Position numbers and translations under genes: made by a program
From: an uncultured Geobacteraceae bacterium
GTDB taxonomy: Bacteria; Desulfobacterota; Desulfuromonadia; Geobacterales; Pseudopelobacteraceae
Direction of reading: 5' to 3'
Assembly: GCA_903901875.1 (NCBI GenBank)
Contig: CAIUSO010000127.1
Coordinates: forward strand, 1-64,000
DNA length: 64,000 nt
Notes under the pieces: generated by a model
What the model was told of the DNA's origin: nothing
The model's database searches: none
Seen by the model: the letters and a program-made list of their open reading frames with translations, nothing else
Shown: piece after piece, positions 1 through 64,000 of the stretch
Numbering within the stretch: the stretch's first letter is position 1
Layout: each line of letters starts with the position of its first letter

Positions 1-99
1 TAGTTGGAGAATCAGAACGAGGATTAATAGCTGAAAACCATTTACTGAGGTGGGTCAGTTGGACGCCGATGGTGGGTCAAAATTCAAAGCCGATTGACA
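1..99. mobile_element. End of a probable IS21-family insertion sequence
   Basis: Two copies of GGTGGGTCA lie at 49-57 and 71-79, and the second runs into a tract ending GATTGACA at 99. Subterminal repeats of this kind next to a TGT...ACA tip are typical of IS21-family ends. No transposase can be recognised because the element lies to the left of the window. The class is inferred from the end sequence only. Confidence 0.5.
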
Positions 100-221
100 C
101 GAGTTGAACCAAACATCATTTCAGCTTGTGACTGCAATTTGTAGAAGTTGAATTTCCCAGCCCAATTTTTACCTTCGGGGCCAGAATCCCATTTACATTA
201 TTTATAAAGCTGAGACTCATT

Positions 222-264
222 GCGGGGGCTTTTTCCCGCTGACCGGTGCTGCCGTTGGTTATGC
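222..264 (-). repeat. Truncated integron attC site (R''-L'' half and loop)
   Basis: Read on the minus strand this holds R''-like GCATAAC, the spacer CAACG, an L'' arm and the loop of an attC site. Thirty-nine bases (222-260) are identical to part of the complete site at 4035-4105. The L' arm and the GTTRRRY core that should follow are missing; unrelated sequence runs on towards the IS end. It therefore looks like the broken 3' end of the restriction-modification cassette, perhaps cut by the IS or a linked deletion. Confidence 0.6.
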
Positions 265-315
265 GATTCGGTTCATTGTTCTTTGAAAACTTTATATGTG
301 TGGGGGTTTTTTGTT

Positions 316-1263
316 TTATTCTTCAGGTTTAATGGATATTTCTTCAAGGCTCTGTCCTTGTCTGGTAAGAAGAGTCCAGAGGTCAGAGTAGAAAAAATTG
401 TCAACAGTCTTTATGTGTTGGGAAAGTAATGGATGCGTAATCATGTTGGGGCGGATGTCGCAGTAATAAACACCGTCAAGCGGATTCAGCTTGATCGTGT
501 ACGCCTTGAAGTGTCCTGGCAGAAATGTTGCTGAAATGCCGTACTCATGCTCTTTTTTTGTCTTTTTACGCTGTACGTCATTTAGAAAAATGGCGATGTG
601 AGACAAATCTGTATTGGTGAGCCTGTTGTATAAAAACTTGTCCATGAAAACCTTGTCGATACGGTCTTTGCTGGAAGTTTTGACAGAACCTATGATTTTC
701 AGTTCTCCTGTTTTGCTTATCATTAAATCATGTTGGTAGGCTGATTTAAAAAGTTCTGTTCCATCATCATCTTTTACAGGCACTTGCATGACACCTGAAA
801 CGCACTCTACATCAAGAGAAACAATCAGTAAGCGGATAAGTCTCTCGAATAAATCTCCGTTTACTTTACGAGCTTGGTTTGATTTCCCGGCTGGTAATGC
901 GTCGAGTGTCGCGCCGATTGATTGCTGAATTGTGTAGATAGTGCGGTTGATGTTTTCTCTTAATTCGTCAGGAGGTTGTTCCCCGTTTTTAATCTGCTCA
1001 AGCGTCTCCAAAAACTGCTTTGCTCCGTTTTCAAAACTTTCAGCATCGTACATGAGCAAAGAATTGAGGGGGCGAGTAATGTTGAAATGTCCATCTTTCC
1101 GGTATTGGAAAAATTGATAGTGGTTTTCGTTCTTGGAGATAATACGGGCTTGCAGTCCTGTTTCTACATATTCCAGGTAGCGGGCGCAAAAAGCGATGTA
1201 GTTTTCTACTGTGTGGAAAAGGTCTTTGTTGACGGCGTGGTTTACGAGGTCTGTAAGCTTCAT
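316..1263 (-). CDS. Type II restriction endonuclease (partner of adjacent methyltransferase)
   Basis: About 315 residues. It probably cleaves DNA at a site protected by the methyltransferase encoded just upstream, with which it overlaps by 4 bp (ATGA). The ORF track starts 32 codons earlier, but the ATG at 1263 follows GGAGGG at good spacing and begins MKLTDLVNHAVNK. A stretch near residues 200-225 (HDLMISKTGEL... then GSVKTSSKDR) has an acidic residue followed by a hydrophobic strand and xVK, the pattern expected of a PD-(D/E)XK-type nuclease core. The recognition site cannot be read from the sequence. The main evidence is gene context plus this motif, so the family name is left open. Confidence 0.75.
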   Translation of the reverse strand: MKLTDLVNHAVNKDLFHTVENYIAFCARYLEYVETGLQARIISKNENHYQFFQYRKDGHFNITRPLNSLLMYDAESFENGAKQFLETLEQIKNGEQPPDELRENINRTIYTIQQSIGATLDALPAGKSNQARKVNGDLFERLIRLLIVSLDVECVSGVMQVPVKDDDGTELFKSAYQHDLMISKTGELKIIGSVKTSSKDRIDKVFMDKFLYNRLTNTDLSHIAIFLNDVQRKKTKKEHEYGISATFLPGHFKAYTIKLNPLDGVYYCDIRPNMITHPLLSQHIKTVDNFFYSDLWTLLTRQGQSLEEISIKPEE

Positions 1264-2264
1264 CGTATGGATTCCCTCCGTGCTGCGGTTTTCCGGTCGT
1301 GGGCGATCCACTCGTCTTTGGTCATTCGATTTACGCTTTTCAACCGATCTATTGCCCACTTGTTGTAGTCGATGTTCATGTCACATGCCATCCAGCGGCG
1401 TTTGAGTTGCTCCGCAACAACTATCGTGGTTCCAGAACCGGAAAAAGGGTCAATGACGAGATCACCTTCATTGGAAGATGCAAGAACAAATTTTCTCAAA
1501 AGTTCTTCTGGTTTTTGTGTTGGGTGAGGGGTTTTCTCACCCATGCCGTTGCAGGTGGTTGGTATATCAATTACGTCTTTTGGCTTTGCACCTTTAGGGT
1601 TTGGTATCCAGTTGTCACGCTGTTTGTTTCCGTTGCCACCGTATGCGCTTGTTTCTGCCTGTGGGTGCGATGGATATTTGAGGGTATGCGCTCCGTAAGG
1701 AGTGCGTACATCGTCAATGTTTAGTTTGCAAGCGTCTGTTTTACGGAAATGGATGATACTCTCGTGCGACCGTCCCCACTCGTTCCCTAAATTAGCTTTG
1801 TTTTTGTAATGCCAGATAAGCCAACGACAATGCTTGAAATACTTTGATGCAGGGTGTTTGATGTCCGCCAATATTTCAGAGAACCCGCACACATATAAAG
1901 AACCTGTAGGCTTCAAAACACGGGAGGCTTGAGCGATCCATTTGATTGACCACTCAATATATTTTTCTTGGCTCTCGAAATTATCCCAGTCGGCTTTTTT
2001 AATGTTATAGGGGGGGTCAGCAAAAACGAGGTCAATGCTTGAAGCGGGAAGAGACTCAAGCCACTTAATGGAATCACCTTGGAACAGCCGACCGTTTGGA
2101 TGCTCATATTGCAACTGAAAACCTGCTGAAACAGCAGGAAATGAAAACTCTGTCCTTTGCTTCCGTCTCATTTCGTCGGGCGCGAAGATAGTTAATTGTT
2201 CCATTATGTAATGGTCGAGAGCTTGCCAGCCAGCTTCGGCGCTGATTTCAACGGAATATGGCAT
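1260..2264 (-). CDS. DNA methyltransferase of a type II restriction-modification system (beta class)
   Basis: About 334 residues; transfers a methyl group from S-adenosylmethionine to DNA bases to protect against the adjacent nuclease. The catalytic motif DPPYN lies near residues 83-87 and the AdoMet-binding DPFSGSGTT near residue 275. This catalytic-before-AdoMet order defines the beta class, and DPPY favours N6-adenine methylation. The ATG at 2264 is preferred over the track start at 2303 because GGAGG lies a few bases upstream and the protein then begins MPYSVEISAE. It sits first in the two-gene unit, so protection can precede cleavage. The pair lies between an attC site and a truncated attC site, suggesting transfer as a cassette. 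Confidence 0.88.
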   Translation of the reverse strand: MPYSVEISAEAGWQALDHYIMEQLTIFAPDEMRRKQRTEFSFPAVSAGFQLQYEHPNGRLFQGDSIKWLESLPASSIDLVFADPPYNIKKADWDNFESQEKYIEWSIKWIAQASRVLKPTGSLYVCGFSEILADIKHPASKYFKHCRWLIWHYKNKANLGNEWGRSHESIIHFRKTDACKLNIDDVRTPYGAHTLKYPSHPQAETSAYGGNGNKQRDNWIPNPKGAKPKDVIDIPTTCNGMGEKTPHPTQKPEELLRKFVLASSNEGDLVIDPFSGSGTTIVVAEQLKRRWMACDMNIDYNKWAIDRLKSVNRMTKDEWIAHDRKTAARRESIR

Positions 2265-2397
2265 TTTGTTCCTCCGGTCATTGATATTCTGGCAATGTAC
2301 CACGAAATATAAACGGCGGGATAGTCAATTTAGGTTCGGTTTTTGCGCCCCTCAAGGGCGCTCGGTTCTCGGTTTTAATTCGGGTTTTCGGTTTGGT

Positions 2398-2455
2398 GTC
2401 CAACGTGATAAGGCTGACCCGCCGGTTTTTGGGCGGGTCGAGCCGTTTGTTGAAT
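2398..2455 (-). repeat. Integron attC recombination site (complete, 58 bp)
   Basis: On the minus strand the order is R'' ATTCAAC, spacer AAACG, L'' GGCTCGACC, a GC-rich stem and loop, L' GGTCAGCC, spacer TTATCAC, and R' GTTGGAC. R'' fits RYYYAAC and R' fits GTTRRRY. L'' and L' pair except for one extra base in L'', matching the extrahelical base that directs integrase to the folded bottom strand. It follows the antitoxin gene and precedes the methyltransferase, as expected for the 3' end of a cassette. Confidence 0.75.
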
Positions 2456-2508
2456 ATTCGTTTTTCTCTGTGATGTTTTTTGTGGTCTAATGCTTTGGAG
2501 GCAAGAAT

Positions 2509-2865
2509 CTAGGCGGCGCGAAGCTTTTTAGTTCGTCCGGTTGAGTGCGATGGTGTGCGGTCTGCTCGTTTTGGCTGTTCCCTTCCAATGTCTAAAAGTG
2601 CTTCTGGATGACGGGATGCTACCTGCAAAAGTACACGTGCCGGGCCTTCCGGTTTACGTCGGCCCTGCTCCCAGTTTCTCAATGTTCCTACACTGATCCC
2701 CACAAGGTCTGCAAACTTATCTTGTGAAAGCCCAAATTGCTCACGTAAAGCGCGAACCTCGGTTTCTGGGAATTCAAATGTTCGAGAGGGCTGCATTGTG
2801 CCTTTCATTATCTCTGCGCCTTGCTTCACGCTTGCCAACAGTTCCTGAAAAAGTACATCATTCAT
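2509..2865 (-). CDS. HTH (XRE-type) antitoxin
   Basis: 118 residues. The likely antitoxin and autorepressor of the toxin encoded immediately upstream. A helix-turn-helix lies around residues 50-85 (LREQFGLSQDKFADLVG...SVGTLRNWEQG), the usual pattern of XRE-type antitoxins paired with RelE/HigB-like toxins. The ATG at 2865 is chosen because GAGGAGG precedes it; the track start is five codons earlier. It overlaps the toxin by 8 bp, so the order is toxin first, as in higBA loci. The basic C-terminal tail (KRADRTPSHSTGRTKKLRAA) may bind DNA or be unstructured. Its probable operator is the palindrome at 3189-3203. Confidence 0.85.
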   Translation of the reverse strand: MNDVLFQELLASVKQGAEIMKGTMQPSRTFEFPETEVRALREQFGLSQDKFADLVGISVGTLRNWEQGRRKPEGPARVLLQVASRHPEALLDIGREQPKRADRTPSHSTGRTKKLRAA

Positions 2866-3178
2866 GATATTCCTCCTCAACGATCTTCTTGAGTTGTTTA
2901 AGTTGGTCTTGTGTAAGGTTCCCCTGCACGTTTTTTGGATACATGAACAACAGCAGAATAGTACCTCTCTCCGTAAACCAGTAGTAGATTACTCTTGCTC
3001 CCCCGCTTTTGCCCCGTCCTTCCAAGCCCCATCGTACTTTACGGAGTCCACCGCCGCCGGGAATAACTTTCCCAGCATCAGGTCGCTCCAGTAATGTCGC
3101 CTGAAACAGACGATATTCCTCGTCCGATAGGTTGGATAAAAGCTGTTTGGTAAATATGGGGGTTTCGATAATGATCAT
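2858..3178 (-). CDS. RelE/HigB-like toxin
   Basis: 106 residues, of the RelE/ParE toxin superfamily, which mostly cleave mRNA in translating ribosomes. The core shows LLERPDAGKVIPGGGGLRKVRW, GKSGGARVIYYW and LLLFMYPKN, the layout typical of the HigB-like branch paired with XRE antitoxins. Two starts are possible: 3196 (track) and 3178. I prefer 3178, because a TTGCAT-N17-TATAGT promoter places transcription start at about 3178 and the 3196 ATG lies inside the promoter and operator. No Shine-Dalgarno is visible, so the message would be nearly leaderless. The pair probably forms the cargo of an integron cassette with the lipoprotein gene. Confidence 0.85.
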   Translation of the reverse strand: MIIIETPIFTKQLLSNLSDEEYRLFQATLLERPDAGKVIPGGGGLRKVRWGLEGRGKSGGARVIYYWFTERGTILLLFMYPKNVQGNLTQDQLKQLKKIVEEEYHE

Positions 3179-3184
3179 GAGACG

Positions 3185-3213
3185 ACTATACGTCATTGAC
3201 GTAGTTAATGCAA
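3185..3213 (-). promoter_or_regulatory. Toxin-antitoxin promoter with palindromic operator in its spacer
   Basis: On the minus strand, -35 TTGCAT (3208-3213) and -10 TATAGT (3185-3190) are 17 bp apart. The spacer contains the 15-bp palindrome TACGTCATTGACGTA (3189-3203), which touches the -10 box. A repressor bound there would block RNA polymerase, as expected for an autoregulated toxin-antitoxin unit. Confidence 0.65.
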
Positions 3214-3225
3214 CGGAGAATTTTT

Positions 3226-3250
3226 AAAAAAGAGCAGGCGGTTAGCCTGC
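3226..3250 (-). terminator. Rho-independent terminator after the lipoprotein gene
   Basis: The inverted repeat GCAGGC/GCCTGC (3234-3250) is followed on the minus strand by a T-rich run. It ends the lipoprotein transcript and separates it from the toxin-antitoxin promoter. Confidence 0.75.
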
Positions 3251-3277
3251 CCAGTGGATTTCATTTTATTTATTATG

Positions 3278-3964
3278 CTACCGAGTTCCGTTTAGAGTAA
3301 CTGTCTTGTTGAGTGATGGATAATATAGAATCATCTTTAGCGAGAGAGCATCGCCGCTTGGCGAAATAATATATTCTGTCGTTGCAGAGTAATTTGCAAC
3401 TTGGTACGTCAGAGTTGATACCACTCTGGCGTTCCCATTTCCTGCATCGAAAACTTGATAGGTTGTTGTAACGGAATCAGTTGTTCCATTTAAGTTCAAT
3501 GACAGAGATGGTCCAGATGCAAAGTCGCCAACCTTAAAGGTCGCAGGCATAGTCGCACTATTTGTCTGCACTGCTGTTCCGCTTACACTGCCCGAATAGA
3601 CTGATTTGTAAAGTAACCCATCTGACTTATAGTAACTGGCGACAGTTGAAGATGCTGTTGAGCCTCCAGCAAGCGTCAACGCTACTAACTGCGATACTTT
3701 TGAAACATTCTGTCCTTCAAAAACGGTTGATCCATCACCGCGCATTTGCACACTTCCTGACCACGAACCTCCAGAAGAGTCACTGCCTGTTAGCGTGAAT
3801 GTGGTCGTGCCGGTTGCAGTTAATGGGAGAATCTTTGCTGTGCTATAAGTGTTTGTGTTGACAACTGCAGGAGTGCTTGCTCCTCCGCCACCACCACAGC
3901 CTGCCATTCCAAATGCTACGGCAGCCAGAACCATCATCATTATTTTGACAACTTGTACGCTCAT
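3278..3964 (-). CDS. Small secreted lipoprotein of unknown function
   Basis: 228 residues from the ATG at 3964, which follows GGGAGGATGG; the track start is ten codons upstream. A hydrophobic signal (VVKIMMMVLAAVAFGMAGC) ends in a lipobox cysteine followed by a GGGGG linker, so it should be lipidated and membrane-anchored. The rest is rich in Ser, Thr and Gly with alternating hydrophobic residues, suggesting a beta-sheet fold. No family was recognised. It has its own terminator, lies between an attC site and the toxin-antitoxin promoter, and is probably carried in the same cassette. Secreted proteins of unknown function are common cassette cargo. Confidence 0.75.
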   Translation of the reverse strand: MSVQVVKIMMMVLAAVAFGMAGCGGGGGASTPAVVNTNTYSTAKILPLTATGTTTFTLTGSDSSGGSWSGSVQMRGDGSTVFEGQNVSKVSQLVALTLAGGSTASSTVASYYKSDGLLYKSVYSGSVSGTAVQTNSATMPATFKVGDFASGPSLSLNLNGTTDSVTTTYQVFDAGNGNARVVSTLTYQVANYSATTEYIISPSGDALSLKMILYYPSLNKTVTLNGTR

Positions 3965-4034
3965 TTTTCCATCCTCCCAATTTTGCGACTCCACGCTTCT
4001 CCGTCAGACAGAAATAAGGAGTCTTTCTCTTTCT

Positions 4035-4105
4035 GTTCAACGTGATAAGGCACACCGGTTCGGCGGGGGCTTTTTCCCGCTGACCGGTGCTGCCGTTGGT
4101 TGGAC
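4035..4105 (-). repeat. Integron attC recombination site (complete, 71 bp)
   Basis: On the minus strand the order is R'' GTCCAAC, spacer CAACG, L'' GGCAGCACC, stem and loop, L' GGTGTGCC, spacer TTATCAC, R' GTTGAAC. L'' equals the complement of L' with a single extra G, the expected extrahelical base. The right half (GCCTTATCACGTTG) is shared with the site at 2398-2455, and the left half with the truncated site at 222-264. It would be the 3' end of the cassette carrying the PemK/MazF-like gene. Confidence 0.75.
4063..4101. repeat. 39-bp perfect direct repeat of positions 222-260
   Basis: The tract beginning GCGGGGGCTTTTTCCC occurs identically at 222-260 and here. It is the loop, inner stem and R''-side arm of an attC site. 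The copies bracket the restriction-modification, toxin-antitoxin and lipoprotein genes. Confidence 0.85.
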
Positions 4106-4155
4106 ATTCACCTCTTTCGCTGTTGATTTGATCTGATTCTCTCATGACTCTTGGC

Positions 4156-4192
4156 AAAAAAGAAAAGCCCCACACAGTTAAGTATGGGGCTT
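4156..4192 (-). terminator. Rho-independent terminator downstream of the PemK/MazF-like gene
   Basis: AAGCCCCA (4165-4172) pairs with TGGGGCTT (4185-4192), and the minus strand continues TTTTCTTTTTT. It would end transcription of the toxin gene just before the attC site. A second inverted repeat, CGCCATA/TATGGCG at about 4203-4237, lies in the same 3' region; its role is unknown. Confidence 0.75.
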
Positions 4193-4304
4193 CCGTAATC
4201 AGACGCCATAGAAGGATTGCATTCTCCCATTTATGGCGGCCACCACCTGGGTGGACTTAAGCCCGATGCCGAAACAGAGCGGGTACAGTTCAGTATATAC
4301 TCTG

Positions 4305-4760
4305 TTAAAGATGCCCTGTCAAGTGTGAAAGACCAACCGCATGGAGCATGCAAGCGCGGATATTACGCAAGTCAATTTCATCAATAACTCTGATGACATA
4401 CTGCCGTTTTCCGGTTTTGACCTTGCCGGAGTGTGGTAGGTACAGCCTTTCAAAAGAGACCGTTGCTAGCATATCGGCTTTAACCCAATGATACGAAGCG
4501 TTGTATGGTGCTGGTAACGGGTCTTCTAAATGAAGCTTGTAATGATACGGCATTATGGGTAAAGGCGGTGTCGTACTCAAAGGAACTATGGTGCAAAGCC
4601 CGCCCCTATTCCTGAATCTTGGGGAAACAACAACAGCAGGGCGACGCTTTACCATTTCAGGCTGTACATATCCGTGAAAGTCGCAAATTACAATAGTTCC
4701 TATTTCTGGGTGGTGTTGTATTGAGTACCAATCGTATATCACAGAACGCCATAGCGGCAC
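4305..4760 (-). CDS. PemK/MazF-family toxin-like endoribonuclease
   Basis: About 151 residues from a GTG start. MazF-family proteins cleave mRNA. The core has GTIVICDFHGY near residue 21, KRRPAVVVSPRFRNRGGLCTIVPLST at about 38-63 and a C-terminal RACMLHAVGL helix, matching the longer PemK-like variant of about 150 residues. No Shine-Dalgarno supports the GTG at 4760; the downstream GTG at codon 7 is an alternative. No antitoxin gene precedes it on this strand, so it is an orphan, or its antidote lies elsewhere. It is followed by a terminator and then an attC site, consistent with cassette cargo. Confidence 0.75.
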   Translation of the reverse strand: MPLWRSVIYDWYSIQHHPEIGTIVICDFHGYVQPEMVKRRPAVVVSPRFRNRGGLCTIVPLSTTPPLPIMPYHYKLHLEDPLPAPYNASYHWVKADMLATVSFERLYLPHSGKVKTGKRQYVIRVIDEIDLRNIRACMLHAVGLSHLTGHL

Positions 4761-5350
4761 AACTGTACAATGGATTCATGGATGCATTCTAAATTGTATC
4801 GTGTCAAAGGTGACCCCTTTGGTCTTCCCTCGTTATTGTTTTTCAACCAAGCCTTCATACCCTCCCGAGATCAAGTTGTTGGCTTTATCTTTGTAAATAG
4901 ACCTCCGCCAATAGCTGCAATAATAATAACTAAGAATGGTATATCAGGAAATGCCTTGCCTTTTAGCGGTGCTGAGTCCGCTTATCACCCAGCATATAAA
5001 CCCGTATGGACGTTTTGAGTTGGATATGGAGACTCGGTTGCCGATCACTGCTTGAACGTAGATCTTTGTTCTTTGTGGTTGTTTTTTTACAAACGGCCCC
5101 TCATTACATGAATGTTGGGGTTACCGCTATATCAGTGGAATGTCGTGCCAATCCCTTCCATATAAAGTGTGCCACAATTGGCGCATTCAAAAAACGTACG
5201 ATTCCGCACATATTCACGTACATCCTGCCACCTTCACCAGCTATTTATGTCAACATATCCCCCATACTATGCCGCAGACGATAACGCATACCATGGCTAC
5301 ATGGCCATTTTATGCTTTATGTTTCAAAATAGCGTATACTTTAACCATTA

Positions 5351-5370
5351 TTGTGCCAATAGTGGCACAA
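5351..5370. promoter_or_regulatory. Perfect 8+4+8 inverted repeat, operator-like
   Basis: TTGTGCCA ATAG TGGCACAA is a perfect inverted repeat in AT-rich DNA upstream of the ribbon-helix-helix gene. A weaker relative (TGTGCCACAATTGGCGCA) occurs at about 5168-5185. TATACT near 5335 could be a -10 box just upstream. It may bind a dimeric regulator; which one is unknown. Confidence 0.45.
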
Positions 5371-5452
5371 CTATTCTGTACCTTAAAGACCTAGTTAGGC
5401 TTATTACGTCATAACTGTCTATTTTATCGGGGTATATTTTAAATTTTCATTT

Positions 5453-5469
5453 TTGGCACGATAATAGCT
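5453..5469 (+). promoter_or_regulatory. Sigma54-type (-24/-12) promoter candidate
   Basis: TTGGCACG-ATAA-TAGCT has a perfect -24 element and exact GG-N10-GC spacing; the -12 element departs from TTGCW at one or two positions. It lies about 70 bp upstream of the ribbon-helix-helix gene, giving a short leader. No enhancer site was identified. Confidence 0.5.
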
Positions 5470-5539
5470 TATGTATACGGTATGTTCGTTACACAAACGA
5501 AAAAACAACCTTATATATGAAGAGAGAAGGAGATACGCC

Positions 5540-5725
5540 ATGGGAAGAATGAGAGAAAATCCACGTTACAATGTCATTTCAATGAGGGTAAGCGATGAAG
5601 AACGCGATCATCTGGAAAACCTCATGAAAACGACCCACAAAAGCATTTCGGACATCATGCGTGAGGCGATGGAATATTTTTCCGCCCACTACGAGCAGGG
5701 CGGCATGAACTCAAAAGCGGCCTGA
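5540..5725 (+). CDS. Ribbon-helix-helix (CopG-like) DNA-binding protein
   Basis: 61 residues from the ATG at 5540, preceded by GAAGGAGA; the track start 23 codons upstream is an artefact. The sequence runs from a short basic N-terminus to a strand (YNVISMRVS) and two helices (DEERDHLENLMKTT and SISDIMREAMEYFSAHY), the signature of the ribbon-helix-helix fold, which binds DNA as a dimer. It stands alone with no toxin partner on the same strand. A sigma54-like promoter and a strong palindrome lie upstream, so autoregulation is possible. It could be an orphan antitoxin or a small regulator. Confidence 0.75.
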   Translation: MGRMRENPRYNVISMRVSDEERDHLENLMKTTHKSISDIMREAMEYFSAHYEQGGMNSKAA

Positions 5726-5794
5726 AAAACAGGGGGAGCGAGTCTAATTCGTGACCGCCCCCCCTCAATGCCCGCTACAGCTACTCTGTCAAGC

Positions 5795-7324
5795 TCAGCT
5801 GATGGTTATTTCAAACTGTTCCTGGTGGAAGCCGGGCTTGGCCCGTACGGTTATTCTCTTCTTGAATTTCTTTTCCAGCTCTTCAAGTCCACGCCGTTCT
5901 TCGTCATACAGCAGGTCGGCAACCTGGGGATGGACAGTGACGGTCGCCTTGGTCCCACGTATATCAAGCATTTCCCGTCGTAGTTCACGGAAGATTTCGT
6001 GGCAGACGGTTGTTTTTGATTTAATGTATCCACGCCCCTCACAGTAACTGCACGGTTCGCACATCATGCGGCTGATGTTCTCCCGCACCCGCTTCCGGGT
6101 CATTTCCACCAAACCGAGTTCGGAAATTTTCAGAATATTGGTTTTTGACTTGTCAGCTTTCAGAGCTTCTTCCAGCGCCCCGTAGACCTTTTCCCGATTA
6201 ACCTCTTTTTCCATGTCGATAAAGTCGATGATGATAATCCCGCCGATATTGCGGAGCCTGAGCTGGTAGGCTATCTCTTTGACCGCTTCCAGATTGGTTT
6301 TAAGGATGGTATCTTCCAGATTGTGCTTGCCGACAAAACGGCCCGTATTGACATCGACGGCACTTAGCGCTTCTGTCTGCTCAATGATGATATACCCGCC
6401 CGACTTCAGCCAGACCTTCCTGCCGAGGGCCCGGCTGATCTCCACCTCGAGGCCGTAATGGTCAAAAATCGGTTCCTCTTCATCGTACAACTCAATGGAA
6501 TATTTCATCTTTGAGGCAAATGTTGAGATGAAGTTGACGATACGGTCATAGTCAACCTGAGAGTCAACTACAATTTTATCCACCTGCTCGGTGACGATAT
6601 CGCGCACCACCTTTTGAACCACGTCAAGGTCCGAATGCAGCAGGGACGGCACCGCCGCTTTGGCCTGCCGACGGGAAATCTCTTCCCAGAGGGTCGAGAG
6701 ATACTGCATATCCGAGATAAGATCCTCTTCGCTTTTCCCTTCGGAAACCGTTCGGACGATGTACCCTGAGCCCGCCTTTTTCAGACGTTCCACGATCTCC
6801 CGAAGCCGCTCCCGCTCTTCTTCATCCTCGATGCGCCGGGAGATGCCGATGTGGTCAACGGTCGGCATATAGACCAAATGTCGCCCCGGCAGGGAGATGT
6901 GGGAGGTGATTCGGGCCCCCTTGGTGCCGAGTGGTTCCTTGGAAATCTGCACCAGCAGCTCCTGACCCTCCTGCAACAGATCCTCAATGGGGTGCAGGGG
7001 GCGGAAGTCAGGACGATCACTCCCCTCCTGTTCAGACGACGACGGTTCGTCGAATTTTTTGCTGCCGGCATAGAGAAGCGATTCGTATTCCTCAATGGCA
7101 TCAAACACATCGGCCACGTAGAGGAAGGCTGCTTTCTCCAGCCCTATGTCGACAAACGCGGCCTGCATGCCGGGCAATACCCTGATAACACGTCCTTTGT
7201 AAATGTTCCCCACGATCCCCTTTTCCCTGCTCCGTTCGATGTAGAGTTCGGCAATGGTACCGTTCTCAATCAACGCAATGCGGGTTTCGTGGGAAGCGGC
7301 ATTAATAACCAGCTCGGCTCCCAT
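5795..7324 (-). CDS. rng: Ribonuclease G / RNase E family endoribonuclease
   Basis: 509 residues, the usual size of RNase G. It cuts single-stranded RNA in rRNA maturation and mRNA decay. After an N-terminal strand (MGAELVINAASHETRIALIENG) comes an S1 RNA-binding domain (about 35-130) carrying a charged insertion (GSKKFDEPSSSEQEGSDRPD). The catalytic DNase I-like region has the metal-binding aspartates in SAVDVNTGRFVG and GGIIIIDFIDM. CEPCSYCEGRG provides the cysteines of the zinc link that holds dimers together. The ATG follows GGAGAAG. It lies downstream of the radical SAM gene with a 54-bp gap, an arrangement seen in related genomes, so the two are probably cotranscribed. Confidence 0.95.
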   Translation of the reverse strand: MGAELVINAASHETRIALIENGTIAELYIERSREKGIVGNIYKGRVIRVLPGMQAAFVDIGLEKAAFLYVADVFDAIEEYESLLYAGSKKFDEPSSSEQEGSDRPDFRPLHPIEDLLQEGQELLVQISKEPLGTKGARITSHISLPGRHLVYMPTVDHIGISRRIEDEEERERLREIVERLKKAGSGYIVRTVSEGKSEEDLISDMQYLSTLWEEISRRQAKAAVPSLLHSDLDVVQKVVRDIVTEQVDKIVVDSQVDYDRIVNFISTFASKMKYSIELYDEEEPIFDHYGLEVEISRALGRKVWLKSGGYIIIEQTEALSAVDVNTGRFVGKHNLEDTILKTNLEAVKEIAYQLRLRNIGGIIIIDFIDMEKEVNREKVYGALEEALKADKSKTNILKISELGLVEMTRKRVRENISRMMCEPCSYCEGRGYIKSKTTVCHEIFRELRREMLDIRGTKATVTVHPQVADLLYDEERRGLEELEKKFKKRITVRAKPGFHQEQFEITIS

Positions 7325-7378
7325 AATGATCTTCTCCAGATAAAATAGCGATATGTGTAAAACGAAACGTGAATAGTA

Positions 7379-9850
7379 TTAGTGGGCGAAGAGCACTTCC
7401 AGCTTTTCAATCCGGAGGTTATCCCCTCCGATAGCTTCATCACCCGATATGGCCCGGGCAAACTCCACCGGCTTGCCCCGTTTTGCCACCAGCTCAATGG
7501 TATGGCCTGCGGCTGAGAGGGAGACGATTTCCTGCCTCAAATCAACGGAGCGGGTCTCCCCTTTTTTGGTCCGATTGACGACATAGGTGTCATGTGCCAA
7601 AAATTGCACACATTTCTCAGCCAACAGTTCAGTGTCATAATTTTCCATGGTAATGCGATACCGTGTTGCCTCAATCAAGGTTGAGATGGAGGGTGCTTTC
7701 ATATCCACTTCAGCGGACTCCAGAATCCGCAGCCCTTGGGGAAGCACCCCATTGAGCCGCTCCTTGACTTCAGTGGCTGCAATGCCGGAGGCAACAAACA
7801 TATCCATATATTCCGCCTGTGACTCGACCCCCACCGAGGTGGCGGTGCCGAATGAAAAACGGGGATGGGGGTGAAAACCGAGCGAAAAGAGAATCGGCAC
7901 CCTGCCACGGCTGACGGCCCGGGTAAAGACGGTAATCAGCTCAAGATGGCTCAGGTAGCGCATAACGCCGGTTTTGGCGAAACGGAGCCGCATCCGGGCC
8001 GGAACCGGCTCTTGCATCCGAGTGTTGACCGGTGGGGGAAGTGGTGCCTGAACGGAGACCCGGTTGGTTACTTCCTGGAAATCACACACGCCGCAGGCAC
8101 TGCAACTGCCGTCGCGACAATCTTTCGTGCCCGCCTCTTCATGGGAACGGAGCCGCTCCGCCAACAGGTGCTCACGGGTGACACCGCAGTCAAGGTGATC
8201 CCAGGGGAGTACTTCATCCAGTTCCCGTCGGCGCAGATACCATTCCGGTGTTACGCCACATTCGGAGAAGGCCTGGAGCCAGAGCTTCAGGGAAAAGTGT
8301 TCGCGCCAGCCGTCAAAACGGCAGCCAAGCTCAACGGCCCGTATCAGTACCGGTGCGAGCCGCCGGTCGCCCCGGGCAAAAACCCCCTCCATGAACGACA
8401 GCGGCGCGTCCTGCCACTTGAATTTGAGCTTCTTTTTTTTCAGATCGCAATGGAGCTGATACTGAAGCTCGGTGGTTTGTTCCGTGGAGATTTGCGGTTC
8501 CCATTGAAACGGGGTATGGGCCTTGGGAACAAAGGTACTGACGGCTACATTCACGTCGCCCGACACTCCGCTCCCCTTGGCCTGATCCTTGACCTTGCGG
8601 GCCAGGGTGGCAATCTGGGCCACGTCGTCGTTGGTTTCGCCCGGCAGACCGATCATAAAGTAGAGTTTAATGAGTCTCCACCCGGCCTGATAGATTGCGG
8701 CGGCACCGGAAATGAGATTTTCTTCGGTGATTCCCTTGTTGATAACCCGCCGCATCCTCTCGCTCCCGGCCTCGGGGGCCAGGGTGAAGCCGGTTTTGCG
8801 AACTTTCTTTATTTCCTCGATCAGCTCACCGGACAGGCTGCCGACCCGCAGTGATGGCAGCGACACGGCCACCCGGTCTTCGGCATACCGGGACATCAGC
8901 TCGGTCACGAGGGGGGTTATGCAGGAATAATCACCGGTTGAGAGGGAGAGCAGCGATATTTCATCGTAACCGGTCGCCGTGAGGGATTGTTCCACCAGCG
9001 ACAGTATGGTTGCAGGAGAGCGTTCCCGTAATGGGCGGTACACATAGCCGGCCTGACAGAATCGGCAGCCACGGGTACAGCCACGGGCAATTTCCACCGC
9101 AACCCGGTCATGGATCGTCTTCATGAAGGGGACCACGGGGGAATCGGGATACGGGGCCGAATCCAGATCGGAGAGAAAGCGCCTCCGCACCGTGCTACGG
9201 GCCGGATCACGGGGAACAATCGCCGATATCGTGCCGTCAGGAGCGTATTCCGGCTCAAAGAAGGAGGGGATATAGACCCCTTCTATCAGGGAAAGTTTCT
9301 GCAGCAGCTCACTCCGGCTACTCCCCCGCTGCTTTGCCTCCCGGACTGCCAGGGCGATTTCAAGCACAGCTTCTTCACCATCCCCCAGCAGGACGGCATC
9401 AAAAAAGGGGGCCAACGGCTCAGGATTATAGGCACAGGGACCACCGGCAATGATCAGGGGAGATTTCTCGTCCCGATCGGCTGCCAGCAGTGGAATGCCC
9501 CCCAGCCGCAGCATGGTGAGAATGTTGGTATAGGAAAGTTCGTACTGGAGGGTGAAGCCGACGATATCGCACGCTGCCAAAGGGGTCGCCGTTTCCAGGG
9601 TGGCTAACGGCAGCGAGGCGGCGCACAGCTCCGCTTCCATGTCGGGCCAGGGAGCAAAAACCCGCTCCGCTGCAATGCCGTCAACGGCATTGAGGATGTG
9701 ATACAGAATGCGCAGGCCAAGGTGACTCATCCCCACTTCGTACACATCGGGAAAGGCCAACGCAAAGCGCAGATCAGCGCTTTGCTTGCGGATGGAGCCC
9801 ATTTCGCCCCCCATGTAGCGGGCAGGTTTTTCGACAGAGAGAAGATTCAT
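7379..9850 (-). CDS. B12-binding-type radical SAM protein fused to DUF2344 (TIGR03960/TIGR03936-like)
   Basis: 823 residues. The N-terminal ~200 residues resemble the cobalamin-binding-like domain of this family. CTRGCRFC near residue 260 supplies the three cysteines of the radical SAM 4Fe-4S cluster. A cysteine-rich patch (DCRDGSCSACGVCDF, near 580) may hold another metal centre. The last ~220 residues (MRLRFAKTGVMRYLSHLEL onward) form a DUF2344 domain. Members lie next to RNase G in many bacteria, and a role in RNA modification has been proposed; the reaction is not established. MNLLSVEKPARYMGGE is the family's usual start, although only a poor Shine-Dalgarno precedes it. Confidence 0.88.
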   Translation of the reverse strand: MNLLSVEKPARYMGGEMGSIRKQSADLRFALAFPDVYEVGMSHLGLRILYHILNAVDGIAAERVFAPWPDMEAELCAASLPLATLETATPLAACDIVGFTLQYELSYTNILTMLRLGGIPLLAADRDEKSPLIIAGGPCAYNPEPLAPFFDAVLLGDGEEAVLEIALAVREAKQRGSSRSELLQKLSLIEGVYIPSFFEPEYAPDGTISAIVPRDPARSTVRRRFLSDLDSAPYPDSPVVPFMKTIHDRVAVEIARGCTRGCRFCQAGYVYRPLRERSPATILSLVEQSLTATGYDEISLLSLSTGDYSCITPLVTELMSRYAEDRVAVSLPSLRVGSLSGELIEEIKKVRKTGFTLAPEAGSERMRRVINKGITEENLISGAAAIYQAGWRLIKLYFMIGLPGETNDDVAQIATLARKVKDQAKGSGVSGDVNVAVSTFVPKAHTPFQWEPQISTEQTTELQYQLHCDLKKKKLKFKWQDAPLSFMEGVFARGDRRLAPVLIRAVELGCRFDGWREHFSLKLWLQAFSECGVTPEWYLRRRELDEVLPWDHLDCGVTREHLLAERLRSHEEAGTKDCRDGSCSACGVCDFQEVTNRVSVQAPLPPPVNTRMQEPVPARMRLRFAKTGVMRYLSHLELITVFTRAVSRGRVPILFSLGFHPHPRFSFGTATSVGVESQAEYMDMFVASGIAATEVKERLNGVLPQGLRILESAEVDMKAPSISTLIEATRYRITMENYDTELLAEKCVQFLAHDTYVVNRTKKGETRSVDLRQEIVSLSAAGHTIELVAKRGKPVEFARAISGDEAIGGDNLRIEKLEVLFAH

Positions 9851-9867
9851 TAATTATTTTCAGTTCT

Positions 9868-9895
9868 TGTATAGGATTCAGACGGTCGTGTACAA
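9868..9895 (-). promoter_or_regulatory. Probable sigma70 promoter for the radical SAM-rng unit
   Basis: On the minus strand TTGTAC (9890-9895) and TATACA (9868-9873) are separated by 16 bp, just upstream of the gene starting at 9850. This gives a very short leader, in keeping with the weak ribosome-binding site. Confidence 0.45.
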
Positions 9896-9968
9896 TAGCA
9901 AAATGGCGCACTCTCTGCAAGGGAAATAGCCGTTTTTACCTCTATTTTCCCCTGAAGCGGCCTTCTGC

Positions 9969-9997
9969 TTGCACTTTGCCATCCAGATGCTTATCAT
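9969..9997 (+). promoter_or_regulatory. Probable sigma70 promoter for htpX
   Basis: TTGCAC (9969-9974) and TATCAT (9992-9997) are separated by 17 bp, about 50 bp upstream of the htpX start. It is divergent from the radical SAM promoter in the same 197-bp interval. Confidence 0.5.
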
Positions 9998-10047
9998 GCA
10001 GCCTGAATAGCCGTTCACGCCGGTAGCTGTTTCAGAAAGGGCACCAG

Positions 10048-10905
10048 ATGAATCTGCTCAAAACCACTGCACTGATGACACTTCTTACCCTGCTGCTGAT
10101 GCTGGTGGGGGGAGCAATTGGCGGCCAGGGAGGGATGATTGTCGCCTTTTTACTGGCAGGAGTCATGAACTTTGTCTCCTACTGGTTTTCTGACCGGATC
10201 GTACTGAGTATGTATGGAGCACAGCCCCTTGGCGAACGTGACAATCCACGCTTCTACCATCTGGTGAGGAATCTTGCTATTCGGGCGGGGCTGCCAATGC
10301 CTCAGCTGTATCTCATTGAGGATGACAGCCCGAACGCCTTTGCAACCGGGCGTAATCCCCAACATTCCGCCGTTGCGGCAACCACCGGTATCCTCCGATT
10401 ACTGACCGATGAAGAGCTCGCCGGAGTGATGGCCCATGAACTGGGCCATGTCAAAAACCGGGATATTCTGATTTCAACCATCGCAGCCACCTTTGCCGGG
10501 GCGATTACCTACCTGGCCCACATGGCCCAGTGGGGTGCCTTTTTCGGCGGAGGTCGCAGTGATGATGACGAGGGAGGGGGTGGAATTATCGGAATGCTGT
10601 TGATGGCCGTCCTTGCCCCGCTGGCCGCACTGCTGATACAGATGGCCATCTCCCGCTCACGTGAATTTGGAGCCGACTCGGCCGGAGCAGAGATCTGCGG
10701 AAACCCGCTCTCCCTGGCTCACGCCCTGCAAAAGCTGGAGAGAGTGAGTCAGCAGATTCCATTGAATGCCAATGCCGCTACCGCACATATGTTCATTGTC
10801 AACCCACTGACCGGAAGCACCATGATGTCCCTTTTCTCCACCCACCCCCCCATACCGGAGCGGGTGAGACGCCTGGAACAGCTCACGAGGAACCATGATT
10901 ATTAG
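10048..10905 (+). CDS. htpX: HtpX-like membrane zinc metalloprotease (M48B)
   Basis: 285 residues. An inner-membrane protease that degrades misfolded membrane proteins. Two N-terminal hydrophobic segments ([16 protein letters not shown] and [17 protein letters not shown]) precede the zinc motif [10 protein letters not shown] near residue 130. Another hydrophobic stretch ([21 protein letters not shown]) and [14 protein letters not shown], which supplies the third zinc ligand, follow. A GDDE-rich loop lies between. GAAAGGG precedes the ATG. It overlaps the next gene, rsmB, by 11 bp, indicating coupled translation in an htpX-rsmB-rpe unit. Confidence 0.93.
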
Positions 10906-12271
10906 ACGCGTCCCCACCAGGGGCACCCACTCGGCCAATCCCCGACAGGCAGCTTTCGACACCCTGCTCCGCATCAAAAAAGAGGGGGGCTACGCCGACC
11001 GATTGATCGATAATGAGCTTTCTGGCGGTGCCCTTACCGGACCTGACCGGGGACTCTACGCCGAACTCGTGTTCGGCGTGCTACGTCGTCAAGGCACTCT
11101 TGACCATATCCTGCGGCAGCTTCTGGAAAAACCGATCATCGAACTGGACCCCCAGGCCCTGGTTATTCTCCGCCTTGGTCTCTACCAGATCACTTCACTG
11201 GACCGGATTCCCGAATCGGCGGCCGTTAACGAGGCGGTTAATCTTGCCAAAGTGAATACTCCTGGCACCAGTGGCCTGGTAAATGCCGTACTCCGCAATT
11301 ATCTGCGCCAACGTGACACCATGACGTTTCCCGACATGGCAACCTCCCCGGTGGCTGCCATCGCTGCCCTTCACTCCCAGCCGGAATGGATAGCTGAACA
11401 GTGGATCGATCAGCTCGGCATCGCCGAAGCAGCATCTCTGGCAGAAGCATCTTCCCAACCGCCGCCGCTTACCCTGCGGGTTAATACGCTCCGCACCGGC
11501 CGACAGGACCTTCTGGACGAATTCGAACATCACGGCATTACTGCCGCCCCCTGCCGCTTTTCAGCCGATGGTATCGCCGTCACCGGCCGCCACCTCATTA
11601 CCACACTGCCCGGCTTTGCCACCGGGCTCTTTGTGGTGCAGGATGAGGCATCCCAACTGGCAGGAACGCTGTTGGGAGCCGAACCGGGGGAGCGGATCTG
11701 GGATGCCTGCAGTGCCCCTGGCGGAAAAACCTGCCACCTTGCCCAGCAGATGGATGACCGGGGTGAGTTGATCGCAACGGACATCTCCCGGTCAAAGCTG
11801 ACCCTCGTTCAGGACAGCGCACGACGGCTCGGCATCACTACGGTGACCACGGCGGTGGCAGACCTGCATCAGCCGGATACGTTCCCGGAAGGTACCTTTG
11901 ACCGGATTCTGCTGGATGCACCCTGCTCCGGCCTCGGCGTCATCCGCCGTAATCCGGAGGCAAAATGGCGGCTTTTTTCCGGTGACGTCACCCGTCTGGC
12001 TGCGGTCCAGAAGATTCTACTTAAAAATGCCACCGCCAAATTAAACCGGGGAGGGACACTGCTCTACTCCACCTGTTCCACCTCCGAGGCTGAAAACGAG
12101 CTGGTGGTGGAGGACTTTCTCCTGCATAATCCGGCCTTCGTGCTGGAAGATCTCCGGGAGCTATTCCCCACTCTGGGAGAACTGATCGCCTTTTACGGCA
12201 TGTTCCGGGCCTGGCCACACCGGCATGGCATGGACGGTTTTTTTGCCGCACGAATTAAAAAAATAGCCTAA
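10895..12271 (+). CDS. rsmB: 16S rRNA (cytosine-967-C5)-methyltransferase RsmB
   Basis: 458 residues. Methylates C967 of 16S rRNA using S-adenosylmethionine. Residues ~15-145 form the NusB-like RNA-binding domain ([24 protein letters not shown]). The catalytic domain has the AdoMet motif [15 protein letters not shown] and two Cys motifs: [19 protein letters not shown] and [12 protein letters not shown], the pair of cysteines used by RNA m5C methyltransferases. Length and order match the Sun/RsmB family, and the NusB-like domain separates it from RsmF. The start inside htpX gives [12 protein letters not shown]. Confidence 0.93.
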
Positions 12272-12288
12272 TTTCAAAGGAGTTCTCA

Positions 12289-12954
12289 ATGAAACGAATC
12301 GCACCTTCGATCCTCTCCGCAGACTTCTCCCGCCTCGGCGAAGAGATCAGAGCCGTCGAGGCGGCCGGCGCCGATTACATCCATATCGACGTGATGGATG
12401 GACACTTTGTCCCGAATATCACCATCGGCCCATTGATTGTGGAAGCGGCACGCAAAGTGACCACCCTGCCCCTTGATGTGCATCTGATGATCGAGCATCC
12501 CGACCGGTATATCCCCGATTTCGCCACCGCCGGTGCCGATATTATCGTGGTCCATGCCGAAGCAACCAACCACCTCCATCGCACGGTACAGCTGATCAAG
12601 TCATTGGGCAAACGTGCCGGAGTCTCCCTGAACCCGGCAACCCCCCTGAATGCCCTGGACCATATCATCGAAGATCTTGATCTCATACTGCTCATGACCG
12701 TTAACCCCGGTTTTGGCGGACAGAGTTTCATTGAGTCCTGTCTGCCGAAGATCCGCACCTTGCGTGCCATGCTCGACACCTGCGGCTCAGAGGCTGAACT
12801 CGAAGTTGATGGGGGGGTCAAGTCATCGAATATCGCGCGTATTTCCCACGCCGGTGCCGATGTGTTTGTCGCCGGAAGTGCCGTCTTCGGCGCGGCGGAT
12901 TATACGGCAACCATCACGGAAATGAAACGTCTGGCCCAGGAAACCCTGCTCTGA
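12289..12954 (+). CDS. rpe: Ribulose-phosphate 3-epimerase
   Basis: 221 residues, normal for the family. Interconverts ribulose 5-phosphate and xylulose 5-phosphate in the pentose phosphate pathway. The start [16 protein letters not shown], the metal and catalytic motifs [12 protein letters not shown] and [10 protein letters not shown], the phosphate-binding loop [11 protein letters not shown] and VDGGV are all present. AAAGGAG precedes the ATG, 17 bp after rsmB, so it is probably cotranscribed with htpX and rsmB. The functional call is secure. Confidence 0.96.
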
Positions 12955-13095
12955 CACATAAAATATCTGTTCACATGCAAATTACGTACGATAACCTGCA
13001 GATGCCCACGGTTCAGCCAGGCACCTGTCGGACTCCTGGAATAATTTTTTTTTATTAATTGAATTTTCAGGCCAGTTGGGCTAAAGTTTAAAACT

Positions 13096-14085
13096 ATGTC
13101 ATCAAGCGCACTTATCATAGATGATTCCGTGACCGTCCGGGAACAGATCATTAGAACTTTAGAATCGTTCAACCTTTTTTCGCGCTACTATGAAGCGGAA
13201 GACGGTCTTGAAGGATTTAAAAAACTGCTGTCATCTCCGGTAGATATCATTTTGTGTGACCTTGAGATGCCCCGTATTGACGGGTTCAAGTTTCTCAATA
13301 TGCTCAAGTCCCGTCCCGACCTCCAGGACGTTCCGGTCATCATTTTAACCGGGATGATTGACCGTGAGCGAAAAATCAAAGGGCTTGAACTGGGGGCCAG
13401 CGACTACATCACCAAGCCGTTCGACCATGAAGAGCTGGTGGCCCGGGTCAAGATTCATCTCAAGATCAAGAAATTGCAGGATGAACTGAAACGTTCCAAT
13501 GAGCTGCTTCTTGAACTCTCAAATACCGACCACCTGACCGGCCTCTTTAACCGGCGTTACATGATGGATGCGCTGGAAAAAGAAGTGCAGCGCAGTGCCA
13601 GGCGGGGGGGCAATCTGTCGTTGATTATTCTTGATATCGATCACTTCAAACTGGTTAACGATAATTTTGGCCATCTTCAGGGGGATGTGGTGCTGCAAAA
13701 GGTTGCCCTCCAGTTGCAGGGGGAATTACGTAACTATGACTGTGCGGCCCGTTATGGCGGAGAAGAGTTCGTGGCAATTCTGCCCGACTCCACTTTGCAG
13801 GAGGCACTGTTTGTGGCGGAACGTATCCGTCTCGCCATAGCAGGAACCCGCTTCAGCGGAACTCTGGCGGAGGTTCTCCTTACGGCAAGCCTTGGTGTAG
13901 CCAGCTTTTCTCCCGATCTCACCGTGGGGGTTGACGGTTTTATCAAACGGGCCGATGATGCTCTTTACCGGGCAAAGGCCAATGGGAGAAACCGCGTCGA
14001 TTTTTTCGACCCCGAATCCGCCACGGATGTGACCGACACGTTACGTGGTGGGACCACTGCCACTACCGTCATTCCATCCACGTGA
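13096..14085 (+). CDS. Response regulator with GGDEF domain (diguanylate cyclase)
   Basis: 329 residues. An N-terminal receiver (about 5-120) has the acidic pair IDD, phospho-acceptor CDLEMP and the lysine in ITKPF. A helical linker (KKLQDELKRSNELLLEL) leads to a GGDEF domain (about 160-310) with active-site YGGEEF. RNYD sits five residues before it, matching the RxxD inhibitory I-site, so product feedback is likely. It should make c-di-GMP when phosphorylated. No Shine-Dalgarno precedes the ATG, and the kinase partner is not adjacent. Candidate receptors for the product in this window are the two PilZ proteins. Confidence 0.92.
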   Translation: MSSSALIIDDSVTVREQIIRTLESFNLFSRYYEAEDGLEGFKKLLSSPVDIILCDLEMPRIDGFKFLNMLKSRPDLQDVPVIILTGMIDRERKIKGLELGASDYITKPFDHEELVARVKIHLKIKKLQDELKRSNELLLELSNTDHLTGLFNRRYMMDALEKEVQRSARRGGNLSLIILDIDHFKLVNDNFGHLQGDVVLQKVALQLQGELRNYDCAARYGGEEFVAILPDSTLQEALFVAERIRLAIAGTRFSGTLAEVLLTASLGVASFSPDLTVGVDGFIKRADDALYRAKANGRNRVDFFDPESATDVTDTLRGGTTATTVIPST

Positions 14086-14099
14086 AACGATAGAAACAG

Positions 14100-15548
14100 A
14101 TGAATTTCCTTATTACATTCCTTGCACTCTGCATCGCCCTGCTCTCGGGAACCTCCGTCGTTGCCGCAGCACCCTTCGGTAAAATCGAGACACTCCCCCT
14201 CTCGGAACGATGGTTCGGCATCTACCTGAACGGAGAACGTGTCGGTTTTTACCGCCAGCATATTGAGAAACATGAGGATGGCTACCGCATTGAGGGAAAC
14301 GGCAGCGTCCGCATGAAAGTGATGAATTTTTCCAAGGAAGCGTCAATGCGCGAGATCTACGTGGTCTCGAAGGGGTTGGCTCTCAAAACATTTGACGTGG
14401 AGCAAACGGTCAACGGCGCGGCATCCCACGTAAGCGGCAGAACCAGTGGCACGACCCTCCACCTCAAAAATGAGGCCAACGGCAAAACAAACGATAAAAC
14501 ACTCAAATATAAGGGTGAAGTATACCCAGGGCCGATGCTCAACTATTTCCCCCTGTTCCGGTCTCTTAACCCAGGTTCCCTCTATAAAATCCAGATGTTC
14601 GATCCGGAAGAACTCAAAATAAAGGACATCCAGATTACCGTGCTGGGTGAGTCTAAAACGTCGGAAGGAAAAAACGCCCTCAAGCTCCGTAACAACCTCT
14701 ATCCTTTTGTCACCAATGACATCTGGATAGACGAAGGAGGAAACACGCTTGAAGAGTCCGTTCGGGAAGGTTTGGTGATTACCCGCGCAGAGCGGCCGGA
14801 GGCTCTGGGCCATTTCATCAGTAACTGGGCGCTTGCCAAAAAAGACCTGATTTTTGACTTCAGCCTGGTACGCATTACGCCACCGATTAAGAATATCCAG
14901 AAACTGGCCGGGTTGTCGATCGAAGTCAGCAACTGGAATGATGCGGTTCCGCTGTTTCAGGAGGGGGGCCAGCGGGCCACGAAAGTTGGTGACGGACGGG
15001 TGCTCTTCAAAACGGGAACCCTGGCCCCGCCATCGCCGGTTTTATTGGAAGGATCAGTTTCAGAGGGTTTCTTGAAGCCGGCTGACAAGATTGAATCCGA
15101 CGCACCGGAAATCATCGCCACGGCACAGATGCTGACGGAAAAAATACCCCGCGACGTGGACCGGGCAAAGGCCCTGGCTGCCTGGACCGCAGAGTGGCTA
15201 AACGATACCATTGCCGATGGGGGGAGTGCCGTTGAAAGCTTCAAATTAAAAAGTGGAAACTGCCAGACCCACGCCCGCCTCTATACCGCGCTGGCCCGGG
15301 CAGCAGGCATTCCAACCCGCTTTGTTTCTGGTTTGGTCTATCTTGAGGGGAAAGGCTTTCTCTACCACAGCTGGGCGGAAAGTTATCTGGGAAACCGGTG
15401 GGTTTCAGTGGATCCCACCTACAATCAGCTTCCCGCTGACCCTACCCACCTGAAATTACTGGAAGGTCACCTTCCAGAGGATGTGGCACCGGTCATTGCC
15501 ATCATTGGCAGAATTAAAATGATGGTGCTGGATACGGCGTATCAGTAG
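14100..15548 (+). CDS. Secreted transglutaminase-like (papain-fold) protein
   Basis: 482 residues with a clear Sec signal (FLITFLALCIALLSGTSVVAAA). The long middle part resembles a beta-rich domain that reads as an 'MKVMNFSKEASMRE' outer-membrane-type substrate region; no named family was assigned to it. The C-terminal transglutaminase-like core has the full triad: Cys in SGNCQTHARLYTALARAAGIPTRFV, His in YHSWAE and Asp in SVDPTYNQ. Such domains act as peptidases or crosslinking enzymes; the substrate is unknown. It begins 14 bp after the GGDEF gene, so cotranscription is likely. Confidence 0.85.
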   Translation: MNFLITFLALCIALLSGTSVVAAAPFGKIETLPLSERWFGIYLNGERVGFYRQHIEKHEDGYRIEGNGSVRMKVMNFSKEASMREIYVVSKGLALKTFDVEQTVNGAASHVSGRTSGTTLHLKNEANGKTNDKTLKYKGEVYPGPMLNYFPLFRSLNPGSLYKIQMFDPEELKIKDIQITVLGESKTSEGKNALKLRNNLYPFVTNDIWIDEGGNTLEESVREGLVITRAERPEALGHFISNWALAKKDLIFDFSLVRITPPIKNIQKLAGLSIEVSNWNDAVPLFQEGGQRATKVGDGRVLFKTGTLAPPSPVLLEGSVSEGFLKPADKIESDAPEIIATAQMLTEKIPRDVDRAKALAAWTAEWLNDTIADGGSAVESFKLKSGNCQTHARLYTALARAAGIPTRFVSGLVYLEGKGFLYHSWAESYLGNRWVSVDPTYNQLPADPTHLKLLEGHLPEDVAPVIAIIGRIKMMVLDTAYQ

Positions 15549-15599
15549 GCGGTTACCGGATAATCGGTACGAAGTTGACAAGAAGAGGTAAATATCTCC

Positions 15600-15627
15600 T
15601 TGACCGTTTTGAAAAGTACTGTAGAAT
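15600..15627 (+). promoter_or_regulatory. Probable sigma70 promoter for the CheX-like gene
   Basis: TTGACC (15600-15605) and TAGAAT (15622-15627) lie 16 bp apart, giving a leader of roughly 65 nt before the ATG at 15701. An AATCT/AGATT mini-hairpin and a T run follow at about 15626-15645; the stem is too short for a confident terminator. Confidence 0.5.
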
Positions 15628-15700
15628 CTCTTGAGATTTTTTTTATAGACATTCAATTATTTCATACTCACTATATTTCTGTTATCGAAGGGAGAAAGCA

Positions 15701-16204
15701 ATGTCAATGAGAGCTGAAACACTTGCGGCAATCAATATGACTGAAGCTGAGATGGTCAAAAGCCTCATCAAAGACGTTCAGGATGTTTTTATCAATATGG
15801 TCGGTGTGGAAGATCTGATGCACCTGCCGATTCAGGTTGATATTACGACACATTTCAAAGAGTGCCTTACCGCCATGGTCGGCCTGGCCGGAACTTACAA
15901 CGGCCTGGTAAGTGTCCATGTCCCCTGGCCACTGGCCCTCTCCTTTACCTCCCTGATGCTTGGCATGGAAGTGACGGAGATCGACGACGATGTCAATGAC
16001 GCCATGGGAGAGATTGCCAACATGGTTGCCGGCTCTTTCAAACAGCATCTCTCAAAAGGGGGCTCGGATATCCAACTTTCAACCCCTTCTGTGGTCAATG
16101 GTGCCGACTACATGGTCTCTTCCGGCAATGACCTTGAAAACGTCACCCTCAAATTTGCCACCGATGACGAGTGGTTCATGGTAGCACTTTCTATTGAAGA
16201 TTAA
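15701..16204 (+). CDS. CheX-like chemotaxis phosphatase family protein
   Basis: 167 residues. The CheC/CheX family dephosphorylates CheY-P. The helix DAMGEIANMVAGSFKQHL carries one ExxN motif, as in CheX proteins, which have a single active centre and dimerise. The N-terminal helix (AEMVKSLIKDVQDVFINMVG) and alternating strands fit the family. GAAGGGAG precedes the ATG. It is followed 36 bp later by a PilZ protein. The target receiver is not known, and the protein may serve a pathway other than classical chemotaxis. Confidence 0.85.
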   Translation: MSMRAETLAAINMTEAEMVKSLIKDVQDVFINMVGVEDLMHLPIQVDITTHFKECLTAMVGLAGTYNGLVSVHVPWPLALSFTSLMLGMEVTEIDDDVNDAMGEIANMVAGSFKQHLSKGGSDIQLSTPSVVNGADYMVSSGNDLENVTLKFATDDEWFMVALSIED

Positions 16205-16240
16205 GCGTGCTTACTCCGGTTATCTTTTTGGAGAAATTAT

Positions 16241-16936
16241 TTGCAACTGCCACTATTTCCCATCCTGGTCGTTTCGTACTCCGAAGAGTCACGGTCTGCT
16301 TTAGCTGGTTCTCTCCAGAACCATGGAGTTCAGGTAGGCAGCTGTACTTCCTTTTGCGAAGCTGAGGACCTCGCCCTTACCGGGTTATACAGCGGTCTGC
16401 TCATCGACCTCCCGTCCATAATCAAATCAAAAGGGGAAGAAAAAATCGTGGCCTACTCCCTGGCCAACTTTTTTCCAACTCTGCGGGTACGAACCATGGG
16501 AACTATGCTGATTCCCATGACGATGCCGGGAAATGCCAAACAGGACCGGAGCCTGGACGATTTCCTGACCGTCACCTGTCCGGCGTTTACCCCACGGAAA
16601 CTGCGGGCCTTCCGGCGTCACCCCCTCTGCCTTTCAACCATCGTCACCTGTAATGGTAATGAACACCGGGGGTTCACCGGTGACATTTCCTGGGGCGGGG
16701 CATTTATTATTGATGTCTTTTCCGAACGATTTGAAGGAGAGAGTGATATTTCCATTTCGTTTGCCGATTGCGGATTTACTCTTGATGCATCCATTCGGTG
16801 GATAAAGCCGTGGGGGGGAAGAACGGCACCCGGAATCGGCGTTAGCTTCACCGATCTTACCCCTGCAGTGATCCTGCCGTTAACCGCCATCCTCAAAACC
16901 AGCAGGCAGTTTGACCGGGACCGGCTGGCAACCTGA
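16241..16936 (+). CDS. PilZ-domain protein with receiver-like N-terminal domain
   Basis: 231 residues from a TTG start supported by GGAG about eight bases upstream. Residues ~5-115 look like a receiver fold (PILVVSYSEESRSALAGSL...) without the usual acidic pair or the phospho-site lysine, so phosphorylation is doubtful. The C-terminal half is a PilZ domain, with the arginines in FRRHPLC and the motif GDISWGGAF (DxSxxG), so c-di-GMP binding is likely. The whole protein is paralogous to the C-terminal two-thirds of the REC-PilZ gene at 58239 (shared S-F-x-E-A-E and PilZ). Its last 57 bp overlap the opposing M16 peptidase gene. Confidence 0.85.
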   Translation: MQLPLFPILVVSYSEESRSALAGSLQNHGVQVGSCTSFCEAEDLALTGLYSGLLIDLPSIIKSKGEEKIVAYSLANFFPTLRVRTMGTMLIPMTMPGNAKQDRSLDDFLTVTCPAFTPRKLRAFRRHPLCLSTIVTCNGNEHRGFTGDISWGGAFIIDVFSERFEGESDISISFADCGFTLDASIRWIKPWGGRTAPGIGVSFTDLTPAVILPLTAILKTSRQFDRDRLAT

Positions 16937-18238
16937 CGCAACGGCGTCACAATATCGCTGTTGATAATCGGCAACCTGCTCCCGAAGTGCCTTCTTCATC
17001 CCCCGTTTCCAGGGACCGACCGCCACCAATCGCAGATTTTCCGGCGCAAAAAGTTCCCGCGCCGTCCGCTGGACATCGGCGGCAGTTATGCGGCGTGAAT
17101 CCTCCTGATCCTCTTCAATGCTTCTCACCACCCCCATCAGCTCGCCCCAGCCATAGCGCCCCCCCATTTCACAGGCAGAGTCACGGCTGAACTCCAGGTC
17201 AAAGACGTAGGAATTCCCGATGCGGGATAGCTCGGCTTCGGGAACCGGAGTGGTTACCATGCGCAGCAACTCTTCAAAGGTTGCCTCAACCGCAGCTATC
17301 AGCGTTGCGGGAGCAGTAGAGAGATCAAAGGCAAGACAGCCGGTTTCATCATAGGCACCGATGGAACCGTCTACGGAATAAATTATTCCCAGCTCTTCCC
17401 GCAGGCGAAGGTGGAGTCGGGAACTTCCCCCTCCCGCAAGAATGCGTCGCAGGAAGCGAAGTGCCATAAAACGGTGATCATCCCGGGCAAAGCCAAGAAA
17501 CGCCATCTGAAGGTTCATCTGGCTGTCGGAGTCCTGTACGCAGCGGATCTGTGGTGCCTGGTGGCGCACCGTTACCGGAATGGGCTGCAGCACTTTCCGT
17601 GACGGCCATTGGCCAAAACACGCCTCTGCCGAGGCGAAAACAGCATCACTGCCAATGGGACCCGATACCACCAGCACCCCGTTGCCCGGGATATAGTAGT
17701 TGTTCAAGTGCCCTTCCAGATCTTCCCGTCCGATGGCGGCAATACTCTCAAGGGTTCCGATGGTGGGCATCCCCAGGGGATGGCGGGGCCAGAGCATCCG
17801 GCTCACGATGGTGTCAGCATTAACTTCATCTTCCTGCTCATTCAGATCCTCACGAGCTTCTTCCGCAATAATGCGTCGCTCGATCTCAATGCCGGTCAAT
17901 AACGGGCGCATCAACATGGAGGCAAATATTTCCAGGGCAGTTCTGACATTGTCAGGATGCACCCGTGAGTAATAATAGGTGGACTCCGCATCGGTCGCTG
18001 CATTGGGCGCACCACCGATTACCTCAAAGGCCGATTCAATGGCAAGGGATGACGGGTACTCTGCCGTCCCCCGGAACAGCATATGCTCCAGAAAATGGGA
18101 CAACCCCTCCCGTCCCGGTGGATCGTTCCGACCGCCTACCTTGAGGTAGATTGCCAGTTCGACCGAATGCAGGTGAGGCATTTCAACGCAGACAACACGC
18201 AGGCCGTTGGCCAACGTCTGGAGGTTGGTTTGAATCAT
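16880..18238 (-). CDS. M16-family zinc peptidase
   Basis: 452 residues. The inverted zinc motif HFLEH (HxxEH) lies near residue 48, followed by FRGTAEYPSSLAIESAFEVIGGAPNAATDAESTYYYSRVH in separate conserved blocks. The third ligand is probably the Glu in EEAREDLNEQEDE. The length covers two M16 repeats, matching processing-peptidase-like bacterial enzymes of unknown substrate. The ATG overlaps the HIT gene stop by 4 bp, so it is the last gene of the MacAB-like operon. It converges on the PilZ gene with a 57-bp coding overlap. Confidence 0.9.
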   Translation of the reverse strand: MIQTNLQTLANGLRVVCVEMPHLHSVELAIYLKVGGRNDPPGREGLSHFLEHMLFRGTAEYPSSLAIESAFEVIGGAPNAATDAESTYYYSRVHPDNVRTALEIFASMLMRPLLTGIEIERRIIAEEAREDLNEQEDEVNADTIVSRMLWPRHPLGMPTIGTLESIAAIGREDLEGHLNNYYIPGNGVLVVSGPIGSDAVFASAEACFGQWPSRKVLQPIPVTVRHQAPQIRCVQDSDSQMNLQMAFLGFARDDHRFMALRFLRRILAGGGSSRLHLRLREELGIIYSVDGSIGAYDETGCLAFDLSTAPATLIAAVEATFEELLRMVTTPVPEAELSRIGNSYVFDLEFSRDSACEMGGRYGWGELMGVVRSIEEDQEDSRRITAADVQRTARELFAPENLRLVAVGPWKRGMKKALREQVADYQQRYCDAVASGCQPVPVKLPAGFEDGG

Positions 18239-18649
18239 GTCAGTGTACCCCGTATGTCTGCTATTCGCCGCCGATACTCATCGGGCGTCAGAAAACATTC
18301 TTCATGGGGTTCGGACCAGATGGGACGGGGCCAGAGCGCATCCGATGAAAAGCGGGGTACAATATGCCAATGTATATGGGGAACCATATTTCCCAACAGC
18401 TCATAATTAATCTTGGTCGGAGCAAAAACCGTCTGGAGTGCCTGGGCCACCAGGCTCACCTCTTCCATCAAACCGCTCCGTACCTCGGGGACAAGGTGGA
18501 ATAACTCGGTGACATGCTGCTTGGTGAACAGCAGGGTGTAACCGGGAAAAAACTGGTCACGGTTCAGCACTACACAGGAATGGGTCAGTTCGATGATACG
18601 AAGATCCGTATCATCTTCCCAGCGATGGCACATCGGGCAATCGGTCATG

Positions 18650-18657
<8 letters not shown>
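18235..18657 (-). CDS. HIT-family nucleotide hydrolase/transferase
   Basis: 140 residues. The histidine-triad loop NMVPHIHWHIVPRF matches HxHxHxx; the middle histidine is the catalytic nucleophile in this family, which hydrolyses adenosine phosphoramidates or dinucleoside polyphosphates. An N-terminal CPMC...W pair resembles metal-binding cysteines in some HIT proteins. It overlaps the ABC permease by 8 bp and the M16 gene by 4 bp, so translation is coupled. The substrate is not known. Confidence 0.9.
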
Positions 18658-19876
<1,219 letters not shown>

Positions 19877-19879
19877 CGC

Positions 19880-20584
19880 CTATCCCCGTTGACCGGAGTG
19901 GATGGTCTGGCCGTCGGAAATGATCCTGCCATCCCGGAAGGTAATCTGCCGCGCCGCGTACTCCGCCACGTCCCGCTCATGGGTAACCATGATGATGGTA
20001 ATCCCCTGCCGGTTGAGGGCGGTGAAAAGCCCCATTATTTCCTCACTGGTACTACTGTCAAGGTTGCCGGTCGGCTCATCGGCCAGAATGACCGCCGGGC
20101 TGTTCACCAGAGCCCTCGCAATAGCTACCCGTTGCTGCTGCCCCCCGGACAGCTGGCTCGGATGGTTATTCTCCTTGCCGGATAACCCCACCTGTTCCAG
20201 TGCCCGCTGGGCCATCAGGTGGCGCTCCCGTGTCGGAATTCCGGCATACACCAGCGGAAGTTCCACATTCTCAATGGCCGGAGTCCGTGCAAGCAGGTTA
20301 AATCCCTGGAACACAAAGCCAAGTTTTCTATTTCTCACCTCGGCCAGCCGATCCGTTGACATCCCCCCCACATCAAGTCCGTCGAGATGGTAATTCCCGG
20401 AGGTGGGGATATCAAGACAGCCGAGGATATTCATACACGTTGATTTACCACTGCCGGAGGCCCCCATGATAGCCACAAATTCACCGGCAGAGACGGCAAA
20501 TGAAATTCCTTTCAGTGCCTCAAACTGCTGGTCCCCCATGGTAAAAACCCGGCGGATATCGGTCAGGGAGATGACGGGACCCAT
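19880..20584 (-). CDS. MacB/LolD-type ABC transporter ATPase
   Basis: 234 residues. Walker A GASGSGKST, signature LSGGQQQRVAIARAL, Walker B VILADEPTGNLDS and the switch histidine in MVTHERD are all present. The sequence belongs to the MacB/LolD group that pairs with FtsX-like permeases. Its ATG directly follows the stop of the adaptor gene, and the permease begins 3 bp after it. It powers the tripartite system. Confidence 0.93.
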   Translation of the reverse strand: MGPVISLTDIRRVFTMGDQQFEALKGISFAVSAGEFVAIMGASGSGKSTCMNILGCLDIPTSGNYHLDGLDVGGMSTDRLAEVRNRKLGFVFQGFNLLARTPAIENVELPLVYAGIPTRERHLMAQRALEQVGLSGKENNHPSQLSGGQQQRVAIARALVNSPAVILADEPTGNLDSSTSEEIMGLFTALNRQGITIIMVTHERDVAEYAARQITFRDGRIISDGQTIHSGQRG

Positions 20585-21826
20585 CTAAAACCGTGGTCCC
20601 ATGGGAGAGCCACCGCTCTTTTTCTTACTCTCCCCCCCCATCTGCTCGATGATGACGTCGGCCCCTTCCGTAAGCCCTCCCCCGGTGAGCTCCATACTGG
20701 TACCATTGGCAATCCCGGTTGACACCTCTGCCGGAACCGGCGTACCCTCCTTGAGCAGATAGACCTGGAGCATCTTTTCCTTCACCTTTCGGGAAACCCG
20801 CTCTCCCCCCTTGGCCGGTCCCATGGCTCCCCCCTTCACGGCATCAACCTTTGGCTTCCCTTTTGCCTCATCCCCTTTTCCCTTTGGCTTGAAACGGAGG
20901 GCGGCAAGGGGGAGTTTCAACACATCATCCCGTTTTGCCACCTCAACCGAAACGTTGGCCGTCATCCCCGGCATCAGCTTTAAATCGCTGTTGTCCACGG
21001 TAACAACCACGGCATAGGTCACCACATTCTGATTAATCACCGGAGCGGTGCGGATCTGGACAACCTTCCCCCGAAAGGTCGATTCGGGATAGGAATCAAC
21101 GGTAAAATTCGCCACCTGCCCAAGCTTCACCCGGCTGATGTCCGCCTCATCAACGCTTACCTCAATCTGCATTTTGGTCAAATCCTGGGCGATGGTAAAC
21201 AGAGTCGGAGTCTGAAACGAAGCGGCCACCGTCTGCCCCACGTCGATGGCACGGGAGATAATCACTCCATCAACCGGAGAACGAATGGTTGAGTAGCGCA
21301 GATTGGTTTTCGACTGTAACAATGCCCCCCGTGACTGGGCCACGCCCCCCTCTTCGGCTTTTACCGCCGCCTGTGCGGTCTGTAGTGCGCTCTCGGCAGT
21401 ATCAAAATCTCCCTGGGAAATAATGCCGTCCGCCAACAGCTTCCGGTTCCGCTGGAAGGCACGTTCCGCGTCCTTGAGGGCAACCGTGGCTTTTTGAAGG
21501 TTCGCCTCGGCAACACGGAAATTCCCTTCGGCCTGTGCCACGGACGCATTGAAAAGAGACGGATCAATCTCGGCAATGGGCTGGCCTTTTTTTACCCGTG
21601 AATTGTAATCAACATACAGTTTTTGAATGGTGCCGGACACCTGGGTACCAACTTGAACCGTAATAACCGCAGAAAGGTTACCGGTGGCTGCCACCGTTGA
21701 AACAATGGGGCCCCGCTCGATTTTGGCGGTTCGATAGGTAATTTCCGGTCCATGGCTGTAGAAAAAATACCCGCCGATGGCGGCAGACAGTATCAGGATG
21801 GAAGAGATAATAATCGCTTTTTTCAT
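20585..21826 (-). CDS. Periplasmic adaptor (MacA-like, HlyD/RND membrane-fusion family)
   Basis: 413 residues. The N-terminal helix (AIIISSILILSAAIGGYFFY) anchors it in the inner membrane. A lipoyl-like half motif (GTQVSGTIQKLYVDYNSRVKKGQPIAEIDP) and a coiled-coil hairpin (about 95-165, rich in AQAEGNFRVAEA-type heptads) follow, then beta-barrel domains. The C-terminal part is unusually basic and glycine-rich (KPKGKGDEAKGKPK, ending SKKKSGGSPMGPRF). It is the first gene of the transporter operon and lies 141 bp after the leader ORF. MacA links the permease to an outer-membrane channel. Confidence 0.92.
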   Translation of the reverse strand: MKKAIIISSILILSAAIGGYFFYSHGPEITYRTAKIERGPIVSTVAATGNLSAVITVQVGTQVSGTIQKLYVDYNSRVKKGQPIAEIDPSLFNASVAQAEGNFRVAEANLQKATVALKDAERAFQRNRKLLADGIISQGDFDTAESALQTAQAAVKAEEGGVAQSRGALLQSKTNLRYSTIRSPVDGVIISRAIDVGQTVAASFQTPTLFTIAQDLTKMQIEVSVDEADISRVKLGQVANFTVDSYPESTFRGKVVQIRTAPVINQNVVTYAVVVTVDNSDLKLMPGMTANVSVEVAKRDDVLKLPLAALRFKPKGKGDEAKGKPKVDAVKGGAMGPAKGGERVSRKVKEKMLQVYLLKEGTPVPAEVSTGIANGTSMELTGGGLTEGADVIIEQMGGESKKKSGGSPMGPRF

Positions 21827-21899
21827 GCAATTTTCCCACTATATTTGTTGTGACTTTGCAATGCTGTCGGCCACTATAACAGAGAACCGTCGTAACCAC

Positions 21900-21933
21900 A
21901 AAAAAAAGCTCCCCTGCCTATGGCAAGGGAGCT
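21900..21933 (-). terminator. Strong rho-independent terminator between leader ORF and efflux operon
   Basis: On the minus strand AGCTCCCTTGCC, loop ATA and GGCAGGGGAGCT form a stem with one mismatch, followed by eight T residues. It lies in the leader between the 20-codon ORF and the adaptor gene, so transcripts from the promoter at 22079-22106 must read through it. Confidence 0.8.
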
Positions 21934-21943
21934 TTTGGGGAAC

Positions 21944-21967
21944 GCCCGCTGCCGTGCGGCGGCGGGC
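21944..21967 (-). other. GC-rich hairpin directly after the leader ORF stop codon
   Basis: GCCCGC-T-GCC/GGC-G-GCGGGC forms a stem with one mismatch and a GTGC loop. It abuts the TAG of the 20-codon ORF and lies about 10 bp before the terminator stem. It could compete with ribosomes or protect the RNA end. Confidence 0.6.
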
Positions 21968-22029
21968 TAAAGAGTGCAACCTTCTTTACAGTGGGAAACC
22001 GGACGAATTCTGAATCTTGCAGTCCACAT
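21967..22029 (-). CDS. Candidate 20-residue leader peptide
   Basis: ATG at 22029 with AGGAG nine bases upstream, reading MWTARFRIRPVSHCKEGCTL then TAG. It is too short for the ORF track. The peptide is basic (four Arg/Lys and His) and has two cysteines (HCKEGC). It is preceded by a good promoter and followed by a hairpin and a terminator ahead of the MacA-like gene. This fits either a leader peptide for attenuation of the efflux operon or an independent small peptide gene. I recognise no family. Confidence 0.55.
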   Translation of the reverse strand: MWTARFRIRPVSHCKEGCTL

Positions 22030-22078
22030 TGGCAGGGTCTCCTTTCACGCTTATTTAATTCCTAACAGGATGCTTTTT

Positions 22079-22106
22079 ATCTTAATACAATTCTGTTGGT
22101 TGTCAA
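22079..22106 (-). promoter_or_regulatory. Sigma70 promoter upstream of the leader ORF
   Basis: On the minus strand a consensus -35 TTGACA (22101-22106) and -10 TAAGAT (22079-22084) lie 16 bp apart. Transcription would start about 43 nt upstream of the 20-codon ORF. Confidence 0.65.
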
Positions 22107-22321
22107 GCATGAAATACGTTAAAAATGATCTGGAGAAAAGAATTTGCTAACCAAAATAATTTAGTTTGCAATCTCCGCCACAGGTGGCAGAATGGAAATT
22201 TTGCTGCCACAAAATGCCTCTACCATCGTCAGACACTTTGCTTGTGGGGCGAAGTATGCTATATGATAGGTGGCTGGTCCAGTAAACAATCATTTTTCTT
22301 ATACTAAAGGAACCTCTGAGG

Positions 22322-24637
22322 ATGCCGCACGCACAGATTGAAATTCCGTCAAAGCTCCCTCTTTACAGCCAGAAAGAGACCGTTGTGTTCCCGTATATGC
22401 TGTTCCCCCTCTACGTGCCCGAAAAGGATGCCGTCATTTTTCGTGAGGTGGACCGCTATGAAAAATATGTGGTACTGGTCTTTGAACGTCCCGATGATCC
22501 TACCGGTGAACTACCGGCAGGAAGGTGCGATATCGGTACCCTCTGCAAGGTCACCCACATAAAGAAAATGGAAGACGGGCGCCTCAAGGTTTCCCTTGAA
22601 GGAATTTCACGGATTCGCATTCTGGACACGGAACCGGTCGGAACCTCTACCGTTGCCCAGTGTGAACTGGTCCGCGAGTTTTTCGAGAAAAATCTGGTTT
22701 CGGAAGCATTGGTTCAGAGCCTCAACGCCCTGCTTAAAATTGCCCTTTCCCACGGTAAACCGCTCCCCGATGACGTCATGAAGATGATTGACTACATCGA
22801 CAATCCTGCCCGGCTTTCCGATCTGGTGGCCCTGTATGTGAATCTCCCCCCGACCGAATTGCAGGAATTGCTGGAAACAATTGACCCCCTCGAACGTCTT
22901 AAGAAAGTCTACGTCCATCTCACCAATGAAGTCCAACGGATGCAGATCAAGAGCGAAGTGGCGGGGGAAGTTACCAAGCGGGTAGGGAAAAATCAGAAGG
23001 AATATATTCTTCGGGAGCAGATGAAGCATATCCAGGAAGAGCTGGGAGAAGAGGACCCCCGTTCCGCCGATATAAATGAACTGCGCCGGAAGATTGAAGA
23101 GGCCGGGCTGCCGGAAGAGATCAAAAAAATCGCCGACAAAGAGCTGAAACGTCTGGAGAGGATCAATCAGGCATCTCCCGAATATACCGTTGCCCGCACC
23201 TATCTGGACTATCTGGCCGGTATGCCCTGGAATGTCAGCTCGACCGACACACTGGACATGGTCCGGGCCGAGGAGATCCTCAACGAAGATCATTATAACC
23301 TGAAAAAAGTCAAAGAACGGATTCTCGAATTTCTGGCGGTCCGGTCGCTGAAGGAAGATATGAAAGGGCCGGTTCTCTGCTTTGTCGGTCCTCCCGGCGT
23401 GGGAAAAACCTCACTCGGCAAGTCAATAGCCCGCTCCATGGGGCGCAAATTTGTCCGAATTTCACTGGGAGGTGTCAGGGATGAAGCCGAGATTCGCGGC
23501 CATCGCCGCACCTATATCGGAGCTCTGCCGGGACGTATTATCAAGGAGCTGTTCCGCTGCGGCGTCAACAATCCCGTGTTTATGCTGGATGAGATTGATA
23601 AAATGGGCAATGACTTCCGGGGCGATCCGGCAAGTGCTCTGCTGGAAGTCCTCGATCCTGAACAGAATTTCAGTTTCAATGACCACTACCTGGATGTGCC
23701 TTTCGACCTCTCGAAGGTGATGTTCATCACCACCGCCAACCAGCTTGACCCGATTCCCGGACCGCTGAAAGATCGCATGGAGGTCATCCGACTCTCCGGC
23801 TACAGTTGTCAGGAAAAAATGCAGATTGCCAAAAACTTCATTATCCGCCGTGAGCTGGGGGAAAACGGCCTTGCCGACCGCGGACTGGTTTTCGACGATG
23901 ACGCCCTCGAAAAGGTAATCAGCGACCATACCCGGGAAGCCGGCGTCCGTGGTCTGCAACGGACCATTGGCTCCCTCTGCCGCAAGGTCGCCAAGGAGAT
24001 TACCCAGCACAAGACTTTTCGCGGCAGGATTACTGCCGAAGGGGTCACCGAGCTGCTGGGACCAAAAAAGTTCCACAATGAAGTGGCGTCAGAGAATGAC
24101 CGGATAGGGGTCGTAACCGGCCTGGCCTGGACGGAAACCGGGGGGGACATCCTTTTTATCGAGGCGACCTCCATGCCGGGCAAGGCAGAGCTCATTCTCA
24201 CCGGTTCACTGGGAGACGTCATGAAGGAGTCGGCCCGGGCCGCTCTCTCCTATATCGAGGCCCACGCCACCGACCTGGGCATTGAGCCTTCGTCCTTTGA
24301 AAACCGAACCATTCACATCCATGTTCCCTCCGGGGCCATCCCCAAAGACGGGCCTTCGGCCGGAGTGACCATGGTCACCGCACTGGTGTCGCTGTTGACC
24401 GGTAAGCCGGCGCGGCGGAATGTGGCCATGACCGGCGAAATTACCCTCACCGGCCGGGTCCTGGCCATCGGTGGCCTGAAGGAGAAGGTGCTGGCGGCCC
24501 ACCGGGCGGGAGTCAGCACCGTCATCGCCCCTGAGCGCAACCGAGACGACCTGGAAGATATTCCGGAAAATGTCCGCAAAGAGCTGCAATTCATCTTTGT
24601 CAATGACGTGTCAGATGCCATGGCCGCCACACTTTAG
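22322..24637 (+). CDS. lon: ATP-dependent protease La (Lon)
   Basis: 771 residues, close to the typical 780. It degrades damaged and regulatory proteins in the cytoplasm. The N-terminal substrate-binding domain begins LPLYSQKETVVFPYMLFPLYV. The AAA+ module has Walker A GPPGVGKTSLGKS and Walker B VFMLDEIDK. The proteolytic domain has the catalytic serine in KDGPSAGVT and the lysine in LKEKVLAAHRAG. AAAGGA is about a dozen bases before the ATG. It leads a tight plus-strand cluster. A second lon elsewhere is possible, since related genomes often have several. Confidence 0.96.
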   Translation: MPHAQIEIPSKLPLYSQKETVVFPYMLFPLYVPEKDAVIFREVDRYEKYVVLVFERPDDPTGELPAGRCDIGTLCKVTHIKKMEDGRLKVSLEGISRIRILDTEPVGTSTVAQCELVREFFEKNLVSEALVQSLNALLKIALSHGKPLPDDVMKMIDYIDNPARLSDLVALYVNLPPTELQELLETIDPLERLKKVYVHLTNEVQRMQIKSEVAGEVTKRVGKNQKEYILREQMKHIQEELGEEDPRSADINELRRKIEEAGLPEEIKKIADKELKRLERINQASPEYTVARTYLDYLAGMPWNVSSTDTLDMVRAEEILNEDHYNLKKVKERILEFLAVRSLKEDMKGPVLCFVGPPGVGKTSLGKSIARSMGRKFVRISLGGVRDEAEIRGHRRTYIGALPGRIIKELFRCGVNNPVFMLDEIDKMGNDFRGDPASALLEVLDPEQNFSFNDHYLDVPFDLSKVMFITTANQLDPIPGPLKDRMEVIRLSGYSCQEKMQIAKNFIIRRELGENGLADRGLVFDDDALEKVISDHTREAGVRGLQRTIGSLCRKVAKEITQHKTFRGRITAEGVTELLGPKKFHNEVASENDRIGVVTGLAWTETGGDILFIEATSMPGKAELILTGSLGDVMKESARAALSYIEAHATDLGIEPSSFENRTIHIHVPSGAIPKDGPSAGVTMVTALVSLLTGKPARRNVAMTGEITLTGRVLAIGGLKEKVLAAHRAGVSTVIAPERNRDDLEDIPENVRKELQFIFVNDVSDAMAATL

Positions 24638-24640
24638 CCG

Positions 24641-25414
24641 ATGAATTCAGCCGCCATTGACAGGATACTCCTGCAGTTTTTCCATGAACTGCAAAGCTAT
24701 TTCGCCCTGGCTGGACGTATGGTGATCCGCATATTCCAGCGCCCCTTCTATTATCGCGAGTTTACCATCCAGTTTGATAAACTGGGCTTTGCCTCTCTGT
24801 TCATCTGCACACTGACCGGTCTTTTTTCCGGCATGGTCATGGCGTTGCAATCGCTGATCCAGCTGAAACCATTTGCAGCAACCAGCTATGTGGGGGGCAT
24901 GGTGGCGGTAACCATGATCAAGGAACTGGGACCGGTGCTGGCATCCCTCATGGTTGCCGGTCGGGTCGGATCGGCTATTACCGCCGAACTGGGCACCATG
25001 GTGGTGACGGAACAGGTTGACGCCATGCGGGTTGAAGGGACCGATATCATTAAACGGCTGGCGGTCCCGCGGTTGAAGGCAATGCTTGTGGCACTACCGC
25101 TCTTGACCATTGTGACCGACATGATCTCCATTGTGGGGGGCTACATCATGTCCGCCGGTTACGATATCAATCCGATCATGTACATCAGTGCTCTCCCCCA
25201 GTTTATGGTCTTTCAGGATCTGATCGAGGGGGTCGCCAAACCGGCCGTATTTGGTGCCATTATTGCCATCACCGGCTGTTATGTGGGACTTGGCACCAAG
25301 GGGGGGGCAGAAGGTGTCGGTGCCGCCGCCAAAAAAGCGGTGGTCCTCTCATCGGTGCTTATTCTGATGGCAGATTTTTTTATTGCCAAAATATTTGTCG
25401 TATTCAGAGGATAA
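24641..25414 (+). CDS. mlaE: MlaE-type ABC permease of a lipid-transport system
   Basis: 257 residues. The fold has multiple transmembrane helices (GFASLFICTLTGLFSGMVMAL, LLTIVTDMISIVGGYIMSAG, AVVLSSVLILMADFFIAKIFVVF) and the family motifs GPVLASLMVAGRVGSAITAELGTM and EQVDAMRVEGTD. MlaE works with MlaF and MlaD to move phospholipids across the periplasm and so keep outer-membrane asymmetry. It starts 3 bp after the lon stop and is separated from mlaF by an EVE-domain gene. MlaB and MlaC are not visible here. Confidence 0.92.
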   Translation: MNSAAIDRILLQFFHELQSYFALAGRMVIRIFQRPFYYREFTIQFDKLGFASLFICTLTGLFSGMVMALQSLIQLKPFAATSYVGGMVAVTMIKELGPVLASLMVAGRVGSAITAELGTMVVTEQVDAMRVEGTDIIKRLAVPRLKAMLVALPLLTIVTDMISIVGGYIMSAGYDINPIMYISALPQFMVFQDLIEGVAKPAVFGAIIAITGCYVGLGTKGGAEGVGAAAKKAVVLSSVLILMADFFIAKIFVVFRG

Positions 25415-25415
25415 C

Positions 25416-25898
25416 ATGGCGTACTGGCTGTTCAAAACCGAACCGGGCTGTTTCTCCTTCGATGATTTGAAAAACCGTCCTGACATGACCGAACCGTGGG
25501 ATGGGGTCCGCAATTTTCAGGCGCGGAATTTCCTGCGGGATACGGTGGCAGTTGGTGATCTGGTCCTGTTTTACCACAGCAACATCGCCGAGCCGGCCGT
25601 GGTCGGAGTGGCGGAAATCGTGCGTGCCGGCTATCCGGACAGCACCGCGCGGGATCCCCAGGGGGAGCATTTTGACCCGAAGGCCTCTGCCGCCAAGCCG
25701 ATCTGGTACATGGTTGATGTGCGCTATCGGGTGCCGTTTCCCCGGCCGGTGACCCTTGGCCAGATCAAGAGTATCCCGCTACTGGCAGACATGCCCCTGG
25801 TAAAGCGGAGCCGCCTCTCCATTCAGCCGGTCAGCGACCTTGAGTGGCAGGTTATCCTCACCACAGGAAGTCTGACCGAAGGGATCACCGCATCATGA
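25416..25898 (+). CDS. EVE-domain protein (thymocyte nuclear protein 1-like)
   Basis: 160 residues from the ATG at 25416, one base after the mlaE stop and preceded by AGAGG; the track start lies inside mlaE. MAYWLFKTEPGCFSFDDL, WDGVRNFQARNFLRD and GDLVLFYHSN are the hallmarks of the EVE fold, a PUA-related domain that binds modified bases in DNA or RNA. It overlaps the mlaF ATG by 4 bp (ATGA). Its place inside the Mla genes is odd, as no link to lipid transport is known. It may be a passenger. Confidence 0.9.
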   Translation: MAYWLFKTEPGCFSFDDLKNRPDMTEPWDGVRNFQARNFLRDTVAVGDLVLFYHSNIAEPAVVGVAEIVRAGYPDSTARDPQGEHFDPKASAAKPIWYMVDVRYRVPFPRPVTLGQIKSIPLLADMPLVKRSRLSIQPVSDLEWQVILTTGSLTEGITAS

Positions 25899-26647
25899 TG
25901 TCCCATAACTCGCTCCGGATGGAAAAATTATGCTACTCCATCGGTGGCCGCACTATTCTGAAAGACTTTGATTTCCATCTTGAACGGGGCGTAAACCGGA
26001 CCATTTTAGGGGTGAGCGGTGCAGGTAAAACCACCATCCTCAAGCTGCTGCTCGGCCTTCTGGAACCTGATTCCGGTTCTGTGTACATCGGTAATCTCTG
26101 TATCACCGGGCTCCCCGAGTCCCGATTCAGAGAACAGCGAAAACGGATCGCCATCGTATTTCAGGGGGGAGCACTCTTTGATTCCATGTCGGTGGGCGAA
26201 AACGTCGGCTACCGGCTTTTTGAAGAGGGGGTTCTCTCCCACGCGGAGATATCCCGAATCGTTCGGGAGAAACTCAGCTTTGTGGGGGTGGAGGCGGCCC
26301 TGAATCTCTACCCCGCCGAGCTTTCCGGTGGTATGAAAAAACGGGTCGCCATCGCCCGCGCACTGGCCGCGGACCCGGATTATATCTTCTTTGACGAGCC
26401 GACCACCGGACTGGACCCGATCGGCGTGTACAATATCTGCAACCTGATGCAGCGGCTGCAGGCCGAAGGAAAGACCACCCTGATGGTTACCCATGATCTG
26501 GCCACTGCCTTTGCCACCTCCCAGCGCTTCACGTTTCTCCATAAGGCACAGATGCTTTTCGAGGGGAGCGAAGCAGATATGAAGAGAAGTACCATTCCGG
26601 AAGTGCAGGAATTTCTGGAACCAACCGACCGGTCGCTCTTTATTTGA
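25895..26647 (+). CDS. mlaF: MlaF-type ABC ATPase of a lipid-transport system
   Basis: About 250 residues from the ATG at 25895, with GAAGGG ten bases upstream. The track start at 25844 runs through the EVE gene. Walker A GVSGAGKTT, signature LSGGMKKRVAIARAL, Walker B YIFFDEPTTGLDP and MVTHD identify an ABC ATPase; SGGM is typical of the MlaF/Mkl group. It powers the MlaE permease. It is linked by stop/start overlap to the EVE gene and lies 31 bp ahead of mlaD. Confidence 0.92.
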   Translation: MMSHNSLRMEKLCYSIGGRTILKDFDFHLERGVNRTILGVSGAGKTTILKLLLGLLEPDSGSVYIGNLCITGLPESRFREQRKRIAIVFQGGALFDSMSVGENVGYRLFEEGVLSHAEISRIVREKLSFVGVEAALNLYPAELSGGMKKRVAIARALAADPDYIFFDEPTTGLDPIGVYNICNLMQRLQAEGKTTLMVTHDLATAFATSQRFTFLHKAQMLFEGSEADMKRSTIPEVQEFLEPTDRSLFI

Positions 26648-26678
26648 CGACCATACAACGCATAACAGGTGGACTCAT

Positions 26679-27761
26679 ATGAATCGAAGTAATCAAATCG
26701 GCTGGGCCCAGGTACGGGGAGGCGTGTTTATCCTTCTGGCACTGCTCTTTTTTGCCGGTGGAGTGCTCTTAATGGGGCAGAAAACCAAGATGTTTGTCTC
26801 CAAAGGCTCCATGAGTGTTGTCATGAGCGACGTGGTCGGTCTGAAGGTGGGCGCACCGGTATGGCTTGCCGGGGTTGATGTGGGCTTGGTCAACGACATC
26901 TACTTCGCACATCCGAAAACCAGCAACGAGGTCACCATTGATATTCAGGTTGATTCCGATGCCATGAAAAAAATTGGTACCGACTCGAAGATAACCATTA
27001 AAACCAGGGGGCTCATGGGTGAGAAATACGTCGATATTCTCCCCTCACGGTTCTACTCGACCACCCCTCCGCTCCAGTTGCAGGGATCACCGACAGCCAA
27101 GCTGGATGACGTCATCCAGAAGGCCGGGGACTCATTCGACAGAGTAAATTCCATTATTGACAATATCCAGCAGGGAAAAGGTACCCTCGGCAAGCTCAAT
27201 AAGGATGACAGCCTCTACCGCACTATTTCCCAGCTTACCACGGAAATGAAGGATCTGATTGTAACCATCAACCGGGGAAGCGGAACCCTTGGCAAGCTGA
27301 ACCGGGATCCTGAACCCTATAACAAGCTGATCAGTATCCTCAGCAGGGCCGACCAGACCCTGCAGGATATGCAAGATGCCGACGGCACCCTGAACCGCCT
27401 GATCTATGACAACTCCCTCTTCACAAAATTAACCGCACTGACCGACAAGAGCACCCAGGCCGCCGACGATGTGCGGGACCTGAACCGGCGCATCATCGCA
27501 AAGGACGGTACCATCGGTCTGCTCCTCAATGATCGGGAGTTTTACGACAAGGGGATGTCCATGCTCACCAAGGCAGAGCGTTCCATCAGCGACATTGAGA
27601 AGCTGACCTCCCAGTTAAAGGGAGGAGAGGGAACCGCCGGCAAGCTGGTTACCGATGGCGCCTTGTACGAAAAAATGAACCAGGTGGTCGAGAACATGGA
27701 CGCCCTGCTCAAGGATGTCAAAAAAGATCCCAAAAAATACTTTAAATTCTCTGTTTTCTAG
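26679..27761 (+). CDS. mlaD: MlaD-type MCE-domain protein
   Basis: 360 residues. One N-terminal helix (GVFILLALLFFAGGVLLMG) anchors it in the inner membrane, and an MCE domain (about 35-120) begins SVVMSDVVGLKVGAPVWLAGVDVG, the usual MlaD pattern. The long C-terminal part (120-355) is helical with a recurring GTLGKLN-type motif, perhaps a hydrophobic tunnel or coiled stalk. It completes a permease, ATPase and MCE set for lipid transport. AGGTGG precedes the ATG. Confidence 0.9.
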   Translation: MNRSNQIGWAQVRGGVFILLALLFFAGGVLLMGQKTKMFVSKGSMSVVMSDVVGLKVGAPVWLAGVDVGLVNDIYFAHPKTSNEVTIDIQVDSDAMKKIGTDSKITIKTRGLMGEKYVDILPSRFYSTTPPLQLQGSPTAKLDDVIQKAGDSFDRVNSIIDNIQQGKGTLGKLNKDDSLYRTISQLTTEMKDLIVTINRGSGTLGKLNRDPEPYNKLISILSRADQTLQDMQDADGTLNRLIYDNSLFTKLTALTDKSTQAADDVRDLNRRIIAKDGTIGLLLNDREFYDKGMSMLTKAERSISDIEKLTSQLKGGEGTAGKLVTDGALYEKMNQVVENMDALLKDVKKDPKKYFKFSVF

Positions 27762-27790
27762 GCTTTTCGGAGCTCTCAGGAGATTACACC

Positions 27791-29275
27791 ATGATTCGGA
27801 CTCTGTTTTTATTCCTGCTACTGGCGGCGACGGTTACGCCGCTCTGGGCAGCATCACTTGAAGAAAAAGTTGTCGAACATACCCTGAAGAACGGCATGAA
27901 ACTGCTGATGGTGGAGCGCCATACTTCTCCCACGGTCTCGGCCTGGATCCGCTTCAGGGTCGGCAGTGTCAATGAGCGGAGTGATGAGCGGGGCATTGCC
28001 CACCTGCTGGAGCATATGTTGTTCAAGGGGACAACCACCCTGGGAACAAAAGATTATGCCGCAGAAAAACCGCTTCTCGATGCCATCGAATCGGTGGCCG
28101 GGCAGCTGATTGCCGAAAAAGCACGACACCCCCAGGAGAGCACCACCAGGAGTGCCGAACTGGAGAAAAAGCTGGCCGCACTGGAAGCCGAAGCGGGCAC
28201 CTACGTGATCAAAGACGAATTCTTTGAGCTCTACTCCAAGCATGGCGGAACCGGTTATAACGCCTTTACCAGCCGGGACGGCACCACCTATCTGATTAAT
28301 CTTCCGGCCAACAAGCTTGAACTCTGGGCATCCATCGAGTCTGACCGTCTCCGCAATCCGGTACTCCGGGAGTTCTACACCGAACGCTCCGTGGTGATGG
28401 AAGAGCGGCGCAGATCCTATGAGGCAGATCCGGAAAACAAGCTGTGGGAGACGTTTCTTGCCGCCAGCTTTCTGACCCACCCCTATGGTCAGCCGACCAT
28501 CGGCTGGATGTCGGACATTGAAAGTCTCACCAGAACCAAAGCCGAGCAATTCCTCCATAGCTATTATGCGCCCAATAACGCCATCGTTGCCATTGTGGGT
28601 GACATCGATACCGCAAAGACAATTGCCCTGGTTGAACGCTATTTCGGAGGGATTGCGCCGGGAAAAGAACCACTGCCGGTTACCGCCACGGAACCGCCAC
28701 AGGGAGGAGAGCGTCGGATCGAACTGGTGGCGGATGCGGAACCCTCCCTGCTCATGGGATTCCATAAGCCGGCCATCGGCACTCCGGACGATTACGTTTT
28801 CGATGTCATCACCATGATCCTCGGCTCGGGGCGCACCTCCCGTTTTCACAAGAAACTGGTGGTCGAACAACAGCTCACCTCCGATATTGGCGTGTTTGAT
28901 GCGCCGGGGCATATCTACCCGAACCTCTTCCTCATAAATGCAGCGACACGCGCTCCCCATACGCTTGCGGAGCTTGAGAAGGCCATCCTGGCCGAACTGG
29001 AATTGTTGAAAACGGTGCCGGTTGCAGAGCGGGATCTACAGCGGATTCTCAATAAAATGGAGTTTGAAGAGGCCCGGCGCATGGGTACCAACGGGGGTTT
29101 GGCCCGTAACCTCACCGAATATGAAGCAACGACCGGCAGCTGGCGTTACATGGTCAGGCAACGGGGAAAAATAACCCAGGTGACCCCGGCAGATATCAAG
29201 CGGGTGGCAGCAACCTACTTTACCCGAGAGAATCGGCTCGTCGGCTTTATCTCCAAGAAAGGGGATACCAAATGA
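27791..29275 (+). CDS. M16 peptidase, catalytic subunit (periplasmic)
   Basis: 494 residues with a Sec signal (TLFLFLLLAATVTPLWAA). The zinc site HLLEHMLFKGT lies near residue 73. Between it and the next conserved block (GTGYNAFTSRDGTTYLINLPANK) is an Ala/Glu-rich insertion (EKARHPQES to LAALEAEAGTY), likely a coiled segment. EERR in SVVMEERRRSYE may supply the third ligand. The stop overlaps the next gene by 4 bp, so the two subunits are made together. A partner role in clearing peptides or assembly intermediates is an inference. Confidence 0.9.
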   Translation: MIRTLFLFLLLAATVTPLWAASLEEKVVEHTLKNGMKLLMVERHTSPTVSAWIRFRVGSVNERSDERGIAHLLEHMLFKGTTTLGTKDYAAEKPLLDAIESVAGQLIAEKARHPQESTTRSAELEKKLAALEAEAGTYVIKDEFFELYSKHGGTGYNAFTSRDGTTYLINLPANKLELWASIESDRLRNPVLREFYTERSVVMEERRRSYEADPENKLWETFLAASFLTHPYGQPTIGWMSDIESLTRTKAEQFLHSYYAPNNAIVAIVGDIDTAKTIALVERYFGGIAPGKEPLPVTATEPPQGGERRIELVADAEPSLLMGFHKPAIGTPDDYVFDVITMILGSGRTSRFHKKLVVEQQLTSDIGVFDAPGHIYPNLFLINAATRAPHTLAELEKAILAELELLKTVPVAERDLQRILNKMEFEEARRMGTNGGLARNLTEYEATTGSWRYMVRQRGKITQVTPADIKRVAATYFTRENRLVGFISKKGDTK

Positions 29276-30696
29276 AACTATTCATTTTTCTCTGTTGCAT
29301 TGGGCTCTCAGTGGCGACAGCCTTCGGGGCCGATCAGGCACCGGCCAATCCACGGACCATGACGTTCCCTCCCCTTAATTTTCAGATTCCCAAGGCCGAA
29401 CGAGTACTGCTTGAATGCGGTATGCCGGTCTACCTGCTTCGGGACAGCGAGTTACCGATCATTACGATGAGTGCCATGGTCCATGTGGGGATGGTCTATG
29501 AACCGGCAGCAAAGGCGGGGCTGGCCTCCATGGTCGGCTCGGTCATGCGGAGTGGCGGCGCGGGGGGAGTTGCGCCGGAGGCCCTGGATGATGAGCTTGA
29601 ATTTATGGCATCATCCGTGGAAAGCTCCATCGGCAATGATATGGGGACGGTTTCACTGACCACACTCCGTAAAAATTTCAGCCGGTCGCTGCAGATTTTT
29701 TCCGATGTGCTGCTCCGCCCTGACTTTACGGAAAAGCGCATTGAGATAGCCCGTAAACATATCATCGAGGGACTTCGCCGGCAGAATGATGATCCAAAGG
29801 ACATTGCAGAACGGGAAATCAACCGGGTCTTGTACGCCGGCCACCCCCTCGGCAGTGCGGTCACCCATGACTCCGCTACCGCCATCAACCGTCAGGACCT
29901 GAGGGACTTCCACCAGCAGTATTACCGCCTGGACAACATGTTGCTTGCCGTTTCAGGAAATTTTGAGCGGAGCGAGATTCTTCAGGAACTGAACCGCATC
30001 TTCAAGGCGGGAACAGCACCGGTTCGAACCCGGCTCCCCCGCGTCCCCCAACCACAAATGGCACTCACACAGGAATTACTGTATGGCAAAAAGGATGTCA
30101 GCCAGACCGTCATCCGCATGGGGCACCTGGGGCTGACCAAAGATTCCCCCGACATTTACGCGGTGCGCCTGCTCGACTATATCCTGGGGGGGAGCTTCAC
30201 CTCACGGTTAACCATGGAAGTCAGGACCAACCAGGGGCTTGCCTACAGCGTCGGCAGCCATTTCGACATCGGGCGTCACTTCACCGGTACCTTTATTGCC
30301 GAAACCGAGACCAAGGCCGAATCCACCGTCAAAACAGTGTCGTTGATGAAAAAGATTATTGCCGACATAACCACAGCGGCTGTCACCGAAGAGGAATTGA
30401 AGGGGGCACGGGAATATCTGATAAACTCCTTTATGTTCGGCTTCACCAGTCCCTCTACCATTGTGAACCAGCGGGCCCGCCTCGAATTTTACGGCTACCC
30501 TGACGGATACCTGGAAAAATATCGGGATAACATCGCCCAGGTCACCCGCGCCGACATTCTGAAGGCAGCCCGGACCTATCTGCATCCCGATGCCTTCAAA
30601 CTGGTAATTATTGGTAATGCCGAAAAGTTTGACAAGCCGCTTTCGACACTTGGCACGATACGGGAGCTTGATCTTAAGCCGATTGTTCCAAAGTAA
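29272..30696 (+). CDS. M16 peptidase-like subunit lacking the zinc site
   Basis: 474 residues with a signal (LFIFLCCIGLSVATAFG). It has the M16 fold pattern (LRDSELPIITMSAMVHVGMVYE, GLAYSVGSHFD) but LASMVGSVMRSGGAGG replaces HxxEH, so it cannot bind zinc in the normal way. Such inactive subunits pair with an active M16 subunit and shape the chamber. It overlaps the active gene by 4 bp (ATGA), supporting a heterodimer. Confidence 0.9.
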   Translation: MKLFIFLCCIGLSVATAFGADQAPANPRTMTFPPLNFQIPKAERVLLECGMPVYLLRDSELPIITMSAMVHVGMVYEPAAKAGLASMVGSVMRSGGAGGVAPEALDDELEFMASSVESSIGNDMGTVSLTTLRKNFSRSLQIFSDVLLRPDFTEKRIEIARKHIIEGLRRQNDDPKDIAEREINRVLYAGHPLGSAVTHDSATAINRQDLRDFHQQYYRLDNMLLAVSGNFERSEILQELNRIFKAGTAPVRTRLPRVPQPQMALTQELLYGKKDVSQTVIRMGHLGLTKDSPDIYAVRLLDYILGGSFTSRLTMEVRTNQGLAYSVGSHFDIGRHFTGTFIAETETKAESTVKTVSLMKKIIADITTAAVTEEELKGAREYLINSFMFGFTSPSTIVNQRARLEFYGYPDGYLEKYRDNIAQVTRADILKAARTYLHPDAFKLVIIGNAEKFDKPLSTLGTIRELDLKPIVPK

Positions 30697-30752
30697 AAAC
30701 CTTTCATACCCGATGCCTCCGCCTCAAATCTTTTTAAAGGAGTGGTGTCCCC

Positions 30753-31958
30753 ATGCAGCTGACTGATCTTATTTCCGATGCCTACGACCGCCTGAAGAAA
30801 CGTGTGCGGCGCAGTGAGCTCATGTATTCCCACTATTACAGCGAACAGCTTGGTGTGCCGCTCCATTTCAAGTGTGAAAATCTGCAACGGACCGGTTCCT
30901 TCAAAATCAGGGGGGCCCTCAATTTCATGACCTCCCAGTCCCGTGATAAGCTGAAACATGGGGTTATCACCGCTTCAGCCGGCAACCACGCACAGGGGGT
31001 GGCCTTCTCCGCCGATTTGCTTTCCGTTGCCGCAACGGTCTATATGCCGGAAATCACGCCGCCCCAGAAGGTACAGGCTACCCGGGATTACGGTGCCACT
31101 GTGGTCCTCACCGGCAGAAATTTTGACGAGGCGTGCGGGGCGGCGATGGCAGCCCAACAGGAGAGCGGTGCCCTGTTCGTCCATCCCTTCAACGATGAGC
31201 TGGTCATGGCGGGGCAGGGTACCATCGGCCTTGAAATTTTTGAGGAGCTTCCCGACCTGCGGAATATTGTCATACCGGTTGGCGGTGGTGGGCTGATAGC
31301 CGGTATTGCAGCGGCACTGCGAGAACGGGCACCCCATATACGCATCATCGGAGTCGAGTCGGAGGCGGCTCCCTCCATGTCGGCATCCTTTGCCGCCGGT
31401 AGACCGACGGAACAACCGGTACGGGCGACCTTGGCCGACGGCATTGCCGTCAAACTCCCCGGCTCGCGGACCGTGCCGGTCATCTGTAGTCTCGTGGACG
31501 AGATTGTGCAGGTTGCCGAGGAGGATATCGCCCTCGCCATCGTGTCGCTCCTCGAAAAAACCAAAATGCTGGTGGAGGGAGCCGGTGCGGTAACCCTGGC
31601 TGCGGTGCTGAACAAGAGGATTCCCCAACTTGAAGGCAAGACCGTCTGTCTGCTGTCCGGGGGGAATATAGACGTCAAGACCATTTCCCAGGTGGTGGAG
31701 CGGGGGCTTATCGCCGGAGGGCGTTATCTCAAGCTGGTGGTAGAGCTGGAGGACCACCCCGGTGCCCTGGCACTCCTGGCCGATACCATTGCGGTAACCA
31801 GGGCCAACATTTTCCATATTACCCATGACCGCCGTTCCAAATCTCTTACCATCGGTCGCACGGTGGTCTCCCTGGAGCTGGAGACCAGGGGGTATGAACA
31901 TATCAAGGATATTGTCAGCCATCTGCAGGAGAAAGGGTACAGCCTGACGGTTGTCTAG
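30753..31958 (+). CDS. ilvA: Threonine ammonia-lyase (threonine dehydratase) with ACT domain
   Basis: 401 residues, the length of the shorter form with one C-terminal ACT domain (about 330-400). It deaminates threonine to 2-oxobutyrate, the first step towards isoleucine. PLP-binding lysine sits in RTGSFKIRGALNF, and the phosphate loop is PVGGGGLIAG. AAAGGAG precedes the ATG. The one-ACT form suggests either biosynthesis with moderate feedback control or a catabolic use; the sequence does not settle it. Its location between M16 genes and a TPR/glycosyltransferase gene has no clear logic. Confidence 0.9.
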   Translation: MQLTDLISDAYDRLKKRVRRSELMYSHYYSEQLGVPLHFKCENLQRTGSFKIRGALNFMTSQSRDKLKHGVITASAGNHAQGVAFSADLLSVAATVYMPEITPPQKVQATRDYGATVVLTGRNFDEACGAAMAAQQESGALFVHPFNDELVMAGQGTIGLEIFEELPDLRNIVIPVGGGGLIAGIAAALRERAPHIRIIGVESEAAPSMSASFAAGRPTEQPVRATLADGIAVKLPGSRTVPVICSLVDEIVQVAEEDIALAIVSLLEKTKMLVEGAGAVTLAAVLNKRIPQLEGKTVCLLSGGNIDVKTISQVVERGLIAGGRYLKLVVELEDHPGALALLADTIAVTRANIFHITHDRRSKSLTIGRTVVSLELETRGYEHIKDIVSHLQEKGYSLTVV

Positions 31959-31961
31959 CGT

Positions 31962-33374
31962 GTGGTAATGGAGAATATTCAGCAGCAGGTGCGGCAGCTG
32001 TTTCAGGAAGGGGCAGCACTGCTTCAGGCGGGGAATCCGGCCGGTGCCCTGGGGCGGTTTCGGGTAGCCCTGGAAATGGACGACTCTTCCGGGGTACTCA
32101 ATCTGTATGCCGGTGCCGCACTGCACGAACTGGGACGCTTTGAGGAGGCTGCCACCGCATACCGTACCGCTCTCAAAATCGTTCCCAACCTGGGGGAAGC
32201 CCACAACAATCTGGGTAATTCACTGATGGCCCTCGGACATTTTGCCGCTGCCGTCACCAGCTTTAGCCGAGCCTCGGAATTGATGCCAACATCGGCAGTG
32301 CCGCTGACCGCCCGTGCCACGGCACTGCAGGCCCTCGGGATGGTGGTGGAGGCCGAGGCCGACTGCCGGCGGGCTTTGGCGATTGATCCGACGTTTGCCG
32401 AGGCCCACTGGAATCTTTCCCTCAATTTGCTGCTAAAGGGTGACTATTTGGCCGGGTGGCAGGAGTACGAATGGCGCTGGCTGCGCCCCACCTTCACATC
32501 GCCCCGGCGACACGATGACCTTCCGCTCTGGGATGGCCTCCCCCTCGATAACCGGATTATTCTTCTCCATGCAGAGCAGGGGTTTGGCGATGCCATTCAG
32601 TTTGCCCGCTACATCCCGCAGGTCGCTGCCCACGGTGGTACGGTGGTGGTGGAGTGCCATCCCCAACTGGTGACCCTGCTGCGCACCGTGGTCGGTGTGG
32701 CGGCGGTGGTTCCCTTCGGTGAACCGCCGTCGGCCGATTGCCACGCGCCACTTCTCTCCCTCCCCCGCATCTTCCAGACTACTCTGGAGAATATACCGGG
32801 GCAGCTTCCCTACCTCTCCTCCCCTCCCGGCTATGGTGAAAAGTGGGCTCCGCTGCTTCCCCGGGGGGATGAAATGTTCCGTGTTGGTCTGGTGTGGGGG
32901 GGGAAGAGTTATCCTGACCCGCTTCGCTCTGCCTGTCTCACAGATTTTGTTCCACTTGCACACATACCGGGGGTACAGCTCTATTCTCTCCAGGTTGGAG
33001 ACGCTGCGCTACAAGTGGCATCGCCCCCCGTTGGTATGTCACTGATTGATGTTACCGGTCAGATTGTTGACTTTGCCGATACCGCCGCCGTTATCGAACA
33101 ACTTGACCTGGTAATCAGTATCGATACCGCCGTGGCCCATCTTGCCGGTGCCATGGGAAAACCGGTCTTTGTGCTGTTGCCGCTGGCGGCGGATTGGCGT
33201 TGGCTACGGGGGCGGAGTGATTCTCCCTGGTATCCGGCAATGGAGCTGTTCCGGCAGCGTCGTTCCGGTGAGTGGGGTGAGGTGGTGAATCGTGTGAGTG
33301 GTGCGGTGACCCGGTGGTGCGCCGGGCAAAAAAAATCCTTTGGGGTATTCCCAAAGGATTCTCATTGGCCATGA
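31962..33374 (+). CDS. TPR protein with C-terminal glycosyltransferase-like (GT9/heptosyltransferase-type) domain
   Basis: About 470 residues. The N-terminal half holds TPR repeats (ALLQAGNPAGALGRFRVAL, AGAALHELGRFEEAATAYRTAL, AHNNLGNSLMALGHFAAAV). The second half matches one unit of the 2192-residue protein at 35746: EQGFGDAIQFARYIP, then IDTAVAHLAGAMGKPVF, which resembles the nucleotide-sugar half of GT9 enzymes. GTG at 31962 and ATG two codons on are alternative starts; neither has a good Shine-Dalgarno. Its last codons (QKKSFGVFPKDSHWP) lie over the convergent terminator at 33328-33360, so the native C-terminus may have been shorter. It faces the flagellin operon from the opposite side. 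Confidence 0.75.
   Translation: MVMENIQQQVRQLFQEGAALLQAGNPAGALGRFRVALEMDDSSGVLNLYAGAALHELGRFEEAATAYRTALKIVPNLGEAHNNLGNSLMALGHFAAAVTSFSRASELMPTSAVPLTARATALQALGMVVEAEADCRRALAIDPTFAEAHWNLSLNLLLKGDYLAGWQEYEWRWLRPTFTSPRRHDDLPLWDGLPLDNRIILLHAEQGFGDAIQFARYIPQVAAHGGTVVVECHPQLVTLLRTVVGVAAVVPFGEPPSADCHAPLLSLPRIFQTTLENIPGQLPYLSSPPGYGEKWAPLLPRGDEMFRVGLVWGGKSYPDPLRSACLTDFVPLAHIPGVQLYSLQVGDAALQVASPPVGMSLIDVTGQIVDFADTAAVIEQLDLVISIDTAVAHLAGAMGKPVFVLLPLAADWRWLRGRSDSPWYPAMELFRQRRSGEWGEVVNRVSGAVTRWCAGQKKSFGVFPKDSHWP
33328..33360 (-). terminator. Rho-independent terminator closing the flagellin-FlbT-FlaF unit
   Basis: AATCCTTTGGG/CCCAAAGGATT (33334-33360) is a perfect 11-bp stem with a five-base loop, followed on the minus strand by eight T residues. 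It ends the flaF transcript 29 bp after its stop and lies inside the 3' end of the opposing TPR gene. On the plus strand no T run follows. Confidence 0.85.
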
Positions 33375-33388
33375 AGGTTTTTTGGCGA

Positions 33389-33769
33389 TTACTCGTCTGC
33401 TTTGGTCCTTAAACCGGAAGCAATGTTAAAATTAATATCGATGACAATGGTAAGCTTGTCCGGATCGGGGAACGCCATGACTTCAAAGAGTCGCTTGTCT
33501 ATGAACAAACTGAGATTAAGAATATCTTCACGAAGATTCTTTGGCATTGGGTTATCGGGATCGGACAGTTCGGCCTGGAAGAAACTCCAGACTTTCTGAT
33601 TGAATTTGATAGCCTCCTGCAACTTCTGGTTCCGATCGGGAGCTCCCCAGTTGTCCTTGACGCTCTTCAGCATCAGACCGGCTCGTGAAAGCACTGATGC
33701 CTCCAGTTCCCGGCCGCTTAACGTTTCTTTTTGAATTGCAGTATAGGCATTAACCGAGTTTTGTAGCAT
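33389..33769 (-). CDS. flaF: FlaF-like flagellin regulator
   Basis: 126 residues from the ATG at 33769, with GAGGAG upstream; the track start is seven codons earlier. FlaF helps flagellin synthesis and secretion, opposing FlbT in alphaproteobacteria. The pattern LSGRELEASVLSRAGLML, NQKVWSFFQAEL and LREDILNLSLFI fits the family. The gene overlaps flbT by 20 bp. The presence of flaF and flbT together outside the alphaproteobacteria is known in some lineages; the regulatory role here is inferred from the family. Confidence 0.8.
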   Translation of the reverse strand: MLQNSVNAYTAIQKETLSGRELEASVLSRAGLMLKSVKDNWGAPDRNQKLQEAIKFNQKVWSFFQAELSDPDNPMPKNLREDILNLSLFIDKRLFEVMAFPDPDKLTIVIDINFNIASGLRTKADE

Positions 33770-34145
33770 AATCCATGAGCTCCTCTTCATAGGTAATCAG
33801 TTTTTTAGCGATTTTCAGAGCAGAATAAAAGTTCAGATCGACAATATACGTGCTCACCTGTGAAATCAAGACATTTGTACTCGGAGCCGCAGTCAGCACC
33901 TCACGGGCCATGTCCCAGAACAGCTTTGAAAGTTCCTCCGTCATGCCACCGATATACATCAGTTGCACAATCAGATAGATCTTCTTGCAGGGGGATGTTG
34001 CCTCTGCTTCGGTAAGAATATCCTTCTGCCTGAGCAGGGTTGCCTGACTTTCAATCTGCAAGTGGGCGACAGTTGGACCATTCTTTATGACTGTTCCGGC
34101 CAGGATTACCCTTTCACCTGGTTTGAGGGTCAATTTGAGAGGCAT
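33750..34145 (-). CDS. flbT: FlbT-like flagellin translation regulator
   Basis: 131 residues. FlbT binds the flagellin mRNA leader and reduces its translation in Caulobacter. The start MPLKLTLKPGERVILAGTVI, the ATLLRQKDIL block and KKIYLIVQLMYIGG are family features. It is preceded 3 bp away by an unknown gene and overlaps flaF, forming a three-gene tail behind flagellin. AGCAGATG context gives no strong Shine-Dalgarno, consistent with translational coupling. Confidence 0.85.
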   Translation of the reverse strand: MPLKLTLKPGERVILAGTVIKNGPTVAHLQIESQATLLRQKDILTEAEATSPCKKIYLIVQLMYIGGMTEELSKLFWDMAREVLTAAPSTNVLISQVSTYIVDLNFYSALKIAKKLITYEEELMDYATKLG

Positions 34146-34148
34146 CTG

Positions 34149-34781
34149 CTAGGACCGCATAACCAGATTGACCGTGGATTCCTGAACCAGGTTGATCTGG
34201 CTTGTGATGACATCAAGCTGCTTGGTAGCAGCCATTACGTGGCTGTGTGGTGCATCATTGGGGAGCGATAACACCTGGACCGAATTTCCCGAACCGCCGG
34301 TTAAGCCATCCCACAGATGTTTTACCTTGTCGTAGAGCGGTGCGGGAGGGGTGGGAAGCATCAGACTCTGGAGCTGTTTCCGCAAGGAAGAGTACCCCAT
34401 CAGTTGCTCCATCCGTCCCTGATCTTCCACCGGATAGGGTGGATAATTCTTGACGACATTTTCCAGTGTTGCCTTCATTTTTTCAGTAATTGCACTGGCT
34501 GCCGTAAGCCCCTCATAGGTTTGGCGAAGATTTGTCGCCAATGAGTTGAGGATGTCCGACGTATTGCCGATTCGCTGCAGGGTGTCGATAGTGTTCTGGG
34601 GTACGTTAATCTTGATTGAGACCGTGTCCCCACCCAGTGACTGCACCGCATCTGATTTACTGCCGCTGCCAAAATCAGGCTGTTGTGATGATTTGGGTGC
34701 CAGGGTCTGCTGGACTCCCGACTGCTGCATCTGTAAGGCTGTTGCAACTGCAAGCCGCTGATCATTGCCATCGATTATCAT
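34149..34781 (-). CDS. Flagellin-locus protein of unknown function
   Basis: 210 residues from the ATG at 34781 (MIIDGNDQRLAVATALQ) with GGAGG upstream; the track start is 26 codons earlier. No signal peptide or transmembrane segment. It is rich in Gln and Ser at the N-terminus and predicted helical in the middle (LNSLATNLRQTYEGLTAASAITEKMKATL). It lies between flagellin and flbT with a 3-bp gap to flbT, so it is likely a flagellar structural, chaperone or regulatory partner. No family recognised. Confidence 0.8.
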   Translation of the reverse strand: MIIDGNDQRLAVATALQMQQSGVQQTLAPKSSQQPDFGSGSKSDAVQSLGGDTVSIKINVPQNTIDTLQRIGNTSDILNSLATNLRQTYEGLTAASAITEKMKATLENVVKNYPPYPVEDQGRMEQLMGYSSLRKQLQSLMLPTPPAPLYDKVKHLWDGLTGGSGNSVQVLSLPNDAPHSHVMAATKQLDVITSQINLVQESTVNLVMRS

Positions 34782-34810
34782 GGTGGTACCTCCATCGCTT
34801 AAATGCGTAA

Positions 34811-34837
34811 GCGGGGAGAGGTTACCCCTCTCCCCGC
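34811..34837 (-). terminator. Strong intercistronic hairpin between flagellin and downstream genes
   Basis: GCGGGGAGAGG/CCTCTCCCCGC is a perfect 11-bp stem with a five-base loop. No long T run follows on the minus strand (TTACGCATTT), so it may act as a partial terminator or as a 3' stabiliser that keeps flagellin mRNA more abundant than the downstream genes. Confidence 0.6.
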
Positions 34838-34872
34838 ATCGGTTAAAACATGCTATCACTCTTCACTAGCTG

Positions 34873-35688
34873 TTAGAAGAGTTTGAGAACCGACTGGGCT
34901 GCCTGCGAAGAGAGACTCAGGGCAGTGGTTCCGAGGGACTGGCGAGTCTGCAGGGCCAGCATATTCGCACCTTCCTGATTCATATCGGCAAGGGTCAGAT
35001 TGTCTGCTCCGACTTGGAGAGTGTTGATCATCGAGTCGGTGAATGTCTGACGGGTAGTGATGGTAGTCAGGTTACTTGCCAGCGAAGAAGACTGGGTACG
35101 CAGAGTTGTCAGTGCCGTATCCATGAAAGCGTTGGTGCTGGCAGCGTTGCCGGTGGCTGTCCAGGTACCTGCTGAAGAAATACCGAGGTTACCGGCATCC
35201 GCTCCGAAGCCGTTCACCGTAAGGTTGGCATCGCCGGTTTTCTGGCTGAATTCGATTGAAAGGGTACCGGAAGTCAAAAGGTTGGTGCCGCGGTAGCCGG
35301 CGTCACTTGCCAGCGTGGTTATCTGGCTGGCGATGGTGTTGAACTGGGTCTCGTAGGTTGCCTGAGACAATGTGTCGTTAGTCGCTGCTGCGGCACTGGC
35401 AAGACCTTTAGCTGATTGAATCAGTGCGGTGATGGCACTGATGCCGTTGTCAGCACTCTTGATGGTCTGCACGGCTTCGCTCATGCCATCTTTACGATCG
35501 GCCAAGTCACTTGCACGGTTGGTCGCTGCTTGGGCAGCAAAAAAGTTGGTTGGATTATCGAGAGCGGTGTTTACTTTCTTACCACTGCTCAGGCGGTTCT
35601 GTGTCTGGGTAACCTGGGATGCTGTCTGCTGAAGAGCGAGGAGGTTATTCCTCATGCCTGCGGTAAGTGAGATGTCTGAGATTGCCAT
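34873..35688 (-). CDS. fliC: Flagellin
   Basis: 271 residues, a compact flagellin with D0/D1 domains and little or no D2/D3. It polymerises outside the cell as the filament. The N-terminus has NRLSSGKKVNTALDNPTNFFAAQAATNRASDL, and the C-terminus QTRQSLGTTALSLSSQAAQSVLKLF, the paired helices of the filament core. The central part is short and Ser/Thr-rich, possible sites for the glycosylation implied by the neighbouring genes. AGAAAGGAG precedes the ATG. It lies 57 bp downstream of the giant glycosyltransferase-like ORF and has its own promoter candidate. Confidence 0.93.
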   Translation of the reverse strand: MAISDISLTAGMRNNLLALQQTASQVTQTQNRLSSGKKVNTALDNPTNFFAAQAATNRASDLADRKDGMSEAVQTIKSADNGISAITALIQSAKGLASAAAATNDTLSQATYETQFNTIASQITTLASDAGYRGTNLLTSGTLSIEFSQKTGDANLTVNGFGADAGNLGISSAGTWTATGNAASTNAFMDTALTTLRTQSSSLASNLTTITTRQTFTDSMINTLQVGADNLTLADMNQEGANMLALQTRQSLGTTALSLSSQAAQSVLKLF

Positions 35689-35717
35689 GGTGATGCTCCT
35701 TTCTGGGATATTCCGTA

Positions 35718-35743
35718 AAAATCGGATTGTGCATTCTGCACTT
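35718..35743 (-). promoter_or_regulatory. Weak sigma28-like promoter for flagellin
   Basis: On the minus strand TAAG, a 14-base spacer and TCCGATTT resemble TAAA-N15-GCCGATAA. It would start transcription about 25 nt before the flagellin ATG. The match is partial. Confidence 0.4.
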
Positions 35744-35745
35744 AC

Positions 35746-38700
35746 CTACCTCTTCGGCCACGTGGCGCAATACTTGAGAAAAAAATTACCGTTGGATAAA
35801 AAAGTTTTCAACCTCTCCCGCCATTCATCTAAAAGGTGTGGATCGGGAAGTAGATACGGGACAGAGCACGGAATTGAATCCACCGTTGTTGCAAAGAGTG
35901 TTGGCAGGGTAAGAAGGGGTATCTGCAGGTCGCAGAGCGGCAGAGCTTCCCCATGCACAACAACATCATACACTCCGGTGACCCGGGCAATCAGTCGTAC
36001 CAGTGGTGCCTGACAGCTGACGGTTATCCGGTACCCGGCTTCGGCAAGGGGGGGGAGAAAACGGCAGAACTGGATGGTGTCGCCAAAACCCTGCTCACAA
36101 TGGACCAGCAGCGAGGTGCCGTGTGGGTGACTTCCCCGGTTTTCACGGCTGAGAAAGGGCCAGGGGGGCAACTGGCCATTGGGAATCCGGCGCAATCGCC
36201 ATTCCCAGTGTGGCCATGCTTCGGCGTACTTTCCCTGTGCCAGAAGAGAGTAAGACAGATTCAGGTGCCCGGCCACATGCTGGGGGTCCCGTTCCAGGAC
36301 GGAGCGAAAGGATGCTTCCGCTTCGGAGTTTCTGCCAAGGAGAGCCAGTGCTGCGCCCACGTTCAGATGCTGTTCGGGCGAAGACGAATTAAGCAGCAGG
36401 GCGGTTTGATGCTCTTCCAGCTGCTGCTCAAGCATCCGTCGCTCGGGTGAAGGTCCGGTTACGGTACTCTCCGGTTTCCCTTTGCCATGAATGGGAGGGA
36501 ATCCGCTTAATGTTCGCAACTCACCGGCCACCTCCCTGATAACGTCTGTCCAATCCCCATGGTCCGGTTGGCGAAAGAGCCTCATTCCGGGATACCAGGG
36601 AGAATCTTCCCGGTCGGTCAGCCAGCGCCAATCGGCGGTGTGGGAAAGCAGCAGCCAGGTTGGTCGCCCCGTTGCCCCTGCCAGATGGGCAACGGAGGTG
36701 TCGATGGAGATTACCAGGTCAAGATTGGCCATCAGAGCGGCGGTGTCCGCAAAATCACCAATGTGCTCCGCGACTTCAACCAGAGGTGACGTCGGCTCAC
36801 TCGCCTCTCCCACCTGTAAACTCACAAAAGTGACCCCTGGCAGGTCAAAAAGTGGTTGGAGGGATGCAAAGGGGCAGCTCCGCTTCCGGTTGAGGGGGTT
36901 GTCCTGGCGGCCGGACCAGGCCAGACCGACCCGGAGCCCCTTGAGCCGGTTGGCCAAGGTCGTTGTGACAGTATGCATCAGTTCCGGCCATTGGGTATGG
37001 GCCTCCTTGCGGAAGAGGGACATGGTCGGATACCAGGGACTGACATGCCGCTCCGGGAGCCAGCGCCAATCGGAGCCGTGGGGGAGGAGGAGCCATGTTG
37101 GAGCACCGAGGGCTCCGGCCAGGTGGGCAACGGCGGTGTCAATGGTAATAACCAGATCCAGGTTGGCAATGAATGCGGCGGTATCGGAGAAATCATGGAA
37201 ATCTGCCGTATGGTCGATGACCGTAAAGCCCATGTCCGGGTCAGCAAGCTGTTCCGAGCCCTCTCCCACCTGCAGGCTGTATAATTCGACATGGGGAATG
37301 GCGGCCAGTGGTGCAAAATGGGCCAGGGGGCAGGAACGTTTCCGATTCAGTACCTGCCCCTGCCTGCCATGCCAGACGATGCCGATTTTATAGGCAGCTG
37401 AGTGTCCCAATCGGTGATGCCACCGTGCCGTATCCTCCGGAGTGGGCTGTAGATACGGGACGGTGGCCGGGATGGTTGTGATTGTGGTGCCGAACACAAG
37501 CGGCAGGGACATCATCGGAAGGTGGCAATCAAAAGCCGGCAGGGTCTCACCGGTTGCGTAGACCTCTGACACGCCGGCAAGGGAGCGGAGCAGCCGTTTC
37601 AGTGCGGGAACCTGGCATTCCAGAATGACGTTGCCTCCCCGTTCTGCCACCAGAGCTGCATAGCGGGAAAACTGAAGGGTGTCGCCAAAACCCTGTTCGG
37701 CGTGGAGCAGAATGGTTCTGCCCGCCAGCGGGGTGCCATCCCACCGTGGCTCCGTGAAGGTCCGCCGGGGGACCGGACTGCCCTTTTTGAAACGCCACTC
37801 GAATTCCTGCCACCCTGCTCCATAGTCGCCGGTTGCCAGCAGTGCCAGCGATCTGTTCCAGTGCCCTTCGGCATAGTCCGGATGAAGATCCACCAGACGC
37901 TGATACAGAGTAAGCGCCTCGTCGAGGCGTTCCTGTGCTGCCACTATTCCGGCCAGATTGTTCAGAATGACGGCCCCTTCGGGGTTCAGGGCCAGGGCCT
38001 GTTGGTAACACGCTTCGGCCTCACTCAACCGGCCAAGGCACTGGAAAGCGCTTCCCATCATGTTACGGGCGTTGTACCGGTCCGGCTCCAGGGCCAGGGC
38101 CCGTTGGTAGGCGGTAATGCCATCCGTAAACCGTTCCTCTTCCAGGCAGACGTCTCCCAGTCCCTGGTAAGCCTCTGCGGAGGTCGGATCAAGAAGCGCG
38201 GCGGTCTGGTAGTGGGAAAGGGCCGCAGAAATAGCACGGGTGGCGATGCAGATTTGTCCCAGGGCCAGATGGGCCGGAACAAAATCCCCGTGAAGCAGCA
38301 GGGTCTGCTCAAAGCAGCGGGCGGCATGGTCCGGTCGCCCCTGGGAACGGTAACTGTTTCCCATGTTAAAAAGTGCTTCCGGATAGTCGGCTTTAAGAGC
38401 CAGGGCCGTCCGATAACGGTCCACTGCTTCGTCATGGCGTCCCAGCCTGTCAAGGGCGACGCCATGGTTGCAGTGGGCTTCGGCATCGGTGGGGTGCGAG
38501 GCAACCAGGGCGGAAAACTGCCGCTCGGCCCCTTCGATATTCCCTGCGAGGAGCAACTGAAGGGGAGAGTCAAGGGGGGGGGCACGACGACCATCACGCC
38601 AGCGGATAAGGGCTTCACCGATCTGCCCGAGGACCGGTTGCCACGCACCGGGGGAGGGCTGGCGAAACAGTGTCATCGATGGGTACCAGGGGGAGTCCTC

Positions 38701-41700
38701 CCTGTCCAGGAGCCAGCGCCAGTCGGCCACAAAGGGGAGCAGCGTCCAGGTTGGCCTGCCAAGGGCTCCGGCCAGATGGGCCACGGCGGTATCTATGCTG
38801 ATGACCAGATCCAGATTCTCCACCAGTGCCGCCGTATCGGCAAAATCCCCGATGTTGCCGGTGTGGTCCGTCAGGACAGGGGCAAGCCGCTCCGGCAGGG
38901 AACTTCCTACCTGGAGAGAGTGGAAGGAAATCCCGGTGATACTCCAGAGCGGAGTCAAAAAATCGAGGGGACAGCTCCGCTCCGGGCTTGGTTCCCGGTT
39001 TCCCTCCCAAGCCAGTCCCACATTCACCCCCCCGGCGAAGGGGGCCATGAGGGCAGACCATTTGTCCCGATAGCCGCTCGGTGGCCGGAGGTAGGGAATC
39101 CGGGCCGGAATGGTTTCTTCGGTGGTGGCAAAACGGTGGGGAAGACTCTGCACCGGTATCTGCAGGTCGCAGGGGGGGAGTACCTCTCCCCGTTTTATCA
39201 CCTCTGCGACTCCGGGGACCGATGCCAGCAGGGGGGCCAGTTCGGGAAGGGCAGAGACGATGATCCGGCCCCCCCGTGCTGCGGCAAGGGGGGCGTAGCG
39301 GATGAACTGGAGCATGTCACCTCGCCCCTGTTCCATGGGGATCAACAAGGTTTTACCGGTCAGGGGGGAGCCGTCCCAGAGGGGCAATTCGGAAACCGGA
39401 TTGCGTGCCAGAAATTTGTCAGACCGCCAGCGCCATTCGTACTCCTGCCATCCCTGGCTGAAATCCCCCTGCCGGAGCAGTAGTGCCCCCCGCAACCAGT
39501 GGGCGTCGGCGTGCCGCGGATCAAGGGCAATGGCGGTCTCTGTCGATGAGAGCGCCTCCCCGTACCACCCCATGGTCTGGCAGCTGAAGGCACGATTGAA
39601 CCAGGCCTTCAGGAAGGAGGGGTCTTGATCGGTCGCCTGGCGATATGCCGCAATGGCCTCTTCCGTCTTTCCCTGGAGCTGGAGTGTGACCCCCAGGCTC
39701 TGGTGGGGGTCGGGAAGTTCGGGAGCCTCCCCGATGATACTCCGGAAACAGCGTTCTCCGGCCTCTGCCTTCCCCTGCCCGGTGAGCCAGCAGCCAAAGG
39801 AATAGCGGGTCGGGATAGCAACCGAAGGAGAGGTGAGAACCCGGTCGGTCAGCAGGCGTTCCAGCTTATCCTTCACCCTGCCCATGACACCGCACCATCC
39901 CTCTCCTGCCACCTGTTCGAATACCGTCATGGTTGGATACCAGGGAGAATGCTCAGCTCCATGGAGCCACCGCCAGTCGGCCATGACCGGCAGCAGGGCC
40001 CACACCGGTTTTCCCAGGGCTCCTGCCAGATGGGCCACGGCGGTGTCAATGGAAATAACCAGATCAAGGGTGGCAATCAGCGCGGCGGTCTCAGTGAAAT
40101 CGGTCAGCGAGGAGGAGACATCGACGATGGTCATGGCCGGTGCCACGGTCGCTGCCTCCGAGGCGGCCTCCCCAACCTGCAGGCTGTAAAAAACGACGCC
40201 GGGGAGTTCGGCCAGCGGGGCAAATTCCGTTACGGGACAGGGGCGGCCCCGTCCCTGGATATTGGCCGGGTTACCTCGCCAGACCAGGCCGACCCTGCAG
40301 AGGGCGTTGTCGGCCAATCGCTGCTGCCACTGCCGAGCTTTGATCGGATTGGCGAACAGGTAAGGGCCCTGTCCCGGAACGGTGTCAACGGTGGTGCCGC
40401 AGAAATGGGGGAGACTGAGCAGCTGGATATGGTAGTCGCTATCTGGCGGCGAGGCCGATTTTGCTACAATGGTTTCGACTCCGGGGAAGTTGCTCAACAG
40501 GGGGATGAGCAGGGGATCAAGCTCCAGGATGATGTGTGCTCCCCGCTCGGCAATCAGCGGGATATAGCGGGCGAACTGAATCGTATCCCCCAGGCCCTGC
40601 TCGCAGAAAATCAGCAGGCTTTTGCCGGAAAGATCCGAACCGTCCCAGCGCGGCTGCCGGTAGGTGCGCTCATCAATGGCAAAGGAGGGAATGGCAAGCC
40701 GTATCTCAAAATTGGCAAAGCCGTGCCGGTAATCTCCGGTATGCAGCTGCAGGAATGCCAGGTTATAGCGTGCCATAACGTTGTCCGGTGCCAGCCCGAG
40801 TATGGTGCGGCAGCAGTCAAATGCTTCCGCCAGCTTGTCCTGTCGTACCAGTACCTCACCCAGGGCCATGAGAATGTCGACGGAATCAGGTTTTAATTGG
40901 TGGGCATGGGTGAATGCTTCTTCGGCTTCAACCAGCTTGCCCGCCCCCAGAAGGGCACGGCCGAGATTGAAGGGAATTGGCGGGAGATGGCCAAGGAGCC
41001 GGGAGAGATCGCGCAGTTCGTGGATGGCGATTTCATGGTCGCCCCGCTCCACCGCTCCCCGTGCTTCCTGAAGTCGGGGTTCCAGAAGGTCAATGGTCGC
41101 CTCCGTTACCCTGATCTCGGGATAGCGGTGGAGCAGTGCCTCCGCAATACGGCTGATGACCGGTTGCCACTCTCCACCCCGTTCCTGCCGGAACAGCTCC
41201 ATGGTCGGATACCAGGGGGAGTCGGATCGTCCGGTTTGCCAGCGCCAGTCGGCGTGGGCCGCCAGCATCACCCAGACCGGCCTGCCCAGGGCCCCGGCCA
41301 GATGGGCGGTGGCGGTATCAATGGTAATTATCAGGTCCAGGTTAACCATGAGTGCCCCACTGTCGGCGAAACAGCGGATCTCGCTTCCCCAATCAGTGAT
41401 GTTTTGCGCCAGTCCGGAGGGAAGCGAACCGTGGGGAAGGCCACCCGGGTGCAAAGAATAGAATCTGACGCCAGCCAGGCTCAGGAGTGGGAGCAGCTCT
41501 TCCGGTGGACAGGAACGTTCCGGGTAGGGGAGCGGCTTTCCGCTCCAGACAAGTCCTACGGTAACGGCGCGCTCGTCGGGGGAGAACCGTGCCCGCCACC
41601 GGTCACTCAACTCCGGCGGGGGGGAGAGGTACGGTACCCGGCAGGGAATAGAATCAGGTGTGGTACCGAACATGAATGGGAGACTGAGTAATGGAATATG

Positions 41701-42324
41701 GAAATCGGTGACGGGGGGTGACGGTCCCTTGGCCAGAACCTGTTCGACACCGGGCAGTTGCTGGAAGAGCGAAACCAGTGGTTCCTGCACCTCAAGGAAG
41801 ATGCGCGCCCCCTGCCGGACCAGGTGGGGGAGATAGCGGACGAACATCAGGGCGTCACCGAACCCCTGTTCTCCGTAGACCAGCAGGGTACGGTGCCTGA
41901 GGGACGAACCGTCCCAACGGGGCTGGTCATAGTGCCGGTCGTCAAGGCCGGCCATGGCTTCAAACCGGCATTCGTAATCGGCAAAACCGTCACGGAAATT
42001 ACCGCTACGGAGCAGATGGGCCGCCCGGTTATAGCGGGCTTTGGCGTTGTGGGGGGCGTCGGCGAGGACCATTTCATAGCAGCGGAGGGATTCATCTTCA
42101 TGGCCACGGCGGTCCAGAACATACCCCAGATTCAGGAGTGCTTCCGGCGAGCGGGGAGCCGTCGCGAGTACGGCGCGAAAGCAACATTCCGCCTCATCGT
42201 AGCACCGCTTCGCCATACACGCCACACCCCGCGCAAACCATTGTTCAACGGTGAGGTGGGGTGACTCGGGGCACTCCGTATCTGCCGGGAAGGAGTCGCC
42301 TCTGTCAGTGGTGCTGCCATTCAT
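35746..42324 (-). CDS. Giant protein of tandem TPR plus GT9-like glycosyltransferase units
   Basis: 2192 residues. Each unit has TPR repeats then a two-lobed glycosyltransferase-like region. The N-lobe motif EQGxGD occurs near residues 152, 575, 998, 1541 and 2076; the C-lobe motif IDTxxAHLAGAxGxP near 326, 766, 1185, 1735 and 1878. So there are four complete units, then a C-lobe without its N-lobe (about 1760-1925), then TPRs and an N-lobe without a C-lobe. The tail (KTFLSNGNFFLKYCATWPKR) is unlike the other units and looks out of place. Sequence similarity to heptosyltransferases suggests sugar transfer, perhaps to flagellin. The start overlaps the previous gene by 4 bp. Highly repetitive DNA here may cause assembly error. 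Confidence 0.8.
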   Translation of the reverse strand: MNGSTTDRGDSFPADTECPESPHLTVEQWFARGVACMAKRCYDEAECCFRAVLATAPRSPEALLNLGYVLDRRGHEDESLRCYEMVLADAPHNAKARYNRAAHLLRSGNFRDGFADYECRFEAMAGLDDRHYDQPRWDGSSLRHRTLLVYGEQGFGDALMFVRYLPHLVRQGARIFLEVQEPLVSLFQQLPGVEQVLAKGPSPPVTDFHIPLLSLPFMFGTTPDSIPCRVPYLSPPPELSDRWRARFSPDERAVTVGLVWSGKPLPYPERSCPPEELLPLLSLAGVRFYSLHPGGLPHGSLPSGLAQNITDWGSEIRCFADSGALMVNLDLIITIDTATAHLAGALGRPVWVMLAAHADWRWQTGRSDSPWYPTMELFRQERGGEWQPVISRIAEALLHRYPEIRVTEATIDLLEPRLQEARGAVERGDHEIAIHELRDLSRLLGHLPPIPFNLGRALLGAGKLVEAEEAFTHAHQLKPDSVDILMALGEVLVRQDKLAEAFDCCRTILGLAPDNVMARYNLAFLQLHTGDYRHGFANFEIRLAIPSFAIDERTYRQPRWDGSDLSGKSLLIFCEQGLGDTIQFARYIPLIAERGAHIILELDPLLIPLLSNFPGVETIVAKSASPPDSDYHIQLLSLPHFCGTTVDTVPGQGPYLFANPIKARQWQQRLADNALCRVGLVWRGNPANIQGRGRPCPVTEFAPLAELPGVVFYSLQVGEAASEAATVAPAMTIVDVSSSLTDFTETAALIATLDLVISIDTAVAHLAGALGKPVWALLPVMADWRWLHGAEHSPWYPTMTVFEQVAGEGWCGVMGRVKDKLERLLTDRVLTSPSVAIPTRYSFGCWLTGQGKAEAGERCFRSIIGEAPELPDPHQSLGVTLQLQGKTEEAIAAYRQATDQDPSFLKAWFNRAFSCQTMGWYGEALSSTETAIALDPRHADAHWLRGALLLRQGDFSQGWQEYEWRWRSDKFLARNPVSELPLWDGSPLTGKTLLIPMEQGRGDMLQFIRYAPLAAARGGRIIVSALPELAPLLASVPGVAEVIKRGEVLPPCDLQIPVQSLPHRFATTEETIPARIPYLRPPSGYRDKWSALMAPFAGGVNVGLAWEGNREPSPERSCPLDFLTPLWSITGISFHSLQVGSSLPERLAPVLTDHTGNIGDFADTAALVENLDLVISIDTAVAHLAGALGRPTWTLLPFVADWRWLLDREDSPWYPSMTLFRQPSPGAWQPVLGQIGEALIRWRDGRRAPPLDSPLQLLLAGNIEGAERQFSALVASHPTDAEAHCNHGVALDRLGRHDEAVDRYRTALALKADYPEALFNMGNSYRSQGRPDHAARCFEQTLLLHGDFVPAHLALGQICIATRAISAALSHYQTAALLDPTSAEAYQGLGDVCLEEERFTDGITAYQRALALEPDRYNARNMMGSAFQCLGRLSEAEACYQQALALNPEGAVILNNLAGIVAAQERLDEALTLYQRLVDLHPDYAEGHWNRSLALLATGDYGAGWQEFEWRFKKGSPVPRRTFTEPRWDGTPLAGRTILLHAEQGFGDTLQFSRYAALVAERGGNVILECQVPALKRLLRSLAGVSEVYATGETLPAFDCHLPMMSLPLVFGTTITTIPATVPYLQPTPEDTARWHHRLGHSAAYKIGIVWHGRQGQVLNRKRSCPLAHFAPLAAIPHVELYSLQVGEGSEQLADPDMGFTVIDHTADFHDFSDTAAFIANLDLVITIDTAVAHLAGALGAPTWLLLPHGSDWRWLPERHVSPWYPTMSLFRKEAHTQWPELMHTVTTTLANRLKGLRVGLAWSGRQDNPLNRKRSCPFASLQPLFDLPGVTFVSLQVGEASEPTSPLVEVAEHIGDFADTAALMANLDLVISIDTSVAHLAGATGRPTWLLLSHTADWRWLTDREDSPWYPGMRLFRQPDHGDWTDVIREVAGELRTLSGFPPIHGKGKPESTVTGPSPERRMLEQQLEEHQTALLLNSSSPEQHLNVGAALALLGRNSEAEASFRSVLERDPQHVAGHLNLSYSLLAQGKYAEAWPHWEWRLRRIPNGQLPPWPFLSRENRGSHPHGTSLLVHCEQGFGDTIQFCRFLPPLAEAGYRITVSCQAPLVRLIARVTGVYDVVVHGEALPLCDLQIPLLTLPTLFATTVDSIPCSVPYLLPDPHLLDEWRERLKTFLSNGNFFLKYCATWPKR

Positions 42325-44285
42325 GTCGGCTGCTCGTCCCGTCCTCCCCCGGCCTTACGCGCCAGAACGTCGACAAAACGACGAAGGGGGGATAGCTTGG
42401 CTTCGTCCCGGAAATGGCGGGATGCGTCATCAAGCCACTGCCGTGCCGCTTCGATATGCCCTTCCGTGGCTAATCCCAGGGCCGTATCGGAAATATAGGC
42501 AAAAAAGAGGCTCTCCAGCAGTTCCGGATTGTTGTCCCGGTCGGTGATGGCCCGCCATTTATTAAAAAAGAATTTCCGGTTTTTAAGGAGAATTTCCCCG
42601 GCGGTCCGGCTCTGCTCGTAATAACTGATTTCCCGCAGTGCCCGGATGGTGCCGCTCCAGTGGTGGTCATAGTCAGTCACCGGCACAATATAACTTTTCA
42701 GCCCGGCCCGTTTGATCTGAAGCCCCAGATCCCACTCTTCAAAGTAACAGGGGGTGAAGCCGTTTTCGAAACGGATGATTTTATCATTGAAGTGCTGGAG
42801 CCGGATCGCAAAAAAGAAACCGGAGACCGCATCAACCTCCATCGGGGTGTTGAAGGAACCTTTGTCAAAATAGATATAATCACGGGAGAGGGGATACTCC
42901 ACGAAGCTTCCCTGGGGGCCGACGCAGGCGGCCGCCGGCAGTGTGGTGAGGGCCCGTTCCAGCTGGTCCACCGCCTGCCGCTCAAGGTGGAGATCGGCGT
43001 TGAGAATGAAGACCACCGGAGTGACCGCCATCTCCAACCCCAGATTCCAGGCGCGGGCGACGCCGATATTCTGTTTCATCACGGCATAGCGGGTAATGCG
43101 GGGGTGGGACTTGAGGTGCTCGGCAATCTCCTGGCCATTGAACACAACGATGACCTCCCCCTCAATATCCTGCAAATCCTCAAGGAGGGTTACGATGTTG
43201 TATTCACTTGCCGGTGACATATCCAGTACCGGTATGACGAAGCTCCGACCGGAAGTGCCGATACAGATGTGAGCACTGTTGCCACGGTCAAGGGGGGGCA
43301 CGTTCACCAGGGAGCGCTGCCGCAGTTCCCGGGCGGAGAACGTATCCGGCTTTCCCCCCAATGCCACGGCCAGCAGATCTTCGACGCGATGACCATAGGT
43401 ATGGGCATTCAGTACCAGCTGTTGTCCCCGTGCAGCAATCTGCTCCCGGAGTTCGTCGTTATCCAGATAAAATGTTGCAACGTCAGCGATGATAGCGTCA
43501 CGGTAGAGGGCGTAATCCTCACCATCCCTGAACAGTTCGTCCTGACCGCTGTTACGGGCCAGGTCTGACAGCAGCAGGGAGCCGGTGGACATAACCTCAA
43601 AAACCCGCATATTCAGATCATTTCTGACCGCTTCATTGAAGACGATTTTTGACCGGCTGAATACCTGGGCCATGTCGTCCCAGAAACAACGCTCATAGTG
43701 GACGGGGATGGTGGCCGAAAGGGAGGACAGCAGTCCCTCTCGCCGGGACCCGGGCTGGACGCTGCCAACAAAGCCGATGGGATATTCCCCGGTCGGCTCG
43801 CTCCGCCGGTGGACTTCGGGGCAGCAGGCCAGGGGGAGCCAATGGGCCCGTATACCCAGGCGGCGAAAATCCTCCAGATACTCCCGCTGGGCGATGAACA
43901 CCATGTCAAACTCTTTGGCCCACTCCAGATGGGAGGAGAGGTTGAGGTGGGAGTCTATCAGGTAACAGACCTTGGGGCAGGTCAGGGCAGCAAGGCGCAG
44001 CGGATAATGGCCCCCTACCGATTCAACCCACAGATACAGGTCGGGATGGTCGGCGGAAGGAGTGGCGGCAAGGACCGCACCCATGTCCGGGTTCGGTCCG
44101 GTCGGAATATCCTGTTCCGTCAGCGGCAGTTTCATGTTTTGTAACTGCCACCGTTCGATAAGTTCGGGGGGGAGCGGGGGGCCGATGGTCGTGGTGCGGC
44201 AGCAGCCCCGCAGGGCCCGTTCCAGATAGGCGGCGGTGGTAACCGGATAGGCCACATACGCCAGCCAGACATGAACAGTATTCAT
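42321..44285 (-). CDS. Bifunctional glycosyltransferase (CgeB-like GT plus GT2-like domain)
   Basis: 654 residues from the ATG at 44285 (MNTVHVWLAYVAYPV); the track start is 21 codons earlier. Residues ~1-330 resemble CgeB/GT1-type enzymes (YPIGFVGSVQPGSRREGL, NMRVFEVMSTGSLLLSD). Residues ~345-600 are GT2-like (IGVARAWNLGLEMA, VVFILNADLHLER with the DxD-like metal site NAD, FEEWDLGLQIKRAG). A short helical tail (GLATEGHIEAARQWLDDA) resembles a TPR. It joins both neighbours by ATGA overlaps. In this locus it probably builds or attaches a flagellin glycan. Confidence 0.82.
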   Translation of the reverse strand: MNTVHVWLAYVAYPVTTAAYLERALRGCCRTTTIGPPLPPELIERWQLQNMKLPLTEQDIPTGPNPDMGAVLAATPSADHPDLYLWVESVGGHYPLRLAALTCPKVCYLIDSHLNLSSHLEWAKEFDMVFIAQREYLEDFRRLGIRAHWLPLACCPEVHRRSEPTGEYPIGFVGSVQPGSRREGLLSSLSATIPVHYERCFWDDMAQVFSRSKIVFNEAVRNDLNMRVFEVMSTGSLLLSDLARNSGQDELFRDGEDYALYRDAIIADVATFYLDNDELREQIAARGQQLVLNAHTYGHRVEDLLAVALGGKPDTFSARELRQRSLVNVPPLDRGNSAHICIGTSGRSFVIPVLDMSPASEYNIVTLLEDLQDIEGEVIVVFNGQEIAEHLKSHPRITRYAVMKQNIGVARAWNLGLEMAVTPVVFILNADLHLERQAVDQLERALTTLPAAACVGPQGSFVEYPLSRDYIYFDKGSFNTPMEVDAVSGFFFAIRLQHFNDKIIRFENGFTPCYFEEWDLGLQIKRAGLKSYIVPVTDYDHHWSGTIRALREISYYEQSRTAGEILLKNRKFFFNKWRAITDRDNNPELLESLFFAYISDTALGLATEGHIEAARQWLDDASRHFRDEAKLSPLRRFVDVLARKAGGGRDEQPT

Positions 44286-45325
44286 AATTGTTTCCTTGTC
44301 AGTAACATGGTGGCGATGTCGTGAAACCGCCGGGCCGCCTTGCTCCACGCCAGCTGTTTCATCTCCTCGGCCGCGATGGCGCCTTTCTCATGGCAAAAGG
44401 AGCGGTTCTGGTAGGCTGATTCCAGCCGAAAGAGAATCTCCTCAATGGAATTCTCATACCAGATGGCCGAAGGTGCTCCGTTGTCGGTGGTGATCAGCAA
44501 CGGTTGGTAGCTGGTAAGGGGCAGTGCATTGCGGTCGGTGATCACGTCGCCATGACCGGTGGTGTCGTTGGCGATAACGGTACGGCCACACGCCATGTAC
44601 TCGCACATGACCATATTATTTCCCCCCTCGCATCGATTGGGAAAAAGGCCGAGGTCGGTCTGCTGGTAAATCTGTTTTATCAGTGTGTTATCAACCAGGG
44701 GGGCCAGATAGACCCGTTCAGGCGGGATGCCGTTTTCACTCAGGGTGCGCTGCAGGATGGTCGTGCAGTCGTCATCACTCGTGCGAAAGGTGATGTGGGG
44801 GGAACGGGCCATGGTCGCCACGGAAAAGGGCCACTGGTTCCCCCAGCTGCAGGCTAGAAAGGCGTCCCGATGCCGCTCCATGAAGATCTTCATGGCGGCG
44901 ATGACCAGATCCTGTCCTTTCCGATACTCAAATTTTCCTCCGGAGAAGACAATGAAACGGCCATCGTCATCCCGGAAGGGGAGTTGTGAGAAATTGGCCG
45001 GATCAATCCCCTGTAACACCGTGGCGGTCTGGCGGACACCGCCGATGCGAAGCTGATATTCGCACCATGATGAGCCGGCGACAATAAAATCCCATACACG
45101 GGCGGCGCGGCGGGTATGGCGGAGGGTCTCTATCTCATGCTCAAAAAAACAGTAGCCGATATTGATGCGGTCCCACTGCCCGGAATCCATGGGGCGCAGG
45201 TCGTGACCGGAGACGCAGTGGAGGGTGACACCCTCAAGGAATGGCAGCTTGGCTATTTCACGGGACAGGTATTCACCGGCAATGCCCCAGCCGTGGGCCC
45301 GCCCGGCGGGCATGGACACTCTCAT
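44282..45325 (-). CDS. GT1/GT4-type glycosyltransferase
   Basis: 347 residues from the ATG at 45325 (MRVSMPAGRAHGWGIAGEYL); the track start is 18 codons earlier. The donor-binding half holds FIVFSGGKFEYRKGQDLVIAA and the E-x7-E region DLGLFPNRCEGGNNMVMCEYMACG, the pattern of retaining GT-B enzymes. It uses a nucleotide-sugar donor of unknown type. The start overlaps the TPR gene by 4 bp, and the stop overlaps the bifunctional transferase by 4 bp, giving a fully coupled run of genes. Confidence 0.88.
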   Translation of the reverse strand: MRVSMPAGRAHGWGIAGEYLSREIAKLPFLEGVTLHCVSGHDLRPMDSGQWDRINIGYCFFEHEIETLRHTRRAARVWDFIVAGSSWCEYQLRIGGVRQTATVLQGIDPANFSQLPFRDDDGRFIVFSGGKFEYRKGQDLVIAAMKIFMERHRDAFLACSWGNQWPFSVATMARSPHITFRTSDDDCTTILQRTLSENGIPPERVYLAPLVDNTLIKQIYQQTDLGLFPNRCEGGNNMVMCEYMACGRTVIANDTTGHGDVITDRNALPLTSYQPLLITTDNGAPSAIWYENSIEEILFRLESAYQNRSFCHEKGAIAAEEMKQLAWSKAARRFHDIATMLLTRKQL

Positions 45326-46491
45326 GGGGCGGGAACCGCACCTATGGTCCGGAGTGATTCGGCGGCATCCAGATCCCACGGCTTGATGGAAAGAAGCTGC
45401 TCAAGGAAAAAACGGGCATCTTCCTGTCGGTCTATCTCCAGGCAGATATGGGCGATGGCCTTCAGCAGTTCTACATCGTAGCGGTTTTCGGCAAACAGCC
45501 TGACGTAGATATCCAACGCTTCTTCAAAGGCGCCGAAGCCGCAGTAAAGGAGATCGGCGAGATTTTTTGCGAAGGTCGTATTTGCCGGTTGCAATCGTAC
45601 CGCCGCTTCATGGTGGTAGCGGGATGACGGCAGATCTCCCGTTTTCTGGCACAAAACCCCCAGATCGTTATGGGCGATGGCACTGTCAGGGCTTGAGCCG
45701 ATAATGGTCTTCAAAAGGGCCATGGCCTCATCCAGCTTACCGTTATTGGCCAGGTTGACAGCATCCTGGTACTGATCGACGGCAGATGGCTTTGGTTCGG
45801 CGGCGATGGACCTGAACAAATCCTGAAAGGAAGAGGTTACGGGAGCCGCCGGAGCGGTGGTCGGCTGAGTCGATACCGGTGGTTCCAGTGGTTCCGGTGG
45901 TTGAACCGGCTCGGGAGTCGGTATCGGCTCCGGTATCTGAGCCGGTGGTGCCGGAGCATACGGTGCCGCTGGTGCCGGTTGGCCTATCTGTTTCACTGCC
46001 GACACTGCTGCGGGAGGGAGCTGCTGGAGCCCGTGGGCCGCATCAAAATTATTCACATCAATCTGCAAAGTGCGGGTGAAATACTGGCGGGCCTGTTCCC
46101 TCCGGCCGATTTTCTGACTGATGGTGCCGAGGGCATTGAGGGCTTCAATATCAAAAGGATTATCCTTGAGGATATCCAGATAGGTATTGATGGCCTCGCC
46201 GGTCCATTCGAGTTCCACAAAATAGAAGTCGGCCAGATTTTTCCGAAAGACCACATTGGCCGGTTCCAGCTTATGGGCCTTTTCGTAATGGGCCAGGGCT
46301 TTCAGGGAATTTCCGGCCTGATAATACATCACCGCCACGTCATTATGTGCCCGGCCAAAATCGGGGTAGATTTTCAGAAAATCCTGAATATGTCGAAGCC
46401 CCTCATCGGCTTCTACCTCACGCACTTCTGTCAGAATCCGCTCATAAGTTGCGGCCCCTTCAATCAGGATCAAGCTGTTTTTGGTATTCAT
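45322..46491 (-). CDS. TPR protein with proline-rich linker
   Basis: 389 residues. Two TPR blocks (about 30-150 and 240-370) repeat the same plan: RAHNDVAVMYYQAGNSLKAL and IAHNDLGVLCQKTGDLPSS, each followed by a FAKNLADL-type segment. Between them is a Pro/Ala/Glu-rich linker (PAPAAPYAPAPPAQIPEP...). No signal peptide. It is likely a scaffold for the glycosyltransferases encoded downstream; both TPR blocks are internally paralogous. It begins about 65 bp after the preceding gene. Confidence 0.8.
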   Translation of the reverse strand: MNTKNSLILIEGAATYERILTEVREVEADEGLRHIQDFLKIYPDFGRAHNDVAVMYYQAGNSLKALAHYEKAHKLEPANVVFRKNLADFYFVELEWTGEAINTYLDILKDNPFDIEALNALGTISQKIGRREQARQYFTRTLQIDVNNFDAAHGLQQLPPAAVSAVKQIGQPAPAAPYAPAPPAQIPEPIPTPEPVQPPEPLEPPVSTQPTTAPAAPVTSSFQDLFRSIAAEPKPSAVDQYQDAVNLANNGKLDEAMALLKTIIGSSPDSAIAHNDLGVLCQKTGDLPSSRYHHEAAVRLQPANTTFAKNLADLLYCGFGAFEEALDIYVRLFAENRYDVELLKAIAHICLEIDRQEDARFFLEQLLSIKPWDLDAAESLRTIGAVPAP

Positions 46492-46555
46492 TAGTTCCCG
46501 TCTCCCCTTGAATTGTCAGGCAGTAAATTATATATGTTACCGGAACATTGACGGA

Positions 46556-47779
46556 TCAGAATGGGGTAATGTTGTAACCGTCAACTTCATTGGCCGTTTT
46601 GTCCATGGGGCGACCGGATGAATCCTTTCCGTTGAATGCGAACACCACATGGGACGGGTCAATAACCGTGCTGCCCGTTGAATCCTGATTAAGTCGGAAC
46701 ACCAGTGTGGCCTCCTGGGAGGTGGAATCGTAGAAAACCGTCTCCGGGGTGGCGGGGAGTGCCGCATCGTGGGTGGACAGCGGCATCGTGTTGTTATAGT
46801 ACCCGCCTCCGGCACTGTTGGCCCGTGAAATGCTCCAGTTCTGGGTGTTAGTAACCGATGAAACATCCATGGAGGTGTTAAAGCCGATGGTGACGGAAAA
46901 GGCTTTGCTCGAACTGGGGGGGGTGAGCAGGGTTGGATCAAGCATCCAGAGGGGGGTGCTGGGCCCCAGATTTCCCATAAAACTGCCGCTCTTCTTGGTG
47001 TCCATGTAGATCATAGCCGGCTTGTCGAGAATGAACTTGAGGTTGGTCGCCTGGGTTGGGCTGGACGTTTGCAGGATGGTCAACTGCTTTTGGGCGTCAT
47101 CGGTTTTTCCCAGGGCGTCGTAGGCGACCCCCAGCTCATAATTGGCGGCCGGAAAATTCTTCTTGAGTGAAAGGGCCTTTTCAAGGTTTGCAGCGGCTTC
47201 TTCGGAACGCCCCTGTTTGTTGTAGACCATCCCCAGCGCATAATAGACGTTGCCATCGGTGGGGGAAATCTTTTTGGCCTTGAGGAACTGGGTTTCAGCC
47301 TCTGCCAGACGGTCAGTATTGGAATACTGCAACCCCAGGGTGTAGACCGGCAGGGGATTCTGTGGGGCCAGGCTGATGGCAAGCTTGAACTGTTTTTCCG
47401 AGGCAGCGTACTGCTTGTCCTGCAGGTAGGCATTGGCCAGACTGGTGATGGCATCAACCTTGGTGGGGGCGTTGCCCGACGTGTCGGCTATGGACTGGTT
47501 TGACTGGATGCGCACCAGTTGCTGGTACGCTTTGATCGAATCGGCATTTTTCCCCTGGGACAGATAAATTTTCCCCAGATAATTATTGGCCGTGGCATTT
47601 TGCGGGTCAATGGCCAGTGCCCTTTTAAATGCACCGACAGCCTGATCATTCCGACCGTTCTGTAAAAACGTGGCCGCCTGGAGCACCGAATACTGGGCCA
47701 GCTGTTTTTTCTGGCTGGTCATATCCTGCCCGAGCACGACAAACGGATCGCTGCTCCCTTCAAATACCGTGCTTGCCAT
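46556..47779 (-). CDS. TPR protein with C-terminal beta-sandwich-like domain
   Basis: 407 residues, first gene of the run behind a sigma28-like promoter. Residues ~20-245 are TPR repeats (AATFLQNGRNDQAVGAFKRAL, ALGMVYNKQGRSEEAAANLEKAL). Residues ~270-407 (FSVTIGFNTSMDVSSVTNTQNWSI, DSTGSTVIDPSHVVFAFNGKD) look like an Ig-like domain of the SwmB/Big_5 type. No signal peptide. TPR and flagellar context suggest a chaperone or scaffold. The ATG lacks a strong Shine-Dalgarno, though GAGGTAATG lies near. Confidence 0.78.
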   Translation of the reverse strand: MASTVFEGSSDPFVVLGQDMTSQKKQLAQYSVLQAATFLQNGRNDQAVGAFKRALAIDPQNATANNYLGKIYLSQGKNADSIKAYQQLVRIQSNQSIADTSGNAPTKVDAITSLANAYLQDKQYAASEKQFKLAISLAPQNPLPVYTLGLQYSNTDRLAEAETQFLKAKKISPTDGNVYYALGMVYNKQGRSEEAAANLEKALSLKKNFPAANYELGVAYDALGKTDDAQKQLTILQTSSPTQATNLKFILDKPAMIYMDTKKSGSFMGNLGPSTPLWMLDPTLLTPPSSSKAFSVTIGFNTSMDVSSVTNTQNWSISRANSAGGGYYNNTMPLSTHDAALPATPETVFYDSTSQEATLVFRLNQDSTGSTVIDPSHVVFAFNGKDSSGRPMDKTANEVDGYNITPF

Positions 47780-47816
47780 AGGACATTACCTCACAACAGA
47801 AACATATATAGTACTA

Positions 47817-47843
47817 CTATCGGCATATTGTGCCAGAGATTAA
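47817..47843 (-). promoter_or_regulatory. Sigma28 (FliA)-type promoter for the flagellar glycosylation operon
   Basis: On the minus strand the -10 GCCGATAG (47817-47824) matches GCCGATAA at seven of eight bases, with a weak -35 (TTAA) 15 bp upstream at 47840-47843. It lies about 40 bp before the first TPR gene, tying the operon to flagellar regulation. Confidence 0.55.
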
Positions 47844-48024
47844 AATAAACAATGCGTACCATAATATTTCAGGTCACCGCATATGTCCACCAGATTCCGT
47901 AAAGCGTTCTTTACAGAACCTCAGAAGGGATGATATAAGCGTAAAAGTAGTGGTTTTACGGACAGGTGACGAACAACAACGGTGACAAATTTGATTTATC
48001 CCATCAATGACAGGACTATTACCC

Positions 48025-48648
48025 ATGAGACATTTTAAATTATCCGCGCTTCCGCTTATTATCCTCATAGTGGTGAATCTGGCCGGATGTTCCTTCTTCT
48101 CACCGACAGGCCGCAAAAGTGCCTGTTCCGGCAAATCCTTTAATCAATTACTGGAAGCCACAGACTTAAAGCCACTCTTCAATGGCATCGCCCGCGAACT
48201 CTGCAGCGAAGCATGTGTGACTCCTTCGGCGGTTGAAAAAACGGTTGCCTGCTCGTCGGTTGCCGACAACCCAAATCATTCAGTTCTGGTTACTGATTTT
48301 GTTGATATTCAGTCTTTCACACCCGCTTCCCAGGGGATCTTGATGGGGGAGTTGATGCGGGGAAGTCTCAGCTCAGTCTGCGGAACAAAAATTGTGCAGG
48401 CCGAATTTGCCAAGTTTTTCAGCCTGAACGAAAAGGGGCTCGTGGTACTTTCAAGAAAGGCTTCGGAAATAAAGCAAGATGACTTTGACCAGACCGAAGC
48501 GGTGGTCGGTACCTACAGCTACCTGAGTAACAAGGTCGTCATCTTTGCCCGGAGAATCAATGTGGTCTCCGGGAAAATTTCCCGGATGTCAATGCGTGAG
48601 GTTGACTACAGTTGTAGCGGTACCAACGTGGGATATGTCGCCAGGTGA
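48025..48648 (+). CDS. FlgO-like outer-membrane lipoprotein
   Basis: 207 residues from the ATG at 48025; the track start is six codons upstream. A signal (LSALPLIILIVVNLAGC) ends in a lipobox cysteine. The core (VLVTDFVDIQSFTPASQGILMGELMRGSL, GLVVLSRKASEI) resembles FlgO, an outer-membrane protein linked to flagellar stability. It is divergent from the flagellar glycosylation operon, which supports that link. The family call rests on motif resemblance. Confidence 0.7.
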   Translation: MRHFKLSALPLIILIVVNLAGCSFFSPTGRKSACSGKSFNQLLEATDLKPLFNGIARELCSEACVTPSAVEKTVACSSVADNPNHSVLVTDFVDIQSFTPASQGILMGELMRGSLSSVCGTKIVQAEFAKFFSLNEKGLVVLSRKASEIKQDDFDQTEAVVGTYSYLSNKVVIFARRINVVSGKISRMSMREVDYSCSGTNVGYVAR

Positions 48649-48708
48649 TGAAATAAAGAGTGAGTTTAATGAGATGAGTCGTGGGGACGTTTCATACTGT
48701 GTAATATT

Positions 48709-49629
48709 TTAATCTGCAACCACCACACAGTTTCGTCCGCTGTTCTTGGCACGGTACAGAGCACTATCGACCCGACTAAGAAGGGTGTCCTCTGTTTCAC
48801 ACTCCTGTTTAAACTGGGCGACCCCAAAACTGGCGGTGACCGGGTAGGGCGTCAGGGTGGCCGGAGTATGCTCAAATCGGTCTCTCAATCGTTCCGCTAA
48901 CGCGATAGCAGACGAACAATCGGTGTGTAAGAGTAAGATAATGAACTCCTCTCCCCCCCATCTTGCCACGATATCATCTTCTCTTACCATTTCCTGCAGC
49001 AGGGAAGCACACAACTTCAATACCTGATCACCGGCATGGTGACCATAGGTGTCATTTACCCGCTTGAAATAGTCGAGGTCTATGCTGATAAGGGAGAGGG
49101 GCAGGTTGTACCGCCGCGCCGAACTTACGGCCAGGGTAAAGTTTTCGTTAAACGAGCGCCGGTTATGGAGGCCGGTCAGCTCGTCGGTTCGTGCCAATCG
49201 GGAGATGGTCTCGGTGGCCTGCTCCAGTTTCTGCATTTTATCCATCAATGCCATATGGAGCTGGTTTACTCGAAAACCGACGGCTACCCGTGCCTGCAGT
49301 TCGCAGAGATTGAAGGGCTTGGCGACAAAATCATCGGCACCGGAGTTAAGGGCATGTACGGTGGCGTATTCTTTTTCTTTGGACGTTATGATAATCGCAT
49401 AGTGGGGTGACGAACCTTCGCTCTCCCGCAATCGACGGACTATCTCCGGCCCTTCGATGCCGGGCATCATCCAGTCAAGGATAACAAATCGGGGATGGTC
49501 CGGGAGTGACAGTATCCGCCAGGCCTGATCTCCGTCACAGGCAACGGTGACCTCATAGCCCCATTTTATGAGCAGAGATTCAAGTAACAAGCGCGAAGCG
49601 GGATCATCATCGGCTATCAGCACCTTCAT
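48709..49629 (-). CDS. Response regulator with GGDEF domain (diguanylate cyclase)
   Basis: 306 residues. Receiver (about 1-120): IADDD, the phospho-site LDWMMP and KPFN. GGDEF domain (about 150-300): WGGEEF active site with REDD five residues before, matching the I-site, so product inhibition is likely. The stop/start junction with the upstream PAS-REC-HPt gene overlaps by 4 bp (ATGA), so this cyclase is probably its output partner, receiving phosphate directly or through the HPt. Confidence 0.92.
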   Translation of the reverse strand: MKVLIADDDPASRLLLESLLIKWGYEVTVACDGDQAWRILSLPDHPRFVILDWMMPGIEGPEIVRRLRESEGSSPHYAIIITSKEKEYATVHALNSGADDFVAKPFNLCELQARVAVGFRVNQLHMALMDKMQKLEQATETISRLARTDELTGLHNRRSFNENFTLAVSSARRYNLPLSLISIDLDYFKRVNDTYGHHAGDQVLKLCASLLQEMVREDDIVARWGGEEFIILLLHTDCSSAIALAERLRDRFEHTPATLTPYPVTASFGVAQFKQECETEDTLLSRVDSALYRAKNSGRNCVVVAD

Positions 49630-51500
49630 TGGCTCCCCTCCGACATAAGAAGTTTCTGCACTGCCACCACCGCCTGTTCAAATCTCCGTTCAAGTTCCGG
49701 CAGCAGCTGTGTGGCCGTGGTACAGTCATTGTTTTCTGCATGGGACTCCATACGTCGAGCTGTGTCCGAGAGCGGAATCAGGGAAATATTTCCCGCAGCA
49801 CCCTTCAGTTTATGGGCGGATTTAATAAGTGACATTGGGTCATCAGCTTTAAGAGCCGCGCGGATCGCTTCGAGATACTCGGATTTATGGTCGATGAAAG
49901 CGGCCGCCACCTTTTTGCACAGCTCATAGTCCTGGGCATTTCTCCGGGTAAAATCGGCCAGGTCAAAAATTGTTTCTGCCTTGGGGGGCAATGCAAGGGA
50001 GGAAGCATTTCCTGTTACCGGTGAAAGGGGAGCCGACTGCACGGGAGAGTGTGGCAGCCATGAATGTAATTTTTCCAGCAGGTCAGCAATGTCAACCGGC
50101 TTACATACAAAATCATTCATGCCGGAAGCTAAACATTTTTCCCGATCTTCCTTAAACGCATTGGCGGTCAGGGCGATAATCGGTATGTCATGATCACGTA
50201 CGGCTGAGGTCGGGTCACGAATTGCTGCTGTCGCTTCATAACCACTCATCACCGGCATCATACAATCCATCAGTACCGCATCGTAACGGTGCTGTGTGAG
50301 GGCGTCCAGTGCTTCCTGGCCATTGGTGGCGATATCGACGTCATACCCCAGCTTCTTGAAAATTGATGTGAGCACCAACCGGTTGGTAGGTTCATCTTCG
50401 GTAAGAAGCAACCGGATGCCATTATCGGGGGGAATCCGCTTGTAAGGCGAGTAGTTAACCTCATTCCGCAGCACAACCGGAACGTTCTCAGGCGCGATTG
50501 TTGCGGATTCTCTCTTGGCAAGATTGGCTGTTTCGGCTGCCCCTTTTGCGCTACGTAACTCTTCCTCCGTACGTCTCCGGTCGGTAACGTCACGAAAGGA
50601 CCATACCCTGCCGGCCAGTTGGTATTCAGTCTGATTGAGCGGAAATGAATAGCACTCGAATACCCGTCCGTCTTTGAAGCTGAGGGAGTCAAAACTGCTC
50701 TCAGCGGAATGATACAGGCGGGTGACCTCTGCCATAAACGCCTCGGGGGCCGCAAGCTGCTCAAGGACATAATTGAGAAGGACCGCGTCATCGCCACACT
50801 CCAGAAGGGGAGGGGGGATTTTCCAGAGACGGGAAAATTGCTGATTATAAAAAATAGTCTTACCCTGGGAGTCAACGGCCAGGATGCCATCGGCTGTCGC
50901 GTCAAGAGTCGCTTTCAAGCTGGCACGGCTTGCCAGTAGTGAGGTCTCTGCTTCTTTCTGTTTGCTGATGTCACTGAGCGCAATCCAGTACTCGCCATCG
51001 TAGGAAGGGCTGGTCTGGAGGCGGGCCCACAACAGTTGGCCGTCTCCCCGCATGATACGCAGATCCACAACCTGGGGTTCGTTTGTATCAAAACGGCTTT
51101 TATGGCGGGAATCATAGGATTCACGGTCTTCCGGGACGATAAACTGGCTGAAGGGCTCTTTAAGCAGCAAGCTGCGCGGTTTTTGCAACAACGTGGAGGC
51201 GACCAGATTTGCCTTGCGGATCAAGCCATGCCTGCTTATGGCAAAATAGGCAACCGGTGCCAACTCATACAAGCTCAAATAGTATTCCTGCTTTTTTTCC
51301 AACTGCTGATACGACCGTCGCAACTCTTCGTTCTGCAGTTCCAGTTCTGTCTGCTGACGTTTCAGCTCCCGAATAAGCCGTTCGGTTTCCCCGACGCACT
51401 CTTCCGCAGGGGGTGACTGTTCTCCAGGAGTGGGAAACTCGTCCGTCAGACCCCTGCTATCTGATGCTTCTTTCAGTAAGTCTGTCACTGAAGCCTCCAT
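49626..51500 (-). CDS. PAS-PAS-REC-HPt protein with no kinase core
   Basis: 624 residues. An N-terminal coiled segment (about 40-70), a PAS domain (75-185) and a second PAS (195-315) are followed by an AAETANLAKRES helix. In hybrid kinases this precedes a HisKA domain, but here the sequence jumps to a receiver (about 365-480: LLTEDEPTNR, MDCMMPVMSG, KPVD), then an HPt domain with HKLKGAAGN. No H-box with HExxTP or N/G-box is present. It should be a phosphorelay intermediate fed by another kinase, and it is co-translated with the diguanylate cyclase at 48709. Confidence 0.88.
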   Translation of the reverse strand: MEASVTDLLKEASDSRGLTDEFPTPGEQSPPAEECVGETERLIRELKRQQTELELQNEELRRSYQQLEKKQEYYLSLYELAPVAYFAISRHGLIRKANLVASTLLQKPRSLLLKEPFSQFIVPEDRESYDSRHKSRFDTNEPQVVDLRIMRGDGQLLWARLQTSPSYDGEYWIALSDISKQKEAETSLLASRASLKATLDATADGILAVDSQGKTIFYNQQFSRLWKIPPPLLECGDDAVLLNYVLEQLAAPEAFMAEVTRLYHSAESSFDSLSFKDGRVFECYSFPLNQTEYQLAGRVWSFRDVTDRRRTEEELRSAKGAAETANLAKRESATIAPENVPVVLRNEVNYSPYKRIPPDNGIRLLLTEDEPTNRLVLTSIFKKLGYDVDIATNGQEALDALTQHRYDAVLMDCMMPVMSGYEATAAIRDPTSAVRDHDIPIIALTANAFKEDREKCLASGMNDFVCKPVDIADLLEKLHSWLPHSPVQSAPLSPVTGNASSLALPPKAETIFDLADFTRRNAQDYELCKKVAAAFIDHKSEYLEAIRAALKADDPMSLIKSAHKLKGAAGNISLIPLSDTARRMESHAENNDCTTATQLLPELERRFEQAVVAVQKLLMSEGSQ

Positions 51501-51527
51501 TGATGCTCATGCACCTTTCCATGTCCG

Positions 51528-53849
51528 TCAGACATATCGCCCGGTGGACTCATTCAACAGCTGGTGAATCTGGGCCAATAGCTGGACCGGCTGAACCGGT
51601 TTGCGGAGGTGGTGTTCAAAAATGCCTTTCGACTCAAGAATGTCTTCGCTATATCCGGAGAGGAACAGGCAGGGGACGTTGGGGCAGATCGTCCGTAACT
51701 CTTTCAGTACTTCTATGCCGCTCTTGCCCGGCAGGATGGCATCCATAAGGGCCAACCGTATCTGGTCACCATACTGCCGCGCCATGGCTATTGCTTCCGC
51801 CGGGGTGGCCGCCGGAAGAATCTGAAAATTATGGAGTGTAAGGATATTTCCGAGTGCCCGCCGCACATCATCCTCATCTTCCGTGACGAGAATAAGCTCT
51901 CCCTTGCCCTGCAGATGGGTCTGAAGGGGGGCTGGTCCCTGGTCAACCGGTGGATGTGCCGTCTCGTTCAACGGCAGATAGATGGAAAAAATCGTCCCCT
52001 GTTCCGGTTCTGAGTCAACCGTAATTTCTCCCCCCATTCGGCTCACGGTACTCCGAATCATGGGCAGTCCCAGGCCGGTTCCTTTGCCGCTCACCTTGGT
52101 GGTGAAAAACGGCTCGAATATTTTTTCCCGGAGGGATGTGCTGATGCCACAGCCCGTATCCCTGACGGAAAGCAGGGCATAGTGCCCTGGGGGCAGGCTG
52201 ATGTTCGCTGCGGCACCAACAAGCTCGTCAATGGTGACCAGTTCGGTGGTGACGGTTATGGTGCCGGCCTGGGTAATGGCGTCACGGGCATTGGTTGTCA
52301 GATTGAAAAGCATCTGCTGGACGAGGCCGGCATCGCCGACAACCGGCATCTTGTCGGCGGCTGTTACCAGTACCAGCTGAATTTCCTCGGTCACCAGGCG
52401 CCGTGCCAGCTTGTAGGATTCATTCATAAGTTCATTCAGGTCAAACCGGGTGACCTCTATGGGTTGTTTGTGGCTGAAAACCAGCAGGCTCCTGGTGAGG
52501 GAGGAGCCCCGTTCCACCGCCTTGTTGATCTCTTCCAGATAATGGATATCCAGACCATGGTTCTGATCAATGCGTGACTGCAAATAGGCGTTGCCGGAGA
52601 TTACCTGCATGACATTATTAAAATCATGGGCCACCCCCCCTGCAAGTTGACCGATTGCCTCCATTTTCTGGGACTGAATCAGTTGCTCTTCAAGTTCACG
52701 CCGTTCTGTGATGTCTTCCTTGATGGCCAGATAATTAGTGATGATCCCCTGCTCATTTTTCACGGGAGCGATGATGGCGTGTTCCCAATAGAGGGTGCCA
52801 TCCTTCTTCCGGTTATGAAAATCACCCTCCCAGACCGCTCCACGGGTGATGGTCGTCCAGAGCTCATGATGAACCCCCGGGGAGGTGCCACCTTTTAGTA
52901 TGCGGGGATTCCTGTCAATGACATCCTCAACAGGGTAGCCGGTCATCTGGGTGAAGCTGGGATTGGCGTATTCGATATTTCCCCGGAGATCGGTAATGAC
53001 GATCACCGAGGGGCTCTGTTCAACGGCGGCGTGCAGTTTCCGCCGGGTATTCTCCGATTCCCGTAAGGCCAGTTTGTTTTGCTTTTGGGCCGTAATATCG
53101 ATTATCATTGCCTGAAGATAGGTTTCCCCAGCCAATTCGATCAATTCGGCCGCATACATGCAGTCTATTATCTCTCCGTTTTTCCGCCGCAGTCGTACTT
53201 CATAATTTAAAACGTGCCCCTTCTCGTGGATGATATTTATTATGTTGGTCCGTTCTTCCGGGTTGACATAGAGCCCCAGTTCATGGGTGGTTTTACCGAG
53301 TACTTCATCCCGTGTATAGCCATAGAGTTCGAGCCAGGCGGCGTTCACCTCAGTCAGTCCTCCGTCGCTCTTTCGGCCGATTCCGATGGCAATGGGGGAA
53401 TTGTTAAAGATGCTTCTGAAACGGTACTCACTTTCTTTTAACGCATCCTCTGCGGCTCGTTTTGCCTTGGTGTCCTCGGATTTTTTCAGGCTCCGTTCCA
53501 TGGCGGTAACCAGGCGGGTCAGGTTGTCTTTCAAGACAAAATCCCATATCCCCCGTTTAAGCAGCTCCACGGCCTGCTCCTCACCCAGGCTGCCGGAAAC
53601 CAGAATGACCGGGATATCGGGAAAGTGACTACTGATATAGCTGAAGCTCTCCATGAAGTTGATCTTCGGAATACTGTAATCGGAGAGGACCAGATCCCAC
53701 TCCCCACTATCAAGGGCCTCTCTTACCCCTTGCATGTCATCGACCCGCCGACATGTCACATCAAATCCCTGTTTACGCAGGTGTCGCTCAATAAGCAGGA
53801 AATCAGCCTGGCTGTCCTCAATGTTCAGTATTTTCAGAGTTGTATGCAT
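51528..53849 (-). CDS. Hybrid histidine kinase (REC-PAS-PAS-HK-REC)
   Basis: 773 residues, cytoplasmic. An N-terminal receiver (about 7-122: IEDSQAD, LSDYSIP), PAS domains near 140-260 and 270-395, HisKA with GVAHDFNNVMQ near 415, HATPase (LLFNLTTNARDAI; DTGCGISTSL; GKGTGLGLPM) and a C-terminal receiver (655-770: TEDEDD, MDAILPG, RKPVQ). It lies 8 bp after the single-domain receiver gene and 27 bp before the HPt gene, suggesting one phosphorelay. No transmembrane segment was seen. Confidence 0.92.
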   Translation of the reverse strand: MHTTLKILNIEDSQADFLLIERHLRKQGFDVTCRRVDDMQGVREALDSGEWDLVLSDYSIPKINFMESFSYISSHFPDIPVILVSGSLGEEQAVELLKRGIWDFVLKDNLTRLVTAMERSLKKSEDTKAKRAAEDALKESEYRFRSIFNNSPIAIGIGRKSDGGLTEVNAAWLELYGYTRDEVLGKTTHELGLYVNPEERTNIINIIHEKGHVLNYEVRLRRKNGEIIDCMYAAELIELAGETYLQAMIIDITAQKQNKLALRESENTRRKLHAAVEQSPSVIVITDLRGNIEYANPSFTQMTGYPVEDVIDRNPRILKGGTSPGVHHELWTTITRGAVWEGDFHNRKKDGTLYWEHAIIAPVKNEQGIITNYLAIKEDITERRELEEQLIQSQKMEAIGQLAGGVAHDFNNVMQVISGNAYLQSRIDQNHGLDIHYLEEINKAVERGSSLTRSLLVFSHKQPIEVTRFDLNELMNESYKLARRLVTEEIQLVLVTAADKMPVVGDAGLVQQMLFNLTTNARDAITQAGTITVTTELVTIDELVGAAANISLPPGHYALLSVRDTGCGISTSLREKIFEPFFTTKVSGKGTGLGLPMIRSTVSRMGGEITVDSEPEQGTIFSIYLPLNETAHPPVDQGPAPLQTHLQGKGELILVTEDEDDVRRALGNILTLHNFQILPAATPAEAIAMARQYGDQIRLALMDAILPGKSGIEVLKELRTICPNVPCLFLSGYSEDILESKGIFEHHLRKPVQPVQLLAQIHQLLNESTGRYV

Positions 53850-53857
53850 AAAACGAC

Positions 53858-54343
53858 CTATAGTGGCGGTATGTTGAGGGCCAGCCAGTAGACCCCCAGG
53901 CGCGCCACAGCCTCGGCAAATTCGGTGAAGTCAAGAGGTTTGCGAACGAAACTGTTGGCTCCGCATTCATAGCTTTTCAGCCGGTCCCGTTCCTCATCGG
54001 ATGAAGTTAGTATGACGACCGGCAGATGGCGGGTACTTTCGTTGGCCCGGATCCGCTCCAAAACCTCCAGGCCGTTGACCCGTGGCAGGTTGATGTCCAG
54101 TAAAACTACCGTCGGTTGGGTCGGACCACGCTCGGCAAACTCACCGCTACGAAAGAGATAATCCAATGCCTGCTGTCCGTCCCGGGCCACGTCGACCTGG
54201 TTTGCCAGATTGACCTTACGCAAAGAGCGGAGGATCAGCATTTCATCCTGAGCGTTGTCTTCCACAAGCAGTATTGATTTTGTATTACGCAAAAATTCCT
54301 CCTCTGGCGGAATCCATCGAGTGGTTTCGTCAGGTTGTTTCAT
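53858..54343 (-). CDS. Single-domain response regulator (Rcp1-like)
   Basis: 161 residues from the ATG at 54343 (MKQPDETTRWIPPEEEF); the track start is 63 codons upstream inside the kinase. Receiver motifs: VEDNAQDE, LLDINLPRVNG, TSSDEE and RKPLDF. The VARDGQQALDYLF segment is typical of Rcp1-type regulators that pair with phytochrome-like or hybrid kinases. It overlaps the kinase gene upstream by 14 bp, so it is likely its direct partner. No output domain. Confidence 0.9.
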   Translation of the reverse strand: MKQPDETTRWIPPEEEFLRNTKSILLVEDNAQDEMLILRSLRKVNLANQVDVARDGQQALDYLFRSGEFAERGPTQPTVVLLDINLPRVNGLEVLERIRANESTRHLPVVILTSSDEERDRLKSYECGANSFVRKPLDFTEFAEAVARLGVYWLALNIPPL

Positions 54344-57041
54344 GTAGTGTGAAGCGGAAAGTGGCTCCCTTGCCCGGTTCCCCTTCGGCGGTGATGCTTC
54401 CGCCGTGGCGATGCACAATGCGTTGTGCTGTGGCCAGACCGATACCGATTCCGGGAAACTCGTCCTGACGATGGAGTCGCTGGAAGGGTTTGAAGAGCTG
54501 TGACGTATGTCCCATGGCAAAGCCATCACCATTGTCGGCTACGCAGTAGTGCCGCACCCCGTCCCGCAGTTCGGAAGAGAATCTGATGTGGGGGGATTGG
54601 GTTTTTCCGGTGTATTTCCAGGCATTATCCAGGAGGTTTTGCAGGACAACCTCAAGCATGCGGAGGTCTCCCCGGGCCATCATGGCAGGCTCAATGTCCC
54701 ATGATACTTCCCGTTCTGGCTCCATGGTGGCCAGTTCGACCCTCAGTTGCTCCGCCAGTTGGGACAAATCTACGTCGGTCCAGTTCAAATCGCCACGGGT
54801 GCTCCGTGAAAGCCGCAACAGCCCATCGATCAGCTCTCCCATATGCTGGCTGGCCACCATGATCTGGTCGAGGTACTCATGGGCTTCCTCCGGTAGCTGC
54901 TCTCCATAGTCTTCAGCAAGGGCCTGACTGAACCCGTTCATGGCCCGCAACGGAGCCCTCAGGTCATGGGATACGGCATAGGAGAACGCATCTAGCTCCT
55001 GTACCGCCTCCTTCAGTTCCGCCGTCCGCTCTTCTACCCGTTGTTCAAGGCTGGAATTTAACGTACGGATCTCCTCTTCAGCCCGTGTGCGATCAGTTAT
55101 ATCGAAAAATGCAACGAGAAGGTCTTCCCCCAGAATAATTCCCGAGATGAGCACGTTGCGGGTTGAGCCGCTACCATCGGTGACCAGATATTCGGAAGCC
55201 ATAATTTCACAGCCGGTTTCGGTCGCACGTTTGACGGCATTGTCCCATGTTTGCCGCACCAAGGTTCGATAATCCCTGTCGGGGCAGGCGGCCAGCCACC
55301 ACTGGTCGAGTGTGGTGACATCCTCTCCGGTACAGCCGAATAGTTGGCAAAAACGCAGGTTGCGGTCCGTTATCACACCCTCCATATTGACCGAGCATAA
55401 AGGAACCGGGGCCTCATTGAACAGCTGTTTAAACCGGTGTTCACTCTTTTTCAGTTCGCCGGCATTCCTTTTGCGCTCAGCGAGCAGGCCACTGACACGG
55501 GCCAGAAGTTCAGCGTCGGCAAAGGGCTTGGTGACGTATTCCTGGGCCCCGTCATTAAGAACAGTTACCCTCACGTCATTGTCGGCCTTTGCGCTCAGTA
55601 TAATGATCGGCATGGTCACCAATTCCGGTCGGTTCCGCAACTCTCGAACCATCCTGTCACCGCTCATACGGGGCATCATGACATCACTGATTACCAGGTC
55701 GGGTAGCAGGGCAGTGGTTTTGGCCAGGCCTTCTTCACCGTCAAAGGCCGTTGCCACTCGATAAAAGGGCTCAAGCAGGGACGCGATGTACCGGTTCATG
55801 TCAATATTGTCTTCGACGACCAGAACCAGAGGCGCATTTGATGGAGCGGTCCCATGGTGCCTGGTCTGAGGCTGTGACTGATGTCCCGGGAGCAGGCGTT
55901 CAAAGCTCTCATCGTCTCCCCCCCTCTCTGTGGCAAACAACGCATTTTCCGGTGCAGACAACGGCAGGGATACGGTGAAAATCGAACCTCCCTGTGCACC
56001 ATCACCCACGGTAATGGTACCTCCATGAAGTACCACCAACTCCTTGACGATTGCCAGTCCCAGTCCCGTTCCTCCAAACTTTCGTTCCGCTCCACCGTCG
56101 ACCTGTCTGAATCGCTCGAAAATAATTTCCCGATGATCTGCAGGTATGCCGATGCCGGTATCGCCCACCTCCAGCATCATCGATGCTCCCTGCATTCGGA
56201 GGGTAACAGAAACAGTTCCTCCCTCGTGGGTAAATTTGAAGGCATTTGAAAGAAGATTGAGCAGGACCCGGCGGCACTGCTCCGAGTCAACCTGGGCAAT
56301 CATCTGGTCGGGTGTTTCCACCTGATAGTGAATGCCCCTGTCAGTGGCCTGGGTTTCAAAATGTGAGGCAACAAAACGGACCAAGGGAACCATATCCACG
56401 TTCGAATAGTTGAGGGCCATCTTGCCGGCCTCAAGCTTTGATACATCAAGGAGGTCGCTCACCAGACGATACAGGGTCCGGGCATTACGTTCTATAACCT
56501 CCAGGTCTCCTCTGTCAGCTTCCTTCAAGTCTCCGGCCGCCAGTCGCCGCCCCACAGGGCCAAGAATCAGTGTCAACGGTGTGCGGAGTTCATGGCTGAC
56601 ATTGGAGAAAAACTGCGTCTTCAGCTCGTCCAGCTTGAGGGTTTTCTGATACAGCTGGGTAACCTTTTCGTTGGCAATGCGGCTCTCTTCAAGCGCGTCA
56701 GCCGCACGTCGCTTTGATTTTTCCAGGCTGTCATGGGTCAGGCTGAAAAGTGCTCCCATGACGAGAAACATGCCGACCGAGGTTAGATTGCCTGGGGATT
56801 TGCCACTAAACGAAAGCTGGGGTGAAATAAAGAAATAAATCACCAGTAGAGAAGATACGAGCGATGAAAAGATACCCACTTTCCAGCCGCCGATACGGGA
56901 GCTGAAAAAAACGGCGGGAAAGAAAAGAAACCAGACAAAGGGTTTGATGAGCGACCAGATGTTCCATTGTATGCCACAGGCGACGAAGGGGATCAGCAGG
57001 GCGAGTAGCACGTACCACGTTTTTTTCTCAATAATAATCAC
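54330..57041 (-). CDS. Hybrid histidine kinase with two kinase modules
   Basis: 903 residues. Several transmembrane segments (about 7-110) of a DUF4118/MASE-like region, then HisKA (SHELRTPLTLIL near 150), HATPase (255-365: LLNLLSNAFKF, DTGIGIPADH, GTGLGLAIVKEL), receiver (400-515: VEDNIDMN, ISDVMMPRMSG, TKPF), PAS (525-640), a second HisKA (VSHDLRAPLRAMNG near 678) and a second HATPase (NLLDNAWKYTG, ADNGDGF, GIGIGLATAQ). Two full kinase cores in one protein, separated by a receiver, imply internal phosphotransfer. The second resembles kinases that pair with Rcp1-type receivers, which fits the next gene. Confidence 0.92.
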   Translation of the reverse strand: MIIIEKKTWYVLLALLIPFVACGIQWNIWSLIKPFVWFLFFPAVFFSSRIGGWKVGIFSSLVSSLLVIYFFISPQLSFSGKSPGNLTSVGMFLVMGALFSLTHDSLEKSKRRAADALEESRIANEKVTQLYQKTLKLDELKTQFFSNVSHELRTPLTLILGPVGRRLAAGDLKEADRGDLEVIERNARTLYRLVSDLLDVSKLEAGKMALNYSNVDMVPLVRFVASHFETQATDRGIHYQVETPDQMIAQVDSEQCRRVLLNLLSNAFKFTHEGGTVSVTLRMQGASMMLEVGDTGIGIPADHREIIFERFRQVDGGAERKFGGTGLGLAIVKELVVLHGGTITVGDGAQGGSIFTVSLPLSAPENALFATERGGDDESFERLLPGHQSQPQTRHHGTAPSNAPLVLVVEDNIDMNRYIASLLEPFYRVATAFDGEEGLAKTTALLPDLVISDVMMPRMSGDRMVRELRNRPELVTMPIIILSAKADNDVRVTVLNDGAQEYVTKPFADAELLARVSGLLAERKRNAGELKKSEHRFKQLFNEAPVPLCSVNMEGVITDRNLRFCQLFGCTGEDVTTLDQWWLAACPDRDYRTLVRQTWDNAVKRATETGCEIMASEYLVTDGSGSTRNVLISGIILGEDLLVAFFDITDRTRAEEEIRTLNSSLEQRVEERTAELKEAVQELDAFSYAVSHDLRAPLRAMNGFSQALAEDYGEQLPEEAHEYLDQIMVASQHMGELIDGLLRLSRSTRGDLNWTDVDLSQLAEQLRVELATMEPEREVSWDIEPAMMARGDLRMLEVVLQNLLDNAWKYTGKTQSPHIRFSSELRDGVRHYCVADNGDGFAMGHTSQLFKPFQRLHRQDEFPGIGIGLATAQRIVHRHGGSITAEGEPGKGATFRFTLHETT

Positions 57042-57147
57042 TGGTTCAACCCCCTCTGTCTCGTGGGGAGTTCAAGACGGATTCAACTAATCGGGCTCTC
57101 ATTGTGAAATGACATCGACTCCATTGTCAGGCACCACTAAGTCCATT

Positions 57148-57174
57148 TTGTATACAACAAACTGAAATTGTCAA
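57148..57174 (-). promoter_or_regulatory. -35-like element and palindrome upstream of the double-kinase gene
   Basis: On the minus strand TTGACA (57169-57174) is followed after 14 bp by TATACA (57149-57154), inside the perfect palindrome TTGTATACAA (57148-57157). The spacing is short for sigma70, so this is a weak promoter or operator proposal. The rest of the 227-bp spacer shows nothing else. Confidence 0.35.
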
Positions 57175-57268
57175 GGTTTAATGTCTTGACTGTAATCAAT
57201 CGGTATCCAGAGAGAATAAAATATTGGGAATTCTTAACTATTTGGGAAGTACCAATTATCTTTACCTG

Positions 57269-58213
57269 TTATCGTGCCGCAACAAGATACTGGCTGCGTA
57301 TTACTTCACAGTGATTGCAATGGGTACGCATATTCCACGGGATTGTTCCCGAGCGGGAAATGCTCCACGCCGGTTTCAGAATGTTTCCCTTCCCCTCCAA
57401 TATTGACCGCACGTTATCCAAGCCTCTTCCCTGATAGGGGCCCGTTGTCGTCCCCCCAAGCCAGAACTCTTCCGGTGTGACGTCTGGTGACCAGGAAAAG
57501 GGGTCGGCAAACAGAAATGAGGCGTTTTCGTTATCTGCCACCCTGCTCATCTCAAAGAGATGGGCAAGGGGGTAACTGACGCGATCAAGAAGGTTCAGTG
57601 AGGCAACCTGGCTGAAACTGTTGGCGGCAAACGGGATTCGGAGAGCATCGGCGACAACGAATTCAATGGTATCGGAACGCAAGGATTCGGGAAGAGTGAG
57701 AGTGAATGATTCCCGGAGGTTTCCTTCCTGGGGGAGTGAAAAGGTCATTTCTCCGTCTCTGGCCAGACGGCGGGCCGCTTTGACAAAACCGTGGGAGAGA
57801 TCACAACCGACGGCAAAACTGCTTCTGACAGCCATTTCAAAGGTGAGTCTTCCGACTGCACAACCTGCATCGAATGACGGGAGAGAAGGATGGCAGGAAA
57901 GAGCGGCGGCCCAATGGGTATGTGCGTCTCCATAGTCGTCCAGCCCCAGCAGGTCCCCATAGTGACTCCAGAGATATCGATCCGTCATGGTGGATTCTTC
58001 ATAACGGAGCTGGCCAACGGCCCGATAGTCGTTCGATTCGGAGAGGAGAATCGCGATGCCGTTTTTTATGGGAAACCGGCGTCGGCATTTTTTGCAGGAG
58101 AGTTCTCCTGTGATAATGTCATCTGCTTTCATCTGGTTGACCCTGACCTCCAGGGGAGTTTCCGCGGGGAGGCATGCAGGGCAAATAAGATAGGGAAGTA
58201 AGAATTGTTTCAT
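57269..58213 (-). CDS. SAM-dependent methyltransferase with N-terminal Cys4 (Trm112-like) domain
   Basis: About 314 residues from the ATG at 58213 (MKQFLLPYLICPACL); the track start is 17 codons upstream and would overlap the next gene. No strong Shine-Dalgarno decides it. An N-terminal CPAC...CKKC zinc ribbon and the strand GIAILL resemble Trm112/YcaR domains fused to methyltransferases. FDAGCAVGRLTFEMA is the AdoMet motif I, and EFVVADALRIPF the motif-II/III region. The substrate is unknown. It follows the REC-PilZ gene. Confidence 0.8.
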   Translation of the reverse strand: MKQFLLPYLICPACLPAETPLEVRVNQMKADDIITGELSCKKCRRRFPIKNGIAILLSESNDYRAVGQLRYEESTMTDRYLWSHYGDLLGLDDYGDAHTHWAAALSCHPSLPSFDAGCAVGRLTFEMAVRSSFAVGCDLSHGFVKAARRLARDGEMTFSLPQEGNLRESFTLTLPESLRSDTIEFVVADALRIPFAANSFSQVASLNLLDRVSYPLAHLFEMSRVADNENASFLFADPFSWSPDVTPEEFWLGGTTTGPYQGRGLDNVRSILEGKGNILKPAWSISRSGTIPWNMRTHCNHCEVIRSQYLVAAR

Positions 58214-58238
58214 GGAGATGGCGAGGGATTGACTGAAA

Positions 58239-59321
58239 TCAACAGAGCAGTCGATCGGGATCATTGTCCGCGTGGGTTTTCAACGCATGGGCCAAACCCG
58301 CAGCCGACAGGGAATTGTTTTCGGAGAGGGACCACGTAATGCCCAATCCTGGTGCGGCCCCTTGGGTGCCCCAGGGCTGGATCCTTACAATTTCTCCGCC
58401 AATGGTTGTGTTAAGCGTGGGGAAAACCACCGAAAGTGTGTCGCCGACAGCCAACTCACCGGTCGTATTCAGAATGATAAAAGCACCGCTCCATGAAACA
58501 TTAAGTGTAAAGGTCTGGTGCTCGTGTCCATCATTATTTCGTATGATGACTGGTAAATAGAGATTATGTCTCCGGTGGAGCCGCAGTCGGCGTGGATGGA
58601 ATGTTGAGCAGATCCTTTCTATATAGCTGAGGATCCCCTGTGTCCGTTCTTCCTGTTTCATAATAATCGGCAGTACGTTGTCACCCTGTACTTTGATCCG
58701 TACGAGTGAATAGATGTTCTGTAATGACGATGCTGCCAGTCGATCGTTGTCTTTCGATCGGGTGATGGTCAGCATATCAACAACAACAGCACTCACACTG
58801 TCGGTGCGGGCCACATGTTCCGCTTCAACAAAGGAAGCGCACTCAACGGTCGACACATTGTGACTGCATAATGCCCGGGATATGTTATGACGTATGGAGA
58901 CATCCGCAGAAACTATAATGACATGGTATCTATCCAGTAACGTCTCGTGTTGTAAGTGATGCCGTTCAATAAGCCGTTTGATAAGATTGGCAGAACAGGG
59001 CTTTGAAATAAAGTCATCGGCCTTGTCAATGCCTTCTACCAGCTCGGGAGATTCGTGGCTGGTAATTATGAAGATACAGCTTTTATGGAAACTATCGGTT
59101 TCAGCGGCACGAATTTCCGCCAATACCTGGCTTCCTTCACGAACAGGCATGACAGCGTCAAGGCAGATCAGGTCATAGGGTTTTTCAGAAGCGCGGGCTG
59201 CATAATATTTTTCGAGAGCTTCCCCTCCATCGGATGCTCCATCACACGTACCGTACTCCCCGAGTAAGGTAATGAGCATCTCTTGTGACATCAAATCATC
59301 ATCAACCACCAAAATTTTCAT
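58239..59321 (-). CDS. REC plus receiver-like plus PilZ protein
   Basis: 360 residues from the ATG at 59321 (MKILVVDDD), with GTGGAG upstream. A complete receiver (about 1-120: VDDD, LDAVMP, SKPC) is followed by a second receiver-like domain without standard acidic or lysine residues (about 130-240), then a PilZ domain (LRLHRRHNLYLP, LNVSWSGAFI). The last two domains are paralogous to the protein at 16241. It should link phosphorylation to c-di-GMP binding. The output partner is unknown. Confidence 0.87.
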   Translation of the reverse strand: MKILVVDDDLMSQEMLITLLGEYGTCDGASDGGEALEKYYAARASEKPYDLICLDAVMPVREGSQVLAEIRAAETDSFHKSCIFIITSHESPELVEGIDKADDFISKPCSANLIKRLIERHHLQHETLLDRYHVIIVSADVSIRHNISRALCSHNVSTVECASFVEAEHVARTDSVSAVVVDMLTITRSKDNDRLAASSLQNIYSLVRIKVQGDNVLPIIMKQEERTQGILSYIERICSTFHPRRLRLHRRHNLYLPVIIRNNDGHEHQTFTLNVSWSGAFIILNTTGELAVGDTLSVVFPTLNTTIGGEIVRIQPWGTQGAAPGLGITWSLSENNSLSAAGLAHALKTHADNDPDRLLC

Positions 59322-59617
59322 GCCCGGACTCCACTGGGTAAATTTAAAAAACAGCACAAGAAAACATCATTGTTACGGAGTTGACGGCAGGAGACCCTTG
59401 GCCCGACAATCAAGGTGCGTGCACAGGAACAGCCGACTCCGTAGAGAAACGAATTCGTACCGACCGGGAATTGGGTCCAGGCTGTTCCGTCGGATGATGT
59501 GAGCATAGTGCCGTACTGCCCCACCGTCACCATCGTGTCACCTGTCCAGACCACACCGTGAAGAGTGTTGATCGTGCCGGATGTCTGGCGGGTCCAGGCT
59601 AAGCCGTCCCCTTCTGC
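59318..59617 (-). pseudogene. Remnant of a BNR/Ycf48-like repeat protein
   Basis: An open frame of about 100 codons without a proper start carries DGLAWTRQTSGTINTLHGV, then VVWTGDTMVTVGQYGTMLTS and SDGTAWTQFPVGTN, the roughly 45-residue repeat of secreted beta-propeller proteins. Only one and a half repeats remain and the end (LNLPSGVRA) is not typical, so it looks like a decayed fragment. Its stop overlaps the ATG of the REC-PilZ gene by 4 bp. The 59318-59770 gap between genes holds nothing else beyond this. Confidence 0.6.
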
Positions 59618-59769
59618 TCAGCGTTATGATCTGCAATGGATACGAGTGTACTGCACAAATAGCAGGTTGTCAAAACGGTATACTTATCATCATTGATCGA
59701 GTATATAATTCCTCCTGTTTTTATCGTACAGACGTAGGTAGTATTTCTACCGGATTCCAGGGGGGCGGT

Positions 59770-60807
59770 TTGTATAAAATAAACAAAAACTTTGAGTTAT
59801 GTGTCTACCGCCCGCTATCCCGGTTTTTGCGGGGATTTCGGTGCGGTCTGCTGATGCCTCTTATGATACTCCTTCAATTCTGCCGGGTCGTTGGTGCGGA
59901 TGCCGGTGAGCCACTCAGGGTCGCCGTGTCTCAATCACCTCTGTCACTTCCCTTTTACGTTGCCGAACATCAGGGGTACTTCTCCCAAGAGGGATTGCAG
60001 CTCAGTATACATAATGTTATTGGGGGGCATCGCACCATGCAGCAGTTGTTGGAGGGGGGGGCTGATCTGGCTACATCTTCTGAATCTGTCGTGATGTTCA
60101 ACAGTTTTCAGCGTACTGATTTCAGGGTGCTGGCGTCATTTGTCAGTAGTGATGATGACTCAAAGATCGTCACCAGAGCCAATTCGGGCATCAACACTCC
60201 GGCAGGTCTGGTTGGTAAGCGTATCGGAACGGTCATGGGCGGTTCCAGTCATTACTATGTTGAGATGCTGTTGCTTATGAACGGAGTTGATCCCAAAAGG
60301 GTAACGTTGCGCAATCTGCAACCGGAGGCCATGGCTGAGGCACTCAGGAGGGGTGATGTCGATGCCATTGCGGTTTGGGAGCCATTTGCCTATAAAACAC
60401 TGAAATCGGTGCCTGGGGCCCGATTGTTGGCGGGCAAAGGGTGGTACCGGATGTACTTTAACCTTGTGGTGCATCAGAAGCATCTTGGCACCCGGGATGG
60501 TGAGATAGGAAAGCTGTTGAGAGCATTGGAACGTGCAGAAAAGTTTATCAATACCCAGCCACAAAAGGCCAAGGGCATTCTCCTTGAACGACTTAAGCTT
60601 GATAATGCCTTTATCGACTGGATGTGGCCCCGATATACCTATCGACTCGCCCTCGATCAGGCGTTGATAACTACTCTGGAAGGTGAAGCCCGCTGGGCTC
60701 GGCAGGGGGGACTTGTCAAAGGGGAAAAATCACCAAATTACCTTGATGTTATCTACTCCGCACCTTTGGAAACTTTGAATGGGAAATCTGTCAGTATAGT
60801 AAGGTAA
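59770..60807 (+). CDS. Periplasmic substrate-binding protein (SsuA/THI5-like)
   Basis: About 345 residues. The track start at 59581 is unlikely; TTG at 59770, behind AGGGGGG, gives an Arg-rich n-region and the signal GLLMPLMILLQFCRVVGADA. TTG near 59827 or ATG at about 59853 are alternatives. The mature part begins LRVAVSQSPLSLPFYVAEHQGYFSQEGL, typical of NMT1/THI5-like and SsuA-type binding proteins, then GADLATSSE, GKRIGTVMGGSSHYYVEMLL and VDAIAVWEPFA. No permease or ATPase gene is adjacent. The next gene, 3 bp on, is a sensor kinase, so a sensing role is more likely than import. Confidence 0.82.
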   Translation: MYKINKNFELCVYRPLSRFLRGFRCGLLMPLMILLQFCRVVGADAGEPLRVAVSQSPLSLPFYVAEHQGYFSQEGLQLSIHNVIGGHRTMQQLLEGGADLATSSESVVMFNSFQRTDFRVLASFVSSDDDSKIVTRANSGINTPAGLVGKRIGTVMGGSSHYYVEMLLLMNGVDPKRVTLRNLQPEAMAEALRRGDVDAIAVWEPFAYKTLKSVPGARLLAGKGWYRMYFNLVVHQKHLGTRDGEIGKLLRALERAEKFINTQPQKAKGILLERLKLDNAFIDWMWPRYTYRLALDQALITTLEGEARWARQGGLVKGEKSPNYLDVIYSAPLETLNGKSVSIVR

Positions 60808-60810
60808 TCT

Positions 60811-63800
60811 ATGCGTATCAGCGTGTTATTGAATACATTTGTGGCAGTTGCCATCGTGATGGTGTTGACACTTGCAGCAACCAATCTGGTCATTATTGCC
60901 AGGTTGGACCGGCTTTCAGTTGCTCAGGAGCTGGCTCAGGCATCTGGCCACGATGTTTCGAACCTGTTGGTATTGACCCATGAGTATGCCCAGTATTCTG
61001 AAGAGAGGTCTGCCCAGCAGTGGCGCATGTTGTTGTCAAAAATTGTTCGTAATCTGGAGGCAATGGGGGGAGACGTTGTGCCTGTTCCGCCGGAAGCTTT
61101 GACAGAGGTGCGGTTGCTGCCGGAATTATTTCGGTTGCTGGTCAGTTCAAAAACCGGAGAGGTTGATCTGAAAAACCGTCAGCACAGCCTCTTGCTCAGT
61201 CAATTGCAGTCGAGCTCCCAATCACTGGCTGATTCGATGGACCGCTGGAGTAAGGCGATTACCGAGCAACGGCATAGTATGGAACGGAGTTACCATCTTC
61301 TTACCAACGTGTTTCCTGTCATTATGCTGTTCCTGTTGTCTCTGCTGGCTTTTCTTCTTCATCGCCGGATACTATTTCCTCTTAGAAAGCTGCTCCTGGC
61401 GGTCCGTGCCACTGCCAACGGGGATCTGTCGGTCCGCAGTGCAACGGGGATGACCGACGAATTAGGGGAACTGTCGAGCACGTTCGATGAAATGGCCATT
61501 GATCTGGTCTCCGAGTTGCGACGTGAAGTTACTGAGCGTAAGCAGGCAGAAGAGTTGATTGCGGAACAGGCTGACTTCAACAGACGGATATTCAATTCAT
61601 CCGATGCCCATATGGTTGTGGTAGATCAGAAAGGCATCATCTTGAGCGTAAATGATGCGTGGTGTGCTTTTGCCCGGCAGAACCAGGGTTTTGCTGAAGA
61701 ACGGTGGGGGGTGGGTGCCAGCTACTTCGTCAGTTTTGATGAAAATTGGGGCGAAACAAGCCAGGCTTTGGAAGCTTTTGCCGGCGTACGAATGGTACAG
61801 CACGGCCAGCTCCCTAATTTCAGCCTGGAGTATTCGTGCGATACTCTGGAAAATGGCAAGCGTTGGTTCCTCCTGACGGTTTTTCCCTTGTTGGGGAGGG
61901 ATGGTGCCGTCCTGATTTCCCACAGCAACATAACCCGGCGCAGGCAGGCTGAGGAAGCACTTTCCAACGAGAAGGCATTTCTTCGCTCTCTCATTGATTC
62001 GGCCAGTGACCTCATCTCGTTCAAAGGTGTCAACGGGCTCTATCTCGGCTGTAATAAGGCGTTTGAGGAATACATTGGCCGTGCGGAACTGGAACAGATC
62101 GGCGGCTCTGATACCCTTCTTTTTGGCAACGAACAGGGTGAAATCATTGCACAGAGTGATAATAAAGTGCTGGGCTCCGGCGAGGTGGTTCGTGCCGAAG
62201 AGTGGATCGAGTCCCCCACGGGGAAGAGACAGCTTTTTGACAGTGTCAAGGCACCCATCCGGAATCACGACGGTACTGTTACGGGACTGGTGGTTATCTC
62301 ACGGGATATTACCCGGCAGCGGCGAGAGGAACAGCTGATTGCCGTCCGATCAATGCTCGTGGAATATTCCGTAACTCACACACTTGAAGAGTTGCTTACC
62401 AAAACCATTGATACCGTGGAAAGTCTGACCGAGAGCAAGGTCGGCTATTTCCATTTTCTGCAGGAAAACCAGCAGACTCTTACGTTACAAGCCTGGTCGA
62501 CCGGTACCGTCAAGGATTTTTGCACAGTTCAAGGGAATGATCGCCATTACGAAGTTGACAAGGCCGGTGTGTGGGTTGATTGCATTCGTCAGCGCAGATC
62601 GGTGATTCATAACGACTATGCGTCACTTCCCCACCGCAAGGGGTTGCCCCCCGGTCACGCTACCGTGATCAGGGAGCTGGCCGTACCGATCTTCCGCTCG
62701 GAAAAAATAGTGGCGATTCTCGGAATCGGCAACAAAAGCAGTGATTATAGCGACGATGACGTGCGGATAGTATCCCGCTTTGCCGATCTTGTATGGGACA
62801 TTGCTGAACGAAAGCTTGTGGAGGAGTCTCTTCGTGAAAGCAATGAACGTTTTTCGGCCGCCTTTAACAATGCTCCTATCATGATATCCCTGAGTACGTT
62901 GGAGGAAGGTGTCTATCTGGATGTCAACCAGTGCTTCCTTACTACTTCCGGTTTCAGCAGGGAAGAGGTTATCGGCTCGTCCTCCCTTGAGTTGGGATGG
63001 ATTTCAGCCGCTGACCGGAATAGCCTGAAAGAAAGTATGGCACGGGACGGCCGTATTGCTGGTCGTGAATTGAACCTCCGCACGAAAGCGGGTAAGCAGC
63101 GCATTTGTCTGTTTTGGGGTGAAATGGTTGCACTGGCTGGACAGCAGCGCTTCCTTTCCATTGCGCTGGATATTACGGAACAACGTATTATTGAACGGCA
63201 ATTCGTTCAGGCCCAGAAAATGGAGTCAATCGGTCAACTGGCGGGGGGGATAGCCCATGATTTCAATAATAAACTCTCCGTTATTTTCGGTAATGTGGAG
63301 CTCGCGTGGATGGATATGGATCATCGTAACAAGTTGCGGGAGCATCTTCAGGAGATCCAGTTGGCTGCCGAACATTCCCGGGATATTACAAACCGGCTCC
63401 TGACCTTCTCCCGGCTTGATGTCACGCATCCGAAAAGCATTACGGTGAACAGTGCAATTGCCGAAACGCTCAGGTCGCTCTCCCGTCTTATCGGTGCGCA
63501 GATTTCCGTAACCTTTACGCCTTCTCCAGAAGCGTACCGAGTTATGATGGATCCGGTGCAGCTTGATCAAATTGTGATGAATATGGCGATTAATGCCCGT
63601 GATGCGATGCCTGATGGAGGAACGCTGGAGATTGAAACCCGAAATTTCACCGTGGACAACAGCAACTCCGTCACCGCTTCTGTCCCGGGCGAATATGTCA
63701 TGATTACATTCCGGGACACCGGTATTGGTATGGATGAAGAGACCTTAGTCCGCATTTTCGAGCCATTTTTTACCACCAAGGAAGTTGGCAGGGGAACAGG

Positions 63801-64000
63801 GCTTGGTCTTGCCACTATTTATGGCATTGTCACCCAGAATAATGGTTTTATTGATGTCAGCAGTATTCCTGGGAGTGGTTCCTCCTTCCGAGTGTTCCTT
63901 CCGCGGGCAACAGCTGTCGCTTCTGAGGTCGTTACGGCCAAGGTTGATAAGGTTTTCTCACCGGCCAACTGCTCCTTGCTGCTGGTGGAGGACGAAAAGG
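60811..64000 (+). CDS. Membrane hybrid sensor histidine kinase, 3' end outside window
   Basis: At least 1063 residues; no stop before the window edge. The ATG at 60811 follows AAGG and lies 3 bp after the binding-protein stop. Layout: TM1 (about 7-29), periplasmic domain (30-165), TM2 (166-185), HAMP (190-245), PAS near 256-370, PAS near 389-500, GAF (520-665), PAS (680-790), HisKA with [13 protein letters not shown] near 810, HATPase ([11 protein letters not shown] near 969; [13 protein letters not shown]) and the start of a receiver (LLLVEDEK near 1055). The periplasmic domain may contact the binding protein encoded upstream, as in other coupled sensors. Confidence 0.9.

Follow-up and report, generated by a model that had tools for sequence, protein, structure and literature searches.

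A predicted stand-alone micro-gene of the Geobacterales encodes a conserved CKEGC peptide at a fixed distance from a downstream RNA structure

Organisation of the locus

Within the window (the whole 64,000-nucleotide stretch of DNA that was analysed), a compact series of expression signals is located on the minus strand between positions 22106 and 21897. The promoter of the micro-gene (22106-22079) combines a TTGACA box at 22106-22101 with a TAAGAT box at 22084-22079 across a 16-nt spacer, a 10/12 match to the sigma-70 consensus. A Shine-Dalgarno sequence AAGGAG (22044-22039, kept in the alignment) precedes a 20-codon ORF, MWTARFRIRPVSHCKEGCTL (22029-21967), which runs from ATG at 22029-22027 to TAG at 21969-21967. 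The last Cys codon of this ORF occupies 21978-21976, and the 8-nt spacer ACTCTTTA (21975-21968) separates it from a GC hairpin, GCCCGCCGCCGCACGGCAGCGGGC (21967-21944, arms GCCCGC and GCGGGC), which begins with the final base of the stop codon. An intrinsic terminator (21936-21897) closes the unit, with a 15-pair stem at 21936-21904 followed by T residues. The preliminary description had proposed this promoter, an AGGAG, the 20-codon ORF, a hairpin touching its stop and the terminator, and each is confirmed with correct coordinates. As judged from its sequence, the minus strand from 22106 to 21897 is a complete stand-alone gene, with promoter, AAGGAG, ORF, GC hairpin and intrinsic terminator. 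The neighbouring gene, outside this unit and on the same strand, encodes a macA-like adaptor of the HlyD family (21826-20585, start at 21826; Pfam HlyD_D23, 6.6e-25).

The 178-nt RNA of the window element folds better than its dinucleotide shuffles (z -3.1). Among loci lacking the pseudoknot described below, a promoter scoring at least 9/12 precedes the ORF by no more than 120 nt in 93 of 109 cases, compared to 12.8 in shuffles, and a terminator-like stem follows in 91 of 111, compared to 0.7 expected from shuffles.

Other features of the surroundings were also observed. The genus alignment contains an inverted repeat, TCCTGTTAGGA (22070-22060 on the minus strand), in the 5' UTR between the -10 box and the Shine-Dalgarno sequence; it is found genus-wide and is a possible operator or 5' hairpin. 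The divergent neighbour is a lon-type protease gene, assigned from sequence (22322-24637, plus strand), and the pairing of lon with the peptide gene is retained in most loci of the genus. Beyond lon, the ORF list points to Mla-type lipid transporter-like genes for a permease, an ATPase and an MCE protein (24641-27761, plus strand).

Distribution across genomes

A DNA similarity search with the window element returned a match in 35 of 39 relatives. Shine-Dalgarno sequence, ORF, hairpin and terminator are common to all of the aligned loci, as is the promoter within the genus. The peptide itself was searched for using a degenerate pattern for PV-x-[HR]-CKEGC, with the reversed pattern as control. 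The pattern is present in 131/141 genomes of the order Geobacterales, covering 29/29 genera and 99/103 good genomes, while the reversed pattern gave 0 matches; named records of the order include Geobacter, Geomonas, Trichlorobacter, Geotalea, Oryzomonas and Pelobacter. The reading frame is thus kept order-wide, the outcome of the conservation check that the preliminary description had proposed.

Elsewhere in the phylum the pattern was found in none of 289 genomes (from a sample of 297, in which the only positives were the 8 from Geobacterales). The peptide does occur in 49 of 193 Omnitrophota genomes by pattern search, and in a minority of Firmicutes-type genomes: 8/201 (each with 1-3 copies) in the class to which a Selenomonadales MAG belongs, 4/60 in the order of a Thermoanaerobacteraceae MAG and 2/44 in the phylum of Theseobacter. 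Pattern matches L086, L126 and L142 were excluded as chance. In a profile search, true members score 42-47 bits compared to noise of ~18 bits or less, with no intermediates. Gradual divergence outside the positive clades was rejected as an explanation, as profile scores did not rise above noise level in three other genomes of the class. A phage or plasmid element was likewise rejected, with 0 matches in viral contigs and a single plasmid match judged to be chance.

Four near-complete Geobacterales genomes (G008, G092, G120 and G127) yield no peptide by pattern or profile, and represent apparent losses or assembly gaps. Several others (G029, G036, G038, G054-G056 and similar) carry two diverged copies per genome, one of FRIRPVS type and one of YMLRPVT type, in differing contexts. 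A Wolfebacteria (Patescibacteria) record, L146, encodes the peptide MWTNRTYALRPVTRCKEGC with a Geobacter-like N-terminus, which could reflect lateral transfer or a binning error.

The peptide is under protein-level selection

The conserved C-terminus of the peptide reads R-P-V-[STA]-[HR]-C-K-E-G-C, with R9, P10, V11, C14, K15, E16, G17 and C18 invariant in the alignment. The remark in the preliminary description on an Arg-rich stretch and two cysteines was therefore apt, R9 and C14/C18 being among these residues. The first 4-8 residues are free, and conservation extends to the last Cys. The codon directly before the searched pattern specifies Arg in 116/119 loci and draws on each of the six Arg codons, while the Pro, Val and Gly positions each use all four of their codons. 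Among the loci retrieved solely by DNA similarity, 29/49/161 changes fall at codon positions 1/2/3, and codons 9-11 and 14-18 show zero non-synonymous changes; the invariance of CKEGC is presupposed by pattern retrieval, but not by retrieval at the DNA level. Because R-P-V-[STA]-[HR]-CKEGC stays fixed although every Arg, Pro, Val and Gly codon occurs, the predicted peptide of ~16-22 residues is under strong protein-level selection. Conservation of the RNA alone is excluded by this synonymous saturation.

No significant match to the peptide was found in Pfam, NCBIfam, PHROGs or PDB sequences, short queries limiting the sensitivity of these searches, and in Rfam 15 neither the window element nor any of six pseudoknot loci came close to a family's gathering score. 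A known riboswitch or sRNA was rejected on the latter ground. The view that no described family matches the peptide hence holds for Pfam, NCBIfam, PHROGs, PDB and Rfam. In the literature, the motif CKEGC appeared only in unrelated papers and no description of the gene was found; most subscription journals fell outside this search, and an earlier description is possible.

An RNA structure lies at a fixed distance from the last Cys codon

Two distinct fold types, either a hairpin or a pseudoknot, occupy one and the same site downstream of the conserved codons. In Geobacterales the structure is a GC hairpin, for which 96 distinct sequences display compensatory pair changes, for example at pair 5 (G-C to A-U) and at pairs 4 and 6 (C-G to U-A). 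An H-type pseudoknot with the consensus GUC-CY-GGGCA-N-GAC-GUUAAAC-UGCCC takes its place in Omnitrophota, Negativicutes-type and other genomes. Across its 32 distinct sequences 94.5% of cells pair and 4 pairs show double changes. The covariation score of 0.187 compares to 0.112 in shuffles, with 0/500 shuffles reaching 0.187. Slid controls score at most 0.099, a comparison that flatters the pseudoknot because the structure was derived from those same sequences. The double changes (GUC/GAC to CUC/GAG, and GGGCA to AGGUA with UACCU) are the firmer evidence. Large natural insertions occur within the pseudoknot element at two loci (L143 near 142 and L075 near 5454, in oriented-strand coordinates), with the pairing partners kept on both sides.

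It was found that the structure starts 8 nt past the last Cys codon in 74/74 pseudoknot loci, with 6-11 nt allowed. The spacing is also 8 in 89 of 112 other loci and 7 in 9 more, some of the remainder representing the same stem extended outward. The stop codon, by comparison, follows the last Cys after 0, 2, 6, 7, 8 or more codons, and in two loci with a stop directly after Cys (L287 and L288) the pseudoknot still starts at 8 nt. Read from these sequences, the spacing is anchored on the last Cys codon and not on the stop codon.

A possible ribosome pause at the last Cys codon

We propose that, at the last Cys codon, the ribosome may be paused by the nascent CXXXC peptide and the RNA structure acting together, a reading to which we assign a probability of about 0.45. 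An independently transcribed micro-gene would encode the conserved peptide, and, because it is the Cys codon and not the stop that fixes the spacing, the structure would meet the leading edge of the ribosome once the nascent chain ends in ...HCKEGC. General ribosome dimensions place the structure at the mRNA entrance when ...HCKEGC is in the P site. Nascent chain and RNA structure could then together pause or arrest the ribosome at that point. A free N-terminus with conservation up to the last Cys is as expected for a nascent-chain element. The conserved core contains a single Pro, in RPV, and RPV.HCKEGC holds no known arrest motif such as RAGP or RAPP, nor any proline-rich or RAPP motif near the C-terminus. 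Against the pause model, the fixed spacing could stem in part from common descent.

In Omnitrophota the ORF lies within operons, with Rrf2 at most 135 nt downstream in 28 pseudoknot loci and with genes for Hcp (prismane), desulfoferrodoxin and peroxiredoxin as neighbours. More speculatively, through the CXXXC thiol pair either the pause or the released peptide might respond to a thiol-reactive cue (redox, NO or metal), in keeping with the Rrf2, hybrid-cluster-protein, desulfoferrodoxin and peroxiredoxin genes of these operons. The grounds for this thiol-sensing step are the two cysteines and the neighbours in a single phylum. A GATAC-n5/6-GTATC palindrome is found upstream in 24/74 pseudoknot loci. 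At Omnitrophota loci such as L235, L231 and L240 this palindrome, in the form ATGATAC-n-GTATCAT, overlaps the promoter of the peptide-Rrf2 operon, and is a probable Rrf2 operator.

A credible alternative, which we hold to be possible but somewhat less likely than the pause, is that the peptide is released as a trans-acting micro-protein, binding metal or forming a disulfide through HCxxxC, or contacting a conserved partner, with the RNA structure only tuning termination or protecting a short mRNA. Strong peptide conservation, expression from its own promoter and terminator, and the thiol and metal-related neighbours in Omnitrophota would all be consistent with such a role. It does, however, leave unexplained both why the spacing is anchored on the Cys codon and why only the C-terminal half is conserved.

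We consider it improbable that the transcript acts as a dual-function or purely regulatory small RNA, in which the hairpin or pseudoknot works in trans and the ORF is secondary. Dual-function small RNAs are short structured transcripts with a small ORF and an intrinsic terminator, and the predicted stand-alone transcript of ~170 nt with its covarying structure resembles them. In contrast to that class, the present gene combines near-invariance across phyla with a fixed codon-to-structure distance; moreover, conservation is strongest in its peptide-coding part, where the variation is synonymous, while the fold type differs between clades.

Genomic context and the relation to macA

The preliminary description had offered two roles tied to the adjacent efflux genes, as well as that of a separate small peptide gene. 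In the window, a macA promoter-like element (21901-21873, minus strand; TTGTGG, 17 nt, extended -10 TG-T-TATAGT) lies between the terminator and the macA start at 21826, and the motif TGnTATnRT was counted by eye behind the terminator and ahead of macA in 22/22 loci of the genus. The adaptor-gene promoter that had been named as evidence against attenuation is thus represented by a promoter-like element. The next gene is macA in 48 loci, but in 26 hairpin-type loci the next gene (at least 100 aa, from a crude ORF caller) is convergent, and hairpin, spacing and terminator are all retained there. Elsewhere the next gene resembles a lytic transglycosylase (as judged by eye), is a convergent member of the PLD family, or is unrelated. 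Many loci have no co-directional downstream gene at all, and the Negativicutes-type copies are largely stand-alone.

These observations leave very little room for a leader-peptide attenuator of the macAB operon that is opened by ribosome stalling. The arrangement of peptide, hairpin and terminator ahead of macA would suit it, and arrest and leader peptides such as TnaC, SecM and ErmCL are likewise short ORFs with conserved C-terminal residues; these control a downstream gene in cis, however, whereas here the sequence is a different one and the downstream gene is often convergent. Attenuation is further opposed by the promoter-like element that every genus locus has after the terminator, and by the stand-alone peptide-structure unit of Negativicutes-type genomes. 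No better placed is a precursor of a modified peptide, or a cargo exported by MacAB. An exporter does adjoin the short Cys-containing peptide in the window genus and in certain further lineages, but in most lineages no macA lies next to the peptide, so that the transporter-cargo proposal finds no support. The peptide also has no leader region and is near-invariant across phyla, and the neighbourhoods show neither a constant maturation enzyme nor any other constant partner gene, on which ground a RiPP or cargo was rejected. A programmed ribosomal frameshift appears least probable of all: the layout of AARGARGG, 8-nt spacer and pseudoknot or hairpin resembles the purine-rich stretch, short spacer and downstream structure of dnaX-type signals, but slippery heptamer and conserved alternate-frame product are both absent, a stop codon is reached in the -1 frame at a median of 1 codon, the terminator is predicted to end Geobacterales transcripts, and the downstream Rrf2 genes are spread equally over the three frames (10/9/9), excluding fusion to Rrf2 or another extension.

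The separate small peptide gene, by comparison, is supported by order-wide conservation and by its own promoter and terminator. It is very probable, judging from these features, that the predicted micro-gene is real, selected, translated and independent of macA. As the Geobacterales and Negativicutes-type copies form a predicted stand-alone transcript, the output would therefore be in trans, or would be the pause itself.

Comparison with known Cys-pair nascent chains

The proposed pause at the last Cys codon has partial parallels in two systems, both upstream ORFs of a copper-sensing type that is marked by copper-dependent control of the gene downstream. CutF of Rhodobacter capsulatus combines a CxxxC nascent chain with a stem-loop just downstream of the ORF, and stalling-like translation has been proposed for it; this exported protein is far larger than the present peptide, carries a signal sequence and has a proline-rich C-terminus, and the stem-loop masks the start of the gene that follows (PMC9973294). 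The present gene shares the CxxxC pair and the stem-loop just past the ORF, but its peptide has 20 residues, is cytoplasmic by sequence, has no Pro-rich end and derives from a mostly stand-alone predicted transcript. CruR, an upstream ORF of Bordetella pertussis, contains a Cys pair for which a role as nascent-chain sensor has been proposed; CruR comprises 145 residues of DUF2946 with CXXC and a RAPP arrest motif, and exerts Rho-dependent downstream control (PMC9426467). Similarity to CruR lies in an upstream-type ORF with a Cys pair, here CKEGC. In place of a DUF2946-like protein of ~100 residues or more, the gene described here is a 20-residue ORF with no Pfam match. Since it differs in size, Pro motif and regulated downstream gene, it was not grouped with CutF and CruR. 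Both systems show that Cys-pair nascent chains, in CutF together with a downstream stem-loop, can operate in the manner proposed here.

The most far-reaching form of the pause model is a stand-alone programmed pause gene common to several phyla, in which a thiol-sensing CXXXC peptide and a structure at fixed distance control no downstream gene and the pause or its rescue product is the signal. We regard this full version as rather unlikely, and know of no precedent for a stand-alone arrest gene without a downstream target.

Implications

Nearly all genomes of the order, to which the metal-reducing Geobacter belongs, encode this ~20-residue peptide. With its near-invariance across phyla and no match in the libraries searched, it amounts to an overlooked core small gene. 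Furthermore, the invariant distance between its Cys codon and a swappable RNA structure connects nascent chain, ribosome and RNA fold in a concrete way that can be tested. Should the pause model prove correct, the gene would represent an arrest element with no downstream gene to serve.
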